A stretch of DNA of 64,000 nt. Origin: Pseudoclavibacter sp. CFCC 11306. GTDB taxonomy: Bacteria; Actinomycetota; Actinomycetes; Actinomycetales; Microbacteriaceae. Where the stretch lies: positions 124,001-188,000 of the forward strand of contig NZ_WBKF01000002.1 of assembly GCF_008831235.1 (NCBI RefSeq), read 5' to 3'. How positions within the stretch are numbered: the stretch's first letter is position 1; each line of letters opens with the position of its first letter. Below are positions 1 through 64,000 of this stretch, piece after piece. A program made the translations under genes and the position numbers. The notes beneath the pieces were generated by a model, which saw nothing but the letters and a program-made list of their open reading frames with translations, was not told the DNA's origin and ran no database searches.

Positions 1-292
1 CGTGCTCGCGATCTCTCCGCGGAGGCTCAGCGACTGGTTCGGACTCTGGCGGCGCATCGTGGTCGAGCATCAGCTGACACGCTCGCGCACCGGCCAGCGT
101 CTGGTCGAGCTCGGCGGAACCCACCGGCTCACCACGCTCTCGCACACGGTGGGCAAGACCATCGATGTGAGCGTCGAACGGGTGGTGCCGTGCGAGCTGG
201 ACGGCGACGTCTTCGGCGAGGCGATCGGCCTCGAAGCGCGGATCAGACGCGGGGCGCTGTTGGTGCAGGTGCCTGCCGGGCTCGCCGACTGA
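1..292 (+). CDS. Diacylglycerol kinase family lipid kinase, C-terminal fragment
   Basis: Only the last 96 codons lie in the window; the gene starts upstream. The fragment ends with an alternating hydrophobic stretch built around CELDGDVFGEA followed by RRGALLVQVP. This is the usual end of the C-terminal beta-sandwich domain of DagK/YegS-type lipid kinases, where the L/Q-DGD-G element precedes a final strand of the form GALxVxVP. The family phosphorylates diacylglycerol or related lipids at the membrane; the catalytic GGDG-containing domain is outside the window. In actinobacteria a lipid kinase gene often sits next to pheA, which fits. The gene runs toward the vanY-like gene on the other strand with a 36-base gap. 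The assignment rests on a short fragment, so the substrate is unknown. Confidence 0.6.
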   Translation, partial: VLAISPRRLSDWFGLWRRIVVEHQLTRSRTGQRLVELGGTHRLTTLSHTVGKTIDVSVERVVPCELDGDVFGEAIGLEARIRRGALLVQVPAGLAD

Positions 293-328
293 CCGGAGCC
301 GGCAGGCGGCCACTCCTGCTGCGTCGCA

Positions 329-1243
329 TCAGGGCCTGAGATAGTCCGGCGCATCGGGCAGCCCGAACACCTTCTCGAGCGTGTGCACGTCGTGCTGTCG
401 CATCCAGCTGGCCAGGGGCACGCCGACGTAGCGGTAGTGCCAGGCCTCTTCCATGTATCCGGTGGTCTGCTCCTGGCCGGTCTCGTAGCGCTGCACAAAG
501 CCGAAACGCCAAGAGTTCTGCTGCAGCCAGGTGCCGAGCCCGGTGTGAGCGAACTCGTTGCACAGCTCGCACGGAGGCTGGGTCTCGTTGATGTCGCAGG
601 CCAGGCCCGTCTGGTGCTCGCTGTGGCCGGGACGCGACGAGTAGCGGTCTGCGGCTGCCTGCCCGTCGCGTCGTTCGTACGTTCCGTAGAGGGCCTGCTG
701 ACGCTGATAGCTGCGGAACCCGCTGATGATCTGGATGCCCTGGCCGACCTCGCGCTGTGCGGCGGCGTCCATGTCGTGCAGCGCGGCAGCCGCGTCGTGA
801 CGCATGCGCTCGCCGTCACGGTTCACTGAGACGTCGACGGTGTCGAGATCGTCAGGCTGCCAGTCGATCGGAGAGAGCGGGCGCGCCTTGTTCGTCACGA
901 CCCAGATCGAGGACGGATCGTCGGTGGAGTGCTGTGTGAGGTCGAGATCGGTGTCGAGCGGGGGGAGCGCCGATGTGTCAGACCACTCGATCTGCTCGTG
1001 CGGCTCGGCCGCGGATGACGGCTCGGTGGTGGCCTCGTCGCTCTGGGCCTCGGTGGCGGGGTCGCCTTCGCCGCGTTCGAGCAGCGGCACCAGCGCGATC
1101 ATCAGCACGGCCAGCAGCGTCATGGCGATGGTCGCCACACGAATGCGCAGCTGACGGCGATGTTCGGCGATCTGGTGCGGATGTCGCCCCGGGCGCAGCT
1201 GGGCGCGACGACCGGGCGGAGTGGGGAGGCGTCGGTCGATCAC
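329..1243 (-). CDS. VanY-family D-alanyl-D-alanine carboxypeptidase, membrane anchored
   Basis: The protein has an Arg-rich N-terminus, one membrane segment (about residues 35-55 from the GTG start) and an extracytoplasmic VanY/D,D-peptidase domain. The zinc-site motifs are visible: SGFRSY, then HSEHQTGLACDI (the SxHxxGxAxD pattern) and a C-terminal EAWHYRY with the third ligand His. The family trims terminal D-Ala from peptidoglycan stem peptides. I chose GTG at 1243 because it overlaps the pheA stop by four bases (GTGA), the arrangement used repeatedly in this window, with GAGG about 10 bases upstream. An in-frame start at 1264 would add seven residues. The gene is probably cotranscribed with and translationally coupled to pheA. 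Length about 304 residues. Confidence 0.85.
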   Translation of the reverse strand: MIDRRLPTPPGRRAQLRPGRHPHQIAEHRRQLRIRVATIAMTLLAVLMIALVPLLERGEGDPATEAQSDEATTEPSSAAEPHEQIEWSDTSALPPLDTDLDLTQHSTDDPSSIWVVTNKARPLSPIDWQPDDLDTVDVSVNRDGERMRHDAAAALHDMDAAAQREVGQGIQIISGFRSYQRQQALYGTYERRDGQAAADRYSSRPGHSEHQTGLACDINETQPPCELCNEFAHTGLGTWLQQNSWRFGFVQRYETGQEQTTGYMEEAWHYRYVGVPLASWMRQHDVHTLEKVFGLPDAPDYLRP

Positions 1244-2172
1244 TGCAGAAGCGCCTCGTACCACTGGGCGGCGTCTTCATAGTCGTCGTTGGTCTGATGC
1301 GGCATGGGCTCGCAGGCTTCGCGCGTCGCTCGTGGGTAGGAGCCCAGGAACACGACGTTCGGGCTGAAACGGTGCACACCGCGCAGTGCCTCGGCGACTC
1401 GGGCGTCGAGGGCGTGCCCCTCGAGATCGATGTTGAACCGGTACCGGCCGAGTTCGTCTCCGATGGGCCGCGACTCGATGCGAGTCATGTTGATGCCGCG
1501 GGTGCTGAACTGCTCGAGCAGTCTCAGCAGCGCACCGGCCTCGTCGACCGGCAGCTCGGCGATCAGGCTCGTCTTGTCTGCTCCGGTCGGTGCAGGCAGA
1601 CCGCGGTCGGGGCCGAGCAGCACGAACCGGGTCACGGCGTTGCGATTGTCGCCGATGTCACGGGCGAGCACCTCGAGATCATAGTGGTCGAGCACCCGCT
1701 CTCCGGCGATGGCGGCGTCGATGTTCTGATCGTGCAGCGCGCTCGCGGCGGCTGCGGCGTTCGACGGCGCCGGCAGAAAATCGTGTTCGGGCAGATGGTC
1801 GGCCAGCCAGGTGCGGCACTGCGGGTACGACATCGGATGCGTGGTGAGGTGGCGCACATCGCTCAGGGTCGTGCCTGGTCGGGCCAGCAGATGGAAGGTG
1901 ATGGGCACCAGGCGTTCGCCGAGGATGCGCACGCCCGGCATCGTGGCCAGGGCGTCGAGCGTGGCGCTGACGCCGCCCTCGATCGAGTTCTCGATGGGGA
2001 TCACCGCGTGGGTCGACCGGCCCGTGGCGACGTCGTCGATGGCCTGAACCACCGAGGTCACCGGCCGCCACCGACCCAGGTGCTCGGGGTCGACCTGGCG
2101 CAGTGCGTCTTCGGTGAAGGTGCCCGCCGGGCCCAGGTAGCTGTAGACGGCCTGCGTCGTGGAATCGGTCAT
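1240..2172 (-). CDS. pheA: Prephenate dehydratase
   Basis: This 310-residue protein is a monofunctional prephenate dehydratase, converting prephenate to phenylpyruvate in phenylalanine synthesis. It starts with YLGPAGTFTE, followed by the periplasmic-binding-fold motif IPIENSIEGGV and the catalytic NAVTRFVLLG containing the family's Thr-Arg-Phe. From about residue 195 there is an ACT domain (ALLRLLEQFSTRGINMTRIESRP), which in this family binds phenylalanine for feedback inhibition. No chorismate mutase domain is fused. The start has a GGTGAAAG element upstream. The downstream vanY-like gene overlaps the stop by four bases. Confidence 0.95.
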   Translation of the reverse strand: MTDSTTQAVYSYLGPAGTFTEDALRQVDPEHLGRWRPVTSVVQAIDDVATGRSTHAVIPIENSIEGGVSATLDALATMPGVRILGERLVPITFHLLARPGTTLSDVRHLTTHPMSYPQCRTWLADHLPEHDFLPAPSNAAAAASALHDQNIDAAIAGERVLDHYDLEVLARDIGDNRNAVTRFVLLGPDRGLPAPTGADKTSLIAELPVDEAGALLRLLEQFSTRGINMTRIESRPIGDELGRYRFNIDLEGHALDARVAEALRGVHRFSPNVVFLGSYPRATREACEPMPHQTNDDYEDAAQWYEALLQ

Positions 2173-2304
2173 GCACTCATCGCTTTCACCTGTGACTTCA
2201 GCCCATCTGAGGCTGAATCGCGCCGTCGGGCGGCTGTGCAGCAGCCCGATCGTCAGCGCAACTCAGTCTACGAGGTCTGGCAGGCTCCGACTGAGCGTCG
2301 CCGG

Positions 2305-2310
2305 TAGACT
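2305..2310 (+). promoter_or_regulatory. -10 hexamer TAGACT, leaderless promoter for the ThiB-like gene
   Basis: TAGACT ends 7 bases before the GTG at 2318. That spacing puts the transcript start at or next to the start codon. No Shine-Dalgarno sequence is seen. Confidence 0.6.
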
Positions 2311-2317
2311 CCTCGGT

Positions 2318-3403
2318 GTGCTCTTACCGCTGCTCTCCCGACATCCTCGTGCCCGCGGTCGTGCTGGTGGTCGTGTCCGCCGTGTGCCCTGCGCTGTCGT
2401 CACAGGTGCATTCGCTCTGACGCTGAGCGTCGCCGCCAGCGGGTGCACGACGCCCACCGTTCCGCAGACCACGACCGGGCCGCTCGCGGTGCGCATCGCC
2501 GCCGGGCTGTCGCTGCCGGACGGCGTCGCCGAACGATTCGAGCAGCAGACCGGCATGTCGCTGTCGGTCGACGACTCGCACAGCGCCGGCGATCTGGCGG
2601 CACATCTGCATGATGCCGACGCCGATCTCGTTCTGGGGGTGAGCGCCGCGAACTCTTCTGGCATCGACGGCGACGCCGGTCTGGTCTCGTACGTCTCGCC
2701 TCGTGCCGGCGACGGAGCCGCAGATTTCGCGCTGGATCGCAGCGACCGCCTCACCGCGGTCAGCTACGACTTGGTCTGTGCGCTGGTCGATGGCTCTGCG
2801 GCTGCTGCTGGCGGAAGGCCGTCGCCCACATCGCTGCACGACGTCGTCGCTCAGGCCGACCGTCTGGTGATGCCCGACCCGGCCACCGACAGCTCGGGTC
2901 TGGTGGCGCTCGCAGCCGTCGACCGGCAGAGCAGCGGCACTGACCAGCTCACCGACTCCCTGCGTCAGCTCGGTCAGGCGCAGATCGAACCCACCGAGAC
3001 ACAGGCGCTCCAGGCCTCGTCAATGGGTGGTGGCGATCGCCCGGTGGTGTTCGCCTCGGCGATGCGCGCCGTCGATATATTCCCTCAGGGGAATATTGAT
3101 GCGGTGACCTCGACATGCACGCCGCGGGTGCGCTACGCCGCGATCGTGGCGGGCTCCGCTCACGTCAACGAGTCGCGCAAGCTCGTCGATCTGCTGCTCG
3201 ACGATGGGGTGCAGAGCGACATCGCGCGCTCGTGGAGCGCACTGCCGGTGCAGCGCAACGCATCGGTGCCGCAGCAGTATCAGCGCTTCGTCGACGGCTA
3301 CGCGGCCACGGCATCCGGCACCGATCTCGCAGTGCTGCAGCAGCAGCTGCCCGCGCTGCTCGACGCGTGGCAGCAGCAGGCCCCGGCGGTCAGACCTCGC
3401 TGA
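2318..3403 (+). CDS. Thiamine-binding-protein-like (ThiB-type) ABC solute-binding lipoprotein, orphan
   Basis: The N-terminus is Arg-rich, followed by a hydrophobic stretch and a lipobox ending SVAASGC (Cys at about residue 43), so the mature protein is a lipoprotein. The mature part resembles ThiB: DLVLGVSAANS early, MPDPATDSSGL in the middle, and near the C-terminus a block of the form CTPRVRYAAIVAGSAH followed by RKLVDLLLDDGVQ and ALPVQRN. ThiB binds thiamine and its phosphates for an ABC importer. No permease or ATPase gene is adjacent. The reading frame stays open upstream to 2159, overlapping pheA, but the GTG at 2318 has a perfectly spaced -10 and gives a normal signal peptide, so I prefer it. 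The stop abuts the stop of the methyltransferase on the other strand with no gap. The substrate is inferred. Confidence 0.7.
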   Translation: MLLPLLSRHPRARGRAGGRVRRVPCAVVTGAFALTLSVAASGCTTPTVPQTTTGPLAVRIAAGLSLPDGVAERFEQQTGMSLSVDDSHSAGDLAAHLHDADADLVLGVSAANSSGIDGDAGLVSYVSPRAGDGAADFALDRSDRLTAVSYDLVCALVDGSAAAAGGRPSPTSLHDVVAQADRLVMPDPATDSSGLVALAAVDRQSSGTDQLTDSLRQLGQAQIEPTETQALQASSMGGGDRPVVFASAMRAVDIFPQGNIDAVTSTCTPRVRYAAIVAGSAHVNESRKLVDLLLDDGVQSDIARSWSALPVQRNASVPQQYQRFVDGYAATASGTDLAVLQQQLPALLDAWQQQAPAVRPR

Positions 3404-4405
3404 TCAGATCGTGGTGATCCGGTCGCCCAAGCGCGCTGCGGTCACTTCGACGGCGTCGGGGTTGCGGTCTATCAGCACGAAGCGCCGATCGAGCTGGGCC
3501 GCGACTGCTCCGGTGGTGCCCGATCCGCAGAAGAAGTCGAGCACGAGGTCGCCCGGCCGACTCGAGGCCTGCACGATGCGACGCAGCACGCCTTCGGGCT
3601 TCTGCGTGGGGTAGCCGGTGCGCTCCGACCCGCTGGTGGGCACGATCGTGTGCCACCAGACATCTGTGGGCAGCTTGCCCCGCGCGGCCTTCTCAGGGGT
3701 GACCAGCCCCGGCGCCATGTACGGCTCGCGGTCGACGCCGGTCGAGTCGAAGAAATAGCGATCCGGGCGTTTCACGTAGACCAGAATCGTGTCGTGCTTC
3801 GCCGGCCAGCGTCGCCGCGACTTGCCTCCGAAGTCGTAGGCCCAGATCAGCTCGTTGAGAAAGCAGTCGCGCCCGAAGACGGCGTCGAGCATCACCTTGG
3901 CATAGTGAGCCTCGCGATAGTCGAGGTGCACATAGAGCGTGCCGGTCTCGTCGAGAAGCCGCCAGGCCTCGATCAGCAGCGGCTCGAGAAACCCCCAGTA
4001 GTCGTCGAAGCGGTCGTCGTACTCGCGCAGTCGCCCGCGCACGGCGCGATACGAGGCGCCCTGAAAGCCGGTGCGCAGCCGTCCGGCCGGCTGTGCCGTG
4101 GATGCGGCGGTCGCGCCGGTGTGGGAGGCCGCGGCCCCGAATGTGCTCGGCTCGGAGGTGTCACCACCAGCCGACTCCTGGCCCTCTGACTCGTCGGTCA
4201 CTCGTCGAGCGGACATGCGCTGCGATGTCTGCCGCCGGCCGGTGTTGAACGGCGGGTCGATGTAGATGAGCTGGCAGCAGCCGTCGTCGAGCATGGGCAG
4301 CACGTGGCCGCTCTCGCCCTCGATGAGCAGCCCGTGCCCCGAAGCCAGACCGCGCGTCAGCTCGGTCAGTTCGGCGGCCGTCGTGTCAGTCGTGCTGTGG
4401 GTCAC
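3404..4405 (-). CDS. Site-specific DNA (adenine-N6 or cytosine-N4) methyltransferase, orphan
   Basis: The catalytic motif DPPFNTG is at residues 50-56 and the S-adenosylmethionine motif DFFCGSGTTGA near residues 290-300. This order (catalytic motif first) is that of beta-class amino-methyltransferases. Between them are WAYDFGGKSRRRW, PAKHDTILVYVK and the GYPTQKPEGVLRRIV element typical of the family. Residues about 60-110 are a Ser/Ala/Thr-rich insert of low complexity. It starts with GTG at 4405, overlapping the stop of the hydrolase gene by four bases, so the two genes are coupled. No restriction endonuclease gene is nearby, so it is likely a solitary methyltransferase with an epigenetic or replication-linked role. 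The target site cannot be read from sequence. Confidence 0.87.
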   Translation of the reverse strand: MTHSTTDTTAAELTELTRGLASGHGLLIEGESGHVLPMLDDGCCQLIYIDPPFNTGRRQTSQRMSARRVTDESEGQESAGGDTSEPSTFGAAASHTGATAASTAQPAGRLRTGFQGASYRAVRGRLREYDDRFDDYWGFLEPLLIEAWRLLDETGTLYVHLDYREAHYAKVMLDAVFGRDCFLNELIWAYDFGGKSRRRWPAKHDTILVYVKRPDRYFFDSTGVDREPYMAPGLVTPEKAARGKLPTDVWWHTIVPTSGSERTGYPTQKPEGVLRRIVQASSRPGDLVLDFFCGSGTTGAVAAQLDRRFVLIDRNPDAVEVTAARLGDRITTI

Positions 4406-5340
4406 AGCTGCTGCTCGATCCAGGCGATGATGTCGCTGATCACCTGATCACCGTCGACCTCGTTGAAGATCTCATGCCGCATGCCCTCGTAGAGCCGCAC
4501 GTCGACATGCTGCAGACCGACGTCTCGATAGGCCTGCGCGAGTCGTTCGACCGACTTCGGGCTGCCGACCGGGTCATCGGTGCCGTTGGCGATCAGCAGC
4601 GGGATGTCGCTGCGGATGCGCGGCGTGGGCCGGGTGAACAGCCGTAGAGCGTCCCAGAAGCCATGGCTGGAGAGCACGGTGCGGTCGGTGGTCAGAGGGT
4701 CTGCCGCGTAGGCTCGGCCGACTTCGGGACGACTGCTGAGCCATTCGTAGCCGCTGGCGCCCGGAGCGTCCCATCGCCGGTTGAAACGGCTGGGAGTCAC
4801 CCACCCGGGCTGGCAGTAGGCGGTTCCTGTGAGCACTGCGGCAGAGTACGTCTGCGAGCGGATGTTCAGCAGGTGCTGGGTGAGGAACGAGCCCCAGCTG
4901 TGCCCGAAGATGACCGGTGGCCGGCCGTCGCCGAGCTCTGCAGCGGCTCGCGAGACGGCGCGCACGGCGAGGATGGTGGCCTCGAGGCCGCCCTTTCCCA
5001 GCCGCCCCATCGCTCTGAGCGTGTCGGTCTGTGCGGCCCCCGCGGGGTCGTCCTCCGGCACGTCCAGCGCCGCCGCCCCGGTCGCACCGTGGCCGCGATG
5101 ATCGTCGGCTATGACGTCGAACCCTGCCGCAGTGAGCCGACCTGCGATCGCGATGTAGCGGCCGGCGTGCTCGCCGATGCCGTGCACCAGCTGCACCACG
5201 CCGCGCGACCGCTCGGTCTCTGCGCGCCACACATAGTGGTAGTTCGCAACGCCCCAGCGGTCGATCATGGTGTGCACCTCGGCACCCGATCGCCGCAGGC
5301 GATCGAGGTACTGTTCGAGCACCTGTGCAGTCGCTGTCAT
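4402..5340 (-). CDS. Alpha/beta hydrolase, monoacylglycerol-lipase-like (Hydrolase_4)
   Basis: A 312-residue serine hydrolase with the oxyanion region [10 protein letters not shown], the nucleophile elbow GHSWGS, the acid region NGTDDPVGS and the final His in [11 protein letters not shown]. This layout is that of the lysophospholipase/monoacylglycerol lipase group, which cleaves fatty-acyl esters; the actual substrate is unknown. I chose ATG at 5340 because a -10 hexamer (TACAGT on the minus strand) ends 7 bases before it, although the frame is open further upstream. There is no signal peptide, so it is cytoplasmic. The stop overlaps the start of the DNA methyltransferase gene, an odd partner that may only reflect shared transcription. 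Confidence 0.85.
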
Positions 5341-5347
5341 GAGGTTC

Positions 5348-5353
5348 ACTGTA
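5348..5353 (-). promoter_or_regulatory. -10 hexamer TACAGT, leaderless promoter for the hydrolase
   Basis: On the minus strand TACAGT ends 7 bases before the ATG at 5340. It is divergent from the trhO promoter 35 bases away. Confidence 0.55.
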
Positions 5354-5387
5354 GCCGCATCACTGTTCTGCGCCGACCTGAAACAGA

Positions 5388-5393
5388 TAGGCT
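5388..5393 (+). promoter_or_regulatory. -10 hexamer TAGGCT, leaderless promoter for trhO
   Basis: TAGGCT ends 8 bases before the ATG at 5402, with no Shine-Dalgarno sequence in between. Confidence 0.55.
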
Positions 5394-5401
5394 GTGAAAT
5401 C

Positions 5402-6295
5402 ATGCGCAAGGTCCTGCTCTATTACCTTTTCACTCCGGTCGCCGACCCCGAGGCCGTGCGGCTCTGGCAGATCGCGCTGTGCGAGGGGCTCGATCTGCGC
5501 GGGCGCATCATCGTCTCGGAGCACGGCATCAACGGCACGGTCTGCGGCGACATCGAGTCGTGCCGCGCCTACGTTCGGCGAACACGCGAGTATCAGCCGT
5601 TCCACGACCTCGAAGTGAAGTGGTCATCGACCGAAGAACAGGTCTTTCCGCGCCTCCGGGTCAAGGTTCGCGCCGAGCTGGTCTCGTTCGGCGCTCCCGG
5701 AGAGCTCCGTGTCGACGAACACGGCGTCGTGGGCGGCGGGCGGCATCTCAGCCCGGCACAGGTCGATCAGCTGGTCGCCGAACGCGGCGACGAGGTGGTG
5801 TTCTTCGACGGGCGCAACGCCTTCGAAGCCGAGGTCGGACACTTCGCTGGCGCCGTCGTGCCGCCGGTCGAGCACACCCGAGACTTCGTCGAGGTGCTCG
5901 ACCGCGGTGACTACGACGACCTTAAGCACCGGCCGATCGTGACCTACTGCACCGGTGGCATCCGCTGTGAAGTGCTCTCGGCGCTGATGCGCGCTCGTGG
6001 GTTCGACGAGGTCTACCAGATCGACGGCGGCATCGTCCGGTACGGCGAGCAGCGTGGCGACGACGGCCTCTGGCAGGGGTCGCTGTATGTCTTCGACGAC
6101 CGCAAGACGATCACATTCAGCGACCACGCAGCGCAGGTGGGCCGCTGTGCGCTGACCGGCGCCCCCACCACGACCTACTACGACCTCGACCGTCTGCCAG
6201 ACGACCTCGTCACCGCTCTCGGGCATGCGCCCGGCGACGCGGGTCAGGTGCTGCTGTGCGATGACGTCGTCACCCGCTATGCGAAAGCTCGGTAG
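5402..6295 (+). CDS. trhO: tRNA uridine(34) hydroxylase-type rhodanese (TrhO/YceA)
   Basis: The 297-residue protein has the N-terminal acylphosphatase-like domain ([21 protein letters not shown]-type motif at about 37-46) and a rhodanese domain with active-site Cys183 in [10 protein letters not shown], preceded by [15 protein letters not shown] and followed by [12 protein letters not shown]. TrhO enzymes make 5-hydroxyuridine at the wobble position of tRNA using oxygen. The C-terminal part (GRCALTGAP) is shorter than in E. coli. The start is ATG 5402 with a leaderless -10 element. It is followed directly by the esterase gene with no gap (stop TAG, then GTG-ATG), so the next genes may read through from the same promoter. 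Confidence 0.87.
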
Positions 6296-7648
6296 GTGAT
6301 GCTGAACTGGCTGCCTGACGTCAACCTGGTCGACGGCACGCTCGTCTCGACTCTGCGCATCGTGGTGTTCGCCGGCATCGTCGCGCTGCTCGGGTCGATG
6401 TGGCGCCGCTGGCGAACGGTGCTCGTGGTGCTCGGCATCGCCGTGGCGAGCGGCGGCCTGGGGTGGCTGGGCGCCTGGCTCGTCTCAGACGTGTTCAACG
6501 TGTTCGGCGTCAGCATCGGCGGGGTCGCCATGCGTCGGGTCGGGCTGGGGTTCGCCGAGCTCGGGCTGCTGATCTCTGTGATCGTCGTCGCAGGCAGCTG
6601 GCGCAGCTGGCGGCGTTGGGTCGCTCTGCTGGTGGCGGTCGCCTCGCTGTGCTTCACCGCCCTGCAGGTGAACTCGACCTTCGGGCAGTACCCGACGCTG
6701 CACGCCGCACTGGGCATCTCGAAGTTCGGCCCGGCGAACGACTCGCTGCTGCGCACCTCTGATCTCTCACTCGGCGACTGGCGCGGTCGGCACCATGACC
6801 TGCCCGATCACGGCACCGTCGTCTCGGTGCACATTCCGACGCAGGCTTCGAACTTCCGCCCTCGCGACGGTGTGGTCTACCTGCCGCCCGCCGCCGTCGC
6901 CGACGACCCGCCGCAGCTTCCGGTGATCGTGGCGATGACCGGGCAGCCCGGGGCGCCTGACGACATGTTCACCGCCGGCCAGCTGCAGCCGGTGCTCGAT
7001 GCCTACGCCGCCAAACACGACGGCATCGCCCCCATCGTCGTCGTGCCCGATCAGCTCGGCGACGCCTACCAGAATCCCATCTGCGTCGATTCGCAGCAGA
7101 TGGGACAGGTCGAGACCTACCTCATGCGCGATGTGCCCGACTGGATTTCGCACCACCTGCCGGTGAGCACCGAGTCGAGCCAGTGGACGCTCGGCGGATT
7201 CAGCCAGGGCGCCACCTGCACGATGCAGATGGGGCCCGCGAACACGGCGCGCTTCGGGCACCTCTTCGCGATCTCGAGCGAGATGCAGCCCAACAACGCA
7301 CCCGAGGCCGAGATGATCGATCAGTACTTCGGGGGCGACCGCAGCGCATTCGTCGCGAAGACTCCGCTCGGGGCGCTCGCACAGCATCCGGCCCAAGGTC
7401 AGGACGTTCTTCTGGCCGCCGGCAGCAACGACGCCGACGCGCAGGCCGCTATCGCCAAGTTCGTCCCGGTCGCGAAGCAGTCGGGCCGTGAGGTGCAGAC
7501 CTTCATCTCGCAGGGCACCGGCCATGACTGGTACACGGTGCGCGCGGTGCTGCCGCCGATCATCGATGCGCTCGGGAACCGGCTCGGCCTGGCCGATCAG
7601 GAGGAGCCCGCCCAGACCTGGCCCAACGTCGTGAGGACGACGCCATGA
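6296..7648 (+). CDS. Membrane-anchored esterase, candidate aminoacyl-phosphatidylglycerol hydrolase
   Basis: The protein (450 residues from GTG 6296; ATG at 6299 is the alternative) has four membrane segments in residues 20-125 and then an extracytoplasmic alpha/beta-hydrolase domain of the esterase-D/antigen-85 type. The nucleophile is Ser303 in GGFSQGAT and a late His is in GTGHDWYTVR. Its stop overlaps by four bases (ATGA) the start of an aminoacyl-phosphatidylglycerol synthase gene. In Pseudomonas aeruginosa a synthase of this kind is encoded next to a periplasmic hydrolase that removes the amino acid from the lipid. By analogy this esterase may reverse the synthase reaction outside the membrane. 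That role is inference; the fold and membrane topology are read directly. Confidence 0.75.
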   Translation: MMLNWLPDVNLVDGTLVSTLRIVVFAGIVALLGSMWRRWRTVLVVLGIAVASGGLGWLGAWLVSDVFNVFGVSIGGVAMRRVGLGFAELGLLISVIVVAGSWRSWRRWVALLVAVASLCFTALQVNSTFGQYPTLHAALGISKFGPANDSLLRTSDLSLGDWRGRHHDLPDHGTVVSVHIPTQASNFRPRDGVVYLPPAAVADDPPQLPVIVAMTGQPGAPDDMFTAGQLQPVLDAYAAKHDGIAPIVVVPDQLGDAYQNPICVDSQQMGQVETYLMRDVPDWISHHLPVSTESSQWTLGGFSQGATCTMQMGPANTARFGHLFAISSEMQPNNAPEAEMIDQYFGGDRSAFVAKTPLGALAQHPAQGQDVLLAAGSNDADAQAAIAKFVPVAKQSGREVQTFISQGTGHDWYTVRAVLPPIIDALGNRLGLADQEEPAQTWPNVVRTTP

Positions 7649-10176
7649 TCGACGAGATGAGACGCCTCCTCGCTGCCGTGCCGCGCTGGCTGCGCGCCCG
7701 ACCGCTCACCGTGACGGTGGTGATCCTGCTGATCGCCGCCAACGTGCTGGTGCGGGTGCTCGACCAGGTGCTGGGCACGTCGCTGCGCACCGACCTGTCA
7801 AGCGTCAGCGTCATGCAGACGGTGGCCGGGCGTGCGCTGTTCGTTCCGGTCTCGATGCTGATCAGCGAGCGGTGGATGCTGGTGGCGGTGCACGTTCTGC
7901 TCACCCTGGTGCTGTTGGGCGTCGCGGAGCGCCGGCTGGGCTGGCTGCGCGCGCTGGTCGGACTCGTCGTCGCCGGCCTCGGCGGCACGGTGATCGGCAT
8001 GCTGCTGCTGCTCGCGGGGCTGCACATCAACGAGCTGTGGTCGCTGAGCCTGGTCGCGCAGTCGAGCAGCACGGTGTGGGCGCCGCTGACCGGTGTGCTG
8101 CTGGCCGCGACCGGCGTCATGAACGTGTTCTGGCGTCGTCGGGTGCGTATGGTCGGCTACTCCGTTCTGATCGCGCTGCTGCTCTTCGGCGCGACTCCGG
8201 GCCATCTCTATGCGCTGCTGGCCGCGGTCATCGGGCAGCTGTTGGGCATGTGGTGGGGCAGAGACCGTCACGTGCACGTGGTCGGCCGCAGCTCGCACCA
8301 CGAGGCTCGTGTGCTGCTGGCGACGATGGTCGCGGTACTGGGCGTCGGCCCGGTGCTCACAGTGTTCTCGGCGATGCCGATCGGCCCGCTCGCCCCCCTC
8401 GGTCTGCTGCTCAGCGAGGGCGACATCGACATCAGCGGATCGGGGCCGAACTCCGACCACCTGGCGCGGTGCCTCGCCAGCGACCAGCTCACGGGATGTC
8501 TGCACGAGTTCTCAGTGGCGCGCGTCTCGACGATCAGCGGCATCGTGGTGACCATTCTGCCGACTCTGCTGCTGCTCGTGAGCGCGTATGGCATCCTGCG
8601 CGGCCGTCGCGTGGCGGCCTGGATGGCCATCGGCATCAACCTCGCCTACTCGCTGCTCTCGCTCTGGTACTTCCTGATCGGGCCGTTCCTGATCGGCGGG
8701 CTGTCGCTCAACCATCATCACGGGGTCGGCGAGATCACCTTCGTGCTGCTGGCCTCGGCGCTGGCCCCGCTCGTCGTCTCGGCGATGCTGGTGGGCGGGC
8801 TCAGGCACCTGCAGCTGCGCCCGTCGCGCCGACGTCTGATCGGTGCGATCACCGCCAGCCTCGGCACCTTCGTGCTGCTTTCGGCGCTGTATCTCGTCGT
8901 CGGCGTCGCGCGTCCCGGAGACTTCACGCCGCAGGTGTCGTTCGGCGGGCTGCTGGCCGACCTGCCCGAGCGGTTTCTGCCCGCCGGGTTCTTGGGCCTC
9001 ACGAAACCCGGGTTCCTGCCTGTGGAGGCGCTCGCCAGCACGATCTATCACTGGATGGGCCCGGTGACCTGGCTGGTGGTCGTCATCAGCTCGATCTCGC
9101 TGCTGCAGGTGGTGCCGCCGCGTTCGGAGCGCGCGGCACGGGCGAAGGTCGACGATCTGCTGCTCAAAGGCGGCCACTCTCTCTCGTTCATGGCCACCTG
9201 GCCGCACAACACGTACTGGTTCTCGTCGACCGGACGAGTCGGCATCGCCTATCGTGCGTCGCACGGCGTCGCGCTCACTGTGGGGGAGCCGTTCGGCGCC
9301 GAGAACGAGATCGATGCGGCCACGCTGGAGTTCGTGCGCTTCTGTGACGATCACGCGCTGGTGCCGGTGTTCTACAGTGTGCATGATCACTGCCGCGACC
9401 TGCTGGCCGCGCACGGGTGGAGCTCTCAGCCGGTCGGTCTGGAGTCGGTCATCGACCCGGTGCACTGGCAGACGAAGGGCAAGCGCTGGCAGGATGTGCG
9501 CACGGCGATCAACCGCGCCAAGCGTGAGGGAGTGACCGACCGCCTGTCGGTGTTCGCCGACCTCTCGCTGGCCACCCAGCTGCAGATCAAGGCCATCAGC
9601 GAGGAATGGGTCAGCGAGAAGGCGCTGCCCGAGATGGGCTTCACGCTCGGCGGCGTCGAACAGCTGCGCGACCGCCGGGTGCGCCTGCTGCTGGCCGAGA
9701 ACGAAGACGGCCAGGTGCTCGCCGTGACCAGCTGGCTGCCGTTCTGGCGAGACGGTCGGGTCGTCGGATGGACGCTCGACTTCATGCGCCGCCACCCCGA
9801 CAGCTCGAACGGCGTGATGGAGTTTCTGATCGCGCGCATGGCCGAGCGGCTGCAAGAGGAGGGCGAGGCCGAGAGCATGAGTCTCTCAGCGGCACCGCTC
9901 GCCGGTCTCGACGAAGACGACGGCTCGGCGCTCTCCCGCCTGCTGGCGGCGATCAGCGGCGCTCTGGAGCCGGTCTACGGCTTTCGCTCGCTCTTCTTCT
10001 TCAAGCGCAAGTTCCAGCCCGAAGAGCAGCAGATCTCGGTGGTCTATCCGGATGCCTCGGCGCTGTCGTCGATCGCGCTCGCCGTCACCGAGGCGTACGT
10101 TCCGGGCATGCGTCTCGATCAGCTGGTGACCTCGCTTCGGCGCAGCGAGGCGACGAGCGACGTCTCACCCAGTTAG
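7645..10176 (+). CDS. Aminoacyl-phosphatidylglycerol synthase (MprF/LPG-synthase type, DUF2156)
   Basis: An 843-residue membrane protein. The N-terminal half has many hydrophobic segments (about 20-460), the first group rhomboid-like with IGMLLLLAGLHINELWS. The C-terminal half (about 500-830) is the cytosolic aminoacyl transferase domain (DUF2156): GIAYRASHGVALTVGEPFG, KRWQDVRTAINRAKREG, LLLAENEDGQVLAVTSW, LDFMRRHPDSSNGVMEFLI and VYGFRSLFFFKRKFQP. These enzymes transfer an amino acid from aminoacyl-tRNA to phosphatidylglycerol, lowering membrane negative charge. The corynebacterial relative uses Ala-tRNA; whether Lys or Ala is used here cannot be told. It is translationally coupled to the upstream esterase. 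Confidence 0.85.
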   Translation: MIDEMRRLLAAVPRWLRARPLTVTVVILLIAANVLVRVLDQVLGTSLRTDLSSVSVMQTVAGRALFVPVSMLISERWMLVAVHVLLTLVLLGVAERRLGWLRALVGLVVAGLGGTVIGMLLLLAGLHINELWSLSLVAQSSSTVWAPLTGVLLAATGVMNVFWRRRVRMVGYSVLIALLLFGATPGHLYALLAAVIGQLLGMWWGRDRHVHVVGRSSHHEARVLLATMVAVLGVGPVLTVFSAMPIGPLAPLGLLLSEGDIDISGSGPNSDHLARCLASDQLTGCLHEFSVARVSTISGIVVTILPTLLLLVSAYGILRGRRVAAWMAIGINLAYSLLSLWYFLIGPFLIGGLSLNHHHGVGEITFVLLASALAPLVVSAMLVGGLRHLQLRPSRRRLIGAITASLGTFVLLSALYLVVGVARPGDFTPQVSFGGLLADLPERFLPAGFLGLTKPGFLPVEALASTIYHWMGPVTWLVVVISSISLLQVVPPRSERAARAKVDDLLLKGGHSLSFMATWPHNTYWFSSTGRVGIAYRASHGVALTVGEPFGAENEIDAATLEFVRFCDDHALVPVFYSVHDHCRDLLAAHGWSSQPVGLESVIDPVHWQTKGKRWQDVRTAINRAKREGVTDRLSVFADLSLATQLQIKAISEEWVSEKALPEMGFTLGGVEQLRDRRVRLLLAENEDGQVLAVTSWLPFWRDGRVVGWTLDFMRRHPDSSNGVMEFLIARMAERLQEEGEAESMSLSAAPLAGLDEDDGSALSRLLAAISGALEPVYGFRSLFFFKRKFQPEEQQISVVYPDASALSSIALAVTEAYVPGMRLDQLVTSLRRSEATSDVSPS

Positions 10177-10284
10177 ACATCTCTTCACAGGAACGGCTAC
10201 CATAACCACACGAGGTCATGCACAGCGGTGCCGTGCCCCGCGACACCGAAGACGGCTGACCTCTCGACAGAGAGGAACGACATC

Positions 10285-10545
10285 ATGAGCTTTCTCGGAT
10301 TCCTTCTGCTCGGCCTCATCGCCGGCGCCATCGCCAAAGCCATTCTGCCCGGCAAGTCTGAGGGCGGCTGGATCTCGACCTTGGTGCTCGGCATCATCGG
10401 TGCCATGCTCGGCGGCTGGCTGGGCAACGTGCTCTTCGGCGCCGAGATGAACCGCTTCTTCTCGATCGGCTCCTGGGCTCTCGCCATCGGCGGCTCATTG
10501 ATCGTGCTGCTGATCTGGGGCGCGATCACTCGCAAACGCAGCTGA
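10285..10545 (+). CDS. GlsB/YeaQ/YmgE family small membrane protein
   Basis: This 86-residue protein has three hydrophobic segments with Gly-rich helices (LLGLIAGAIAKAILPGK, LGIIGAMLGGWLGN, ALAIGGSLIVLLIWG). That is the pattern of the transglycosylase-associated/GlsB stress membrane protein family, whose biochemical role is not established. The start is ATG 10285 with AGAGAGGAA about 7 bases upstream. It precedes the next hydrolase gene by 7 bases and is likely cotranscribed with it. Confidence 0.85.
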   Translation: MSFLGFLLLGLIAGAIAKAILPGKSEGGWISTLVLGIIGAMLGGWLGNVLFGAEMNRFFSIGSWALAIGGSLIVLLIWGAITRKRS

Positions 10546-10552
10546 GCCTGCC

Positions 10553-11392
10553 GTGGCAGAGACTCGGCGCTCGGAACATGTCGCCTGCAGCCGTGTGACG
10601 GTCGACGGCGGCGAGATCTCGATGCTGCATCTCGCCGCCGTGACCGGTGTGAGCGCGTCTCGGCGCTTCGTCGTGCTGCACGGCATCGGCATGGCGGGCA
10701 ACACATTCAGCGGTCTCGCCGAGCGGCTCAGCTCCGCAGGAGAGGTCTGGGCACCCGACATGCCCGGCTTCGGCGACTCGCCGGAGCGTCCGACCCCGTT
10801 GAACATTCCGCAGACCGCCGACCTGCTCGCCCAATGGATGCGGGTGGCCGGCGTGCCCACCCCGGTCACGCTGGTCGGGCACTCGATGGGCACGCAGGTG
10901 GCCGCCGAGATCTGTGTGCGTCACCCTGAGCTCGTCGACCGTCTGGTGCTGATGGCGCCGACGGTCGACGCCTCGGCGCGATCTGCGGCGACACAGGCGC
11001 TGCGCATGGCCGACGATCTGCGCGACGACAGCCTGCGCGTGCTGGGCCTCGGTCTGGCGAACTATGTCAAAGTGGGCCCGAAGTGGTTCGCCGACAAGCT
11101 CGGCATCATGCTTGACCATCGTATCGAGCAGGTGCTGCCCCAAATCCGTGTTCCGACGCTGGTGCTGCGCGGCGGCGATGACAAAGTCTGCCCCGAGCCC
11201 TGGGTGCGGCACTGTGCGCAGCTGACTCCCGGAGCGACGTTCGTGCAGCTGCCCGGCGTGGGGCACGAGACGATGATCGCGGATGCCGACCCGGCTGCCG
11301 AGGCCATCCTGGCGTTCCTGCGTGCCTGCGATGCCGATCGGGCGGAGGCCGCGCAGAGGCGTGGCAACGCGCAGGCGTCGCGTCTCACCTGA
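10553..11392 (+). CDS. Alpha/beta hydrolase
   Basis: A 279-residue cytoplasmic serine hydrolase starting at GTG 10553. It has HGIGMAGNTF (oxyanion region), DMPGFGDSPER, the nucleophile in GHSMGTQVA, the acid residue in LRGGDDKVCP and the catalytic His in GVGHETM. The closest general group is the Abhydrolase_1 family (esterases, C-C hydrolases); no substrate-specific motif is recognised. It follows the GlsB-like gene by 7 bases and is followed by a strong bidirectional terminator. Confidence 0.8.
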   Translation: MAETRRSEHVACSRVTVDGGEISMLHLAAVTGVSASRRFVVLHGIGMAGNTFSGLAERLSSAGEVWAPDMPGFGDSPERPTPLNIPQTADLLAQWMRVAGVPTPVTLVGHSMGTQVAAEICVRHPELVDRLVLMAPTVDASARSAATQALRMADDLRDDSLRVLGLGLANYVKVGPKWFADKLGIMLDHRIEQVLPQIRVPTLVLRGGDDKVCPEPWVRHCAQLTPGATFVQLPGVGHETMIADADPAAEAILAFLRACDADRAEAAQRRGNAQASRLT

Positions 11393-11474
11393 GGCCAGGT
11401 GCTGCTGTGCCTGGCGCTGTGTCCAGCCCCGTCGGACTGATCGCCCTGTGGTGAGCCGCGAATCCGGGTTCAGA

Positions 11475-11518
11475 CAGAAGCACCCCCGCACAGCGGATGC
11501 TGTGCGGGGGTGCTTCTG
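11475..11518. terminator. Bidirectional terminator hairpin, 19-bp perfect stem
   Basis: The arms at 11475-11493 and 11500-11518 are perfectly complementary with a 6-base loop. It lies between two convergent genes. No clear U-run follows, as is common in GC-rich actinobacteria. Confidence 0.85.
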
Positions 11519-11583
11519 CGGTCGGCTGGTCAGTCTGTGCTGGCCAGCCGGGTTCTCTCAATGAGAACGTCGGGCGAGACCGA

Positions 11584-12975
11584 TCAGAACGATCCGTCGA
11601 TGTCGGTGACGACGACGACCTTCTCGTTCACGAACTCCTTGATGCCGAGGTCGATGAGCTCATGGCCGTAGCCCGAGTTCTTGACGCCGCCGAAGGGGAT
11701 GTCGGCCTTCACGCCGGTGGGCTGGTTGATGTAGACCATGCCGGTGTCGAGACGACGAGCGACATCCTGAGCACGGTGGATGTCCTGGCTGAACACCGAA
11801 CCTCCCAGGCCGAACGGCGAGTCGTTGGCGATGCGCACGGCGTCGTCTTCGTCCTTGGCACGGTAGAGCTGCGTCACCGGGCCGAAGAACTCGGTGTGGA
11901 ACGCATCGGTGTCTTCGTCGATCTCGGTGAGGATGGTCGGCTGGAAGAACGCGCCCTGAGCCGGCACGTCGGCGGCGAGGGTCTCGGCCTTGGCTCCGTC
12001 TGCGACGGCCTGCTCGACCTGCGCCTTGAGATCGTCAGCGGCCTTCTGCGACGACAGCGGGGCCAGAGTGCTCTTGGGATCCATGGGATCGCCGGCGACG
12101 AGCTTGGCGACGCCCTCGCGGTAGCGGGCGACGAACTTGTCGTAGACCGCGTCGACCACGATGAGACGCTTCGACGAAACGCAGACCTGGCCGCCGTTCC
12201 AGTGGCGGCCGAAGACGGCCCAGTCTGCGGCCTTCTCGACGTCTGCATCCTCGAGGACGATGAATGCGTCGGCGCCGCCGAGCTCCAGAGTGCTCTTCTT
12301 GAGATGCTTCGCGGCCAGCCCGGCCACGATTGAGCCGGCCTTCTCGCTGCCCGTCAGAGCGACGCCGCGCACGCGCGGGTCGGCGATCACACGCTCGGTC
12401 TGATCGTGCGGCAGGAACAGGTTGGTCAGCAGGCCTTCAGGGGCGCCCGCCTTGGCGAACAGGTCGACCATGGCCAGCGCCGACTGCGGAACGTTCGACG
12501 CGTGCTTGAGCACGATGACGTTGCCGGCTGTGACCTGCGGGGCCGTGATGCGGATGACCTGGTAGTAGGGGAAGTTCCAGGGCTCGACGGCGAAGATGAC
12601 GCCCAGCGGGTCGCTGACCAGCTGCACGTCGGTGTCGCCGAAGCCGGCGGCGGGCAGGAAGCGAGGCTTGAGCGCCTCGGCTCCGAACTTCACGTAGTAG
12701 TCGAGCATCTGCGCGCAGAGCTCGACCTCGAGCTCGGCCTCGCCGATGAGCTTGCCCATCTCAAGGGTCAGAATCTCTGCGTATTCGCGTTTGTTGTCGC
12801 GCAGAATCTGTGCCGCGCTGGCCAGAATCTCGGCACGGTGCTCGAAGCTGGTCTCGCGCCAGTCGAGGAACGTCTTGTGTGCCTGCTCGAGTGCGGCGTC
12901 GACCTCTTGCTCGGTGGCGTTCGGGAACTGCTTGACGACCTCACCCGTGAACGGGTTGGTGGTTGCGTATGCCAT
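11584..12975 (-). CDS. NAD(P)-dependent aldehyde dehydrogenase, succinate-semialdehyde dehydrogenase-like
   Basis: A 463-residue ALDH-superfamily enzyme. The cofactor loop EPWNFP is at about 131-136, the conserved Lys in VLKHAS at 157, the general base Glu231 in LELGGADAF and the catalytic Cys265 in GGQVCVSSKR. The C-terminal PFGGVKNSGYGHELI is typical of the group. The length and the replacement of the usual N-terminal extension fit the short succinate-semialdehyde dehydrogenase group (GABA/succinate semialdehyde metabolism), but aldehyde specificity cannot be assigned. AGAAGAGG lies about 5 bases upstream of the ATG. It stands alone, divergent from the lipoate ligase gene. Confidence 0.88.
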   Translation of the reverse strand: MAYATTNPFTGEVVKQFPNATEQEVDAALEQAHKTFLDWRETSFEHRAEILASAAQILRDNKREYAEILTLEMGKLIGEAELEVELCAQMLDYYVKFGAEALKPRFLPAAGFGDTDVQLVSDPLGVIFAVEPWNFPYYQVIRITAPQVTAGNVIVLKHASNVPQSALAMVDLFAKAGAPEGLLTNLFLPHDQTERVIADPRVRGVALTGSEKAGSIVAGLAAKHLKKSTLELGGADAFIVLEDADVEKAADWAVFGRHWNGGQVCVSSKRLIVVDAVYDKFVARYREGVAKLVAGDPMDPKSTLAPLSSQKAADDLKAQVEQAVADGAKAETLAADVPAQGAFFQPTILTEIDEDTDAFHTEFFGPVTQLYRAKDEDDAVRIANDSPFGLGGSVFSQDIHRAQDVARRLDTGMVYINQPTGVKADIPFGGVKNSGYGHELIDLGIKEFVNEKVVVVTDIDGSF

Positions 12976-13242
12976 GAACCTCTTCTTTCTCGATGCGACG
13001 ACGAAGACCTCGGAGGCCTTGCGGGCACGAGATCGGCCGGGTGCAGACCCGGTTTCGTCGCCGCCGTCGTGTGGCGGTCGGGAACGGCCGCCAGGATGTC
13101 CGAATCATTTTAGTGGTCAGGCCACACGATCCGGTTGCGATAGTCATCAACGTCGAAGAGCGGATTGTATTCCGATGCGGGGAGAATGCCAATTGCAACG
13201 CTCTGCAACCCGAGCACACCGATCTGCAGGCAGGGCAGTCAG

Positions 13243-13248
13243 TAGACT
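13243..13248 (+). promoter_or_regulatory. -10 hexamer TAGACT, leaderless promoter for the lipoate ligase
   Basis: TAGACT ends 7 bases before the GTG at 13256, identical in sequence and spacing to the element at 2305. Confidence 0.6.
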
Positions 13249-13255
13249 GCCGAAC

Positions 13256-14398
13256 GTGAGCGCGCATAACGGAACAGCACAGCAGCCCGATCAGCCCAAT
13301 CTGCCCGGCCAGCCCGACGACCAGAGCCGGCACCGACACGGCGAGTACAAGCTTCCCGGCGGCAAGTTGGTCGTCGTCGATCTGCAGGACGTCGACGGCT
13401 TCATTCGTGGGTTTCAGCTCTCCGGAGACTTCTTCCTCGAGCCCGACCACGCCCTCGACGCGATCAACGCGGCGGTCGAAGGCATGCCTGCAGACGCATC
13501 CGCCCGTGCGCTGCAGCAGCGCATCGAGTCGGCACTGAGCCCAGAGGTGCACCTTGTCGGCGTCACCGTGCCGGGCATCGTCACGGCCCTGCGCCGTGCG
13601 ATCACGCATGCCACGACCTGGCGCGACCATGAGTGGCAGCTGGTGCGCACTGATCCGCTGCCTCCGCGGGTGCATCTCGCCCTCGACCAGGTGCTCACCG
13701 AGGCGGTCGCCGCAGGCGAGCTCAAACCGACTCTGCGCATCTGGAACTGGAACCAGCCCGCGATCGTCATCGGCTCGTTCCAATCGGTGCGCAATGAGGT
13801 CGACCTCGAGGCGGCAGCCCGCTTCGACGTGCCGGTGGTGCGCCGCATCTCAGGCGGCGGTGCGATGTTCATGGAGGGCGGCAACGTGGTCACCTACTCG
13901 CTGTATGCGCCGGCCAGTCTGGTCGCCGGCCTGAGCTTCGAAGACTCCTACGCCTTTCTCGACTCGTGGGTGGTCACGGCGCTGCGTGAGCTCGGCATCG
14001 ACGCCTATTACAAACCGCTCAACGACATCGCGAGCACCGCAGGCAAGATCGGCGGCGCCGCCCAGAAGCGCATTTCCGGGCGCGGCCGCACCAGCGGCGG
14101 CGTGCTGCACCATGTGACCATGAGCTACGACATCGACGCCGACCGCATGGTGCAGGTGCTGCGCATCGGTCGAGAGAAGCTCAGCGACAAGGGCATCCGC
14201 TCGGCCAACAAGCGCGTCGACCCGCTGAAGTCGCAGACCGGTCTGCCCCGCGAGGCGATCATCGACCACATGTGCGAGGTGTTCGCCAAAGAGCACGGAC
14301 TCACCGCAGGCACGCTGTCGCCCGAGCACCTGGCGGCGGCCGAAGAGCTCGCCGCGACGAAGTTCTCGAGCGACGAGTGGCTCTACCGCGTGCCCTGA
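13256..14398 (+). CDS. Lipoate-protein ligase with the accessory domain at the N-terminus
   Basis: The protein has 380 residues. Residues about 28-95 (YKLPGGKLVVVDLQ, GFQLSGDFFLEPD) resemble the small accessory domain that is normally C-terminal in LplA. The catalytic lipoyl-ligase domain follows from about 115: IWNWNQPAIVIGSFQ, RRISGGGAMFM and GKIGGAAQ with the probable catalytic Lys264. The ligase activates lipoate with ATP and attaches it to lipoyl domains of 2-oxoacid dehydrogenases. The reversed domain order recalls archaeal ligases, where the accessory domain is a separate upstream gene. The GTG at 13256 is preferred because of the leaderless -10 element and a sensible N-terminus; the frame is open for 500 bases further upstream but that overlaps the aldehyde dehydrogenase gene. 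Confidence 0.82.
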   Translation: MSAHNGTAQQPDQPNLPGQPDDQSRHRHGEYKLPGGKLVVVDLQDVDGFIRGFQLSGDFFLEPDHALDAINAAVEGMPADASARALQQRIESALSPEVHLVGVTVPGIVTALRRAITHATTWRDHEWQLVRTDPLPPRVHLALDQVLTEAVAAGELKPTLRIWNWNQPAIVIGSFQSVRNEVDLEAAARFDVPVVRRISGGGAMFMEGGNVVTYSLYAPASLVAGLSFEDSYAFLDSWVVTALRELGIDAYYKPLNDIASTAGKIGGAAQKRISGRGRTSGGVLHHVTMSYDIDADRMVQVLRIGREKLSDKGIRSANKRVDPLKSQTGLPREAIIDHMCEVFAKEHGLTAGTLSPEHLAAAEELAATKFSSDEWLYRVP

Positions 14399-14464
14399 GC
14401 TGACTGCGCTCAGCCGCCGGCCCTGAGCTACTACCGGCCCCGAGCCGCGCACTCAGCCAGCTGC

Positions 14465-15070
14465 TCAGTCGCTCAGCAGCACCAGCTCGTCGCTGCCGCG
14501 ACGCACGCGGGGGGCGACCTCGCGCTCACGGGCGCCCTCGTCGAGCTGGTCTGGAGAGGCGTGCCGACCGGCGACGGTCACGGTGAAGACCTGCATCTCG
14601 TCTGGCAGCTCGAACTCGTCGTGCAGGCCGCTGGCGTCGATGCCCGAGATCTGGTGGGTGTCATAGCCGTCGTACTGCAGCTGCAGGGTCTGGTTCGCGA
14701 CGGCGAGGCCCAGATCGTACGCTGCGGTCGGCAGCGTGTGCCCGTCGGCCTCGATGTACGCCGCGTTCACGATGACGAGCCCCGCACGGTGCACCCAGGC
14801 CTGGTTGAAAGCGGTCAGGTGCGGCAGCACGCGGTCGAAGATCGCACCGCGTCGGCCGTCTTCGCCGCGACGCCCGATGACGAAGCGCCAGGGCTGGCTG
14901 TTGAACGCGGAGGGCGCCCAGCGTGCCGCTTCGATCGCTGCGGCGATCGCCGACTTGTCGACGGTGGCGTGTTCGTCGAAGGAGCGCGGGCTCCAGCGGG
15001 CGGCGATGGCCGGGGCGAGATCGGCGTCGGTGACGGCGAGGCGAGCGGTGGACGCTGTGGTCGAAGACAT
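14465..15070 (-). CDS. Nitroreductase family flavoprotein
   Basis: A 201-residue FMN-dependent oxidoreductase of the nitroreductase fold: RWSPRSFD near the N-terminus for FMN phosphate contact, EAARWAPSAFNSQPWRFVIG, and a C-terminal AYDLGLAVANQTLQLQ helix. Such enzymes reduce nitro groups, quinones or flavins with NAD(P)H. The ATG at 15070 has AGGAG five bases upstream; the frame is open further upstream but that region overlaps the divergent EndoU gene. It converges on the lipoate ligase gene. Confidence 0.85.
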   Translation of the reverse strand: MSSTTASTARLAVTDADLAPAIAARWSPRSFDEHATVDKSAIAAAIEAARWAPSAFNSQPWRFVIGRRGEDGRRGAIFDRVLPHLTAFNQAWVHRAGLVIVNAAYIEADGHTLPTAAYDLGLAVANQTLQLQYDGYDTHQISGIDASGLHDEFELPDEMQVFTVTVAGRHASPDQLDEGAREREVAPRVRRGSDELVLLSD

Positions 15071-15149
15071 GCGGCTCCTGCGTGTGTGCGTGGTCGGGAA
15101 GGAATGTGCCTGCACAGCGCAGTGTAGGCCCTGCGGCTGGTCGGCTCCA

Positions 15150-15155
15150 TATACT
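15150..15155 (+). promoter_or_regulatory. -10 hexamer TATACT, leaderless promoter for the EndoU operon
   Basis: TATACT ends 6 bases before the ATG at 15162. No Shine-Dalgarno sequence is present. Confidence 0.6.
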
Positions 15156-15161
15156 CCTATC

Positions 15162-15839
15162 ATGACGTCACGACGAGGCAGCAGACAGCGCCTCACGCGC
15201 AATCTGATCCTGCTGGCCCTTGTGGCGGTGCTCGCGATCTGGGTGTTCGTGCAGCGCGGTCTCGACGCGAACGAAGCCACCCACCCTGCTGCGCACGATG
15301 CCGGAGCGCACACCTCGGCATCCGCCGCGCCGAACGAGAACGGAGCGTCGCGCGCAAAGCCGAGCGAGGCTGCCCCGAAAGACACCTCGCTTGACGCCCC
15401 GGGGGCGCACGCAGGCAGTTCGGGCGACATCAGCGGGCTCAGTCGCCTGCAGGGCACCGACCATTTCACCCGCAACGCGCTCACCCATATTTTCGCTGGT
15501 GAGATCAGCCGTGCAGGTAAAGCGGTCGGCTATCACTCGCAGGCGTTCACCGGCACGAAGGGCGCGGTGGTCGGCGGCACCGAGACCCCTCCTGATGCGC
15601 AGGGGGTCTACACCGCCCAGGTGACGGTCGACGGGCGGGCCAAAGCGGGCAACCGCGGTTTCTCGACGTTCTACCCGACCTCGATGAGCGCACAGCAGGT
15701 GGTCGACGCGATCAATGAGGCCTATAACAGCCGTCGCCCGCAGGGTGACGCGTTCGTCGGGCGCGGCGGCGGGCTCACGATACAGATGGCGCTCGACGAC
15801 CGAGGGCGCATCATTACGGCGTACCCGGTGCAGCGATGA
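15162..15839 (+). CDS. Membrane-anchored EndoU-type endoribonuclease, candidate toxin
   Basis: A 225-residue protein. Residues 1-13 are basic, 14-31 form a membrane anchor or uncleaved signal, and 35-95 are an Ala/Ser-rich linker. Residues 100-225 match the bacterial EndoU nuclease fold: LTHIFAGEI with His109, VGYHSQ with His125, QGVYTAQVTVDGRAK with Lys161, GFSTFYP, QVVDAINEAY and the terminal IITAYPV. EndoU nucleases use two His and one Lys and, in contact-dependent inhibition toxins, cleave tRNA or other RNA. All three positions are present, so it should be active. It has no large delivery domains, so it is either secreted or faces outside. The next gene overlaps by four bases and could encode the immunity protein. 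Confidence 0.75.
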   Translation: MTSRRGSRQRLTRNLILLALVAVLAIWVFVQRGLDANEATHPAAHDAGAHTSASAAPNENGASRAKPSEAAPKDTSLDAPGAHAGSSGDISGLSRLQGTDHFTRNALTHIFAGEISRAGKAVGYHSQAFTGTKGAVVGGTETPPDAQGVYTAQVTVDGRAKAGNRGFSTFYPTSMSAQQVVDAINEAYNSRRPQGDAFVGRGGGLTIQMALDDRGRIITAYPVQR

Positions 15840-16348
15840 GTCGCGACGACGAGTCAGTGAACGATGCGCCGCAGCAGTGCGATCTGCGCCATGAATTCGC
15901 CGATATCCGCTTCGACGACGGCACAGTGGTGCCTGAGATCCGCTTCGACGACCCACGGGCCCGACTGGTCGGGCGTCTGCTGATGAACGACCTGCAGGGG
16001 CGCGACGCACAGGGAGCGCTCGACCTGATCGACCGGGTGCTGGCCGGCAGGCTGCCGGTGGCCGAGATCGCGGGAAACACGACTCGTGCCGTGGTCGGGC
16101 CGCAGACGACTCGACTGATCGATGACATCGGGAGCCCGGCCGACGAGGCCAATCGGCTGCAGACAGACGTCGCTACCCGGTCTTTGCGTGCGATCATCGT
16201 AGAGTGGTTCGGGTACGCCGCCCGCACACGCGCGCGGTACGCACAGGCCTTCGAGTCAGACGAGACCGAATACGATCGCGCAGACGGTTCGGCGTCTCGC
16301 GGTCGGCCCTCGTGCGATCACGAAGCAGGGGAAGAGCACGGAGCATGA
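15836..16348 (+). CDS. Unknown acidic protein, candidate EndoU immunity protein
   Basis: 170 residues, no signal peptide or membrane segment, rich in Asp and Glu. It contains IRFDD twice (FADIRFDDGTVVPEIRFDDP), then a likely helical part (LLMNDLQGRDAQGALDLIDRVLAG) and a polar C-terminal tail. I recognise no family. Its ATG overlaps the EndoU stop (ATGA), and its own stop overlaps the carboxypeptidase start (ATGA), so the three are almost certainly one translational unit. An acidic cytosolic protein directly downstream of a basic nuclease fits an immunity role, but this is inference from position only. Confidence 0.6.
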   Translation: MSRDDESVNDAPQQCDLRHEFADIRFDDGTVVPEIRFDDPRARLVGRLLMNDLQGRDAQGALDLIDRVLAGRLPVAEIAGNTTRAVVGPQTTRLIDDIGSPADEANRLQTDVATRSLRAIIVEWFGYAARTRARYAQAFESDETEYDRADGSASRGRPSCDHEAGEEHGA

Positions 16349-17748
16349 CTCGTCGACGCAGTGAGCTGCTCGCACAAGGGGGTGCCGCAGCGCTGAGGCC
16401 CGCGCGCGGCATCGGGTGGCCCATCACGGTCGTCGTCGCCTCGATTCTGCTGGCACTCTCGGCGTGGGTGGCGTGGGGGCCGCTGCCGGTGCAGTCGGCG
16501 AGCATCGCCTTCGCCGACACTTCGCTGCAGCAGACGGATGCCGGCGCAGAGACCGCAGACACAGCGGCGGCCGGCGGCGGTGCGGTCGCAGCCGCCGACG
16601 ATGCTCAGCCTGCCGCCGCTCAGCTGGCCTGGCCGTCGACCGGAGCCGGAGCGTTCGTGCTGCGCAGCCTCGGCGATCAGCCTGCGGCGAGCCAGGTGAG
16701 CGTCTCGCTGACGCACGGCGAGCAGAAGGCCTATTCGATCGCGAGCGTGACGAAGCTCGTCACCGCGCTGCGCGTGCTCGATCGTCGGCCGCTGCAGGTC
16801 GGCGACCAAGGGCCGTCGATCACGATGACGCAGGCCGACGAAGACCTCATGAAGAGCTACGTGGAGCAGAACGGTTCGGTCGAGCCGGTGACCGTGGGTG
16901 CGTCGCTCAGCCAGTTCCAAGTGCTCGAGCTGTCGCTGCTGCCGTCGAGCAATAACTACACCACCACCTTGGCGACCTGGGCGTTTGGCAGCGTCGACGA
17001 CTATCTGGAGAGCACCCCGGCCTGGCTGGAGGCGAACGGCTTGGGCGGTATGACGATCGCCGACCCGACCGGAATCGACGAGCGCAACCAGGCGACTCCA
17101 GAGCAGATCGTGCACTTGGGCGAGCTGGCGCTGGCGAACCCGGTGGTGCGTCAGATCGTCTCGACGTCGACAGCTGACATCCCTGGGGTCGGCGAGATCA
17201 AGAACCACAACTCCCTGCTCGGTCAACAGGGTGTCGACGGGCTGAAGACCGGCAGCCTGGCCAATGTGTTCAACCTCGCCTACTCCGCCCATTTCACCGT
17301 TGACGGGGTTCCGTTCGAGCTGATCGGCGCTGCTCTCGGCAGTACCGAAGACCATGCGAAGCTGCAGCCTGAGATCGGGCAGCTCATTCAGTCGATCAGG
17401 CAGTCGATCATCTCGCGTGACGTGCTCGTCGCTGGGGAGTCGGCAGGCACCCTGACCACGTCGTGGGGTGCGTCGACTGATGCGCAGTCTGCGGCCACGG
17501 TGCACGTGCTGAGCTGGCGGGGCACGCCGGTCACGGGACGGTTCGTCGGCGCCTCGGTGCAGGCTGGGGCACGGGCCGGATCGCAGGTGGGCACGGTGCT
17601 GATCGAGCGAGCGGGCGAACAGGTCGGCTCTGCGCCGCTGCTGATCTCTCAGTCGATCGACGACCCGGGGCTCGACTGGCGCATCGCCAACATCGGGCTG
17701 CTGCCGGGGCCGGCCTGGTCGATGATCACCGGCCAGACCGGGTCATAG
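16345..17748 (+). CDS. D-alanyl-D-alanine carboxypeptidase (PBP5-type, DacC-like)
   Basis: A 467-residue peptidase S11 family protein. A membrane segment lies at about 24-44, followed by an Ala/Thr-rich linker. The penicillin-binding motifs are complete: SVTK at 134-137, SNN at 202-204 and KTG at 301-303. The enzyme removes the terminal D-Ala of peptidoglycan pentapeptides outside the membrane. The ATG at 16345 overlaps the stop of the unknown upstream gene by four bases, so it is transcribed with the EndoU gene. The C-terminal 100 residues form a beta-rich domain as in other DacC proteins. It converges on the M13 peptidase gene with a 25-base gap. Confidence 0.88.
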   Translation: MTRRRSELLAQGGAAALRPARGIGWPITVVVASILLALSAWVAWGPLPVQSASIAFADTSLQQTDAGAETADTAAAGGGAVAAADDAQPAAAQLAWPSTGAGAFVLRSLGDQPAASQVSVSLTHGEQKAYSIASVTKLVTALRVLDRRPLQVGDQGPSITMTQADEDLMKSYVEQNGSVEPVTVGASLSQFQVLELSLLPSSNNYTTTLATWAFGSVDDYLESTPAWLEANGLGGMTIADPTGIDERNQATPEQIVHLGELALANPVVRQIVSTSTADIPGVGEIKNHNSLLGQQGVDGLKTGSLANVFNLAYSAHFTVDGVPFELIGAALGSTEDHAKLQPEIGQLIQSIRQSIISRDVLVAGESAGTLTTSWGASTDAQSAATVHVLSWRGTPVTGRFVGASVQAGARAGSQVGTVLIERAGEQVGSAPLLISQSIDDPGLDWRIANIGLLPGPAWSMITGQTGS

Positions 17749-17773
17749 CTCGGCGGAGTTCATTCGGCGAGAA

Positions 17774-19822
17774 TCACCAGATGCGAACGCGCTCGTCGCT
17801 GCCGAGCCAGAGCCGATCGTCTGCGGCGACCGAGAACACCTCGTGAAAGGCGTCCAGGTTGCGTGGAATCTGATTCGCGCGCAGATCGTTGGGCGAGTGC
17901 GGGTCGATGGTGAGCAGACGCACCGCCTCTTCCGGGCGACGCTTCTCGGCCCAGACCTGCGCCCATGACAGAAAGAACCGCTGCGGGCCGGTGAGATCGT
18001 CGATGACCGGCGCCTGACGGGCGGCCTCGGCCACGGCATCCGCCGCTGACTGCGCCGGATCGACGCCCAGCGACAGCAGGTATGCCTGCCAGGCGATCGA
18101 GAGGCCGCTGAGGTCGGCGATGTTCTCACCCAGTGTGAGGGCGCCGTTGACTTTGTGCCCGGGGGCGTCGAGCGGCTCGAGCGCGTTGTACTGCGCGACG
18201 AGCGCGGCGGTGAGCTTCTCGAAGGCCTCGCGGTCGGTCGTGCTCCACCAGTCGACCAGTCGACCGTCGCCGTCGTACTTCGACCCCTGGTCGTCGAAGC
18301 CGTGGCTGATCTCGTGGCCGATCACGGCGCCGATGCCGCCATAGTTCGCGGCGTCGTCGGCCTCGGCGTTGAAAAAGGGCGGCTGCAGAATCGCGGCTGG
18401 GAACACGATCTCGTTGAAGCCCGGGTTGTAGTAGGCGTTCACGGTCTGCGGGGTCATGAACCACTCGTCGCGGTCGATCGGGCGACCGATCTTGCCCAGC
18501 TCCCGCGCCTGCTCGTAGCGCCCGATCGCACGCACGTTGCCGACCAGGTCGTCGCGGTCGATCTCGAGCGTGGAGTAGTCGCGCCACTTCACGGGGTAGC
18601 CGATCTTCGGGGTGAACTTCGCGAGCTTCTCGAGGGCCAGACGCTTGGTGTCGTCGCCGAGCCAGGTCAGCGAGTCGACCGAGCGGCGGTAGGCCTCGAT
18701 GAGGTTCGCGACGAGCTCGTCCATGCGGTGCTTCGCCGCCGGGGGGAAGTGCTGCGCGACGTACTCGCGCCCGACGGCCTCGCCCAGGCCTCCCTGCACG
18801 AGCGAGACGCCGCGCTTCCAGCGGGGGCGCAGCTCGGGGGTGCCGCTCAGCGTGCGGCCGTAGAAGTCGAAGTTAATCTCGACGAAGTCGTGCGAGAGAT
18901 AGGGGGCGGCACCGCGGATGACGTTGACGGCGAGCCATGATCGCCATGCCGGCAGCCGGTCTTCGGTGAGCAGGGCGGCAAGACCCTCGAGTGCCGACGG
19001 CTGTGCGACGACGACCTCGGCGAGCACCTTCGGGTCGACCTGCGCGGCCTCGAGGTAGGCGCTCCAGTCGATGTTCGGCGTCGCGGCGACGAGCTGGTCG
19101 AACGTGCGCAGATTGTAGGTCTTCTCGATCTCGCGACTTGCGACGACGTCCCAGTGTGCGGCCGCGATGTCGGTCTCGAGCTGCAGCACGTCGCGGGCTC
19201 GCTCGGCGGCGGCGTCGACGCCGGCGAGCTCGAGCAGCACCTGCAGGTAGATCAGGTACTTGCCTCGCACGTCGGCGAACTGCTCTTCGCGGTAGTACGA
19301 CTCGTCGGGCAGACCGATGCCGCCCTGCATGACGAAGGGCACATAACGATCAGGCTGCCCCGGGTCGTTGTCGACGTAGAGCCCGAAGAATCCGCTCGAG
19401 CCGCGCTCCTCGGCGCGGCCGACCGCGGTCACGAGCTCGGTGACGGTCTGCGGTGCCAGCGCGGCGGCGATGTCGTCGGCGATTGGAGCGGCGCCCAGCT
19501 GCTCGGCGCGGTCTTCGTCCATGAAGCTCGCGTAGAGATCGCCGATCTTGCGGCGGTCGGCGGTCGAGGCGTCGTCTGCGTTCGCGTCGGCCTCGGCGTC
19601 GGCCTCGATGATCGTGCGAATCGCGTCTTCGGCCGCCTCGGCGAGCTGCAGGAATGCACCATAGCGCGACTTGTCGGCCGGAATCTCGGTGCGTTCGAGC
19701 CAGCGTCCGTCGACGTGCAGATAGAGGTCGTCCTGCGGGCGCACCTCAGGGTCGAGGTCGGTGACGCGGATGCCAGATGAGAGATCGGCGGGCTGAGAGT
19801 CGCGAGAGGCAGCAGAAGTCAT
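17774..19822 (-). CDS. M13-family zinc metallopeptidase (PepO/neprilysin-like)
   Basis: A 682-residue endopeptidase. The zinc motif HEISH is in GAVIGHEISHGFDDQG and the third ligand Glu is in GENIADLSGL. VNAYYNPGFNEIVFPAAIL, the substrate-binding strand of the family, precedes the zinc site. The N-terminal M13 domain begins around DPEVRPQDDLYLHVDGRWL. No signal peptide or membrane segment is present, so unlike neprilysin it is cytosolic. The C-terminus ends VRIW, where many relatives have CxVW. I place the start at ATG 19822 because TATGCT lies 6 bases upstream on the minus strand. Confidence 0.92.
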   Translation of the reverse strand: MTSAASRDSQPADLSSGIRVTDLDPEVRPQDDLYLHVDGRWLERTEIPADKSRYGAFLQLAEAAEDAIRTIIEADAEADANADDASTADRRKIGDLYASFMDEDRAEQLGAAPIADDIAAALAPQTVTELVTAVGRAEERGSSGFFGLYVDNDPGQPDRYVPFVMQGGIGLPDESYYREEQFADVRGKYLIYLQVLLELAGVDAAAERARDVLQLETDIAAAHWDVVASREIEKTYNLRTFDQLVAATPNIDWSAYLEAAQVDPKVLAEVVVAQPSALEGLAALLTEDRLPAWRSWLAVNVIRGAAPYLSHDFVEINFDFYGRTLSGTPELRPRWKRGVSLVQGGLGEAVGREYVAQHFPPAAKHRMDELVANLIEAYRRSVDSLTWLGDDTKRLALEKLAKFTPKIGYPVKWRDYSTLEIDRDDLVGNVRAIGRYEQARELGKIGRPIDRDEWFMTPQTVNAYYNPGFNEIVFPAAILQPPFFNAEADDAANYGGIGAVIGHEISHGFDDQGSKYDGDGRLVDWWSTTDREAFEKLTAALVAQYNALEPLDAPGHKVNGALTLGENIADLSGLSIAWQAYLLSLGVDPAQSAADAVAEAARQAPVIDDLTGPQRFFLSWAQVWAEKRRPEEAVRLLTIDPHSPNDLRANQIPRNLDAFHEVFSVAADDRLWLGSDERVRIW

Positions 19823-19828
19823 GCCCAC

Positions 19829-19834
19829 AGCATA
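19829..19834 (-). promoter_or_regulatory. -10 hexamer TATGCT, leaderless promoter for the M13 peptidase
   Basis: On the minus strand TATGCT ends 6 bases before the ATG at 19822. Confidence 0.5.
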
Positions 19835-19920
19835 GTTGTCGACGTGGCGGTGTCCGCCTGTCTGCCCGCACCTGGTCGATTTCCCTCGCATGCGGCCGCA
19901 GAGTGTGCCTAGCATGGAAC

Positions 19921-20445
19921 ATGGTCAATCCTTACGATGAACTGCCACAGGTTCCCTCATTCACGCTCACCAGCGACGACGTCGTCGACGGTCAGACGCT
20001 GAAGTCGGCCCAAGTCGGGGTCGGCGCCGGCGGCGAAGGCCGGTCTCCGCAGCTGTCGTGGTCGGGCTTCCCAGCCGGAACGAAGAGCTTCGCGATCACG
20101 GCCTACGACCCTGACGCCCCCACCGCGAGCGGCTACTGGCATTGGGCGGTCTATGACGTTCCCGCCTCGGTGACCTCGCTGGATGCCGGCGCCGGCAATG
20201 CCTCGACCGGCGGCGGATCGCTGCCAGCGGGTGCGATCGCCCTGACGAACGATTCGCTCGGTCGCGACTTCGTCGGCGCCGCACCGCCTGTCGGGCACAA
20301 GCCGCACCACTACTACTTCGTAGTGCACGCCGTCGACGTCGACCATCTCGATCTGCCAGAGAACGCGACGCCGGCCGTGCTGGGGTTCAACCTCTTCTCG
20401 CACACGCTCGCGCGCGCGACGCTGGTCGGCGTCTACCAGCGCTAG
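19921..20445 (+). CDS. PEBP family protein (YbhB/YbcL-like)
   Basis: A 174-residue phosphatidylethanolamine-binding-protein fold: SPQLSWSGFPAGTKSFAITAYDPDAPT followed by YWHWAVYDVP (the DPDxP and ligand-pocket motifs) and GHKPHHYYFVVHAVD. The bacterial role is not established; the family binds phospholipids or small ligands. There is no signal peptide. A TAGCAT hexamer lies 5 bases before the ATG, so a leaderless start is possible but spaced less well than the others. It is divergent from the M13 gene. Confidence 0.88.
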   Translation: MVNPYDELPQVPSFTLTSDDVVDGQTLKSAQVGVGAGGEGRSPQLSWSGFPAGTKSFAITAYDPDAPTASGYWHWAVYDVPASVTSLDAGAGNASTGGGSLPAGAIALTNDSLGRDFVGAAPPVGHKPHHYYFVVHAVDVDHLDLPENATPAVLGFNLFSHTLARATLVGVYQR

Positions 20446-20488
20446 CGGGATCGAGGCGCTGACCCGGCGACGTGTCAGGCGTCGCCGC

Positions 20489-20494
20489 TAGAGT
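20489..20494 (+). promoter_or_regulatory. -10 hexamer TAGAGT, leaderless promoter for the MATE gene
   Basis: TAGAGT ends 6 bases before the ATG at 20501. Confidence 0.55.
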
Positions 20495-20500
20495 GCCTAT

Positions 20501-21889
20501 ATGACCGAACCGCGGCACAGCCTCGACCGGCGCATCACGGCCCTCGCGGTTCCGGCGCTCGGCGCGCTCGTCGCCGAGCCGGTGTTCACGCTGATCGACT
20601 CGGCGATGATCGGTCACCTGGGCGCTGCTCCGCTGGCCGGGCTCGCGGCCGCAGCGAGCATCCTGCAGACGGCGGTCGGCCTGATGGTCTTTCTCGCCTA
20701 TGCGGCCACGCCCCTCGTCGCACGCCGCCTGGGTCAGGGGCGGCCCACCGAAGCGCTCGTAGCCGGCATAGACGGGCTCTGGCTCGCACTCCTCACCGGC
20801 GTCGCGCTCGCGGTCGTGGGGTGGTGGGTCGCCGACCCGCTTGTGGCGATGCTCACCCCTGACGCCGAGGTGGCCTCCCACGCACATGCGTATCTGCGCG
20901 TCTCGCTGTTCGGCCTGCCGGCGATGCTCGTCGTGCTCGCGGCGACCGGCGTGCTGCGCGGCCTGCAAGACACCAAGACGCCGCTGGTGGTGGTCGCAGC
21001 GGGCATGGGGGCGAACGTCGGACTGAACGCGTTCTTCATCTACGGGCTGGGCTGGGGCGTCGCAGGCTCGGCGCTGGGCACCGTCGTCGTCCAGTGCGGC
21101 ATGGGCTTCGTGCTGGCCGGCATCGTCGTGCGGCGCGCCCGTGCCGTCGGTGCGGGCCTGCGGCCCGAGTGGGCGGGCGTGGGCCGCTCGATGCGCGAAG
21201 GCGGCTGGCTGTTTCTGCGCACGGCGACGCTGCGTGTGGCATTGCTCGCGACGGTCTGGCTCGCCGCGCGTCTCGGCACCGACACCCTCGCCGGCTACCA
21301 GGTGCTCTTCTCGCTGTTCAGTGCGTTGGGCATGGCCTTCGACGCGCTCGCCGTCGCCGGTCAGGCGCTGGTCGGGCTCGAACTCGGGGAGCGCGAGCGG
21401 CAGCGACGAGAGTCGGCAGACGCCAGAGCCCCGGAGGGCTCTCCGACGGCCCCCTTCGGCGTGCGCGTCGTGAGCCGACGGCTGCAGCAGTGGGGCGTTC
21501 TGGTCGGGGCAGCGCTGACCGTCGTCTTCGTGGCTGCCTCGCCGTGGGCCGGGCGAGCGTTCACCAGCGACCCGGGTGTGCTGTCGATGCTGACCCCGGG
21601 GCTGATCGCGATGGGGGTGACGCTGCCGCTCGCCGGGTACGTGTTCGTGCTCGACGGCATCCTGATCGGCGCCGGCGACGGACGCTATCTGGCGCTGGCC
21701 GGGCTGCTCAACTTGGCCGGCATGGCTGTGTGGATGGCGGCGGTGCTCTGGCTGCTCGACGGCGACATGGTCGCGGATCAGTGGAAGCTCGTCGCGGTGT
21801 GGTCGTGCTTCGGCGGCGGGCTGATGATCATGCGAGCCCTCACTCTCGGGCTGCGTCTGCGCGGCGACCGCTGGGTGCAGCGCGCCTAG
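20501..21889 (+). CDS. MATE family efflux transporter (DinF-like)
   Basis: A 462-residue protein with about twelve membrane segments in two similar halves. The first half begins [24 protein letters not shown], the usual MATE/DinF entrance with a conserved acidic residue in helix 1-2, and [14 protein letters not shown] is the loop typical of DinF-like members. MATE proteins export drugs or organic compounds using H+ or Na+. Its TAG stop shares the tetranucleotide CTAG with the stop of nucS on the opposite strand, so the two genes overlap tail to tail by four bases. Confidence 0.9.
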
Positions 21890-22581
21890 AACAGCCGCTC
21901 GTCGGCGTCGTCGGTGCCGCGCATGGCCTCGTAGTCGAGCACGAGGCAGCGGATGCCGCGGTCCTCGGCCAGAGTGCGCGCCTGAGGCTTGATCTCCTGT
22001 GCGGCGAAGACGCCCTGCACGGGGGAGAGCAGCGGGTCGCGGTTCAGCAGTTCGAGGTAGCGGGTGAGCTGCTCCACCCCGTCGATGTCACCTCGACGTT
22101 TGAGCTCGACCGCGATGTGCTCCCCGTTCACCCCGCGGGCCATGATGTCGACCGGCCCGATCGCGGTGGCGTACTCTCGGCGCACGAGTTCGCATCCCTC
22201 GCCCAGCAGCTCGATCTGTGCCGCGAGCAGCTCTTGCAGGTGCGCCTCGACCCCGTCTTTGATCAGTCCGGGGTCGGTGCCGAGCTCGTGCGAGGTGTCG
22301 CTGAGAATCTCGTGGATGCCCACGATCAGCTGGTCTGACGTCTTGCGCTGGGTGACGCGCCAGACTTCGGTGACGCCGACCTTGCGCTGGTCGTCGTCGG
22401 GCTCGTCGACGGTCAGGCTGCAGGGCGGTGACATCCAGTTCAGCGGCTTGTACGAGCCGCCGTCGGCGTGCACGAGCAGCGAGCCGTCGGCTTTGAGCAT
22501 GAGCACACGGGTGCCGAGAGGCAGGTGGGACGTGAGCCGCCCGGCGTAATCCACCGTGCAGCGAGCAATGACGAGACGCAC
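21886..22581 (-). CDS. nucS: Mismatch-specific endonuclease NucS/EndoMS
   Basis: The 231-residue protein has the N-terminal beta domain ([39 protein letters not shown]) and the C-terminal RecB-like nuclease domain with [23 protein letters not shown] (the D-ExK site), YLELLNRD and [13 protein letters not shown]. NucS makes a double-strand break at mismatched bases and is the post-replicative mismatch repair enzyme of actinobacteria that lack MutS/MutL. It works with the sliding clamp. The start is GTG 22581, with TACAAT placed 6 bases upstream on the minus strand, so leaderless. Confidence 0.95.
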
Positions 22582-22587
22582 ATCGGC

Positions 22588-22593
22588 ATTGTA
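22588..22593 (-). promoter_or_regulatory. -10 hexamer TACAAT, leaderless promoter for nucS
   Basis: On the minus strand TACAAT ends 6 bases before the GTG at 22581. The divergent promoter for the LCP gene is 43 bases away. Confidence 0.6.
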
Positions 22594-22635
22594 GACGGGC
22601 AGACAGGCGTTTCACATGAAACATCGGCACACTAG

Positions 22636-22641
22636 TAGAGT
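22636..22641 (+). promoter_or_regulatory. -10 hexamer TAGAGT upstream of the LCP gene
   Basis: TAGAGT is about 35 bases before the start codon and leaves room for the AAAGGGG ribosome binding site, so this transcript has a leader. Confidence 0.45.
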
Positions 22642-22676
22642 TTGTAGATCAGACTGACCTGGCGAAAGGGGCCTTG

Positions 22677-24002
22677 ATGGCGCAGTCGCGACGAGAGCGA
22701 CGTGAGGTTGAACGTCGCCTGGCGAAGGCGTCCTCCGCTGCGAACGACAACCGCTTCACCGCGGTCGCACGCCACGGTGCGCTCGCGCCGGCCGGAGGCG
22801 GCCCCAAGGCGATCTTCAAGTGGCTCGCCCTCTGCGTGACGATGGTCATCGTCGGAGGCATCGCACTCGCCGGGCTCATGGTCTGGTCGGTGCAGAAAGA
22901 CATCGGCTACTTCGACTTCACGAACGTGGACGGCAGCCCGCAGGTCGCCACCGTCGACGGCCCGGTCAACTTTCTGCTGATCGGCTCTGACACCCGCAAA
23001 GACCAGGGTGAGGGCTTCACGGCGGAAGACAAAGACGCCGACCTGGCCGACGTCATCATGCTGCTGCACGTCTCGGCCGACCACCAGACGGCGACCGCAG
23101 TGAGCTTTCCGCGAGATCTGATGGTCTCGATGCCCGCGTGTCCCAAGACCGACGGCACCGGCGGCACCTACCCGGCGCAGAGCCGAGTGCAGATCAACTC
23201 GACCATCTCGTACGGTGGGCCGAGCTGCACAGCGCTCACCATCGAGAAGCTCACCGGCGTCGACATCGGCTTCGTCGGCAAGATCGACTTCAAGGGCGTC
23301 ATCGAGATGTCGAACGCGATCGGCGGCGTGCCCGTCTGCGTGACGAACGACATCAACGACAACGACTCCGGTCTGCACCTGACGGCCGGCGAGCACACGA
23401 TCCAGGGGTCGGACGCTCTGGCGTTCCTGCGCAACCGCCACGGCGTGGGCGACGGCAGCGACCTCGGGCGCATCAGCTCGCAGCAGGTCTATCTCTCGTC
23501 GCTGGTGCGCACGATTCAGACACAGGGTGCGCTCACGAACCCGGTGCGGCTCTACGACCTCGCCTCTGCCGCAGCCCGCAACATGGAGTTCTCGTCGAAC
23601 CTGAAAGACACCGGCATGCTGGTCTCATTGGGCGCGACGGCGGCTGGCATCTCGCTCGACAACGTCGCTTTCGTCCAGGCCCCAGTGACCGAAGACCCTC
23701 GCGACCGCAACCGCGTCGTGCTCGATCCGACGCTGTCGACGCCGCTCTTCCAGGCGATCGCCTCGGGCGAAGGCGTGCGGCTGAACGAGAACAGCAAGAC
23801 GGGCATCGGATCAGAGACGGTGGGTGAGGCACCTGACGCCGCCGCCTCGCAGCCGGCAGATGCCGCGCCGTCGACATCTGCGCAGCCTTCGCCCGCCTCG
23901 GGGTCGCCTGCGCCGGATGCCTCGCAGCCGGCGACGGTGCTCCCAGAGGGCATCGTCGGGCAGACTGCCCGAGACCAGACCTGTGCGGTGGCCAACCGGT
24001 AG
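22677..24002 (+). CDS. LytR-CpsA-Psr (LCP) family cell-wall polymer ligase
   Basis: About 441 residues. One membrane segment (about 47-70) leads to an extracytoplasmic LCP domain: NFLLIGSDTRKD, DVIMLLHVSADHQTATAVSFPRDLMVSMP, INSTISYGGPSC, DFKGVIEMSNAIGGVPVCV and ALAFLRNRHGVGDGSDLGRISSQQVYL (the Arg-rich phosphate-binding loop). LCP enzymes attach teichoic-acid-like or other glycopolymers to peptidoglycan from a lipid carrier. The C-terminal 60 residues are Ala/Pro/Ser-rich. AAAGGGG is 6 bases before the ATG; a TTG directly before the ATG is an alternative start. A tRNA gene follows in the same direction. Confidence 0.92.
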   Translation: MAQSRRERREVERRLAKASSAANDNRFTAVARHGALAPAGGGPKAIFKWLALCVTMVIVGGIALAGLMVWSVQKDIGYFDFTNVDGSPQVATVDGPVNFLLIGSDTRKDQGEGFTAEDKDADLADVIMLLHVSADHQTATAVSFPRDLMVSMPACPKTDGTGGTYPAQSRVQINSTISYGGPSCTALTIEKLTGVDIGFVGKIDFKGVIEMSNAIGGVPVCVTNDINDNDSGLHLTAGEHTIQGSDALAFLRNRHGVGDGSDLGRISSQQVYLSSLVRTIQTQGALTNPVRLYDLASAAARNMEFSSNLKDTGMLVSLGATAAGISLDNVAFVQAPVTEDPRDRNRVVLDPTLSTPLFQAIASGEGVRLNENSKTGIGSETVGEAPDAAASQPADAAPSTSAQPSPASGSPAPDASQPATVLPEGIVGQTARDQTCAVANR

Positions 24003-24075
24003 GTCTGCGCTTGAGCGGTGTGGCGCGCCCGTGCGAATCCGCTATGATGACATGGTGCCTTTCGCGGGCACATCT

Positions 24076-24165
24076 GGAGACGTCGCATAGTCTGGCCTAG
24101 TGCACCACCCTGCTAAGGTGGAGTCCCGAATTTCGGGACCGAGGGTTCAAATCCCTCCGTCTCCG
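24076..24165 (+). tRNA. tRNA-Ser (GCU)
   Basis: A 90-base class II tRNA. Acceptor arms GGAGACG and CGTCTCC pair, the anticodon stem CCACC/GGTGG encloses loop CTGCTAA (anticodon GCT), the variable arm pairs GTCCCGA/TCGGGAC and the T arm is GAGGG-TTCAAAT-CCCTC. CCA is not encoded. Its 3' end forms the left attachment site of the integrated element. TATGAT at 24043-24048 is a plausible -10. Confidence 0.95.
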
Positions 24166-24169
24166 CGCT
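24149..24169 (+). repeat. attL core, 21-bp direct repeat in tRNA-Ser 3' end
   Basis: An exact copy lies at 26389-26409. The core keeps the tRNA intact after integration. Confidence 0.88.
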
Positions 24170-24180
24170 ACTGACTGAAT

Positions 24181-24211
24181 GAGTGAAAAACCCCGGAATA
24201 CCGGGGCACTC
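24181..24211 (+). terminator. Hairpin after tRNA-Ser, inside the element
   Basis: GAGTG, five A, CCCCGG-AATA-CCGGGG, CACTC: an inner 6-bp stem and an outer 5-bp stem with an A-bulge. It probably ends tRNA-Ser transcription now that the native terminator is displaced. Confidence 0.6.
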
Positions 24212-24240
24212 TTCTCCCCAAACCTCACCAAAAGCTTCTG

Positions 24241-24266
24241 AATGACTTATCAGAAGACTTATTATT
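24241..24266 (+). repeat. Arm-type repeat, left copy
   Basis: A 26-bp sequence matching 26321-26346 at 23 of 26 positions in the same orientation. Each copy holds two GACTTAT heptamers 12 bases apart. It lies over the integrase start codon. Confidence 0.6.
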
Positions 24267-25645
24267 CTGGCATGGCCTCCGAGCGCAGAAACCCCTACGG
24301 AACCGGCAGTCTCTTTCAGACAACCAGCAACGGCAAACCCGTCTGGCGGGCGCAGAAGAGCATCAACACGCCACAGGGACGCAAATACCTCACCGGATCA
24401 GGCAGCAGCCCGCAAGCCGCAACGCAACGGCTGGAAACCAACATCAGGAACTACCACGACGGCACGAACCGCAAACGCCACACGCCCCTGATCAAAGCCG
24501 TCTGGAACTATCACAACACCCACCAGCTCAGCCCAAACGCCAAAGCACGCGAAGCCGGACTCATCAAGAACTACCTCGCTCCAAGACTGGTCGAGGTCTG
24601 GCTCGAAACCGCGACCGAAGCCAAGATCTTCGACGTGCTCGAAAGCATCAGAACCACCAACACCCGAACCGGCCAACCACTCGGAAGCACCGGACGGCGC
24701 ACCCTCTTCTACCTCCTGCGCAGCACATTCACACAGGCCGAACGAGACGGCAAACGCAAATCCGGCACACATCCAATGCGCTGGATGAAAGCACCCCAGC
24801 GCACCGTTCAACAAGACAATCAGATACTCGGCACCCGACTCGAAGACTGGAAACACATCTTCGACACCCTCGCAGAAGAAGCATTCGGAGGCATCTACTA
24901 CCAAGACGACTACCTCACCGAGGGCTACATCACCGGCTATATCCGCTGGGTCTTCGCACTGCTCGGCCTCAGACAATCAGAACGCCTCGGCCTGACCTGG
25001 GACTGCTTCAGCGACTTCTCAGCCGATCAGGTCTACCTCTCCATCCACCAACAGCTCTACAACGACGCAGTCGAACACCGCCTCTACATCAGACCCGTCA
25101 CCAAAAACCGGCGAGGCACCCGACTCATCCCACTTCCCAAGAACGTCGCCACCATGTTCGAAGAGCACAAATCCAACCAACACCACTACTTCACAAAACA
25201 CGGCATCACACCCACCATCCCCGACCTCGTCTTCACCACCAAGACCGGCAAGCCCATCCGACAAGCCACAGACAACGAAGCATGGCGCGACCTCTGCAAG
25301 ACCCTCAACGTCTCAGAACTCAAAGGCCACGGAGCGCGACACCTCTTCGCCACCGCCCTCGCCAAATACGGAGTCAAACCACACGTCGCGAAAGCACTAC
25401 TCGGTGACACCAAAGCAATGACCGCCTACTACACCCACACACGACAAGAAGACCAAACAGAGGCCATCGAAGACCTCTTCAAAAACGCTGACGTCGACTT
25501 CGACAAGTTCGGCCACCAGCCCGCCGAACCCACACAAGCCCACCCGCAGAAAGTCCACCACATCGACCCCAAAGAAGCGGCCATGGTCGCTGCACTCCCC
25601 ACCAACGCAGAGAAATGGGACACCCCTGGCATCTGGCTCGACTAA
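24242..25645 (+). CDS. Tyrosine recombinase (integrase) of the integrated element
   Basis: A 467-residue phage-type integrase. The N-terminal part (about 10-70) is an AP2-like arm-binding domain (YGTGSLFQTTSNGKPVWRAQ), then a SAM-like core-binding domain (about 80-190) and a catalytic domain with Arg244 (LGLRQSERLGLTW), Lys288, HGAR at 363-366 and the nucleophile Tyr397 in AYYTHT. The second His position reads GD instead of GH. It catalyses integration and excision at tRNA-Ser. Codon use is clearly different from neighbours (many AAA, ACA, CCA, AAC), a sign of transfer. The start at 24242 lacks a clear ribosome binding site; ATG 24272 is the alternative and would place the arm repeat just upstream. 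No excisionase gene is seen. Confidence 0.92.
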   Translation: MTYQKTYYSGMASERRNPYGTGSLFQTTSNGKPVWRAQKSINTPQGRKYLTGSGSSPQAATQRLETNIRNYHDGTNRKRHTPLIKAVWNYHNTHQLSPNAKAREAGLIKNYLAPRLVEVWLETATEAKIFDVLESIRTTNTRTGQPLGSTGRRTLFYLLRSTFTQAERDGKRKSGTHPMRWMKAPQRTVQQDNQILGTRLEDWKHIFDTLAEEAFGGIYYQDDYLTEGYITGYIRWVFALLGLRQSERLGLTWDCFSDFSADQVYLSIHQQLYNDAVEHRLYIRPVTKNRRGTRLIPLPKNVATMFEEHKSNQHHYFTKHGITPTIPDLVFTTKTGKPIRQATDNEAWRDLCKTLNVSELKGHGARHLFATALAKYGVKPHVAKALLGDTKAMTAYYTHTRQEDQTEAIEDLFKNADVDFDKFGHQPAEPTQAHPQKVHHIDPKEAAMVAALPTNAEKWDTPGIWLD

Positions 25646-25764
25646 ACAGGGACCACAACCTGCCGCCTATCAGGAGCTATCAACTCCGTCGAGTTCGCCG
25701 CCCACGGCTCACCGCTCCCAAGGGCGCAAGCGCCCCGGCGGCACAACAACGTCCCCCACAGAGG

Positions 25765-25878
25765 TGTCACAAAACCCTGTTACAAGGGCATATTTTCTGT
25801 CACAAGTGACGCTGTTGCTGTGACAACTACTCCCCAGTAAATGTATGGGCACAAGGGGCTTCTGTCACATTGTCACAA
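25765..25878. repeat. Iteron-like cluster of TGTCACAA repeats
   Basis: Six copies of TGTYACA(A) or its complement at 25765, 25778, 25798, 25819 (reverse), 25863 and 25871. The copy at 25799-25810 is a perfect palindrome GTCACAAGTGAC. Such clusters bind replication initiators or repressors. Confidence 0.6.
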
Positions 25879-25879
25879 G

Positions 25880-25901
25880 GGGGGGTAAGACTATACCCCC
25901 C
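25880..25901. other. G6TA/TAC6 hairpin next to the iteron-like cluster
   Basis: GGGGGGTA and TACCCCCC form an 8-bp stem around a 6-base loop, directly after the last TGTCACAA copy. It could be a nick or origin structure; no initiator gene is in the element. Confidence 0.5.
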
Positions 25902-26320
25902 AGTTCACTCCGCTGCGCTCCGCTCACCCTCGGCCACCGGCAGCCTCCGACCAGACCCACTCCGCTGCCGCTACGGGGCCGTGGCCTACAGCATGCCTCA
26001 GGCCTACGGTAAGCACACACACGGCACACACGCTCAGCAAACCACACCCAGGGACAGCACAACGTCCCGCACTCCTACGGCTAAGAGCCAGACCCGACAA
26101 CAGGCCAAAGACAAACACAGCCCAAGCAGGCATATGACGCTCAGAAGCCCGTAAATGCCCCTCTAAGACATTTACATACTCGTTAAGGTGAATACCTGCG
26201 AAAAGCCCACAACGGGCTAGAATCGCCTGAAAATGGACAGAGAGCGCCAAGAAACCCCGCCATGCGCGTTCAGATCAACGTCCGATAGAAATACAAGATC
26301 ACACACAAAGCGACAAGCCC

Positions 26321-26346
26321 AATGACTTATTACATGACTTATTATT
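26321..26346 (+). repeat. Arm-type repeat, right copy
   Basis: Partner of 24241-24266 (23 of 26 identical, same orientation), 43 bases inside the right att core. Confidence 0.6.
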
Positions 26347-26388
26347 TCAGGCCAAACCCAAATACCCGCACAAACACAGGCCTGTTAT

Positions 26389-26409
26389 AAATCCCTCCGT
26401 CTCCGCGCT
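26389..26409 (+). repeat. attR core, 21-bp direct repeat
   Basis: Exact copy of 24149-24169; the displaced original 3' end of tRNA-Ser. Confidence 0.88.
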
Positions 26410-26415
26410 GAGCCG

Positions 26416-26456
26416 AAGGCCCCGCATCCCGCAGAATCACTGGGATGCGGGGCCTT
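26416..26456 (+). terminator. Native tRNA-Ser terminator, displaced by the insertion
   Basis: A 15-bp perfect stem (26416-26430 with 26442-26456) followed by TTT, 7 bases after attR. In the uninterrupted chromosome it would lie directly after tRNA-Ser. Confidence 0.8.
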
Positions 26457-26530
26457 TGCCGTCTCGTCGTCGGCACAGTGATGGCCACATGATCGCTCCC
26501 GCTGCTAACCTGTCTTCGAGGCCTGAATGC

Positions 26531-26580
26531 AGGCCTGCGGACGAGGGAGCAGTACCCGCAGACGACAAGACTGACTCGTA
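26531..26580 (+). promoter_or_regulatory. Guanidine-III (ykkC-III) riboswitch
   Basis: The sequence carries the three conserved blocks of the guanidine-III riboswitch in order: CGGACGAGG, GTACCCG and GACAAGAC. P1 pairs CTGCGG (26535) with CCGCAG (26556). The pseudoknot helix pairs GAG-CAGT (from 26546) with ACTG-A-CTC (from 26570). It ends against the AGGAGGG ribosome binding site of the first SMR gene, so guanidinium binding probably controls translation. Confidence 0.9.
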
Positions 26581-26593
26581 GGAGGGTCACGTC

Positions 26594-26908
26594 GTGGCAT
26601 GGATCATACTCATCGCATCAGGTCTGCTTGAGACCGTCTGGGCGGCAGCGCTCGCGGCGTCGCGAGGGTTTCGCAGACTCTGGCCCAGCATCCTCTTCGT
26701 CGTCGCGTTCGGCGCGAGCATGGCCGGCCTCGCATATGCGATGTCGGTGATCCCGACCGGCACGGCCTATGCCGTCTGGGTGGGCATCGGCGCATGTCTC
26801 ACTGTGGTCTGGTCGATGGTGAGCGGTCGAGAACGCGCCTCGATCGCGCGCGTGCTGCTGCTCGTGCTGCTCGTCGCATCCGTCATCGGTCTGAAGGTGG
26901 TGAGCTGA
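26594..26908 (+). CDS. SMR family guanidinium exporter subunit 1 (Gdx/SugE-type)
   Basis: A 104-residue protein with four membrane helices. Helix 1 has the conserved Glu in SGLLETVWAAALAASRGF, and AYAVWVGIGACLTVVWSM is the SMR signature in helices 3-4. SugE/Gdx-type SMR proteins exchange guanidinium for protons. It starts with GTG 26594, seven bases after AGGAGGG, under the guanidine-III riboswitch. Its stop overlaps the start of a second SMR gene by one base (TGATG). Such pairs form heterodimers with opposite topologies, as in YkkC/YkkD. Confidence 0.93.
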   Translation: MAWIILIASGLLETVWAAALAASRGFRRLWPSILFVVAFGASMAGLAYAMSVIPTGTAYAVWVGIGACLTVVWSMVSGRERASIARVLLLVLLVASVIGLKVVS

Positions 26909-27267
26909 TGCCGTGGGTCATCCTCGTCGTGAGCGGCGTGCTCGAAGCCGTCTGGGCGACCGCGCTCGGAAGCTCTCAGGGGCTCACGCAGCCGGTCGCG
27001 GTCGTCGTCTTCGTCGTCGCGCTGGTGATCAGCATGGCTGGTCTGAGCCGTGCGGCTCGTACGATCCCGATCGGCACCGCCTACTCGGTCTGGGTGGGCA
27101 TCGGTGCGGTGCTAACGGTGGTCTTCGCGATGGCGACGGGCGCCGAGTCGTTCTCATGGCCCAAGGTGGCCTGCATCGGCGGTGTCGTCGTGGCGGTGAT
27201 CGGGCTGAAGCTGGTGCGGTCGGATGCGGTGGTCGCGAAAGACGCGGAGTCGTCGCCTAAAGAGTGA
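26908..27267 (+). CDS. SMR family guanidinium exporter subunit 2
   Basis: A 119-residue SMR protein with four membrane helices: SGVLEAVWATALGSSQG with the conserved Glu, and AYSVWVGIGAVLTVVFAM. The C-terminus carries an extra 15-residue polar tail (SDAVVAKDAESSPKE). ATG 26908 overlaps the first subunit's stop, so translation is coupled. With subunit 1 it should form a heterodimeric exporter; the C-terminal tail may fix its orientation. Its 3' end overlaps the convergent membrane-protein gene by 11 bases. Confidence 0.92.
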   Translation: MPWVILVVSGVLEAVWATALGSSQGLTQPVAVVVFVVALVISMAGLSRAARTIPIGTAYSVWVGIGAVLTVVFAMATGAESFSWPKVACIGGVVVAVIGLKLVRSDAVVAKDAESSPKE

Positions 27268-27601
27268 AGGTCAGCGCGTAGAGCGCGGCGAAGATCACCG
27301 CGGGCAGATAGAGCAGGATGCCCAGCGCCCACGAGACGAACACCTTGGTCGAGCGGGAGCTCCACGACCCGGCCCCGACGACAATGTGCAGCGCGATGCC
27401 GAGCACGAGCACGACCGGAAAGCCGTAGACGAGCACCACCAAGAAGATCAGCGGGGCATATGGGCCGGGAGAGGTGACGGCCACCAGGGCGTACCAGATC
27501 GACGCGACTGCCAGCGGTACGAGTGGCAGTGCGATGCTCAGGCGGCGTGCCCACTGCTCTCTGCGGTTGAGCCGGGGTCTGGCGGGGTTCTCAGCAGTCA
27601 T
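27257..27601 (-). CDS. Small membrane protein of unknown function
   Basis: 114 residues with three predicted membrane helices (about 20-43, 48-72, 88-112) and a basic N-terminus (RPRLNRREQWARR). No family is recognised. It is likely real because the hydrophobic pattern, codon use and ATG at 27601 are consistent; a TAGACT hexamer lies 9 bases upstream on the minus strand. It converges with the SMR pair and is not part of that operon. Confidence 0.65.
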   Translation of the reverse strand: MTAENPARPRLNRREQWARRLSIALPLVPLAVASIWYALVAVTSPGPYAPLIFLVVLVYGFPVVLVLGIALHIVVGAGSWSSRSTKVFVSWALGILLYLPAVIFAALYALTFTL

Positions 27602-27702
27602 CTTCAGTCGAGTCTATCGGGCAGCATCCATATGAGGCGTACTTCGCCGTCGTTCCGGGGCTCGCGGGGGGGTGACTGCAGTCGTCGAATGTCAGAGGGT
27701 GC

Positions 27703-29073
27703 GTGTTGAATCAGGACATGGAAGCCACAACGCACCTCGCGCAGCGCTCGCAGCCAGACCCGCTGCAGGCCTTGATCGCGCTCGGTCGCGTGGCCGGCGC
27801 GGTCGGTGCGCAAGCCGGCGCGCCTGTGTCGGCGTCTGCGTCTGGGGCTGAGCGTGCTGGTACGAGCGAGCCCGGCTCGCGCTGGGGCGACCTGACCGGG
27901 GATGCCTTGGTCGCGGCCGTCGAACTCGTCGAGCACGCAGGGCGCGCCATAGATTCGCTGCGTGTGCAGGTGGCCGGTGAGGTGGCTCAGCGGTGCGCGG
28001 CGTGTGACAGCGACGAGCGTCTGTCGACGAAGTACGGACAGCGCACTGCGGCAGAACTCATCGAGTACGTGGCCGGAGTCTCGGCTCGGGAGGCACGCCG
28101 TCGGGTGCGGCTCAGTGAGCAGCTGCTCGGGCGAACGAGTGACACCGGCCTACCGTTGCCTCCGCTCTTCGCTCAGGTTGGTGCGGCGCTTGCCGCCGGC
28201 GACCTCGGCGTCGAAGCGGCCGAGGTCATCGTGAGCGAACTCGGCAAAGCGGCTACCTGGGCTGATATTGAGCTGCTGGATGCAGCCGAGTGCGCGCTCG
28301 TCGACGGGGCGTGCCCGCAGCGCGAGTCTGAGCAGACGAATGTCGGTTCGCCGAGTGCTGCAGGCGACGACGATCATGGTGAATCGGGATACCTGCGGCG
28401 TGTGCCCGGCCTCTCCGCAGATCTGGTTCGGGTGCAGGCGCGAGCTTGGCGAGAGGCGCTCGACCCCGATGGGGTGCAGCCACGAGAAGACGAGGCGGTC
28501 AATCGGCGCGACTTCTGGATTTCATCTCGCCTGGGCGGGTCTGCTCTGGCCGGTGCTGCTTCCGCCGGTGCGGCTTCGGTTGGCGCTGGTTTCGCTGGTT
28601 TCGGTTCTGCAGAGGCTGCTCTGGCCGGCAGATGCTGTGGCATCGGACCGGTCGCTGAGACCGGCAGCATCTCTGGCGTCGACGACCCGGTCCCCGCGCA
28701 GACGATCGGTCGAATGGCCTGTGACGGCGGCACCCAGCTTGCTCGGCTCGACACTCAGGGAGCCCTCGTCTCGCTCACGACGACGCAACGGGTGTTCAGC
28801 ACGCACCAGCGGCGGGCGATCGCGGCTCGAGACGGTCACCAGTGCGCGATTCCAGGCTGTCGCATCCCTGCTCATGCGTGTGAGGCGCACCATGTCGTGC
28901 CCTGGCAGCAGGGCGGTAAGACGCATGTCGGCAATGGCGTGCTGCTGTGCTGGTGGCGCCACCGTCACATCGACAACGGAGCCTGGCAGATCACGATGTG
29001 CGAAGGCAGACCGCAGATCCGGCCGCCGCAGATTCGTTCGCTGCTGCATCAGACCGCACGGCGGAGGCGATGA
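27703..29073 (+). CDS. DUF222 and HNH-endonuclease domain protein
   Basis: About 456 residues. The N-terminal DUF222 region includes KYGQRTAAELIEYVAGVSAREARRRVRLSEQLL. The C-terminal HNH domain has RAIAARDGHQCAIPGC, ACEAHHVVPWQQGG and NGVLLCWWRHRHIDNG, with the Cys pair and the HH/N/H residues intact. Between is a Gly/Ala repeat stretch (SALAGAASAGAASVGAGFAG). This family (the mycobacterial 13E12 repeat type) occurs in many copies in actinobacteria and is linked to mobile DNA; the DNA target is unknown. Start GTG 27703; ATG 27718 is the alternative. It lies 1.3 kb from the integrated element. Confidence 0.85.
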   Translation: MLNQDMEATTHLAQRSQPDPLQALIALGRVAGAVGAQAGAPVSASASGAERAGTSEPGSRWGDLTGDALVAAVELVEHAGRAIDSLRVQVAGEVAQRCAACDSDERLSTKYGQRTAAELIEYVAGVSAREARRRVRLSEQLLGRTSDTGLPLPPLFAQVGAALAAGDLGVEAAEVIVSELGKAATWADIELLDAAECALVDGACPQRESEQTNVGSPSAAGDDDHGESGYLRRVPGLSADLVRVQARAWREALDPDGVQPREDEAVNRRDFWISSRLGGSALAGAASAGAASVGAGFAGFGSAEAALAGRCCGIGPVAETGSISGVDDPVPAQTIGRMACDGGTQLARLDTQGALVSLTTTQRVFSTHQRRAIAARDGHQCAIPGCRIPAHACEAHHVVPWQQGGKTHVGNGVLLCWWRHRHIDNGAWQITMCEGRPQIRPPQIRSLLHQTARRRR

Positions 29074-29110
29074 GGGGGGCGTGTTCACAGCGTCTGCTCA
29101 GCTCGAGTCA

Positions 29111-29140
29111 TTGCACACCGGGCAAACTTGCACGTAGGGT
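29111..29140 (+). promoter_or_regulatory. Leaderless promoter for the TetR gene (TTGCAC, 18 bp, TAGGGT)
   Basis: TTGCAC at 29111-29116 and TAGGGT at 29135-29140, ending 6 bases before the ATG at 29147. Confidence 0.65.
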
Positions 29141-29146
29141 AATTTC

Positions 29147-29860
29147 ATGCCCGTCTCTTCTGTACCACAATCAGCGTCGCGTGCAGACGCTGTGCGTGAG
29201 CCTGGCCGACGCGAGCTCAATCGCGCGGCCACTCGAGCGGCAATCATCGATGCCGCCATCAGCCTGGTGCTCGAGCACGGGCGCGATCACGTGAACGTCG
29301 AGCAGATCGCCGAGCATGCAGGGGTCTCACGACGCACCTTCTTCAACTACTTTCCCGGCATCGACGCAGCGCTCAATGCGCCCACAGAAGACCTGCTGGT
29401 CAAGGCCCGACAGCAGATCGAGAATCGTCCCGCTGACGAATCCGTCATCGATGTCGTGATGCAGGTCTTCACCAGCAGCGTCACGTCCAGCTATCTGCAG
29501 CAGTGCCTCGAACTCGCTGCGGCCCTCGATGGGCACGCCGAATTCCTGCAGTACGAACTGATGGCGTGGGATGAGGCGGAATCTCGATTCGTCACCGCGC
29601 TGCAGCAGCGCGCGCCAGAGGGGATGCCACGCATACGCCTGGTGGTGTTCGTCGCGTCGGTGCTGGCGAGCTGCCGTGCGACCATCAACGTCTGGCTCGG
29701 CGAGCGGCATCAGGGCACAGCCACAATCGGTGCCGCAGACCCGTCTCGTACGCACGCCGCTGTCGCAGGCGCTGCGCTCACCGATGCCGACCTCATCAAC
29801 CTCAAAGACCAGCTGCTCGAAGCAGTCAAGACCGTGCGCGATGGGTATCAGGATCTCTGA
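29147..29860 (+). CDS. TetR-family transcriptional regulator
   Basis: A 237-residue repressor-type protein. Residues about 24-70 form the helix-turn-helix domain: RAAIIDAAISLVLEHGRDHVNVEQIAEHAGVSRRTFFNYFPGIDAAL. The C-terminal ligand domain is unlike a known subfamily. It is followed after 59 bases by an MMPL transporter gene and probably represses it, releasing in the presence of an exported compound. The promoter is leaderless. No clear palindrome in the short upstream region is strong enough to name as operator. Confidence 0.9.
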   Translation: MPVSSVPQSASRADAVREPGRRELNRAATRAAIIDAAISLVLEHGRDHVNVEQIAEHAGVSRRTFFNYFPGIDAALNAPTEDLLVKARQQIENRPADESVIDVVMQVFTSSVTSSYLQQCLELAAALDGHAEFLQYELMAWDEAESRFVTALQQRAPEGMPRIRLVVFVASVLASCRATINVWLGERHQGTATIGAADPSRTHAAVAGAALTDADLINLKDQLLEAVKTVRDGYQDL

Positions 29861-29919
29861 TGCCGACCCCCTACCCGCAGACCGCGCTCTAGCCCGCTCC
29901 CACACGAAGGAACCTCTCC

Positions 29920-32547
29920 ATGGCCTCACTGCTCTACCGACTCGGGCGCTTCAGCGCGGCGCACCGGCGCATGGTCGCGTCGATCTGGCTGATCATCATG
30001 ATCGCGGTCGGTGGGGCGGTCGCCGCCTTCGCCGGCACGACCAGCAACAACTTCACGATCCCGGGCACCCAGTCACAGACGCTGATCGACCGACTCTCCG
30101 ATCGCATCCCCGCGGCATCGGGCGGCACCGGCAGCATCGTCTTCGATGCGGGCGAGGGAAAGCAGTTCACCGACGAGCAGAAGGCCGCCATCGGGCGTGC
30201 GCTCGCCGACGTGAAGCAGCAGGACGCCGTCGCCACTGTGATCGACCCGTTCGAGACGCAGCAGCAGCTTGAGTCCGGCCGTCAGCAGATCGATCAGGGC
30301 AAACCCCAGCTCGACGCCGCAAAGGCGCAGCTCGATGCCGGTCAGCAGCAGCTGGATGCGGCGAAGAGCCCCCTCACTCAGCTCGAGCAGGCCCGCGACG
30401 CCGCGCAGCAGGCGGCTCAGCAGGCTGCTGACGCCGGGCAGTCCGCCGCATCCGCGCAGGCCACCGCGCAGGCCGACGCCCTGACTGCGCAGCTCGAGGC
30501 CGCGCAGCAGCAGCTGGCGCCCCAGCAGGAGAAGCTCGACGCCGGTCGCGCCGAACTCGACCGACAGCAGGCCGAACTCACTCGTGCCGAGCGCTCTCTC
30601 GACGCCGCATCCGGGGTGCAGCTGGTCTCAGACAACGGCCGCATCGCACAGGCGCAGGTGACCTTCACGACTTCGTCCGACAACGTCTCGGCCGAAGACA
30701 AAGACGCCGTCGTCGAAGCCGTCAACCAGGCTCTCGACGGCTCCGGCGTGACGCCTCAGTACAGCACCGAGATCGCGTCGAGCATCTCAGGCCTCTTCGG
30801 CCCAGGCGAGGCGATCGGAATCCTGGTCGCCGCGATCGTGCTCGTCATCATGCTCGGCACGCTGATCGGTGCCGGTCTGCCGTTGCTCATGGCGATCGTC
30901 GGCGTGGTCGTCGGCGTCGGCACGACCTTCGCCCTCACCGGTGTGATCGAGATGACCTCGGTCTCGCCGATGCTCGCGCTGATGCTCGGCCTCGCCGTCG
31001 GCATCGACTACTCCCTCTTCATCGTCAATCGCCATCGCATCCAGCTGAAACAGGGCATGCCGATGCACGAGTCCATCGCACATGCCTCGGGCACGTCGGG
31101 CAACGCCGTGCTCTTCGCCGGGCTCACCGTAGTCATCGCGCTCGCCGCGCTGGCCGTTCCCGGGCTGCCGTTCCTGACCGTGATGGGTCTCGCCGGTGCC
31201 GGCACGATCATCGTCGCCGTGCTCGTCGCGCTCACGCTGACGCCGGCCATGCTCGGCTTCGTGGGGATGCGCATCCTGAGCCGCCGGGAGCGGCGTGCGC
31301 TGCAGAGCTCCGGCGTCGATCCTGCCGCTGAGACGGCAGACGCAGCGGCAGAGCAGGCGCCGCAGGCCTCGTCGCAGGCTGCCGCACAGTCCGCCTCGAA
31401 ACGCTCGTCCAAGGCGGGCCCGCGCTGGGGACGCATCGTGACCGCGCATCCGTGGCTGGCACTTCTCGTCGGAGTCATCATCGCCGGGGTGCTCGCGCTG
31501 CCCGCCGGCCAGCTGCGGCTCGGGCTGCCCGACGGCAGCTCCGAAGAGCCCAGCAGCACGGCGTACAAGTCGTACCAGCTGATCAGTGAGAACTTCGGGG
31601 CCGGCTCGAACGGGCCGCTGGTCGTCGTGGCCGAGCTGCCCGAGAGCGTCACCACGGCCGAGCAGCAGGAGGATGCCTCACTCGACCTGGCCGATCGTCT
31701 GCGTTCGATCGACGGGGTCGCTGCCGCGGTGCCCGGCGGAGCGAGCGACGATCATCGCACCGCTGTGCTGCAGGTCGTCTCGAACGACGGCCCGTCGACG
31801 GAGCAGACCGAGCAGCTCGTCGAGCGCATTCGCGCCGATGCCGCCGAGATCGAGCAGCAGACCGGCGCGCAGGTCGGGGTGACCGGGCTCACCGCTGCGA
31901 ACATCGACGTGTCGAAGAAGCTCGGTGACGCCCTGCCTCCGTATCTCGCGATCGTGGTCGGTCTCTCGCTTGTGCTGATGATTCTGGTGTTCAGGTCGGT
32001 GCTGCTGCCGGTGCTCGCGACGCTGGGATTCCTGCTCTCGCTGGCGGCCAGCCTCGGAGCGGTCGTGGCGATCTACCAGTGGGGATGGCTGGGCTCTGTC
32101 TTCGGGGTGCACGACCCGGCTGCGGTGCTGAGCTTCCTGCCGATCATCCTGATCGGCGTGCTCTTCGGCCTGGCCATGGACTACCAGATGTTCCTGGGCT
32201 CAGGCATGCGCGAGAGCTTCGCACACGGGGCGACCCCGCGCCAGGCCGTGTTGCACGGCTACAAAGTCGGTGGTCGCGTGGTCGCGGCTGCGGCCATCAT
32301 CATGATCAGCGTCTTCGCCGGGTTCGTCTTCTCGGAGCTGACGATGATTCGCCCGATCGGCTTCGCGCTCGCGTTCGGCGTGCTGATCGACGCGTTCCTG
32401 GTGCGCATGACGATCGTGCCCGCCGCGCTGTACCTGCTGCGGCGCTCGGCCTGGTGGATTCCCAAGTGGCTCGACCGCATTCTGCCCGACGTCGATGTGG
32501 AGGGTGCGAAACTCGATGCGCTGAAGTCGTCGAAGCCGACGCGGTGA
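29920..32547 (+). CDS. MMPL-family RND transporter with a coiled-coil periplasmic insert
   Basis: An 875-residue MMPL protein. Helix 1 is at 20-40; the first extracytoplasmic loop (about 45-275) contains a 110-residue stretch of Gln/Ala/Asp heptads (GQQQLDAAKSPLTQLEQARD and similar), a likely coiled coil. Helices 2-6 follow from 283 with GLAVGIDYSLFIVNRHR, and a second repeat ends with LAMDYQMFLGSGMRESF. The family exports lipids, glycolipids or drugs using the proton gradient through the Asp-Tyr pairs in these motifs. A cytosolic Ala/Gln-rich loop lies near 445-490. GAAGGAACC precedes the ATG. The upstream TetR gene probably regulates it. Substrate unknown. Confidence 0.9.
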   Translation: MASLLYRLGRFSAAHRRMVASIWLIIMIAVGGAVAAFAGTTSNNFTIPGTQSQTLIDRLSDRIPAASGGTGSIVFDAGEGKQFTDEQKAAIGRALADVKQQDAVATVIDPFETQQQLESGRQQIDQGKPQLDAAKAQLDAGQQQLDAAKSPLTQLEQARDAAQQAAQQAADAGQSAASAQATAQADALTAQLEAAQQQLAPQQEKLDAGRAELDRQQAELTRAERSLDAASGVQLVSDNGRIAQAQVTFTTSSDNVSAEDKDAVVEAVNQALDGSGVTPQYSTEIASSISGLFGPGEAIGILVAAIVLVIMLGTLIGAGLPLLMAIVGVVVGVGTTFALTGVIEMTSVSPMLALMLGLAVGIDYSLFIVNRHRIQLKQGMPMHESIAHASGTSGNAVLFAGLTVVIALAALAVPGLPFLTVMGLAGAGTIIVAVLVALTLTPAMLGFVGMRILSRRERRALQSSGVDPAAETADAAAEQAPQASSQAAAQSASKRSSKAGPRWGRIVTAHPWLALLVGVIIAGVLALPAGQLRLGLPDGSSEEPSSTAYKSYQLISENFGAGSNGPLVVVAELPESVTTAEQQEDASLDLADRLRSIDGVAAAVPGGASDDHRTAVLQVVSNDGPSTEQTEQLVERIRADAAEIEQQTGAQVGVTGLTAANIDVSKKLGDALPPYLAIVVGLSLVLMILVFRSVLLPVLATLGFLLSLAASLGAVVAIYQWGWLGSVFGVHDPAAVLSFLPIILIGVLFGLAMDYQMFLGSGMRESFAHGATPRQAVLHGYKVGGRVVAAAAIIMISVFAGFVFSELTMIRPIGFALAFGVLIDAFLVRMTIVPAALYLLRRSAWWIPKWLDRILPDVDVEGAKLDALKSSKPTR

Positions 32548-32551
32548 ATCG

Positions 32552-32986
32552 TCAGCCGCGCTCCAGCGTGCCCAGTACGTCGCCGGCGCCGTCGAAGGCC
32601 GTCATACTGTCGCCCTCGACGCTGACTTCGCGGGTCTTGTCAAGCCAGTCGAGAATGACGCTGCATCCGCGCAGCGTGTGCATGTCAAAGCGGATCGTCG
32701 TGCGGCCCTCGCCGTTTGGAGAGAAGCTGCCAGAGAGACTGTTGCAGTTGTCCGATCCGATGAACGTTCCGTCGTCGGAGAACGTCAGATAGGCACCCGT
32801 CGGGTCGTCTTTCCACGAGCCGATGAGGGAGGTCTGGAGGTCGGGAGTCGCAGACGGGGTGACAGGTTCGTCAGCAGCAGAACCTGACGAGGCGGGTGCG
32901 GAATCGGACCCCGAGGCGCCGCAGCCTGCGGCTGAGAATGCGATGGCGGTCATGAGTGTGACGGTGGCGAGATGATGCAGTCGCAT
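32552..32986 (-). CDS. META-domain (HslJ-like) lipoprotein
   Basis: A 144-residue lipoprotein. The signal ends FSAAGC with the lipobox Cys near residue 22, followed by a Ser/Ala/Pro linker. The rest matches a META/HslJ domain: LIGSWKDDPTGAYLTFSDDGTFIGSDNCNSLSGSF and TLRGCSVILDWL. The family is linked to heat-shock or surface functions but has no defined biochemistry. ATG 32986 is preceded by GAGAGGG. It ends 4 bases after the MMPL stop in convergent orientation. The frame is open upstream, but that part overlaps the divergent protease gene. Confidence 0.8.
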   Translation of the reverse strand: MRLHHLATVTLMTAIAFSAAGCGASGSDSAPASSGSAADEPVTPSATPDLQTSLIGSWKDDPTGAYLTFSDDGTFIGSDNCNSLSGSFSPNGEGRTTIRFDMHTLRGCSVILDWLDKTREVSVEGDSMTAFDGAGDVLGTLERG

Positions 32987-33200
32987 GATGAACCCTCTCA
33001 GTCGAAGAAGCTGGGTCTTGCTGTGATTGTTGCACACAGTCGACGAGAAATTCACAGCCATCTGATAGTCTCGCGACGGCTGTTGAAGTAGACGGCTGTG
33101 AAGACAACGACATGCTTTGCGCTGCCTGGGGGGAACGCAGAGACGCTGTCCTCGGGCAGTGTTCGCTCCCGCGTCGCAATGAGGCTGACGAGAGGAACCA

Positions 33201-35306
33201 ATGAAGTCGAGCTGGCTGAAGAAGTCGGTGGCCGCAGTCGGGGCGCCGTTGGCGGCCCTGACTGTCACAGGCGTGTTCGCCACGTCTGTGGCCGCTCAAG
33301 AGAACACCACATCTGACACTCCGGTGAGCGCAGAGGCGCTCATCTCCGAGGTGCAGAACCAAGGGCCTGAGAAAGCCGAGCTGCTCCAGGGTGCGGCAAC
33401 CAAGGCCGACGGCAAACTCATCGCGATCGTGAACACGGGCGACGACCAGAAGCTGAATCAGGCCGTCGAGCTCAAGACGCAGCTGGAAGACAAAGGCGTC
33501 GAGGTCCTGACCTCAGAGAAGGGCCTCTCTGCGCTCGCGGGCAACGACCTGGTCGGCGGCGCTGGCTTCGCCACACCGGGCACTCCGACGTCCGAAGGGC
33601 TGCCGTACGGCCTCTGCTCAGTCGGGTTCTCAGCGTGGTCCCCGAAGGGTGACCCGGCCTTCATCACTGCTGGTCACTGCTTCCCCGACGCATATGGCGA
33701 CACGGTCTACCGGACTGATCCTCGGCATGACGAGGCATTCGCCGGTGCAGGCAGCACAGCGTCCGCAGACTTTGCCGGTGTGCCTCTCGGAACCAAGAAG
33801 TTTGCCCAGTTCGGCGGTCCGAATGGGACTGCCGGGGCAGAAGGCGACAAGAACTCGATCGACATCGCCGCTGTCGATGTGACTGATCCCTCTGCACGGA
33901 CGCTCCCCGAGGTCACCGATTGGAGCACCGCATCCACTGGCGATCTCTCGGGCAGCACGTCAGTCGTGACCTCAGTGGGCGCACCTCAGCTCGGACAGTC
34001 GGCGACGCGCTCAGGGCGTACGACGAAGCCGAGCACGGGTGCCGTCTCAGCAGTCGACGGATGGATGCAGGTCGATAAGAAGTTTGTGCACGGCTTCATG
34101 ATGGATGCATCGGCTGATCACGGTGACTCAGGCGGGTCGATCGTCCAAGGCACCAAGGCAGTCGGCGTGGTCTCAGGCGGAGGCGATGTCGAATATACCG
34201 ACGGGACCAAGAAGACCATCGTCTGGGGTGCATCTCTCGTCGACTCGCTGCCTGCGACCGGTGGATACAGCATCGCGCTGCATCTCGACGCACCGAAGGT
34301 GACGACTCCGGCGGGTGCGAAGGTCGAGCTCGGGTCGCCGATCACCGGCACCGCCCCGGCAAACACCAAGCTCGTCGTCGCGAACGGCGGCAAGACCACG
34401 AGCGTGGATGTCGACGGCAACGGCAACTGGTCGTTCCCGGTCCAGGCTCCGGCAGGAAAGCAGAGCTTCACTCTGCATGTCACCGACAAAGACAAGGGCT
34501 TCAACAAGTCGGCCACGGTCGAGACCTCGGTCGAGGCCGTCGTGCCCGCACCGGCCATCACGACCCCGGCTGACGGCTCCACCGTCGCCGGGCCGCTGAG
34601 CGTGATCGAGGGCACCGGCGTCGCCGGAGCCACCGTCACCCTGACCGGCGACGTCGCGCAGACGGCAACGGTGGGCGCAGACGGCAAGTGGAGCGTCACG
34701 CTCGACAACGCCCTGGAGTACAGCAACGACCAGTACACCGTGAATGCCGTGCAGAAGCTCGGCGAGGTCGTCTCCGAGCAGGCAGCCACCTCGAAGTTCA
34801 AGGTGGTGCCCGCAGCTCCAGTCATCGAGAACCCGATCAACGGCACGGAGTTCGCCCACGACCAGCTGCCGACCACGATCAGCGGCACCGGCATCGCCGG
34901 AGCCGAACTCGCTGTGACCGTGCGCTCCGAACCGCAGACCGTCACCACTGAGGTCGGTGAAGACGGCAAATGGAGCATCGCCGTCCCCGCTGGTCTCGAG
35001 GCCGGTCAGCACAGCATCACCGCAGTGCAGACCGTCGACGGAGTCGCGTCGCTTGAGGCTCAGGCAGCCTTCAGCATCCAGTCTGCACCGACGCCGGGCG
35101 GCACGGATCAGCCCGGTGGCGACCAGCAGCCTGCCGGCGACAAAAAGCCGGCCGCTCCTGCCGCCGAGGAGCCGGTGAAAGACGGCACGCTCGCACACAC
35201 CGGTGCTGAGGCCGGGCAGTTCGGTCTGCTCGCCGCCGGCGCGGCCGCCATCGCGTTGGCAGGCGCAGGCGTGCTGCTGGCTCGTCGTCGCAGCTCGCAG
35301 CGATGA
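33201..35306 (+). CDS. Cell-wall-anchored trypsin-like serine protease with Ig-like repeats
   Basis: A 701-residue secreted protein. A signal peptide (1-32) ends ATSVAAQ. The protease domain (about 120-360) has the triad: His in ITAGHC, Asp in SIDIAAVD and Ser in DHGDSGGS. The His and Ser motifs are those of S1 peptidases. Three Ig-like beta repeats follow (about 370-635; TPAGAKVELGSPITGTAP, TPADGSTVAGPLSVIEGTG and NPINGTEFAHDQLPTTISGTG). The end is a Pro/Gly/Gln spacer, LAHTG sorting motif, hydrophobic helix and RRRSSQR tail. LAxTG is typical of class E sortases. AGAGGAACC precedes the ATG. It is probably a surface protease with a repeat stalk; its target is unknown. Confidence 0.88.
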   Translation: MKSSWLKKSVAAVGAPLAALTVTGVFATSVAAQENTTSDTPVSAEALISEVQNQGPEKAELLQGAATKADGKLIAIVNTGDDQKLNQAVELKTQLEDKGVEVLTSEKGLSALAGNDLVGGAGFATPGTPTSEGLPYGLCSVGFSAWSPKGDPAFITAGHCFPDAYGDTVYRTDPRHDEAFAGAGSTASADFAGVPLGTKKFAQFGGPNGTAGAEGDKNSIDIAAVDVTDPSARTLPEVTDWSTASTGDLSGSTSVVTSVGAPQLGQSATRSGRTTKPSTGAVSAVDGWMQVDKKFVHGFMMDASADHGDSGGSIVQGTKAVGVVSGGGDVEYTDGTKKTIVWGASLVDSLPATGGYSIALHLDAPKVTTPAGAKVELGSPITGTAPANTKLVVANGGKTTSVDVDGNGNWSFPVQAPAGKQSFTLHVTDKDKGFNKSATVETSVEAVVPAPAITTPADGSTVAGPLSVIEGTGVAGATVTLTGDVAQTATVGADGKWSVTLDNALEYSNDQYTVNAVQKLGEVVSEQAATSKFKVVPAAPVIENPINGTEFAHDQLPTTISGTGIAGAELAVTVRSEPQTVTTEVGEDGKWSIAVPAGLEAGQHSITAVQTVDGVASLEAQAAFSIQSAPTPGGTDQPGGDQQPAGDKKPAAPAAEEPVKDGTLAHTGAEAGQFGLLAAGAAAIALAGAGVLLARRRSSQR

Positions 35307-35353
35307 GTCCGACCCTCGGCTGAGGGTCGCAGCACGATGACATCGCATCGGTG

Positions 35354-35382
35354 AGAGGGCCCCACCATTGGTGGGGCCCTCT
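35354..35382 (+). terminator. Terminator hairpin after the surface protease
   Basis: A 14-bp stem (35354-35367 with 35369-35382) with a tiny loop, followed by TCTGCTCC. Confidence 0.8.
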
Positions 35383-35738
35383 TCTGCTCCCCACCTGGGC
35401 TGCAGTTCGCGCCGGGGCTTCGTGATTGAGTCGGGGCTTCGAGTTTGAGCCGGACCTCATGCGTCTGGCATACTGATGCAGCTGCGCTGTCATCCCCCAA
35501 CGCGACACGCATCTGTTCCTGCACCTCCGACAATGCGAACACCCGTTCGCACCACACCGCGACGCTCAAGGCGACGCGCTGCGCGACCACCTGAGCCAGC
35601 ATCCCCAGCCGATTTCGCAGTCGGGGTGGCAGGCCACACATCGCGAGGCGTGCACCATCGAGTCGAGAGCGCTCGCAGAGGCTCAGGGCTGATGTGCTCG
35701 CCGGGCCGCTGACGTGTCCCCGCAGCAGAGAGACGCTC
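35383..35738. other. Gene-free stretch upstream of the ABC exporter
   Basis: 356 bases with no convincing gene. CATACT at 35468-35473 could be a -10. The rest is GC-rich with no repeat or structure that I can support. Confidence 0.4.
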
Positions 35739-37472
35739 ATGACTCTGCTCAGACTGCTGACCGCATCCACCAAGCGCTACTGGCCCTGGGTCGTGGCGGT
35801 CTTCCTGCTCCAGCTCGTCTCGACGCTGGCTGCGCTGTACCTGCCCAGCCTCAACGCCGAGATCATCGACGACGGCGTGAGCCAGGGTGACACCGATCTG
35901 ATCTGGTCGATCGGCGCGAGGATGCTCCTGGTCTGCTTCGTCCAGGTGGTCACCGCCGTCGGGGGCATCTGGTTCGGCGCGCGCACCGCCATGGCAGTGG
36001 GTCGCGACCTGCGTGCCGGTGTGTTCGACACCGTCACGTCGATGAGCGCGCAGCAGGTGAGCGGGCTCGGCGCCGCCACGCTGATCACCCGAGGCACGAA
36101 CGACGTGCAGCAGGTGCAGATGCTGCTGCTCATGACCCTGAACTTCATGGTGTCGACCCCGATCATGTGCATCGGCGGCATCGTCATGGCCGTGCGCGAA
36201 GACGTCGGGCTGTCGTGGCTGGTCTGGGCGTCGGTGCCGCTGCTGCTGGTCATCGTGGGCTTTCTGGTCGCCAGGCTCATGCCGCTCTTCCGCGGCATGC
36301 AGGATCGCATCGACGACATCAACGGCGTGCTGCGCGAACAGATCATCGGCATCCGCGTCGTGCGGGCGTTCGTGCGCGAACCCCATGAGACCGCACGCTT
36401 CGCAGGCGCGAATCACCGTCTCACCGACGTCTCGCTCAGAGTCGGCGCCATCTTCGTGCTCATGTTCCCCGTGATCGGCATGGTGCTGCACCTCGCGACC
36501 GCAGCAGTGCTGTGGTTCGGTGGCCACCGGGTCGACGCAGGCGAGATGCAGGTCGGCTCGCTCACCGCATTTCTGCAGTACCTGCTGCAGATTCTGATGG
36601 CCGTGATGATGGGCACTTTCATGGTCATGATGATTCCGCGCGCCGTCGTGTGCGCCGAGCGCATCGACGAAGTGCTGAGCACCGAGCCCGATCAGACCGA
36701 GCCGGAGCACGAACGCGAGGTGCCGCGCACCGGCGTGGTCGAGTTCGACGGCGCGGGCTTTCGCTACCCGGGTGCCGAGCAGCCGGTGCTCGCCGACCTG
36801 ACCTTCACCGCGCGTCCCGGCGAGACGGTTGCGATCATCGGCTCGACAGGGTCGGGCAAGACCACGCTGCTCAGCCTGATTCCGCGACTGCTGCAGGCGA
36901 CCGCCGGCGAGGTTCGCATCGACGGCGTGCCGGTCGACGAGCTCTCGCGCCGTCAGCTCGCCGAGCGGGTGAGTCTGGTCACGCAGCGGCCGTTTCTGTT
37001 CTCGGGCACGATCGCGAGCAACCTGCGCTTCGGGCGCGAGGACGCAACCGACGACCAGCTCTGGCAGGCGCTCGAGGTCGCACAGGCGGCCGATTTCGTG
37101 CGCGAGCATCCCGACGGCCTCGAACGCCGCATCTCGCAGGGCGGCACCAACGTCTCGGGCGGCCAGCGGCAGCGGCTCTGCATCGCGCGCACGCTGGTCG
37201 CACACCCCGACGTCTATCTCTTCGACGACTCGTTCTCAGCCCTCGACGTGGCGACGGATGCGCGGCTGCGGCGCGCCCTGAAGCCTGCGCTGGCCGGGTC
37301 GACGGCGATCATCGTGGCGCAGCGCGTCGCGACGATTCGCGAGGCGGATCGCATCCTCGTGCTCGACGACGGCCGCATCGTCGGTCAGGGCACGCACGAT
37401 GAGCTGCTCGCCTCGAACGAGACCTATCAACAGATCGTCAGATCGCAGCTGTCGGCAGAGGAGGCGGCGTGA
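35739..37472 (+). CDS. ABC exporter subunit with degenerate ATP site (heterodimer half 1)
   Basis: A 577-residue half-transporter with six membrane helices (about 10-300) and a nucleotide-binding domain. Walker A is GSTGSGKTT (Lys374) and the signature is NVSGGQRQR (461-469). The residue after the Walker B Asp486 is Asp487, not Glu, and the H-loop has Gln518 (VAQRVAT) where His is expected. These two changes mark the non-hydrolysing site of heterodimeric exporters such as TM287/288 and BmrCD. The partner is the next gene. The start is ATG 35739. Such exporters move drugs, peptides or lipids outward. Confidence 0.9.
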   Translation: MTLLRLLTASTKRYWPWVVAVFLLQLVSTLAALYLPSLNAEIIDDGVSQGDTDLIWSIGARMLLVCFVQVVTAVGGIWFGARTAMAVGRDLRAGVFDTVTSMSAQQVSGLGAATLITRGTNDVQQVQMLLLMTLNFMVSTPIMCIGGIVMAVREDVGLSWLVWASVPLLLVIVGFLVARLMPLFRGMQDRIDDINGVLREQIIGIRVVRAFVREPHETARFAGANHRLTDVSLRVGAIFVLMFPVIGMVLHLATAAVLWFGGHRVDAGEMQVGSLTAFLQYLLQILMAVMMGTFMVMMIPRAVVCAERIDEVLSTEPDQTEPEHEREVPRTGVVEFDGAGFRYPGAEQPVLADLTFTARPGETVAIIGSTGSGKTTLLSLIPRLLQATAGEVRIDGVPVDELSRRQLAERVSLVTQRPFLFSGTIASNLRFGREDATDDQLWQALEVAQAADFVREHPDGLERRISQGGTNVSGGQRQRLCIARTLVAHPDVYLFDDSFSALDVATDARLRRALKPALAGSTAIIVAQRVATIREADRILVLDDGRIVGQGTHDELLASNETYQQIVRSQLSAEEAA

Positions 37473-39475
37473 TGAGCGAACGCGCAGACAAGCGAGACGC
37501 GGCACAGACGAAGGCCGCGGCCTCACACGTGCACGAACCCGATGACGAGGACTTCATGCCGGCGCCCGGTGACGGCGACATGTTCGGAGACGCCCCAGCG
37601 GTCACCAAGGCACAGCACTTCTGGCCGTCGGTGCGACGCCTCTTCGGCCTGCTTGCTCCGCACAAGCTGCCGCTCGTGCTGGTGCTGCTGTTCGTCACCT
37701 GCTCGGTGGTGCTGAACGTCTGGGCGCCCAAGGTGCTGGGCCAGGCGATGGACACCATCTTCAACGGCGTCGTCGGCAGCCAGCTGCCGCAGGGCGTCAG
37801 CCGAGATCAGCTCGTCGAGCAGATGCGTGCCCAGGGCGACACGCAGATGGCCGACATGCTCGCCAACATGGACGTGGTGCCCGGCATGGGCATCGACTTC
37901 ACGCGGCTCGGCGTCATCATCGTCATCGTGCTGGGCATGTATGTGATCTCGTCGGCGTTCATGTGGGCGCAGGGCGAGGTGCTCAACCGCATCACCATGC
38001 AGGCAGTCAGCAAGCTGCGCTCCCAGGTCGAAGACAAACTCAACGCGCTGCCTTTGAGCTATTTCGACACTCGCAAACGCGGTGATCTGCTCTCGCGCGT
38101 CACCAACGACGTCGACAACGTGCAGAATGCCCTGCAGCAGGCCTTCGCCCAGCTGGTGCAGTCGGCGCTGAGCGTCATCGGCGTCACGGTGATGATGTTC
38201 GTCGTCTCGTGGCAGCTTGCGCTGGTCGCCCTGCTCGCGCTGCCGCTCGCCGCTGTGATCACGGGCGTGATCGGCGTGCGCTCGCAGAAGCTCTTCGCGG
38301 CTCAGTGGAAAGAGACCGGCCAGCTCAACGGCACTATCGAGGAGTCGTTCTCAGGGCACGATCTCGTGACCATCTTCGGGCGCAGCGATCGCATGGAGCA
38401 GGCTTTCACCGAGCAGAACGGCCGCCTGTACCAGGCGTCGGCGGGCGCTCAGTTCGTGTCGGGCATGATTATGCCGGTGATGCAGTTCGTCTCGTACCTG
38501 TCATACGTGGGCATCGCGGTGCTCGGCGGGCTGAAGGTCGCCTCGGGCACGATGACGCTGGGCGACGCGACCGCGTTCATCCAGTACTCGCGCGAGTTCA
38601 CTCAGCCGCTCGCACAGATGTCGGGCATGGCCAACATGCTGCAGTCGGGCGTCGCCTCGGCCGAGCGCATCTTCGAGCTGCTCGACGCCGACGAACAGGA
38701 TCCCGACACCGTCACCGAGGAGCTGCCCGAGCATCCGACCGGCCGCGTCACCTTCGACGACGTGAGCTTCAGCTACGACCCGGACGAGCCGCTCATCGAG
38801 CACCTCTCGTTCGAGGCGCAGCCGGGCCAGACGATCGCGATCGTCGGCCCGACCGGAGCAGGCAAGACCACTCTGGTCAATCTGCTGATGCGCTTCTACG
38901 AACTCACCTCGGGGCGCATCCTGCTCGACGGCGTCGACATCACAGACATCTCACGCGCCGACCTGCGCTCGCAGACCGGCATGGTGCTGCAGGACACCTG
39001 GCTGTTCAAGGGCAGCATCCTCGAGAACATCCGTTACGGGCGACTCGATGCGACCGACGACGAGGTCGTGGCCGCTGCACAGGCCACCTTCGTCGATCGC
39101 TTCGTACGTCAGCTGCCCGAGGGCTACGACACCGTCATCGACGAAGAGAACGGCAGCATCTCGGCCGGCGAACGTCAGCTGATCACCATCGCGCGGGCGT
39201 TCCTCGCCCGACCGACGCTGCTGATTCTGGACGAGGCGACCTCTGCGGTCGACACCCGCACCGAGGCGCTGGTGCAGCACGCGATGGCGGCTCTGCGCAC
39301 CGATCGCACCTCGTTCGTGATCGCCCACCGACTCTCCACGATTCGTGACGCCGACACGATTCTGGTCATGGAGCACGGCAGCATCGTCGAGCAGGGCAGT
39401 CACGACGAGCTGCTCGAACAGCACGGTGCCTATCGTCGGCTCTATGAGAGTCAGTTCAGCGGCGCGGCCGAGTGA
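37469..39475 (+). CDS. ABC exporter subunit with intact catalytic residues (heterodimer half 2)
   Basis: A 668-residue half-transporter. An 50-residue acidic N-terminal tail precedes the six membrane helices (about 63-385), with an unusual 40-residue loop between helices 1 and 2. Walker A is PTGAGKTT (Lys456), Walker B ends ILDEATS with catalytic Glu579 and the H-loop is IAHRLST (His610). Its signature is SISAGERQ instead of SGGQ, as found in partners of a degenerate subunit, because this signature faces the weak site. GTG 37469 overlaps the stop of half 1; ATG 37472 is the alternative. GAGGAGGCG lies just upstream. Confidence 0.92.
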   Translation: MMSERADKRDAAQTKAAASHVHEPDDEDFMPAPGDGDMFGDAPAVTKAQHFWPSVRRLFGLLAPHKLPLVLVLLFVTCSVVLNVWAPKVLGQAMDTIFNGVVGSQLPQGVSRDQLVEQMRAQGDTQMADMLANMDVVPGMGIDFTRLGVIIVIVLGMYVISSAFMWAQGEVLNRITMQAVSKLRSQVEDKLNALPLSYFDTRKRGDLLSRVTNDVDNVQNALQQAFAQLVQSALSVIGVTVMMFVVSWQLALVALLALPLAAVITGVIGVRSQKLFAAQWKETGQLNGTIEESFSGHDLVTIFGRSDRMEQAFTEQNGRLYQASAGAQFVSGMIMPVMQFVSYLSYVGIAVLGGLKVASGTMTLGDATAFIQYSREFTQPLAQMSGMANMLQSGVASAERIFELLDADEQDPDTVTEELPEHPTGRVTFDDVSFSYDPDEPLIEHLSFEAQPGQTIAIVGPTGAGKTTLVNLLMRFYELTSGRILLDGVDITDISRADLRSQTGMVLQDTWLFKGSILENIRYGRLDATDDEVVAAAQATFVDRFVRQLPEGYDTVIDEENGSISAGERQLITIARAFLARPTLLILDEATSAVDTRTEALVQHAMAALRTDRTSFVIAHRLSTIRDADTILVMEHGSIVEQGSHDELLEQHGAYRRLYESQFSGAAE

Positions 39476-39588
39476 GTGGGAGTCAGTCGCTTCTCGATCG
39501 GCTGTGACGCTCTTCGGCTGACGCCTCGGGGCGAGGCCGCAGGGTAACGTTGAGGCGAGCATCGCCGCCGACATGAGGAGCCAGCACT

Positions 39589-40764
39589 GTGAACGCCCTG
39601 CAGATCAACGCCGCCCTCGCCACTGACGTCGGTCTGCGACGCAGGCTGAACGAAGACGCCGGCATCGCCGAGCGACCTGTCTATGCGGTCGCCGACGGCA
39701 TGGGCGGGCACGATTCGGGCGAGATCGCGAGCGAGCTGGTGATCGAGCGGCTGCGTGCGCTCGCAGCGGCTTCGACAGGTGGTGCGGCGTCGGCGGATGT
39801 GGTGGCCGATGCTCTGCGGCAGGCTCAGCGCGAGGTTGCCGAGCTCTCGGCGAGTCGCCCGCATGGCGCAGGGTCGACCGTCAGCGGCGTCGCGCTGGTC
39901 GAGTCGGGAGGTGAGCCGCACTGGCTGGTCTTCAACGTGGGCGACTCGCGCGTGTACCGGTCGCGCAACGGGTCGCTGGTGCAGTGGACGCACGACCACT
40001 CGCAGCTGCAGCAGTGGCTCGACGCCGGTCGCATCACGCCCGAGCAGGCCGCCGAGAGCTCGCGAAGCAACGAGATCACGAAGGCGGTCGGGGGCGACGA
40101 CTCCGATCCCGACTTCTTTCTGGCGCCGGTCGTCACCGGCGAGCGGCTGCTGATCTGCTCTGACGGACTGCACGGTCTGGTCAGCGCCGAGGCGCTGCGG
40201 GCCTCGCTCGTGATGGGCGGCACTCCCCAGACGACGGCCGACTCGCTCGTGGAGCGCGCACTGATCGCCGGGGGCACCGACAACGTCACGGTGATCGTGG
40301 TCGACGTGGTGTCGGGCGGGTCGCTCAGCGATCCGGAGTCGCCCAGCGAAAGCCTCGCCTCGCTGGCCGACGTTGCGCTGGTGCACAAAAGGCGTCGAAG
40401 CGCGGCCCATCATGAGGTCGAGCACTCCGCAGAGACCGGAGACACCCGCTATGTCTCTCGGTCGAGCCGACGGGCGCGCATCCTCACTGAGGCAGACGAG
40501 ACCGTGCTGATCTCATCCAGTGGACCCGTCGTCGAGTCCGCCCTACCGCAGGTCGCCGAGCCCGGCGTCCAGGCGTCGGCTTCCGACGACGACCTCGACG
40601 ACGACACCGTCGTGATCAGGCGCGGGCCGACTGCCGCCTCAGACGAGTGCGTCGTCGAGCCCGTCGACGATACAGTGCCGGTCGGCCGGGCCTCCGGCGG
40701 AGCCGACACCAGGCCGATTCGTCGAGAGCGGCGTGCGCGAGCATCCGCTGACCGTTCGCAATAG
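39589..40764 (+). CDS. PP2C-family protein phosphatase with phospho-acceptor-like tail
   Basis: A 391-residue Ser/Thr phosphatase. The PP2C domain (about 5-245) has metal residues Asp36 (VADGMGG), Asp192 (SDGLHG) and Asp231 (GGTDNVTV). The C-terminal 140 residues are acidic and disordered with no membrane segment, unlike PstP. The tail contains DETVLISS (Thr305) and DDDTVVIRRG (Thr340), resembling kinase acceptor sites that FHA domains read. GTG start with AGGAG 8 bases upstream. It is 64 bases before the kinase gene, so it is the likely counter-enzyme of that kinase. Confidence 0.88.
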   Translation: MNALQINAALATDVGLRRRLNEDAGIAERPVYAVADGMGGHDSGEIASELVIERLRALAAASTGGAASADVVADALRQAQREVAELSASRPHGAGSTVSGVALVESGGEPHWLVFNVGDSRVYRSRNGSLVQWTHDHSQLQQWLDAGRITPEQAAESSRSNEITKAVGGDDSDPDFFLAPVVTGERLLICSDGLHGLVSAEALRASLVMGGTPQTTADSLVERALIAGGTDNVTVIVVDVVSGGSLSDPESPSESLASLADVALVHKRRRSAAHHEVEHSAETGDTRYVSRSSRRARILTEADETVLISSSGPVVESALPQVAEPGVQASASDDDLDDDTVVIRRGPTAASDECVVEPVDDTVPVGRASGGADTRPIRRERRARASADRSQ

Positions 40765-40798
40765 TCATTTCGACGTGTGTCTTCGCCCTCCTGTGCCT

Positions 40799-40804
40799 TA
40801 GAAT
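40799..40804 (+). promoter_or_regulatory. -10 hexamer TAGAAT upstream of the kinase operon
   Basis: TAGAAT lies 24 bases before the ATG at 40829, leaving a short leader with GGGAGGG as ribosome binding site. Confidence 0.5.
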
Positions 40805-40828
40805 CGCTAGAGACTTCGGGAGGGTGAC

Positions 40829-41953
40829 ATGGGCAAAAGACTGCCGTCCGCTCCTCCGGTGCTTTCCGGCTGCACCTATGTGCGGCCGCTGGGAACCGGC
40901 GGCTTCGCCGACGTCTTCCTGTTCGAACAGGACATGCCCCGTCGCCCGGTCGCGGTGAAAGTGCTGCTCTCCGACGTCGTCGACGAAGACGTCGTGCGCA
41001 TGTTCAACGCCGAGGCCGACGTCATGGCGCGGCTCAGCTCGCATCCCGCCATTCTCAACGTCTATCAGGCGAGCATCGCTCCCGACGGCCGCCCCTGCCT
41101 GGTCATGGAATACTGCCCGACGGGCGTCTCCCCGGCCTATCGCGAACGGGTGCTCCCGCTGCCGACGGTGCTCGACATCGCGGTGCGCATGGGCAGTGCG
41201 CTCGAGACCGCACACCGGGCGGGGGTGCTGCATCGCGACATCAAGCCCTCGAACATCCTCTTCACCTCGTTCGGCACGCCAGTGCTGGCCGACTTCGGCA
41301 TCGCGACCTCGCTCTCCGGCCGCCACGCGACCGATCTGTTCGCCATGTCGGTGCCCTGGAGCGCGCCGGAGGTCGTGCGCGAGCAGACGAGAGGCACGGT
41401 CGCCACCGAGGTGTACTCGCTGGCTGCGACCGTCTACACCCTGCTGGCCGGGCATTCGCCGTTCGAGATACCGGGCTCTGGGCGCAACTCGGCAGACCGG
41501 CTCAAGGCGCGCATCGTCAAAGGCCGCATCACGCCGATCAACCGCGAAGACGTGCCGCCCGCACTGCAGCAGCTGCTGCAGCGATCGCTGTCGACCAATC
41601 CCGCCGAGCGCCCGGCGACGGCGCTCGAGTTCGCCCGCGCGATCCAGCAGATTCAGCAGCAGATCGGCGTCGTGCCCACGCAGCTCGAAGTGGCTTCGTC
41701 AGAGTGGGCGGGCGCCGGGTCGGTGCTCGGGTTCGATGACGCTGCGCTGCGCGGACCGAAGCGTGCGGCTGTGCCGGTGGTCTCGGGCCGCCGGCGGCAC
41801 GGCCGCAGCGTGCGCGAGCTGGCGACGCAGACTGAGGTGGTCGATGAGGCCCGAGGTGCTTCGGGGCGGGGTCGCCTGTGGCTGTGGTCTGGCATGACCG
41901 CTGCGCTCGTCGTGATCGCGGTGGCCGTCACCATCTGGGTGGTCGGGCGGTGA
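40829..41953 (+). CDS. Transmembrane Ser/Thr protein kinase
   Basis: A 374-residue kinase. The catalytic domain (about 15-285) has the Gly-rich loop GTGGFADV (22-29), Lys44, Glu63, HRDIKPSN (Asp137) and DFGIA (155-159), so it should be active. A juxtamembrane region rich in Arg follows. The single membrane helix is at about 350-371, leaving almost nothing outside, so unlike PknB it has no sensor domain of its own. The next gene starts by a GTGA overlap and encodes a giant extracellular protein with a membrane helix, which might supply that function. That link is inferred. Confidence 0.92.
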   Translation: MGKRLPSAPPVLSGCTYVRPLGTGGFADVFLFEQDMPRRPVAVKVLLSDVVDEDVVRMFNAEADVMARLSSHPAILNVYQASIAPDGRPCLVMEYCPTGVSPAYRERVLPLPTVLDIAVRMGSALETAHRAGVLHRDIKPSNILFTSFGTPVLADFGIATSLSGRHATDLFAMSVPWSAPEVVREQTRGTVATEVYSLAATVYTLLAGHSPFEIPGSGRNSADRLKARIVKGRITPINREDVPPALQQLLQRSLSTNPAERPATALEFARAIQQIQQQIGVVPTQLEVASSEWAGAGSVLGFDDAALRGPKRAAVPVVSGRRRHGRSVRELATQTEVVDEARGASGRGRLWLWSGMTAALVVIAVAVTIWVVGR

Positions 41954-44900
41954 GTCCGGCCGGCGTCGCAGGTGCGGGCGTCGGCCTGCAGCGCCTGCTG
42001 CGCAGCCGATGGACGCGGTGGATCGCGCTGCTGGTGATCGTCTCGCTGGCAGCGGTGGGCGTCATCGTCTGGCGCGGAGTGCCCACGCAGCAGGCCGACT
42101 TGGCAAACCCCACAGTGTGGTCGGTCAACGGCCGAGGCCCGCTCTACGGGCAGGTCAACACCGACGTCACCGAGCTGGGTGCGATTCACGCGGGTGATCC
42201 GAGCGCGTTCAGAATCAGCGGTGTGCTGCAGAGCGGCTCCGACGTCGTGCTTTACAGCGACCAGCAGAAGCTGAAGACGGTCGACCCCGCGAATCCGGTG
42301 AGCGTCGACGACCCGCAGGAAGTCACCGCGGCGCCCTTCGACGCCGATGTGATCGTGCCCTCCGGCGGCTACGTCGCCTTTCTGAACCGCAAGACCGGCG
42401 CGCTGGGCGCGGAGTCGATCGGCGATCTGGCCAGGGGAGTCTCGCCGTCGCCGATCAATCGGCGTGAGGGCGATGAGACCGAACGCTTCGTGGCCGGTGC
42501 CGTCACCGAGCGGGGGCGCCTCTTCGGGCTGAGCAGTGCGGGAGACCTCGTCGAGTTCGACGTCACCAGCGGCAGAGAGGCCGCACGACGGTCGACTGAC
42601 GGGCCGACGTCGGGCGACAAGGTCGAGATGACGGTGTTCGGCGAGCATTGGGCCGCTCTTGATCACAGCGACAGCGGTGCGACGCTGTGGATCGACGGCG
42701 CGCAGGTGGAGTCCTCGCTCGGCGCGGGTGCTCGGCTTGCCGTCGCCGATGCAGAAGCCGACCAGCTTGCGACTGCCGACGAATCGGGGCTGCGCACCTT
42801 CGACGCGAACGGCGGTGACGGCGACGTCAGCGTGGATGCGCAGGGCACGCCTGCCGCCCCGGTCTGGGAGGCCGGCTGTCTGTATGCCGCCTGGGGGTCG
42901 GGCAGCGCGATGTCGGTCTCAGACTGCGGCGGTGATTCGCAGTCGCTCGACGTACCGACTCAGGTGGCTGCGAGCACGAGCCAGCCGGTGTTCCGACGCA
43001 ACAACGGCGGCTTTGTGCTCAACGACGTGGCCTCCGGGCTGATCTGGCAGCGCTCGGGCGACGACTGGACGCTGGTGCCGTCGTCGGTCGCCTGGCAGCG
43101 TGATGACGAGCAAGAAGAGACCACCGACGCGCAGCAGAACCTGGACGCCCGACAGAACGAGTGCCCGATTCCGGCCAGCGGCGCCAACGCCGAGTTCGGG
43201 GTGCGGCCCGGGCAGCTCACCACGGTTCCCGTTCTGGTGTCGGCACTCGATCCGAACCCACAGGACACGATCTCGATCGTGCCGTCGGCCGACAGCCCGA
43301 AGTGGGATGCGGGCGGTCTCGGCGATCTGTCGGCGGTCAATGACGATCAGGCCGTGGCGCTCTCGCCGACGGCGACCGAGGGCAGCGGCACGATCGGCTT
43401 CGTCATCACCGACGGCTCTGACTGTCGGGTGAACGCCGAGGCCAAAGTCACCGTGCACCCGATGAGCGAGAACAGCGCACCGGAGTATCGCGCGGTCAAC
43501 GACCAGTCGTTGGCCAACCTGCAGGTCGCTCCCGGCGGCTCGCTGCGGTTCAACGGGCTGAACGGATGGGTCGATCCCGATGGCGATCCGGTCTACGTGA
43601 CGCAGGCCACCGCATCCGCCGGCACCGCCGCAGCCACGCCGTCGGGCATGATCGCCTACAAGGCCGACGACGACCAGCCCGCCGGCCGCGTCGTGATCAC
43701 CGTCGAGGTCTCCGACGGCCGCGGCGGCGTCGCGACGCGAGACGTGCCGGTGACCGTCGCCGACTCCCCGCTGCTCAAGGCGCGCTCGTTCTCGCGCACG
43801 GTCACCGTCGGCACCTCGCCGTCGATCGACCTCAGCGAGTTCGTCAGCGGTGTCTCGGGTGGTGGCGTCGAGGGCAGCCGCGTCGAGCTCAGCCGCGCCA
43901 CCGTCGATGAGAGCCTGCAGTCGAAGGTGCGCGTGCAGCCCAGCAGCGACTCGCTCTCGGTGAGCGTCATGGCGAGCGAGGCCGGGGTCTACCCGGTGAC
44001 GTATGAGGTGAAGTCGGGGTCGAGCCAGGCGACCGCGACGCTGCTGATCACGGCCAGTGCCGCCGAGAGCAAGATGAGCACCCCGCCCATCAGCGTGTTC
44101 CTGCGGCCCGACGAAGACGTCACCGTCGATCCGCTGCAGCCGGTGAGCAACCCCGGCGGGCGAGTGCTGATGGTCGGCGACGGCCAGCAGTACTCGTTGG
44201 CCGACCCGAGGTCGTCGCTCAATGCGGCGGCCGTCGGCGGAAGCTCGCTGCGGGTCAGCGGGCAGACTCCCGACAAGCGCCCCGGTCGCATCGGCACGTT
44301 CACCTACGCGGTGACCGACGGGGCGCAGACGATCACCGGTCAGGCGACGGTCTTCCAGCTGGACGAGAGCCTGTCGACGAAGCCGGTCGCCGTCGCCGAT
44401 CAGGTGACGGTGCGGGCGGGCGATCAGATCGACATCCCGGTGCTCGACAACGACGTGGCTCCGGCGGGAGGCACTCTGATGCTCGACCCGCGGCAGACCA
44501 CCGACGATCTGCCTGGTCTTGCCTTCCCCTCCGGCTCCGTGCTGCGCTACCTGGCGAGTGACACACCGGGCAGCTATACGATCGACTACCGAACGTATTC
44601 CGCGGGGCACCCGGGAGAGGGCTCGATCGGCCGGGTGAACGTGCGGGTGACCACCGAGGACGGCAACCAGTCACCGACCCCCAAGAACATCGACGCTCGT
44701 GTCGAGGCACGCAGCAGCACGATGATCAGCGTGCCGAGCTTCGGCGTGGACGCCGACGGCGACGGCGTCAGCGTGGTCTCGGTCACGCAGCCGGGGCAGG
44801 GCGGGTCGGCGCAGGTGCTCGCGGACGGGCGGGTGCAGGTCAGCAGCACCGATGACGCCGGGCCGATCGAGTTCGACTACACCGTCGCCGATTCGCGCGG

Positions 44901-47880
44901 GGCGACCGGCACCGCGCACATGCGGGTCGGTGTCATCACGAACACCACGCTGGCTCCCATCGCCTACAACGACTACGTCGAAGCCGCTCCCGGCACCGAT
45001 GCCGTGACGATCGACCCGACGCTCAACGACACCCGCGTCGGCGACGAGAAGCTCGAACTGCAGTCGGCCGACGAAGTGGTGTCAGCAGCGGCAGAGGGTG
45101 ACGCAGCGCGATCGCCGGTCGAGGTCTCTGACAACACGGTCACGCTGCACCCCGGTCGGTCCGTCGGCAAGACCGTCTTCACATACACGGTGCAGAGCGC
45201 AGGCGGCAGCACCGCCACTGGAAGCATCGTGCTGAACGTCACCAACGACGCTCTGCCGCAGTACCCGGTGCTGGTCGACACCGTGATCGGTGCGGGAGAG
45301 ATCGACGGCGACTCGTTCGGCGCCGACGTCATCGCCAACAAGCTGGTCTGGTCGGGCCCTGACCTCTCGGTCGAACTGCGCGGATCTCCCGACGGCATGC
45401 GTCTCGACGGCGATCGGGTGCAGGGGTCGCTGCGCGACCACCGGCAGATCGTGCCGATTTCGGTCACGGCACCCAAAGGCGACGCCGAACAGGTCCCGCA
45501 GACGTGGGCGTTCGTCCGAGTGCCGAAGAAAGACGCCCTCCGGCCGCAGCTCAAAGACCCGACCAAGGTGTACGAGGTGCACGAGCAGCAGCAGGTCTCG
45601 GTGAATCTCGTCGATGAGATCGGCCGGCTCAGCGGTCGCACGCTGCAGGTCAACGCCGCCCGGGCATCCGGCGCACGTTCGCAGGCGACCTGCTCGTCAT
45701 CCGGCACCACGGTCACCTATGCGGCCGGCAGTGACAGCCAGATCGAGCGCGACACGTGCAGCGTCGAGGTGCAGTGGGCCGGCGACGACGGCACCCGCAG
45801 CACCGTCGCTCTGCCGATGAGGATCACGCTCGACAACCCGCCGCCCGAGATGCGCGCGCAGCAGATCGCCGTCGTCGCGCCGGCCGAGTCCAAGACCGTC
45901 TCGCTGACCGATTCGGTGCAGTGGACCGACGACAAAGGCAAACTCGGCTTCCAGTGCGGGCCGGCGTCTGGCGCGCCCGGTGTCACGGTGACCTGCAGCG
46001 GCTCTTCGGCGACGATCACGGTCGCCGCCGACGCGCAGCAGGGGGCAGTGGCCGGTTTCGACGCGAAGATCGTGTCGCCGTCGTTCGCCCCGCAGCCCGG
46101 TGCACGGCTCAGCGTGCAGGTCGGCACGCTGCCGCCGCAGACGCTGTCGGCGGCCGGCCTGTCGATCGATGTCTCGGAGGGCGACGGCGGCGCGGCTTCG
46201 GGCAGCGTCGATGCGCTGGCTCCGAACGGTTCGATCAGCAAGTATCGCCCGGTCGAGCTGACCGGTGTGAGCTTTGCCGGCGCCGCAGGAGTGACCGCTT
46301 CGATCAGCGGCTCGAACATCTCGGTGCAGGTCGCGGCGAACTCCCCCGGCGGCGTGAAGAGCGGCACCTACCAGGTCAGAGACGTGCAGGGGAACACCGG
46401 TCAAGGGCGCATCGAGGTCAACTACCAGGCGCGGCCGAACAGGCCGAGCGTCAGACTCGACACGGTCGGCGACGGCACGGTCACACTGGCGATCGCCCAG
46501 AGCGAGACGCTGAGCGTGCCGGCCGTGACCGGCTTCACTGTGACCTACGGCGGCGGCTCGAAGAACTGTGCCGTCGGCGGCACCTGCACCATCGGCAGCC
46601 TCAAGAACTTCGAGAACCAGACCTTCACCGTCGCTGCGGTCAACGACGTCGGGTCGTCGCGTGAGACGGCGTCGGTGTCAGGCTTCGCGTACAAGGCGCC
46701 GTCGACGCCCATCATCGGCACCGTCGCACCCTCTGGCGACCGCCAAGCGAGGATCGAGGTCAGCATGCCCGACGACAGCGCCTCGACCATCACCCTGACC
46801 AGTGAGAGCGGCAGCTCGGCCGGGCTGGGAGGCTCGGGAGGAACCACCACCATCGGCGTGAACAATGCGCCGACAGGAGTCACCGTCACCGCGTCCGCCC
46901 GCGACGTGCCGACCGGACTCCGCCAGGCGCCCGCAACCACCGCAGGCACCGCGACGACCTCTGCCTACGGCGTCGGCAAGCCGGGCATCTCCGGCGTCTC
47001 TGCGTCGGCCCAGAACGGTTCGGTCTCGGTCACCGGCGACATCAGCGCCCAAGGCGGTCAGACCAAATACTGCTGGATCGTCAACGGAGAATGCAGACGT
47101 GAGGGGTCCGGCGGCAATGCGGCGACCACGTTCGGCCCGAGTGACCTGAAAAAGAACATGCCGAACACCTTCGTGCTGCAGGCTGAGGGTCTCGACGCTG
47201 AGGGCAGAAGCGTCGGGTGGGACACGACATCGCAGTCGAACAGTGTCTCTGCGACGCCGATCACATTCCCCTCGAGTGCAGGCAGAGTCAAGTATCGGGT
47301 GAACAACGACGGCACGTTCGGCGGTCTGGTCGACAGCGAAGACGACGGCTTCACTGCCGTGGGCGAGGGCCCGCTCCCGAGCGCATCGAATCAGAGCTAC
47401 ACGATTCGATGGAGATTCTCCGACGGCACGACCGACAGCCAGACCTACACCGTCGGCCCAGCCGGCACGCCGCAGTACCCCTTCTCCATCGGCGAGTCGA
47501 GCGGCTGGCAGAGCGGCAACACCGTGGAGCACACCTTCACCAGTGCTGCAGAGTGGACCTTCACGCTGCCTGCGAAGCCGACCGTCAACGCCTCGAGCGA
47601 TGACTACCAAGTCAAGGTGCAGTACCGCAAGGGCGGCGGCAGCTGGCAAACGCTGGAGGCGGGCACCACATCTGTCAAGCTGCCCGAAGGCACGGCGACT
47701 TACACGTTCAAGTGGTCCGTGGAGTTCGAGAACCGATTGCAGCATGCGAATTCAGCCGAGCGGCAATTCACTCTGAAGACGCAGGCCTATGAGCCCCCTG
47801 CCCCTGCCCCTGCCCCGGAGCCTGAGCCTGAGCCTGAGCCTGGAGGCGGCGAGGGCGGCGGACCCGCGATCACCCCGTGA
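41950..47880 (+). CDS. Giant membrane-anchored Ig-like / fibronectin-type repeat protein
   Basis: A 1976-residue protein starting at GTG 41950 (GTGA overlap with the kinase stop). A membrane helix lies at about 25-41. Residues 50-430 look like a beta-propeller-type region (repeated motifs around LYSDQQK, AFLNRK, LWIDGAQV). From about 430 to 1500 there are many bacterial Ig/cadherin-like repeats of 85-100 residues with the pattern WVDPDGDPV ... DGRGGVATRDVPVTV and ADGDGVSVVSV ... DSRGATGTAHMRV. Residues about 1500-1800 look like fibronectin type III domains, followed by a C-terminal region to about 1950. The end is Pro/Glu repeats and a Gly-rich tail, without a sorting motif. It is probably a long surface or adhesion protein associated with the kinase and MoxR proteins. 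Confidence 0.85.
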   Translation: MSPAGVAGAGVGLQRLLRSRWTRWIALLVIVSLAAVGVIVWRGVPTQQADLANPTVWSVNGRGPLYGQVNTDVTELGAIHAGDPSAFRISGVLQSGSDVVLYSDQQKLKTVDPANPVSVDDPQEVTAAPFDADVIVPSGGYVAFLNRKTGALGAESIGDLARGVSPSPINRREGDETERFVAGAVTERGRLFGLSSAGDLVEFDVTSGREAARRSTDGPTSGDKVEMTVFGEHWAALDHSDSGATLWIDGAQVESSLGAGARLAVADAEADQLATADESGLRTFDANGGDGDVSVDAQGTPAAPVWEAGCLYAAWGSGSAMSVSDCGGDSQSLDVPTQVAASTSQPVFRRNNGGFVLNDVASGLIWQRSGDDWTLVPSSVAWQRDDEQEETTDAQQNLDARQNECPIPASGANAEFGVRPGQLTTVPVLVSALDPNPQDTISIVPSADSPKWDAGGLGDLSAVNDDQAVALSPTATEGSGTIGFVITDGSDCRVNAEAKVTVHPMSENSAPEYRAVNDQSLANLQVAPGGSLRFNGLNGWVDPDGDPVYVTQATASAGTAAATPSGMIAYKADDDQPAGRVVITVEVSDGRGGVATRDVPVTVADSPLLKARSFSRTVTVGTSPSIDLSEFVSGVSGGGVEGSRVELSRATVDESLQSKVRVQPSSDSLSVSVMASEAGVYPVTYEVKSGSSQATATLLITASAAESKMSTPPISVFLRPDEDVTVDPLQPVSNPGGRVLMVGDGQQYSLADPRSSLNAAAVGGSSLRVSGQTPDKRPGRIGTFTYAVTDGAQTITGQATVFQLDESLSTKPVAVADQVTVRAGDQIDIPVLDNDVAPAGGTLMLDPRQTTDDLPGLAFPSGSVLRYLASDTPGSYTIDYRTYSAGHPGEGSIGRVNVRVTTEDGNQSPTPKNIDARVEARSSTMISVPSFGVDADGDGVSVVSVTQPGQGGSAQVLADGRVQVSSTDDAGPIEFDYTVADSRGATGTAHMRVGVITNTTLAPIAYNDYVEAAPGTDAVTIDPTLNDTRVGDEKLELQSADEVVSAAAEGDAARSPVEVSDNTVTLHPGRSVGKTVFTYTVQSAGGSTATGSIVLNVTNDALPQYPVLVDTVIGAGEIDGDSFGADVIANKLVWSGPDLSVELRGSPDGMRLDGDRVQGSLRDHRQIVPISVTAPKGDAEQVPQTWAFVRVPKKDALRPQLKDPTKVYEVHEQQQVSVNLVDEIGRLSGRTLQVNAARASGARSQATCSSSGTTVTYAAGSDSQIERDTCSVEVQWAGDDGTRSTVALPMRITLDNPPPEMRAQQIAVVAPAESKTVSLTDSVQWTDDKGKLGFQCGPASGAPGVTVTCSGSSATITVAADAQQGAVAGFDAKIVSPSFAPQPGARLSVQVGTLPPQTLSAAGLSIDVSEGDGGAASGSVDALAPNGSISKYRPVELTGVSFAGAAGVTASISGSNISVQVAANSPGGVKSGTYQVRDVQGNTGQGRIEVNYQARPNRPSVRLDTVGDGTVTLAIAQSETLSVPAVTGFTVTYGGGSKNCAVGGTCTIGSLKNFENQTFTVAAVNDVGSSRETASVSGFAYKAPSTPIIGTVAPSGDRQARIEVSMPDDSASTITLTSESGSSAGLGGSGGTTTIGVNNAPTGVTVTASARDVPTGLRQAPATTAGTATTSAYGVGKPGISGVSASAQNGSVSVTGDISAQGGQTKYCWIVNGECRREGSGGNAATTFGPSDLKKNMPNTFVLQAEGLDAEGRSVGWDTTSQSNSVSATPITFPSSAGRVKYRVNNDGTFGGLVDSEDDGFTAVGEGPLPSASNQSYTIRWRFSDGTTDSQTYTVGPAGTPQYPFSIGESSGWQSGNTVEHTFTSAAEWTFTLPAKPTVNASSDDYQVKVQYRKGGGSWQTLEAGTTSVKLPEGTATYTFKWSVEFENRLQHANSAERQFTLKTQAYEPPAPAPAPEPEPEPEPGGGEGGGPAITP

Positions 47881-47915
47881 CGCTCGTGATCGCCACACGC
47901 GGTCAGCGCGATGTC

Positions 47916-47957
47916 ACCAAGCACCTATCGAAGCAGACCAAGCACCTATCGAAACAG
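47916..47957 (+). repeat. Tandem 21-bp repeat upstream of the MoxR gene
   Basis: Two adjacent copies (47916-47936 and 47937-47957) differing at one base, ending just before the AGGAG site. It fills half of the 85-base gap between the giant gene and moxR. Confidence 0.85.
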
Positions 47958-47965
47958 GAGAACGC

Positions 47966-48940
47966 ATGAGCAGCAGCATCACCGCCGAGCAGTCGGCGTG
48001 GTTCGGCGACACCTTCGGGCGCCTCGTCGACAACGTCGAGCAGGCGATCGTGGGCAAACGCCACGTCATCGAGCTCGCCTTCACCGCGCTGCTCACCCGC
48101 GGGCACCTGCTGCTCGAAGACGTTCCGGGCACCGGCAAGACCGCTCTTGCCCGGGCGCTCTCGCGCACCGTGCAGGGCACCTCGGCGCGGGTGCAGTTCA
48201 CCCCGGACCTGCTGCCTGGCGACATCACCGGCATCAGCGTGTACGACCAGAAGCGCGGTGAGTTCGAGTTTCACAAAGGCCCGATCTTCGCGAACATCGT
48301 GCTCGCCGACGAGATCAACCGCGCCTCGCCGAAGACGCAGTCGGCGCTGCTCGAGGTCATGGAAGAAGGGCAGGTCACCGTCGACGGCGTCACCCGGCCG
48401 CTCGACAGGCCGTTCATGGTGATCGCGACGCAGAACCCGATCGAGCAGGCAGGCACCTACCGCCTGCCCGAGGCGCAGCTCGACCGCTTTCTGATGAAGA
48501 CCTCGCTGGGCTACCCCGACTCGGCGTCGACCCGTCGCATCCTCGAAGGCGCCGCCGTCACCACCGATCAGATTCCCGGCATCATTCTGCCTAAGGCCGT
48601 CAACGACATGATCGCGCTCACCGCCGGTGTGTTCGTCGAACCGGTGCTCATCGACTACATCACACGGCTGGTCGAAGCGACGCGTGACGCGGCGCAGACC
48701 AGGCTGGGCGCCAGTGTGCGCGGCGCTCTCGCCCTGGCCAACGTGTCGCGCACCTGGGCGCTCGCACACGGGCGCAACTTCGTCACGCCAGACGACATCA
48801 AGGCGCTGGCGCTGCCGGTGCTCGGGCACCGCATCATCCTCGACCCCGAAGCCGAGTTCGACGGCGTCACCGCCGACCAAGTCATCGGGCAGGTTCTGCT
48901 CGACACCGCTCCGCCGACGCAGGGAGCTGCCCAGTCGTGA
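47966..48940 (+). CDS. MoxR-family AAA+ ATPase
   Basis: A 324-residue ATPase. Walker A is EDVPGTGKTALA, Walker B LADEINRASPKTQ, sensor 1 VIATQNPIEQAGTY and the arginine-finger region LPEAQLDRFLMK. MoxR proteins act as chaperones that assemble or activate partners, usually with DUF58 and transglutaminase-like proteins encoded beside them, exactly as here. ATG 47966 follows AGGAG by 6 bases. The next gene overlaps its stop by four bases (GTGA). Confidence 0.94.
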   Translation: MSSSITAEQSAWFGDTFGRLVDNVEQAIVGKRHVIELAFTALLTRGHLLLEDVPGTGKTALARALSRTVQGTSARVQFTPDLLPGDITGISVYDQKRGEFEFHKGPIFANIVLADEINRASPKTQSALLEVMEEGQVTVDGVTRPLDRPFMVIATQNPIEQAGTYRLPEAQLDRFLMKTSLGYPDSASTRRILEGAAVTTDQIPGIILPKAVNDMIALTAGVFVEPVLIDYITRLVEATRDAAQTRLGASVRGALALANVSRTWALAHGRNFVTPDDIKALALPVLGHRIILDPEAEFDGVTADQVIGQVLLDTAPPTQGAAQS

Positions 48941-50286
48941 CCTTCGACCCCAGCACTCGCACCTCGACGCGCACCGAGACCGTCACCAGCTTCGCACAGG
49001 GCAGCGTCTCGACGCGTGCTCGCGCACGGCTGAGCGTGTTCGGCGCGCGTTCCGTGCGCAGGGCCCGGCGGTGGATGCGGCATGCCGTCCGGTGGCTCGG
49101 CGAGACCGTGACGGCGGCGGGGTGGGTCGCCGTCGCGGTCGCCGTCCTGGCGACGCTGCTGGGGCTGAGCCTGGGGATCGTCGAGTGGCTGGTCGCCGGG
49201 CTCGCCGCATTGGTGCTGCTGTTGATCGGATCGGTGTTTCTCTTCGGGGCGAACGCCTACCAGATCGACCTCGGTGTGCTGGAGGATCACGTCGTCGCCG
49301 GTGACGAGGTGACCGGCGACATCACTGTCACGAATGCCTCGCGGCGGCCTGCCCTGCCGGGGCGACTGGAGATTCCCATCGGCGCCGCCCTGGCCGAGAC
49401 GCACGTGCCCCTGCTGCTGGCGGGAGCCACGCATGCGCAGCGCATCGGCATCCCCGCCCAGCGTCGCGGCGTCATCGCCGTCGGGCCGGTTCGCTCGGTG
49501 CGCGCCGACCCCATCGGACTGCTGCACCGTGACATTCAGTGGACCAAGAGGCACACGCTCTTCGTGCACCCGAAGACCGTGTCGCTGCCGACGACCGCCA
49601 GCGGCTTCGTGCGCGACCTCGAAGGAACGCCCTCATCGGTGCTGGTCAGCGACGACATCTCATTTCACGCCGTTCGCGAGTACATGCCGGGAGACGCCCC
49701 GCGCAACATCCACTGGAAGTCGACGGCCAAGACCGGCACGCTCATGGTGCGTCAGTACGAAGAGACGCGTCGTTCGAAGGTCGGCGTCGTGCTCGGCATG
49801 GCAGCTGACGACTTCGCCGCCGACGATGAGTTCGAGCTCGCGGTGAGCGCCGCGGCGTCGATCGGCGTGCGTCTCATTCGTGACCGTCGAGATCTCGACG
49901 TGGTGGTCAGCGCAGAGGTGCCCGAGTCGGCCCGGCGAGTCATCCGGTCGGCACGTCGGCTCAGCACGTTCACGCCGATCACCCTGCTCAACGACTTCAG
50001 CGGGATCGACCGCAGCGCCCAGATGATGCGCCTCGACGAGGTGGCCACGCTGACCGCCCAGCAGATCGACGGGCTGTCGCTGGTGTTCATGGTGTGCGGT
50101 TCGTCCCTCTCACTGCACGATCTGCAGACGGCAGCGCACCGATTCGGTCTCGACACCGCGGTGGTCGTCGTGCGCGTCGACCTCGACACCGAGCCCGGGG
50201 TGCAGCGCATCGGCGACATCACCGTCTTCACGCTGGGCGTGCTCGACGACCTTCGGCATCTGATGGCGAGGGTGGTGCAGTCATGA
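48937..50286 (+). CDS. DUF58 (von Willebrand-factor-like) membrane protein
   Basis: A 449-residue protein with two membrane helices (about 65-105), then the DUF58 core: DISFHAVREYMPGDAPRNIHWKSTAKTGTLMVRQYEE, followed by a vWA-like fold (VGVVLGMAADDF). The family works with MoxR ATPases; its biochemical role is not settled. It starts with GTG 48937 in a GTGA overlap with moxR, and its stop overlaps the next gene by four bases. Confidence 0.92.
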   Translation: MTFDPSTRTSTRTETVTSFAQGSVSTRARARLSVFGARSVRRARRWMRHAVRWLGETVTAAGWVAVAVAVLATLLGLSLGIVEWLVAGLAALVLLLIGSVFLFGANAYQIDLGVLEDHVVAGDEVTGDITVTNASRRPALPGRLEIPIGAALAETHVPLLLAGATHAQRIGIPAQRRGVIAVGPVRSVRADPIGLLHRDIQWTKRHTLFVHPKTVSLPTTASGFVRDLEGTPSSVLVSDDISFHAVREYMPGDAPRNIHWKSTAKTGTLMVRQYEETRRSKVGVVLGMAADDFAADDEFELAVSAAASIGVRLIRDRRDLDVVVSAEVPESARRVIRSARRLSTFTPITLLNDFSGIDRSAQMMRLDEVATLTAQQIDGLSLVFMVCGSSLSLHDLQTAAHRFGLDTAVVVVRVDLDTEPGVQRIGDITVFTLGVLDDLRHLMARVVQS

Positions 50287-52805
50287 GTGACGTGGGTCAG
50301 GCGCGGGCCGTCTCGCGCGCACAGCTGGTCGCCACGCTGGTGTTCACCAGCGTCGTGCTGGCGCTCGTGATCATCGGATCCTGGCCGATCTATCGCAAAC
50401 CCACCCTCTTTGTGGCCGGCGCAGCGGCGCTCGTCGCAGGTCTGGCCGTCGGACTCATCATCGTGCGGCGGCGCCTGCGGGCACTGCCGGCACTGGCGCT
50501 CGCACTGGCGACCTACGCCGTCGTCGGGCTGCTGGCAGCGGTGCCGTCGACGTGGTCGGCGCTGCCTGCCACCTTGGGCGACGGCGCACTCGAGGTGCTG
50601 ACCGCTCCGGTCACCGGCTGGAAGAACCTGCTCACGATCACGATTCCGGTCGGCGACTTTCAGGGCATGCAGCTGCCGCTCTTTCTGGTCGTCTATGTTG
50701 CGGCCCTGCTCTCCGTGCTCTTCTCGCTGGGTCTGGTGCGGTTCTGGGGGCTCGCTCTGGCGGCGCTCGCGGTGGCGCTGCTCTTTCCGACGGTCTTCGG
50801 CGCGCGCGGCGCCGCCGAGACGGTGACGGTGCCGCTGCTCTCCCTGCGTGCACCGGTGCACCTGATCTGCGGTCTGCTGGGCCTCGGCCTTCTGCTGGCC
50901 TGGCCGATCGTGCGGCAGCGACGGCAGCGTCTGGCCGCTCGCGTCGCCTACGCCAGCGATGTGATCGGGGATGCCGAGGGCGAGACCGCTCGAAAGTCGA
51001 CCGATGCCGCGAAGGTCGCCGTCGCATCCTCGGGCAGGCGCGCCGCACGACTGCGACGGATCGCTCTGGCCGTCGGCATGGCCGTCGTCGCAGCGGTGGT
51101 GGCCGGAACGGTCAGCGGCCCGCTGCTCGGCGACCGCGATCGCATCGTCGGCCGCAGCGTCGTCGAACCCGAGACGCAGGTCCCGCCGCTGAACAGCCCG
51201 CTGGCGGCCTTCCGCCGCAACTTCACCGCGGCGCATCTGAACCAGACGCTGCTCAGCGTCAGCGGCGATGCGCCGCAGCGGCTGCGGTTCGCGACTCTCG
51301 GCGAATACGACGGGCAGGTCTTCCGCACGGCAGATCCCGAGCAGAGCAACAGCGCCGACACCGCGTTTCGCCGGGTGCCGTTCGTTCTTGACACCACGGG
51401 TGCGACGCGCGACGCGACGGTCACTGTCGGTGACTACCAGTCAGTGTGGGTGCCTCTCGGCGAGCAGCTCGAGCAGCTGCGCTTCGACGGCGGCGACCAG
51501 CGTTCGCTCGGCAGCCGGTTCTTCTTCAGCGACCGTCTGCAGTCGGGCATCCAGCTCGCCGATCGGGCGGGGCAGCAGGGTCTTCGCTCTGGCGACGAGT
51601 ACACGTTCTCGTTCGCCCCGAACGACGAGCAGCCGTCGTCTGAACTGGGCCCAGGAGTCGGCCCGGTCGACGGGGTCAGCGCCGATCTGATGCCCGCGCT
51701 CAACGACTGGGTCGCCCAGAAGCGCGAGGGCGGGGCCACGCTCGGCGAGGTGCAGCGGCTGAATCGGCTGCTCATCCAGCGCAGCTATCTGGGACACAGC
51801 AAGGATGATCCGGGCCACGATGAGAACAGCTGGCTGCCTCGGGACTATCAGTTTCGCAGCAGCGACGCCGGGCATACGCGTGCACGTATCGACGGGCTGT
51901 TCGCCTCTATGCTCGACAGCCGCTATCTCGACTGCTCGAGCACGGTGTCGCAGTGCGCGGCCACGGTCGGCGACCAAGAGCAGTATGCGACCGCGACCGC
52001 GCTCGTCGCACGAGTGGTCGGCTTTCCGTCTCGGGTCGTCTACGGAGCGAAGGTCGACGACGACGGCCGAGTGCGGGGCCGGGATGTCACGGCCTGGGCA
52101 GAGGTGCTCACCAGCGACGGTCGGTGGGTCGCCATCGACGCCGATCCGCGCACCGACAACCGCTTCGTCGAGAACCCAGACCAGAACGCGTTCAAGCGGT
52201 ACAGCCCCACGACGGCTCAGCAGAACGCAGGGCAGGTGCCGCCGCCGGACAAAGACCCGTCGGGGGGAGACCTCGGGTCGGATGTCGCCAGCGGCAGCCA
52301 GACACTCGCTCAGGTGCTCGCGATCGTGCGCTTCGCCACGACGGTGCTCTTCTGGGCTGCGCTGATCACTCTGCCGCTCTGGGGAGTGCTGCTGCTCAAG
52401 CTTCTGCGCCGTCGCCGTCGTCGTACTCGGGGCACCGCTGACCAGCGCGTCGTCGCAGGCTGGGACGAACACGTCGACAACATCGTCGACGCCGGGGGCA
52501 GCGCACCGATTCGGGCCACGCGACGCGAGATCGCCGAGCCGCTGAGCGACGAGAGCCGACAGCTCGCCGACCTCGCCGACTGGGCGGCGTTCTCTGGAGT
52601 CGCACTGAGCACCGAGCAGGCTGCCGAGTACTGGCGGCTCGTCGACGCCGAACGCACTCGGATGGTGGCGGGCAGAACCCGCTGGCAGCGGTGGAAGGCG
52701 CGGTTGTCGCCCAAATCGCTGACAGGATATGTTAGACGCGTGCGCATTCTTGCACAGGTACCCCAGCGTTTCCGCTTGGGGCTGGGAAGAGGAAAGACAA
52801 GATGA
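50283..52805 (+). CDS. Transglutaminase-fold membrane protein lacking catalytic Cys and His
   Basis: An 840-residue protein with about six to seven N-terminal membrane helices, a further helix near 260-280, a large extracytoplasmic part (about 290-690) and a final helix near 690-715 before a cytosolic tail. The transglutaminase-like core is VGDQEQYATATALVARVVGFPSRVVYG and GRDVTAWAEV ... DGRWVAIDADP. In active members these read GDCEQ and HAWVEV. Here the Cys position is Gln565 and the His position Thr603, so catalysis by the usual triad is not possible. This looks like a structural or binding variant in the MoxR cluster. ATG overlap on both ends couples it to the DUF58 and FHA genes. Confidence 0.88.
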   Translation: MSDVGQARAVSRAQLVATLVFTSVVLALVIIGSWPIYRKPTLFVAGAAALVAGLAVGLIIVRRRLRALPALALALATYAVVGLLAAVPSTWSALPATLGDGALEVLTAPVTGWKNLLTITIPVGDFQGMQLPLFLVVYVAALLSVLFSLGLVRFWGLALAALAVALLFPTVFGARGAAETVTVPLLSLRAPVHLICGLLGLGLLLAWPIVRQRRQRLAARVAYASDVIGDAEGETARKSTDAAKVAVASSGRRAARLRRIALAVGMAVVAAVVAGTVSGPLLGDRDRIVGRSVVEPETQVPPLNSPLAAFRRNFTAAHLNQTLLSVSGDAPQRLRFATLGEYDGQVFRTADPEQSNSADTAFRRVPFVLDTTGATRDATVTVGDYQSVWVPLGEQLEQLRFDGGDQRSLGSRFFFSDRLQSGIQLADRAGQQGLRSGDEYTFSFAPNDEQPSSELGPGVGPVDGVSADLMPALNDWVAQKREGGATLGEVQRLNRLLIQRSYLGHSKDDPGHDENSWLPRDYQFRSSDAGHTRARIDGLFASMLDSRYLDCSSTVSQCAATVGDQEQYATATALVARVVGFPSRVVYGAKVDDDGRVRGRDVTAWAEVLTSDGRWVAIDADPRTDNRFVENPDQNAFKRYSPTTAQQNAGQVPPPDKDPSGGDLGSDVASGSQTLAQVLAIVRFATTVLFWAALITLPLWGVLLLKLLRRRRRRTRGTADQRVVAGWDEHVDNIVDAGGSAPIRATRREIAEPLSDESRQLADLADWAAFSGVALSTEQAAEYWRLVDAERTRMVAGRTRWQRWKARLSPKSLTGYVRRVRILAQVPQRFRLGLGRGKTR

Positions 52806-53674
52806 CGAATCCGCAGTTTCCCTCGTACGGATCCAATGACTGGACCGGTGGTCCTTCCCTCGCCCAGCAGGCAGCCGATCCGGCCACCTCGCCAGAGCAG
52901 ATGCGCGTCATCATCCAGCAGGATCCCTCGCTCTCTGCGGTCGTGGCGGTGAACCCGAGCGTCGATGACGCACTGCGAACCTGGCTGTGGGAGTACGGCG
53001 GCGACGACGTGCGCCAGGCCATGACCGACCAGTACGAGCAGGCTCTGCAGGCTCAGCAGGCATTCGCGGCGCAGGCGACGGCCGACGGCGGTCTCGGACA
53101 GCAGGAGGTCGTCGTCGAGCAAGTTGTGTCGGCACCAGAGACGCCGACTGCCTCGTGGTACCGAGAGTCAGCGCCGGTGATCGACTCGGTGCCCGGGTTC
53201 ACGGCTGCAGAACCGGCACCCGCACAGGCATACGCGGCAGAGCAGCAGGCGCCGCTCGCTGATGGCTTCGGCTCGACGGGCTTCGGCACCGCCTCCGACG
53301 TCGAAGACGACGACGTCGAGAAGACTGTGCTGGTGCGCCGCAATCATCGTCCGATCAGCCGCCTGCTGCTGGAGTCTGGTGACAGCGTCGAGATCGAGGC
53401 CGATGTGGCGATTCTGGGACGCAACCCACGAGGTGAGTTCAGCCGACGTGATCAGATCGTGCGCGTCCCCGATGCGCACAAGACGATCTCGAAGACGCAC
53501 GCGAAGCTCGAATGGGTCGACGACGGCTGGTTCATCACCGATCTCGAGTCGACCAACGGCGTGACGCTGGGCACGGCCGACGATGAGGTCGAGATCACCC
53601 CGAACACCGCGACTCCGCTCGACGGCCCGTTCGCGCTCGGGCTCTACCGTATGGAGCTCAAAGTCGATCGCTGA
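52802..53674 (+). CDS. FHA-domain protein with an N-terminal leucine-rich-variant-like domain
   Basis: 290 residues. Residues about 18-90 resemble the leucine-rich-repeat-variant helices found in other actinobacterial surface-cluster proteins (AADPATSPEQMRVIIQQDPSLSAVVAVNPSVDDALRTWL). Residues about 203-285 are the FHA domain with AILGRNP, SKTHAKLEW and DLESTNGVTLG, which binds phosphothreonine. Before the domain lies DDVEKTVLVRRN with Thr175, very like the acceptor motif of GarA/OdhI-type proteins, so the kinase in this cluster could phosphorylate it and the FHA domain could bind its own tail or that of the phosphatase. ATGA overlap with the preceding gene. Confidence 0.9.
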   Translation: MTNPQFPSYGSNDWTGGPSLAQQAADPATSPEQMRVIIQQDPSLSAVVAVNPSVDDALRTWLWEYGGDDVRQAMTDQYEQALQAQQAFAAQATADGGLGQQEVVVEQVVSAPETPTASWYRESAPVIDSVPGFTAAEPAPAQAYAAEQQAPLADGFGSTGFGTASDVEDDDVEKTVLVRRNHRPISRLLLESGDSVEIEADVAILGRNPRGEFSRRDQIVRVPDAHKTISKTHAKLEWVDDGWFITDLESTNGVTLGTADDEVEITPNTATPLDGPFALGLYRMELKVDR

Positions 53675-53702
53675 TCGCAGCCAGGCGCCAGCCGATCAGC
53701 GC

Positions 53703-53731
53703 TTGTGCGACGGGTGTGCAGTGTGTATAGT
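53703..53731 (+). promoter_or_regulatory. tRNA-Arg promoter (TTGTGC, 17 bp, TATAGT)
   Basis: The -35 is at 53703-53708 and the -10 at 53726-53731, 14 bases before the mature tRNA. Confidence 0.75.
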
Positions 53732-53745
53732 GATTCTTCGGACAT

Positions 53746-53819
<74 letters not shown>

Positions 53820-53825
53820 CCACCG

Positions 53826-53854
53826 AAAAGGCTCCGCTGCGGCGGGGCCTTTTT
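53826..53854 (+). terminator. Terminator of tRNA-Arg
   Basis: AAAGGCTCCGC and GCGGGGCCTTT pair with one mismatch around a short loop; a T-run follows. Confidence 0.8.
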
Positions 53855-53866
53855 CATACCCGTGCG

Positions 53867-54418
53867 ATGAACATGGACGTGAGAGAACATGAGCGCGAAG
53901 TGAACACCGAGCAGCTGAAGCAGGTGCGTGCGCTGCTCACACAGGCGGTCGAGTCGCTGCGTGCGGCCGGAGCAGACGATGAGGCGCTGGCCCGTTATGT
54001 GGCGCCGCATCGGCGATGGATGTTCACCCGTCGCGCCCGTCTCGAACCCGTCTGCCGCGTCTGGCGCATCGGAACGCTCCTGGTCGACGAGGCCGGCGAC
54101 GCGTGGATCGTCGGCACGACGACTCGGGCGGTCGAACCGGCGTGGCCGCGCAACACGGCGCTCGCGATCGAAGAGCGCCGACAGCTGCAGGAGCTCGCCT
54201 GGAACGGCCCTTTCGAACCCGGCGACACGGTGAACTTCGAAGCCGTGCCGATCGATCTGAACAGCAGCGGGCACGGTGAGACCGAGGCGTGCCCCTTCGT
54301 CGAGGTCGACGGCGAGATCATGGTTCGGTGGGATCCCCACACGACGGGCACGCGGCTGCAGCCGCTGGCAGAGTACCTGGCCGAGCAGGTTCGCCTGCGC
54401 ATCGATCCGTTCAGTTAG
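53867..54418 (+). CDS. Conserved-looking hypothetical protein
   Basis: 183 residues, no signal peptide or membrane segment. An N-terminal helical part (LKQVRALLTQAVESLRAAGAD) precedes a Trp/Arg-rich mixed domain (RYVAPHRRWMFTRRARLEP, VWRIGTLLVDEAGDAWIVG) and ends with LAEYLAEQVRLRIDPFS. I do not recognise a family. ATG 53867 has no Shine-Dalgarno sequence, and in-frame starts at 53873, 53879 and 53903 are possible. It lies right after the tRNA-Arg terminator and converges on a flavin reductase gene with an 8-base overlap of 3' ends. Codon use is normal, so it is probably expressed. Confidence 0.65.
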   Translation: MNMDVREHEREVNTEQLKQVRALLTQAVESLRAAGADDEALARYVAPHRRWMFTRRARLEPVCRVWRIGTLLVDEAGDAWIVGTTTRAVEPAWPRNTALAIEERRQLQELAWNGPFEPGDTVNFEAVPIDLNSSGHGETEACPFVEVDGEIMVRWDPHTTGTRLQPLAEYLAEQVRLRIDPFS

Positions 54419-55280
54419 ACGGCAGTCCGAGATTGCGCAGGGCGTCACGCAGTCGTTCGCGCCCGTAGAAGTCGGCGTAGTCGGCGAAGTGCTCGGTGAT
54501 GTAGCTCTCCCAGTCGAACTCGCGCCCGTAGTCGGCGAAGAAGCCGTTGATGCGCTCGGCGTAGGCGTCCAGTCCGGGCAGCACGTCGGCGTCGTACTGC
54601 TCTTGATGCACGACGACCTCGGGCAGCGGCCGCGGGCGAATCTTCGCGCGGTCGGTCGGACTCGGCCATCCCAGCGTCATGCCGAAGGCGACGGCTGCGT
54701 GCGACGGCAGTGCGAGGGCGGCTGCAGTCTCTTCGGGGTGATTCCTGGCTCCGCCGATGTACGTGATGCCCAGGCCCAGAGACTCGGCTGCGACCGCGGC
54801 ATTCTGCGCGGCGAGGGCGGCGTCGATGAACGCGACCAGCGTGGCCTCGAGCAGGGCGCCGCCGACGAACGGCTGTTCGGCGCGCTCGGCCAGCGCCGCA
54901 GAACGGTGCAGGTCGGCGATCCAGAACAGCAGCACAGGCGCCTTGTCGATGAAGGGCTGGTTGCCGATCAGCGGCTTCAGCTGCTCTTTGCGGGCCTGGT
55001 CGCGCACGACGATGACGCTCCACGAGTGCTGATTCGAGCTGGTGGATGCGGCCTGCGCGGCGGTGAGAATCGCGCGCAGTTCGTCGTCGGTGACGTCGCG
55101 GTCGCTGAACCTGCGCACCGACCGATGCTGCAGCTGTCGCAGAATCGTCGGGTTCACGGCGTCGAACGCCGGCGCTCCGTCACCTCCGAAGCGCACGCGC
55201 AGCGCCTCGACGAGCTCGTCGCGCGTCGGCTGGTGCAGGTCGGGATTCTGGCTGGTCGTTGCGTCTGCGGCTTCGCTCAT
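54411..55280 (-). CDS. NfsA/Frp-type NAD(P)H flavin or nitro reductase
   Basis: A 289-residue nitroreductase-fold protein: LQHRSVRRFSDRDVTDDEL (FMN phosphate contact), AAQAASTSSNQHSWSVIVV, ITYIGGARNHPEE and FGMTLGWPSP, with a C-terminal extension typical of the NfsA/FRP subgroup. It reduces nitro compounds, quinones or free FMN with NAD(P)H. It starts at 55280 and is transcribed divergently from nothing nearby; the MalY-like gene follows in the same strand upstream. Confidence 0.88.
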   Translation of the reverse strand: MSEAADATTSQNPDLHQPTRDELVEALRVRFGGDGAPAFDAVNPTILRQLQHRSVRRFSDRDVTDDELRAILTAAQAASTSSNQHSWSVIVVRDQARKEQLKPLIGNQPFIDKAPVLLFWIADLHRSAALAERAEQPFVGGALLEATLVAFIDAALAAQNAAVAAESLGLGITYIGGARNHPEETAAALALPSHAAVAFGMTLGWPSPTDRAKIRPRPLPEVVVHQEQYDADVLPGLDAYAERINGFFADYGREFDWESYITEHFADYADFYGRERLRDALRNLGLPSN

Positions 55281-55320
55281 GCAGTCATGCTATCTGGCTG
55301 AGCCGATGCGTGCGCACGCC

Positions 55321-56511
55321 TCAGCGCGACGCGGCGTTCGCCGCGTCGCCGATGCGCTCGAAGATCTCGGTGAGAATCGGCAGCGGCGTGGCGAAGTTGA
55401 CGCGGATGAAGTCGGCTGCGCTCGGGCCGGTGGCGGCACCGTCGGTGATCGCGACGCCGGCCTGCTCGAGAATGAAGTCTCCGAGCGGCCGCGGCAGGCC
55501 GTAGTCGCCCAGATCGATCCAGGCGAGGTAGGTGCCTTCGGGGCGACGGTAGCGCGCTCGAGGCAGGTGTGCGGCCACCAGCTCGTCGACCGCGCTGCGA
55601 TTGCGGTCGAGATAGGCGATGAGGTCGCTGAGCCATCCGCGACTCTCGTTGTAGGCGACGGTGTTCGCGACGACGCCCAGCGGGCTCACTGCGTCTTCCG
55701 GCCAGTAGCGCACCTGCTGCCAGGTGCGCAGATCGTCGTCGTTCGAGAAGATCACCTGGGCGGTCTTGAGCCCGGCGAGGTTCCATGCCTTCGACGCACT
55801 GGTCACCGTGACGGTGTGCGAGGCCGCCGCCTCGTTCACCGAGGCGTAGGGCACATGGCGGCCCGGCGCATAGACCAAGGGCGCGTGGATCTCGTCGGCG
55901 AACACCCGGCCGCCATGGCGCGCGACGACCTCGCTGATGGCGACGAGCTCGTCGCGTGTGTAGACGTGCCCGGTCGGGTTCTGTGGGTTGACCAGCACGA
56001 GCACCTCGCCGCCTGCGCGGAAGGCCCGATCGAGCGCGTCCGGGTCGAGGCTCCCGTCGGCCTCGAGCGGCACCTGCACGGTGTCGCGCTGCCAGGCCTG
56101 CTCGGGCAGAAAGAGGAAGGGCATATACGCCGGGGTCGGCAGAATCACCTTGCTGTCCGATCTGCGCGTGAAGTGCTGCAGCGTCACTTCGAGGCCGCTG
56201 ACCACGTCAGAGAGCCTGCCCACGTGTTCGGCGTCCACCTGCCAGCCGTAGGCATCGCCGTACCACTTCGCCGTGGCCTCCTGCAGCGCCAGCGCCTGCT
56301 GCGGCACGAGGTAGCCGAAGCGGCTCTCGCTGACCCAGCGTTCGAGCACCGCAGTGATCTCAGGTGCTGCGCCGAAGTCCGACTCTGCGATGAACGCGCC
56401 CACGGCATTCGGGTAGTGCGCCCATTTACGGCCGCCGACGGCGCGCAGCTGGTCGATCGTGATGGCGTCCCAGCGGGCTGCGAGTTCGGTGAAGGCGGAT
56501 GCGTCGGTCAT
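55321..56511 (-). CDS. MalY/PatB-type PLP aminotransferase / cystathionine beta-lyase
   Basis: A 396-residue class I/II aminotransferase-fold enzyme. Visible motifs are LPTPAYMPF, VNPQNPTGHVY, VFADEIHAPLVY (PLP-contacting Asp) and TSASKAWNLAGLKTA with the PLP Lys. The wording DEIHxDL/APL and SASKAWNLAGLK is typical of the MalY/PatB subgroup, which breaks C-S bonds in cystathionine or cysteine. ATG 56511 has GAGAGGAA 6 bases upstream. The frame is open further but without start signals. Confidence 0.88.
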   Translation of the reverse strand: MTDASAFTELAARWDAITIDQLRAVGGRKWAHYPNAVGAFIAESDFGAAPEITAVLERWVSESRFGYLVPQQALALQEATAKWYGDAYGWQVDAEHVGRLSDVVSGLEVTLQHFTRRSDSKVILPTPAYMPFLFLPEQAWQRDTVQVPLEADGSLDPDALDRAFRAGGEVLVLVNPQNPTGHVYTRDELVAISEVVARHGGRVFADEIHAPLVYAPGRHVPYASVNEAAASHTVTVTSASKAWNLAGLKTAQVIFSNDDDLRTWQQVRYWPEDAVSPLGVVANTVAYNESRGWLSDLIAYLDRNRSAVDELVAAHLPRARYRRPEGTYLAWIDLGDYGLPRPLGDFILEQAGVAITDGAATGPSAADFIRVNFATPLPILTEIFERIGDAANAASR

Positions 56512-56770
56512 GTGATTCCTCTCGGGTGCGGCGTTCGATCGGCTGCAGATGCAGCACCGTATACGTTCAATGATGCGCTCGACACGGCGTGAGAGGGGTC
56601 GCCGCTGTGGGATGAGCCAGCTGCCCCAGGGGAAGAGGGCAGCCGGCCCGCACTCAGAAGAGTGCTGCGCCACAGCAGGCGCTGTGCGTTTCCGCACGCC
56701 CACAGCACTTGCAGATCGTGGTGTGGACCCCTACAAAGATACCGATCGGCGAGGCGTCAGAGCAAGCGAC

Positions 56771-57493
56771 TCAGTCGGCTTTGACGGCCACGTCGGCGTG
56801 TCGGTCGAAGCGGTAGCCGATGCCGCGCACGGTACGCACGATCTCTTGGTAGTCGCCCAGCTTCGCGCGCAGGCGGCGCACGTGCACGTCGATGGTGCGC
56901 TCGTTCGGCACGCCCTCGGCCTCTTCGTCCCAGAGGTCGGCGAGCAGGTCGTTGCGGTGCACGGTCTCGCCCTCATGCTCGACGAGGTGCCCGAGCAGAT
57001 GGAACTCCTTGTAGGTCAGCGCAACCTCCTGGCCGTCGACGAGCACACGCTGGCGAGAGAAGTCGATGACGACACCGCGGCGATGCGTCTGGCGTTCCTG
57101 CTGCCGAGCGCGCTGGGCCGCAGGGTCGCGCAGAGCCAGCCGCACGACATCCACATCGCGGCCGCCCGCGCCGCGCGGTGCGATCGCGAGCGTCGCGTGC
57201 GTCTTGATGTCGGGCACCAACGCCTCGGCGGTCTCTTTGAGAGCGGCGACGAGCTGCTGCAGGCTGACGCCGCTGGCGGCTGCGCTGACCTCGTCGAAGC
57301 CGACGTAGAGTGCGAAGCCGCGAGCTTCGACGTTCTCGTCGCGGCGGGCGTGCGGATGCTGCCCGTGGTCCGTCTGACGGGAGGCCGGTCGTGTGGTGTG
57401 TGCGCTCTGGGTGTGCGCGCTGTGTGCGTTGCGGGCGCCGTCGCCGGTCTGCACGTCTTCGGTGAGGCTGCGCTGATCGTATGAAGTGGTCAT
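56771..57493 (-). CDS. OmpR/PhoB-type winged-helix protein without receiver domain
   Basis: A 240-residue DNA-binding protein. Residues about 148-232 are a winged helix of the response-regulator type: RRGVVIDFSRQRVLVDGQEVALTYKEFHLLGHLVEHEGETVHRNDLLADLWDEE, ERTIDVHVRRLRAKLGDYQEIVRTVRGIGYRFD. The usual phosphoacceptor receiver domain is absent. Instead there is a His/Thr/Arg-rich N-terminus (1-55) and an unknown domain (about 58-130, GFALYVGFDEVSAAASGVSLQQLVAALKETAEALVPD). It may respond to a ligand rather than a histidine kinase. ATG 57493 has AAGGA 7 bases upstream. It is divergent from tadA across a 426-base region. Confidence 0.85.
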   Translation of the reverse strand: MTTSYDQRSLTEDVQTGDGARNAHSAHTQSAHTTRPASRQTDHGQHPHARRDENVEARGFALYVGFDEVSAAASGVSLQQLVAALKETAEALVPDIKTHATLAIAPRGAGGRDVDVVRLALRDPAAQRARQQERQTHRRGVVIDFSRQRVLVDGQEVALTYKEFHLLGHLVEHEGETVHRNDLLADLWDEEAEGVPNERTIDVHVRRLRAKLGDYQEIVRTVRGIGYRFDRHADVAVKAD

Positions 57494-57840
57494 GAGTGAG
57501 TCCTTGGTGTCGTGAGCGATGTCTGTGTGCGGATGCTCGCGCGCGGCCGTCTGATCGGGCGCGGGATGCTCCGCGGGGTGAGCGCCGGTATGGTTCGACC
57601 GGTGAGGCTGCGGAGTGTCTGACAGTGGGTCAGCGTGCGCTTCGAACCGGTCTGGCTGCTCGGAGGGGTGTCGGGTCAACGACACATTCGGGACGCTTCG
57701 GCCGCCATGCGCATCATCGAGCGGCGGCTCACTGCCACCTCGATGCGTGCTGCGCTGGTGTGGTCGAAAATGCTCATAGCGACCAGTCTGCGATACCGAC
57801 GGGGATGAGTCAAGGCTGAGATGGATCGGGTCGTCGGATG
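57494..57840. other. Gene-free stretch between the winged-helix gene and tadA
   Basis: About 350 bases with no supported gene, His/Pro-rich frames only. The part nearest tadA holds the TGACG repeats and promoter listed separately. Confidence 0.4.
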
Positions 57841-57864
57841 TGACGAACAATGACGATTGTGACG
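57841..57864 (+). promoter_or_regulatory. Three TGACG direct repeats before tadA
   Basis: TGACG begins at 57841, 57851 and 57860. Spacing of 9-10 bases matches one helical turn, as bound by OmpR-type dimers. The set covers the -35 area of the tadA promoter. Confidence 0.45.
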
Positions 57865-57870
57865 CTGGGG

Positions 57871-57876
57871 TAAGTT
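57871..57876 (+). promoter_or_regulatory. -10 hexamer TAAGTT for tadA
   Basis: TAAGTT lies 43 bases before the GTG at 57920, leaving a leader with GAGGAA. Confidence 0.4.
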
Positions 57877-57919
57877 GGACGTGGCGCTGCACAGCCGATC
57901 CGTGAGTGAGGAACCTTTC

Positions 57920-58387
57920 GTGAACATGCCTGTCTCCCCCGTTTTCGAGCAGTGGATGGATGCCGCACTCGAGGAGTCGCGAGGCGCGCTCGAGACCGGA
58001 GACGTCCCGGTCGGGGCGATCATGCTCGACGCGCTCGGCAACGTCATCTCGGTGGCGCACAATGAGCGCGAGAAGCTCGAAGACCCGACCGCTCACGCCG
58101 AGGTGCTGGCGATTCGCCGTGCGGCGAGGGCGTGGAACAGCTGGCAGCTGCCGAATACGACCCTGGTCGTGACGCTTGAGCCCTGCGTGCTCTGCGCAGG
58201 TGCGATTCTCTCGGCCCGCATCCCGCGCGTCATCTTCGGCGCCTGGGACGACAAAGCGGGTGCTGCCGGGTCAGTCTACGACCTGCTGCGTGATCGACGG
58301 CTCAATCACCAGGTCGAAGTCATCGGCGGCGTGCGCGAGCAGCAGAGCACCGCGCTGCTGCAGGAGTTCTTTCAATCTCGGCGCTGA
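57920..58387 (+). CDS. tadA: tRNA-specific adenosine deaminase
   Basis: A 155-residue deaminase. The zinc motifs are TAHAEVLAI (HAE with catalytic Glu) and LEPCVLCAGAI (PCxxC). FGAWDDKAGAAGSVYDLLRD is the conserved TadA strand. It makes inosine at position 34 of tRNA-Arg(ACG), a tRNA that is also encoded in this window. I chose GTG 57920 because GAGGAA is 7 bases upstream; ATG 57926 is the alternative. Starts further upstream are open but have no binding site. Confidence 0.94.
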   Translation: MNMPVSPVFEQWMDAALEESRGALETGDVPVGAIMLDALGNVISVAHNEREKLEDPTAHAEVLAIRRAARAWNSWQLPNTTLVVTLEPCVLCAGAILSARIPRVIFGAWDDKAGAAGSVYDLLRDRRLNHQVEVIGGVREQQSTALLQEFFQSRR

Positions 58388-58499
58388 TCTCCGATCGTTT
58401 ATCTTTCCGATACAGCCTCAATGCCGCGGCGGAAACAGGTAGCCTGAGAGTGAAGGCGGGGGCAGTTGGCTCCGCCGAACCTTGAGGAGGCAGGCCAGA

Positions 58500-59363
58500 A
58501 TGACCAAGAAGATCGTGATCGGTGTCGACGGCTCAGAACCGGCTCGCGCAGCGCTGCGCTGGGGTGTCGGTTACGCCCAGCGCGCGAAGACCGAGGTCGA
58601 GCTGTTCTACGTGATCGACCTCACCCCGTTCTCTGACACGCCGGTGTTCGAGAGCGAGGCTCTTGCTGAAGGGCAGAAGCTGCTCGATCAGGAGGTCGCA
58701 TACGCGAAGTCCGTCGCACCCGATGTCACTTACACCACCAACCTCGCTCCCGGCACGCCCACTGCGGTGTTCGAAGAGGAGTCGAAGGGCGCCGAGCTGA
58801 TGGTCGTCGGCACGCACAAGGGCAGCAAGCTGCCGAACGTGATCTTCGGGTCGAAGCCGATCCGCCTGGCCGCGTCTGCGCATTCGCCCGTCGCCGTCGT
58901 GCCCACCTATGATCTGGGCGAGCGCCACGGGGTCTACGTCGCTGTCGACGGCAGCCCCACGGGCAACGTCGCCCTCGAATATGCGGCTCGGGCTGCGGAT
59001 TCGCTCGGCGAGACGCTGCACATCATCTCGGCATGGACGATTCCCGCCATGCCGGCCACCGATGTCGCATGGAGCGCACAGATCATCGAAGAGGTGCGCA
59101 ACGAGTCGCGCGCCGTGCTGCAGGGTGCGAAAGACCTCGTGTCAGGCATGCTGCCCGACCTGAAGATCGAGACGCAGCTCATCGAGGCCGAGCCGGTGCG
59201 CGGCATCGTCGAGGCCGCCAAGCATGCTGCGCTGCTCGTCGTGGGCAACCGGGGGCGCAAGGGCCTCACCCGTCTCTTCCTCGGATCTGTCAGCCACGGT
59301 GTGCTGAACAACATTCCGTCGCCGGTCATCATCGTCCGGGCCGACGAGAACCTCGAGAAGTAG
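58500..59363 (+). CDS. Tandem-domain universal stress protein (UspA)
   Basis: A 287-residue cytosolic protein of two Usp domains. Domain 1 begins VIGVDGSEPARAALRWGVGYA, domain 2 VYVAVDGSPTGNVALEYAARA. Domain 2 ends VVGNRGRKGLTRLFLGSVSHGVL, the G-2x-G-9x-GS nucleotide loop, so it should bind ATP. Domain 1 has VVGTHKGSKLPNVIFGSKP, less canonical. The family supports survival under dormancy and stress. AGGAGG lies 9 bases before ATG 58500. A perfect palindromic terminator follows. Confidence 0.92.
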   Translation: MTKKIVIGVDGSEPARAALRWGVGYAQRAKTEVELFYVIDLTPFSDTPVFESEALAEGQKLLDQEVAYAKSVAPDVTYTTNLAPGTPTAVFEEESKGAELMVVGTHKGSKLPNVIFGSKPIRLAASAHSPVAVVPTYDLGERHGVYVAVDGSPTGNVALEYAARAADSLGETLHIISAWTIPAMPATDVAWSAQIIEEVRNESRAVLQGAKDLVSGMLPDLKIETQLIEAEPVRGIVEAAKHAALLVVGNRGRKGLTRLFLGSVSHGVLNNIPSPVIIVRADENLEK

Positions 59364-59416
59364 GCGTTTACTCGCGTCTAAGCGTCGACAGGGCCGGCCG
59401 GCACAGGTCGGCTGAG

Positions 59417-59454
59417 AGAACGGGCCGCCCCACAGCTGTGGGGCGGCCCGTTCT
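59417..59454. terminator. 38-bp perfect palindrome, bidirectional terminator
   Basis: Two 19-base arms (59417-59435 and 59436-59454) with no loop. It lies between the convergent stress-protein and LysR genes. Confidence 0.85.
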
Positions 59455-59475
59455 GCGTCTGGCGTTGAGCGGTCT

Positions 59476-60378
59476 TCAACCCTCTGCCGCCGTGCCGAGC
59501 GACTGACGGGTGAGGTCGATGAAGGCGCGGGCAGCCGGAGTCAGCGTACGAGCCGTGCTCCATGCGAGTCCGATGGCGCCGTCGATGCGAGGTGTGATCG
59601 TTCTGACGGCGAGGTTGCTGCCGCGGTACCGCAGGATGACTGATTCCGGAACGACAGCCGTACCGAGCCCGGCGAGGGCGAGGCGCAGCAGGAGATCGGG
59701 GTCACTTGATTCGAAGGCGATGTGCGGCCGGACTCCGACATCTGAGAATGCCGTGTCCAGGCGATCCCGGAGCCCGGTTCCGGCGCTGGGGACGATGAGC
59801 GGCTGATCCACGAGCGCGTTCAGCGGCACTGAGAGCTGTGCGCGGAGCGGAGAGCCGCAGCTGACGGCGACGAGCTGCTCACGGGCGAGTTCCAGTGTCG
59901 CAGTTTTGTCCCCGGGCAGGGCGGATCCCAGCCCGACGAGCCCGACTTCCGGGCGCGCATGGCTCAATCCGTCGAGTAGCTGGGCGCTGGTCAGCTCGTG
60001 GAGTGTGATGTCGACATCGGGGTGTTCGGCACGGAAGGCGGCAAGCAGCGCGGGCAGATCGACGGAGGCGGAACTGATGGTCGAGATCGTGCCGATGGTG
60101 AGGTGTCCCGTGACCAGACCGGCCACGGCAGACACGCTCGCAGCGCCGGATTCGGCGGCATCGAGAGCGGCCTGCGCATAAGGCAGGAAGGCTTCGCCGG
60201 CGGCGGTGAGGCGTACGCCGCGTGACACTCGATCGAGCAGCGGCTGGCCGAGCTCACGTTCGAGCTGGCGCAGCTGGGCGCTGACTCCCGGCTGAGTCAC
60301 ATGCAGCTTTGCGGCCGCACGAGTCACATTTCCCTCGGCCGCCGTGGTCACGAAGTATCGCAGATGACGTAGCTCCAT
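59476..60378 (-). CDS. LysR-type transcriptional regulator
   Basis: A 300-residue regulator. The helix-turn-helix is MELRHLRYFVTTAAEGNVTRAAAKLHVTQPGVSAQLRQLERELGQPLLDR; the co-inducer domain spans about 90-290 with GLGSALPGDK, VPSAGTGLRDRLD and ALAGLGTAVVPESV. It is divergent from an MFS transporter gene and probably controls it. On the minus strand TATAAT ends 8 bases before its ATG, so it is leaderless; this -10 lies inside the dyad at 60388-60409, which suggests autorepression. Confidence 0.93.
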   Translation of the reverse strand: MELRHLRYFVTTAAEGNVTRAAAKLHVTQPGVSAQLRQLERELGQPLLDRVSRGVRLTAAGEAFLPYAQAALDAAESGAASVSAVAGLVTGHLTIGTISTISSASVDLPALLAAFRAEHPDVDITLHELTSAQLLDGLSHARPEVGLVGLGSALPGDKTATLELAREQLVAVSCGSPLRAQLSVPLNALVDQPLIVPSAGTGLRDRLDTAFSDVGVRPHIAFESSDPDLLLRLALAGLGTAVVPESVILRYRGSNLAVRTITPRIDGAIGLAWSTARTLTPAARAFIDLTRQSLGTAAEG

Positions 60379-60386
60379 AACTGTGC

Positions 60387-60392
60387 ATTATA
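60387..60392 (-). promoter_or_regulatory. -10 hexamer TATAAT, leaderless promoter for the LysR gene
   Basis: On the minus strand TATAAT ends 8 bases before the ATG at 60378 and overlaps the operator dyad. Confidence 0.65.
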
Positions 60393-60409
60393 TTTCCGAG
60401 ACGATATAA
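60388..60409. promoter_or_regulatory. LysR operator: TTATAT-N10-ATATAA dyad
   Basis: A perfect 6-bp dyad in the 71-base divergent region, AT-rich in a GC-rich genome. It contains the T-N11-A pattern used by LysR proteins. Confidence 0.65.
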
Positions 60410-60449
60410 GTATTGGAAGTATTCGCTGACTGGGTCGACCATTGTCAGC

Positions 60450-61856
60450 ATGACTGTTGGACACTCTCGCAAAGGGCTTCAGGCGACCCTGATCTTCCTG
60501 GCCGTTCTCTCCACTTCCGTCGCGAGCCTGGGCACGCCGCTGCTGCCGGCGGTGCAGGAACACTACGGCGTCTCGCTGTCGGAGTCACAGTGGGCGCTGA
60601 CCATCACGTTGCTCGTCGGTGCAGTCGTCACGCCGGTGATCGGGAGGCTGGGGTCGGGTCCGGCACACAGGGCCACCACAATCGGCGTGGTTGCAGGCAT
60701 GACTGTCGGCTGTGTGCTCGGAGCTCTTCCTGCAGGATTCCCCGTGTTTCTGCTCGGGCGTGCGATCCAGGGGCTCGGACTCGGACTCGTCCCGCTGGCG
60801 CTTGCGAGCGCTCGCAACGATCTTCCCGTGGAACGTCGCGCGAGTGCGATCGCGACGATCGGCGTCACGACGGCGGTGGGCATCGGAATCGGATACCCGG
60901 TCGTGGGTGCGCTCGCCGAACTCGGCGGTGTGGCTGCGCCCTTCTGGTTCGTCGCCGTGCTCAGTTCGGTGTGTCTGGTCGCGGTCATCCGCGTGCTTCC
61001 TGCCACGGCGGCCGGACAGAGCCGCGTGGGGCTCGTCAGCTCTGCCCTGCTTGGGGCAGGACTGACCCTGGCGCTGGTGGCGCTCTCCGAGGGAGACGAG
61101 TGGGGATGGGGATCGGTGCCGGTCATCATGCTGGCGATCGTCGCTCTGGCTCTGCTGGCGGTCTGGGCACTCTGGGAGCTGCGCGCCGCGCATCCTCTGA
61201 TCGATCTGCGGATGTTCAGACGCCCGGCCGTGGTCAGTGCGAATGTCACAGTGGTCTTGGTCGCGATCGGGTTCTACCCTCTGGCGCCCCTGGTGGTCCG
61301 TCTGGTGCAGGCTCCGAAGTCGACCGGCTACGGATTCGGCGCGACGATCCTGACCGCCGGGCTGCTGCTTCTGCCGTTCTCGCTGGCGAGCTTCATGGCC
61401 TCGCGCCTTGTGCGCATGCTGACCAGACATCTCTCGCACGAGATCATCGTCGCGCTGGGGTGCCTGTTCCCGCTGTCATCGTATGTGGTGTTCCTCGTCG
61501 CGCGCTCCACGTATCCGGAGCTGATCATCGCGATGGCGCTCAACGGACTCGGCGTCGGACTCGTCTACGCGATCAATCCGCTGCAGATCGCCGATGGGGT
61601 TCCGCCTGCAGAGACCAGCAGCGCGATGAGCACATATCAGCTGAACCGCAGTGTCGCGTATGCCGTGGGCAGTGCGCTCAGCGTCACTTTTCTCATCATG
61701 GCTACGGCGAATGGGGAGAGCTTCGCGCAGCCCTCCGGCTATGACGGCTCGGCAGAGTTCAGCATCGCCGTGCTGGCGCTGGCCTTCGTGGCCAGCGTGG
61801 CGTTCGCGCTGAGCGCTCGTCGACGGCGCCGAACCGCTTCGGTTGCGTCTCGGTGA
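60450..61856 (+). CDS. MFS transporter, DHA2/14-helix drug-efflux type
   Basis: A 468-residue transporter with about 14 helices. Motifs are LSESQWALTITLLVGAVVTPVIGRLG (motif A area), LGRAIQGLGLGLVPLALASARN and GIGIGYPVVGALAELGGVAAPFWF (motif C area). The middle holds WELRAAHPLIDLRMFRRP, the loop common in DHA2 proteins. It exports drugs or metabolites with protons. It is divergent from the LysR gene and likely under its control. The start at ATG 60450 has no clear ribosome binding site. Confidence 0.9.
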   Translation: MTVGHSRKGLQATLIFLAVLSTSVASLGTPLLPAVQEHYGVSLSESQWALTITLLVGAVVTPVIGRLGSGPAHRATTIGVVAGMTVGCVLGALPAGFPVFLLGRAIQGLGLGLVPLALASARNDLPVERRASAIATIGVTTAVGIGIGYPVVGALAELGGVAAPFWFVAVLSSVCLVAVIRVLPATAAGQSRVGLVSSALLGAGLTLALVALSEGDEWGWGSVPVIMLAIVALALLAVWALWELRAAHPLIDLRMFRRPAVVSANVTVVLVAIGFYPLAPLVVRLVQAPKSTGYGFGATILTAGLLLLPFSLASFMASRLVRMLTRHLSHEIIVALGCLFPLSSYVVFLVARSTYPELIIAMALNGLGVGLVYAINPLQIADGVPPAETSSAMSTYQLNRSVAYAVGSALSVTFLIMATANGESFAQPSGYDGSAEFSIAVLALAFVASVAFALSARRRRRTASVASR

Positions 61857-61897
61857 GACGGATGAAACCTGCCGCAAGACGCCGGAACGGCTGGGCG

Positions 61898-62881
61898 CTA
61901 TGCCGCCGTGCGCAGGATGTCGGGCTCGATGAAGATCGTCGTGGCGATCGGCACCTGTGCGCGAATGCGCCCCTCGATCGCATCGATGGCCTGAGCCAGC
62001 TCGCGCGCCGACTCCGTCGGAGGCACCGCGACCTTCATCGCGACGAGCAGCGCATCGGGTCCGAGGTAGAGCGTACGCAGATGAATGATCTGATCGACAT
62101 CGTCACCTGCCAGCACTGCGGTGCGAATGCGGTTCAGGTCGGCGTCGGTCGCGCCTTCGCCGATCAGCAGGCTGCGGGTCTCGGCGCCGAGCACGAGCGC
62201 CACCACGATGAGCAGGACGCCGATGGCGATCGTTCCGACGCCGTCCCAGACGCCGTTGCCGGTGAGCACAGTGAGCCCGACGCCGAACAGGGCGAGAACC
62301 AGCCCGGTCAGAGCGGCGGTGTCCTCCAGGATGACCACGGGCAGCTCCGGGGCCTTCGCACGCCGGACGAACTCCAAGACGCTGCTGTCGCCGCGTGCGG
62401 CCTTCGACTCGCGCAGTGCGGTGCGCAGCGAGAGTGACTCCAAGACGATCGACACCACGAGCACCGCGATCGGCAGCCACCAGTTGTCGAGCGGATGCGG
62501 ATGCATGATCTTCTCGAAGCCCTCGTAGACGGCGAAGAGACCGCCGAGGCTGAACAGCACGATCGACACCACGAATGCGGCGACATAGCGTTCGCGCCCG
62601 AAGCCGAACGGATGCTCGGGCGTGGGCTCGCGGCGCGCCTTGCGCCCGCCGACGAGCAGCAGCAGCTGGTTGCCGGTGTCAGCCAAGGAGTGCACTGACT
62701 CGGCGAGCATCGAGCTGGACATCGAGATCAGGTAGGCGACGAACTTCGTGACGGCGATGCCCAAGTTGGCCAGCAGCGCCGCGATGATCGCGCCGGTGCC
62801 CTCCTGCCGTGGCCCGGGTGTGCTGGCCGGGGTGGGTGTGCTGGCAGAAGCGGGTGTCGCAGCTGACGCGTTCGTTGTCAT
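61898..62881 (-). CDS. Cation diffusion facilitator, SLC30A9-like
   Basis: A 327-residue transporter with six helices and a cytosolic C-terminal domain. AESVHSLADTGNQLLLL carries the first metal-site His and Asp. In the second site the usual HxxxD reads VILEDTAALTG, the variant of ZnT9-like members. HPFGFGRERYVAAFVVSIVLF and the C-terminal RTLYLGPDALLVAMKVAV also match this subgroup. It exports zinc or other divalent metals. The N-terminus is an Ala/Pro/Thr-rich tail. On the minus strand TATTCT ends 6 bases before ATG 62881, with GAAGGG between, so leaderless or leadered translation are both possible. Confidence 0.87.
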   Translation of the reverse strand: MTTNASAATPASASTPTPASTPGPRQEGTGAIIAALLANLGIAVTKFVAYLISMSSSMLAESVHSLADTGNQLLLLVGGRKARREPTPEHPFGFGRERYVAAFVVSIVLFSLGGLFAVYEGFEKIMHPHPLDNWWLPIAVLVVSIVLESLSLRTALRESKAARGDSSVLEFVRRAKAPELPVVILEDTAALTGLVLALFGVGLTVLTGNGVWDGVGTIAIGVLLIVVALVLGAETRSLLIGEGATDADLNRIRTAVLAGDDVDQIIHLRTLYLGPDALLVAMKVAVPPTESARELAQAIDAIEGRIRAQVPIATTIFIEPDILRTAA

Positions 62882-62887
62882 CCCTTC

Positions 62888-62893
62888 AGAATA
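62888..62893 (-). promoter_or_regulatory. -10 hexamer TATTCT for the CDF transporter
   Basis: On the minus strand TATTCT ends 6 bases before the ATG at 62881. Confidence 0.45.
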
Positions 62894-62926
62894 CTCGTCG
62901 CGCTGCGTTGCGGACCCGCACGCTAC

Positions 62927-62932
62927 TACACT
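62927..62932 (+). promoter_or_regulatory. -10 hexamer TACACT, leaderless promoter for proC
   Basis: TACACT ends 7 bases before the ATG at 62940, divergent from the CDF promoter. Confidence 0.6.
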
Positions 62933-62939
62933 GACGACC

Positions 62940-63875
62940 ATGACTGAGAGCGCATCTGAGAACCTGCATCCGACATCCGCTGTCGCAGCTGACGCCGGCT
63001 CGCCGTCGGCGGCTGCACCGAACGCGTTCCCCGCGATCGCCTTTCTCGGCGTCGGCTCGATGAACGGCGCCATTCTGCACGGCCTGATCGCCTCGGGTAT
63101 CCCCGTGGCCGACGGAGCCGACGACGGCATCCGTGCGACCAATCGCTCTGCGGCGAAGGCCGACGCCCTGGCCAGCGAGTACAGCGGCCGCCTGCATGCG
63201 CTCAGCGGCGAACGCGAGGCCGACGCCAACTCGGCGGCGGTGCGCGGGGCGGGCATCGTCGTGCTGGGCGTGAAGCCGTACCAGGTCTCAGAGGTGCTGC
63301 GTGACATTCGCGGCGATCTCGCGCCGGGGGCGATCGTGGTGAGCGTTGCCGCGGGCGTGACCATCGCCTCCATCGCCGGCGCGCTGCCGTCGGGCACGCC
63401 GGTCTTTCGCGCCATGCCGAACACCCCGGCCCGAGTGGGCGCTGGGGTGACGGGGCTGGCCGCCGGGCCCGGCGCCACCGACGAACAGCGGATGCTGGTG
63501 AAGTCGCTGTTTGAGACGGTGGGCGCGGTGCTCGAGATTCCCGAGTCGCGCATCGACGACCTGGCAGCGGTGTCGGGGTCGGGGCCGGCCTACCTGTTCG
63601 CGTTCGTCGAGCAGTTCGAGCAGGCGGCGCAGAACATCGGCTTCACCGCCGACGAGGCCAGGCTGCTCGCCGATCAGACCGTGATCGGTGCCGCACGTCT
63701 GCTCGACGAGAGCGGGCAGACCGCCGAACAGCTGCGCATCGCGGTGACCAGCCCGGGCGGCACGACGCAGGAGGCGCTCGCGGTGATCTCGCGAGGCGGT
63801 CAGGTCGAGAACCTCACCGAGGCGCTGCATGCGGCGATCGATCGGGCGCAGGAGATGGCGGCTGAGAACGCCTGA
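62940..63875 (+). CDS. proC: Pyrroline-5-carboxylate reductase
   Basis: A 311-residue enzyme for the last step of proline synthesis. The NAD(P)-binding start is IAFLGVGSMNGAILHGLIASG, followed by VVLGVKPYQVSEVL, VSVAAGVTIASI, FRAMPNTPARVGAGVTGL and the C-terminal signature AVSGSGPAYLFAFVE ... VTSPGGTTQEAL. A 28-residue Ala/Ser-rich N-terminal extension precedes the core. The start is ATG 62940 with a leaderless -10 element. Confidence 0.95.
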   Translation: MTESASENLHPTSAVAADAGSPSAAAPNAFPAIAFLGVGSMNGAILHGLIASGIPVADGADDGIRATNRSAAKADALASEYSGRLHALSGEREADANSAAVRGAGIVVLGVKPYQVSEVLRDIRGDLAPGAIVVSVAAGVTIASIAGALPSGTPVFRAMPNTPARVGAGVTGLAAGPGATDEQRMLVKSLFETVGAVLEIPESRIDDLAAVSGSGPAYLFAFVEQFEQAAQNIGFTADEARLLADQTVIGAARLLDESGQTAEQLRIAVTSPGGTTQEALAVISRGGQVENLTEALHAAIDRAQEMAAENA

Positions 63876-63927
63876 CGCCCGCCGTGGGCTCGGGCCTGGA
63901 GCCGGGCCGAGCCGTGTGGGGTCGGGC

Positions 63928-64000
63928 TCAGCGGTCGAGGTTGGCGAAGCGCTCGATGTCTGCGACGCGGCCTGAGACGATCACCAGGTCGTGATTCGTG
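63928..64000 (-). CDS. C-terminal end of a probable TrkA-C-domain protein
   Basis: The last 24 codons on the minus strand end NHDLVIVSGRVADIERFANLDR. The pattern GDxLVVxGxxxDIERFxxL is the closing strand and helix of RCK/TrkA-C domains of potassium channels and transporters. The rest of the gene is beyond the window edge, so this is tentative. Confidence 0.4.
   Translation of the reverse strand, partial: TNHDLVIVSGRVADIERFANLDR

Follow-up and report, generated by a model that had tools for sequence, protein, structure and literature searches.

Behind an intact tRNA-Ser(GCU) gene in this genome lies a 2,240-bp segment that carries an integrase gene and ends in a second copy of the tRNA 3' end, which raises the question of whether it is what is left of a larger element or a very small element that still moves. 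The sequence-only reading had offered both possibilities, a worn-down conjugative or plasmid element and a minimal satellite moved by helper functions. The segment was analyzed within the window (the whole 64-kb stretch of DNA) and compared with congeners, other genomes of the family, plasmids, and phages. With a probability of roughly 0.6, the element was judged to be the integration module left from a larger tRNA-integrating Rep/AICE-like element, and now probably an immobile deletion remnant.

The boundaries of the element were those claimed from the sequence alone: an exact 21-bp direct repeat was located at 24149-24169 and 26389-26409, with a spacing of 2,240 bp. As the intact tRNA-Ser(GCU), the integration target, spans 24076-24166 on the forward strand (ARAGORN; Rfam RF00005), the left repeat consists of the tRNA 3' end and three further bases and represents the left att core, while the right repeat is the displaced tRNA 3' copy and represents the right att core, both in the forward orientation. 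The native tRNA terminator (26416-26456, forward strand, with a 15-bp perfect stem) is now 2.2 kb downstream. Three congeners were compared, Pseudoclavibacter sp. 13-3 (G003), P. caeni JCM 16921 (G002), and P. soli DSM 23366 (G001). A precise empty site was found in Pseudoclavibacter sp. 13-3, where the tRNA is followed at once by the terminator and the guanidine-III/SMR locus, and the flanking proteins of the two strains are 94% (LCP) and 96% (SMR) identical. The integrase was not found in any of the three congeners searched, and the regions downstream of the tRNA differ in P. caeni and P. soli. The 2.2-kb segment is thus an insertion and not an old fixture of the locus, as the empty site and the absence of the integrase from the congeners indicate. 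The Rfam scan above cut-off returned the tRNA and, outside the element, the guanidine-III riboswitch only. This riboswitch (46.7 bits against a cut-off of 36) lies just beyond the right repeat (locus 26516-27267) and immediately precedes a tandem pair of small multidrug resistance genes, which are conserved in sp. 13-3 and probably encode a guanidinium exporter pair.

The element comprises one intact ORF, encoding a tyrosine integrase, and 743 bp (25646-26388) in which no coding signal was detected. The claimed absence of excisionase, replication, transfer, and cargo genes held, as there is no gene besides the integrase; neither a replication initiator gene, an FtsK-like Tra/TraB gene, nor a relaxase gene is present in the element. 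Its foreign make-up, noted earlier for the integrase codons, extends to the whole element: the GC content is 56.7% compared with 67% in the window, and with a GC skew of -0.27 and an AT skew of +0.36, it is more skewed than any other 2.2-kb stretch of the window. The strand asymmetry runs throughout 24170-26388, the integrase strand being rich in A+C in coding and non-coding parts alike. Rolling-circle replication is an unsupported source of the skew because the Rep-bearing relatives described below lack it, and no such asymmetry was seen in the larger related elements.

The integrase ORF (24242-25645, forward strand) encodes 467 amino acids from the ATG at 24242 or 457 amino acids from the ATG at 24272, of which the latter is the more probable start. 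It matched PF00589 with an E-value of 1.1e-15 (58.3 bits against a cut-off of 27.1), and five of the six catalytic residues are kept (R234, K278, H353, R356, and Y387, numbered from the ATG at 24272). The sixth, at the H/W position, lies within LLGDTKAMTAYYTH and is an Asp, so that the active site reads R-K-H-R-D-Y and departs from the catalytic R-K-H-R-H/W-Y pattern; the loop is also one residue shorter than in the relatives. His occupied this position in the alignment in all 39 other integrases compared, and it is reported for more than 90% of tyrosine recombinases, in which hydrophobicity at the H/W position docks the Tyr-bearing helix (PMC4381057). As Cre W315A and Flp W330A, both altered at this position, are non-productive (PMC4381057), the change from His to Asp in a shortened loop suggests that the activity of the integrase is likely lost; its homology to PF00589 is not in doubt, whereas its activity is. 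No stop interrupts the 457 codons of the frame, its 3-base periodicity is strong, and only 5 of 2000 first-order shuffles stayed open; decay of the integrase, if real, would therefore be recent or partial. An AlphaFold2 model (mean pLDDT 66.8, pTM 0.45) was left unused because it was weak and least certain around the Tyr-bearing C-terminal stretch.

Near both ends of the element are near-identical 26-bp blocks, each a direct-repeat pair with a 12-bp period. The left pair (24243-24266) contains GACTTATCAGAAGACTTATTATT at 24244 and the right pair (26321-26346) contains GACTTATTACATGACTTATTATT at 26324, both on the forward strand. The pattern occurred at these two positions only in the 64-kb window, where shuffles gave an expectation of zero, and had no match in viral contigs; the right pair was the sole tandem repeat found by TRF. 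In the circular form, the pairs would lie 73 bp (left) and 42 bp (right) from the core. This is the position expected of arm-type integrase sites, and by analogy with lambda-like integrases, the blocks may have this role; both attP arms survive as such pairs. Between the tRNA and the left pair, the element supplies a hairpin just inside its left end (24190-24207, forward strand; hairpin scan, fold z-score of -4.2), which probably replaces the displaced native tRNA terminator.

The claim of about 740 non-coding bases was also borne out. The 743-bp region had no Pfam match and no ORF longer than chance, and its 3-base periodicity ratio was 2.2, a value reached by 14% of shuffles, compared with 16-33 in coding pieces. 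A blastn search of plasmids and phages gave no match, and no DNA resembling the region was found in plasmids, phages, or related elements. Hidden pseudogenes were considered for this stretch and rejected on the lack of a Pfam match, of similarity to relatives, and of 3-base periodicity. An iteron-like cluster (25765-25878) consists of four copies of TGTCACA and one of the complement TGTGACA; these five copies fall within 113 bp, compared with eight across the whole window, and clustering this dense for any 7-mer arose in 7 of 2000 shuffles. It adjoins a perfect hairpin, GGGGGGTA-6-TACCCCCC, at 25880-25901 (inverted repeat, fold). Together, the cluster and the hairpin look like a protein-binding or origin-like site, and the hairpin could be an origin or transfer site; neither was matched to a known oriT or clt. 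The hairpin pattern had 37 matches in viral contigs, from which no link is claimed.

The best full-length relatives of the integrase were 25-29% identical overall and, going by their named neighbours, belong to the same family, Microbacteriaceae. Six of the seven best relatives lie directly 3' of tRNA genes: Tyr, Ser(GGA) (two), Ser(GCU), and Ala(UGC) (two). Both ends were found for four related elements, L075 (5.7 kb), L073 (6.8 kb), L081 (9.0 kb), and L077 (15.5 kb). A PF23343 rolling-circle Rep is encoded in L073 and L075, together with Vsr/HNH/NotI-type and methyltransferase-like genes, and L070 has an ORF judged by eye to be FtsK/TraB-like. The two compact elements, L073 and L075, also have in common a small conserved protein, about 116 amino acids long (..NYGYYL..), without a family match. 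The order of tRNA, hairpin, arm pair, and integrase is common to our element and the related tRNA elements; comparable G+C-rich hairpins between the tRNA and the arm sites were read by eye in several relatives, and paired arm-type-like sites of other sequence stand at both ends (TGCGTATC in L073, GGCTTAA in L075, and TTTCTGTTTGAA in L081). This suggests that the Microbacteriaceae tRNA elements share an end layout, with an element-supplied hairpin followed by paired arm-type-like sites of 12-bp period at both ends, which could be used for mapping such elements in the family. Just 3' of tRNA-Ser(GCU) in P. soli (L097/L068), a hairpin precedes a tandem CGACACTAC pair of 12-bp period, with no integrase nearby; this resembles a scar left by another element with the same hairpin/arm-pair layout.

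A profile survey retrieved 75 integrases in 65 of 398 genomes of the family. Further elements with both ends resolved were 8.8, 10.2, and 12.7 kb long, and only one, L160 (G161), was comparably small: it measures 3.5 kb, lies at tRNA-Thr(CGU), is bounded by 55-bp repeats, and contains one or two small ORFs besides an integrase. Among the elements seen, the 2,240-bp element is the smallest, with the proviso that for integrases pointing towards their tRNA, the far side was covered over about 3 kb, so that the comparison does not extend to larger elements there. Integrases related to that of L160 occupy the same tRNA-Thr(CGU) in four other genomes of its genus. Peptide patterns revealed no close homologue of our integrase in GTDB contigs or IMG/VR, and tblastn against plasmids and phages gave distant matches only, all below 60% identity and about 22-33% among those listed. 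The searches thus gave no larger element whose integrase is close to this one, and no parent element.

These results argue for a remnant. The exact att repeats, the empty site in sp. 13-3, and the paired sites at both ends define an integrated element; larger relatives share its layout, and two of them, L073 and L075, have Rep and restriction-type genes; and the active-site His is replaced, no second copy was found in the collections searched, and the foreign composition covers the whole element. We propose that a circular element, of a small rolling-circle/AICE-like plasmid type, entered an ancestor of the strain. Its heterobivalent tyrosine integrase would have bound both arm-site pairs and joined the attP core to the tRNA-Ser(GCU) 3' end by recombination, an event that would have restored the tRNA and placed a new hairpin behind it. 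Replication, transfer, and cargo genes may then have been lost through internal deletion, or may have been missing already on arrival, which would leave the integrase, both att cores, both arm pairs, and the possibly origin-like non-coding stretch. The element is probably stranded because it has no excisionase and its integrase has Asp for His in the shortened loop. Several observations run against this reading. The integrase frame is open and periodic, so the gene may still be under selection or the insertion may be young. The two att cores do not differ from each other, and the arm pairs are intact at both ends. The non-coding stretch has no traces of deleted genes and does have a non-random repeat cluster. 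Finally, the closest full-length integrases are only 25-29% identical and point to no parent, and the skew is absent from the larger relatives.

The next reading in order of support, a possible one of clearly lower probability, is a working minimal hitchhiker in which the integrase, attP, and a cis origin/transfer or packaging site within the 743 bp depend on a helper plasmid, AICE, or phage in trans. It is possible because all cis parts are intact: the arm pairs, att cores, and integrase frame are complete, and the iteron-like cluster with its adjoining perfect hairpin offers a candidate site. AICE transfer is reported to require just Tra/TraB and a cis site (PMC3218068), and it has been proposed that islands with an integrase only are satellites of uncharacterised kinds (PMC10121019). 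A possible helper is present in the same genome, where a region (L062, G000:C1:1236001-1256000) has tailed prophage-like genes (amidase, tail-fibre-like) and an integrase directly 3' of tRNA-Ser(CGA). Against this reading, the active-site His is replaced, no second copy of the element was found in any collection searched, no DNA match to it was found in phages or plasmids, the PF23343 Rep is absent from its own genome and the three congeners, and no DNA was shared with the rest of its own genome, prophage included, except for a terminator-like stretch outside the element. In another island (L063, G000:C1:71001-91000), an integrase accompanies SIR2-like and HerA-like ORFs, and an AAA ATPase lies beside a large ORF (translations read by eye). 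This island is possibly defence-related; neither it nor the prophage has DNA in common with the element. Of the two origins proposed by the sequence-only reading, the worn-down conjugative or plasmid element is thus the better supported, through the larger relatives, two of them with Rep and RM-type genes, and the lost His, while the searches for a second copy, a phage or plasmid match, a Rep in the same genome, and prophage-shared DNA gave no positive evidence for a minimal satellite with a helper. That the non-autonomous integrase, attP, and 0.75-kb cis region still circularise and spread through the replication/transfer proteins of a helper was considered rather unlikely; if true, the element would be among the smallest integrase-carrying hitchhikers and, as one that still moves, would set a lower size limit for hitchhiking integrative elements.

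It is more doubtful still that the integrase is kept as a solitary DNA-binding protein, with a host or self-regulatory role and decayed recombinase activity, as MrpR of SPbeta (PMC10516654). Despite the change of one active-site residue, its N-terminal and core-binding parts align with those of relatives, and the arm pair just upstream of the ORF start could allow autoregulation; however, the Tyr nucleophile is among the five of six catalytic residues kept, searches of the three congeners did not find the integrase, and the window has no arm-like sites elsewhere. An assembly artefact or chance repeat is very improbable: no supporting point was found, the exact repeat occurs together with the tRNA, the integrase, and the arm sites, a congener has the precise empty site, and the window is contiguous within a 435-kb contig of a 2.35-Mb genome in three contigs.

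The element was also compared with known systems. Islander defines a tDNA genomic island as a tRNA gene, its cognate fragment, and an integrase between them, over 2-200 kb (PMC4383910); the element has all of these, with a length just over the lower limit, but unlike such islands it has no gene besides the integrase. AICEs, their remnants, and mobilizable integrating elements (PMC3218068) are, like the element, actinobacterial, with an integrase adjoining one att site and insertion at a tRNA 3' end. The element has the integrase with tRNA att sites and, unlike AICEs, neither a replication initiator nor Tra/TraB; elements having no more than two of these modules were excluded from the AICE survey, which took them for probable remnants, prophages, transposons, or islands of other kinds (PMC3218068). 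The PICMI phage satellites (PMC10803314) are also very small and integrase-based, but they are known from Vibrionaceae and combine int with AlpA, primase, and Fis, of which the element has int only. The integrase-only mobile islands of E. coli (PMC10121019) similarly have an integrase and lack other known mobility genes, but carry defence cargo, of which the element has none. The Microbacteriaceae tRNA elements (L073, L075, L070/L077, L071/L078, L072/L079, and L076/L081) share its integrase family, post-tRNA position, hairpin, and paired sites of 12-bp period, whereas they have further genes, measure 5.7-15.5 kb where both ends were found, and have integrases that keep the His. The element is covered by the published categories of tDNA islands, AICE remnants/mobilizable integrating elements, and integrase-only islands, among which it provides a cleanly bounded case, with an empty-site control, of the extent to which tRNA-integrating elements can be stripped.
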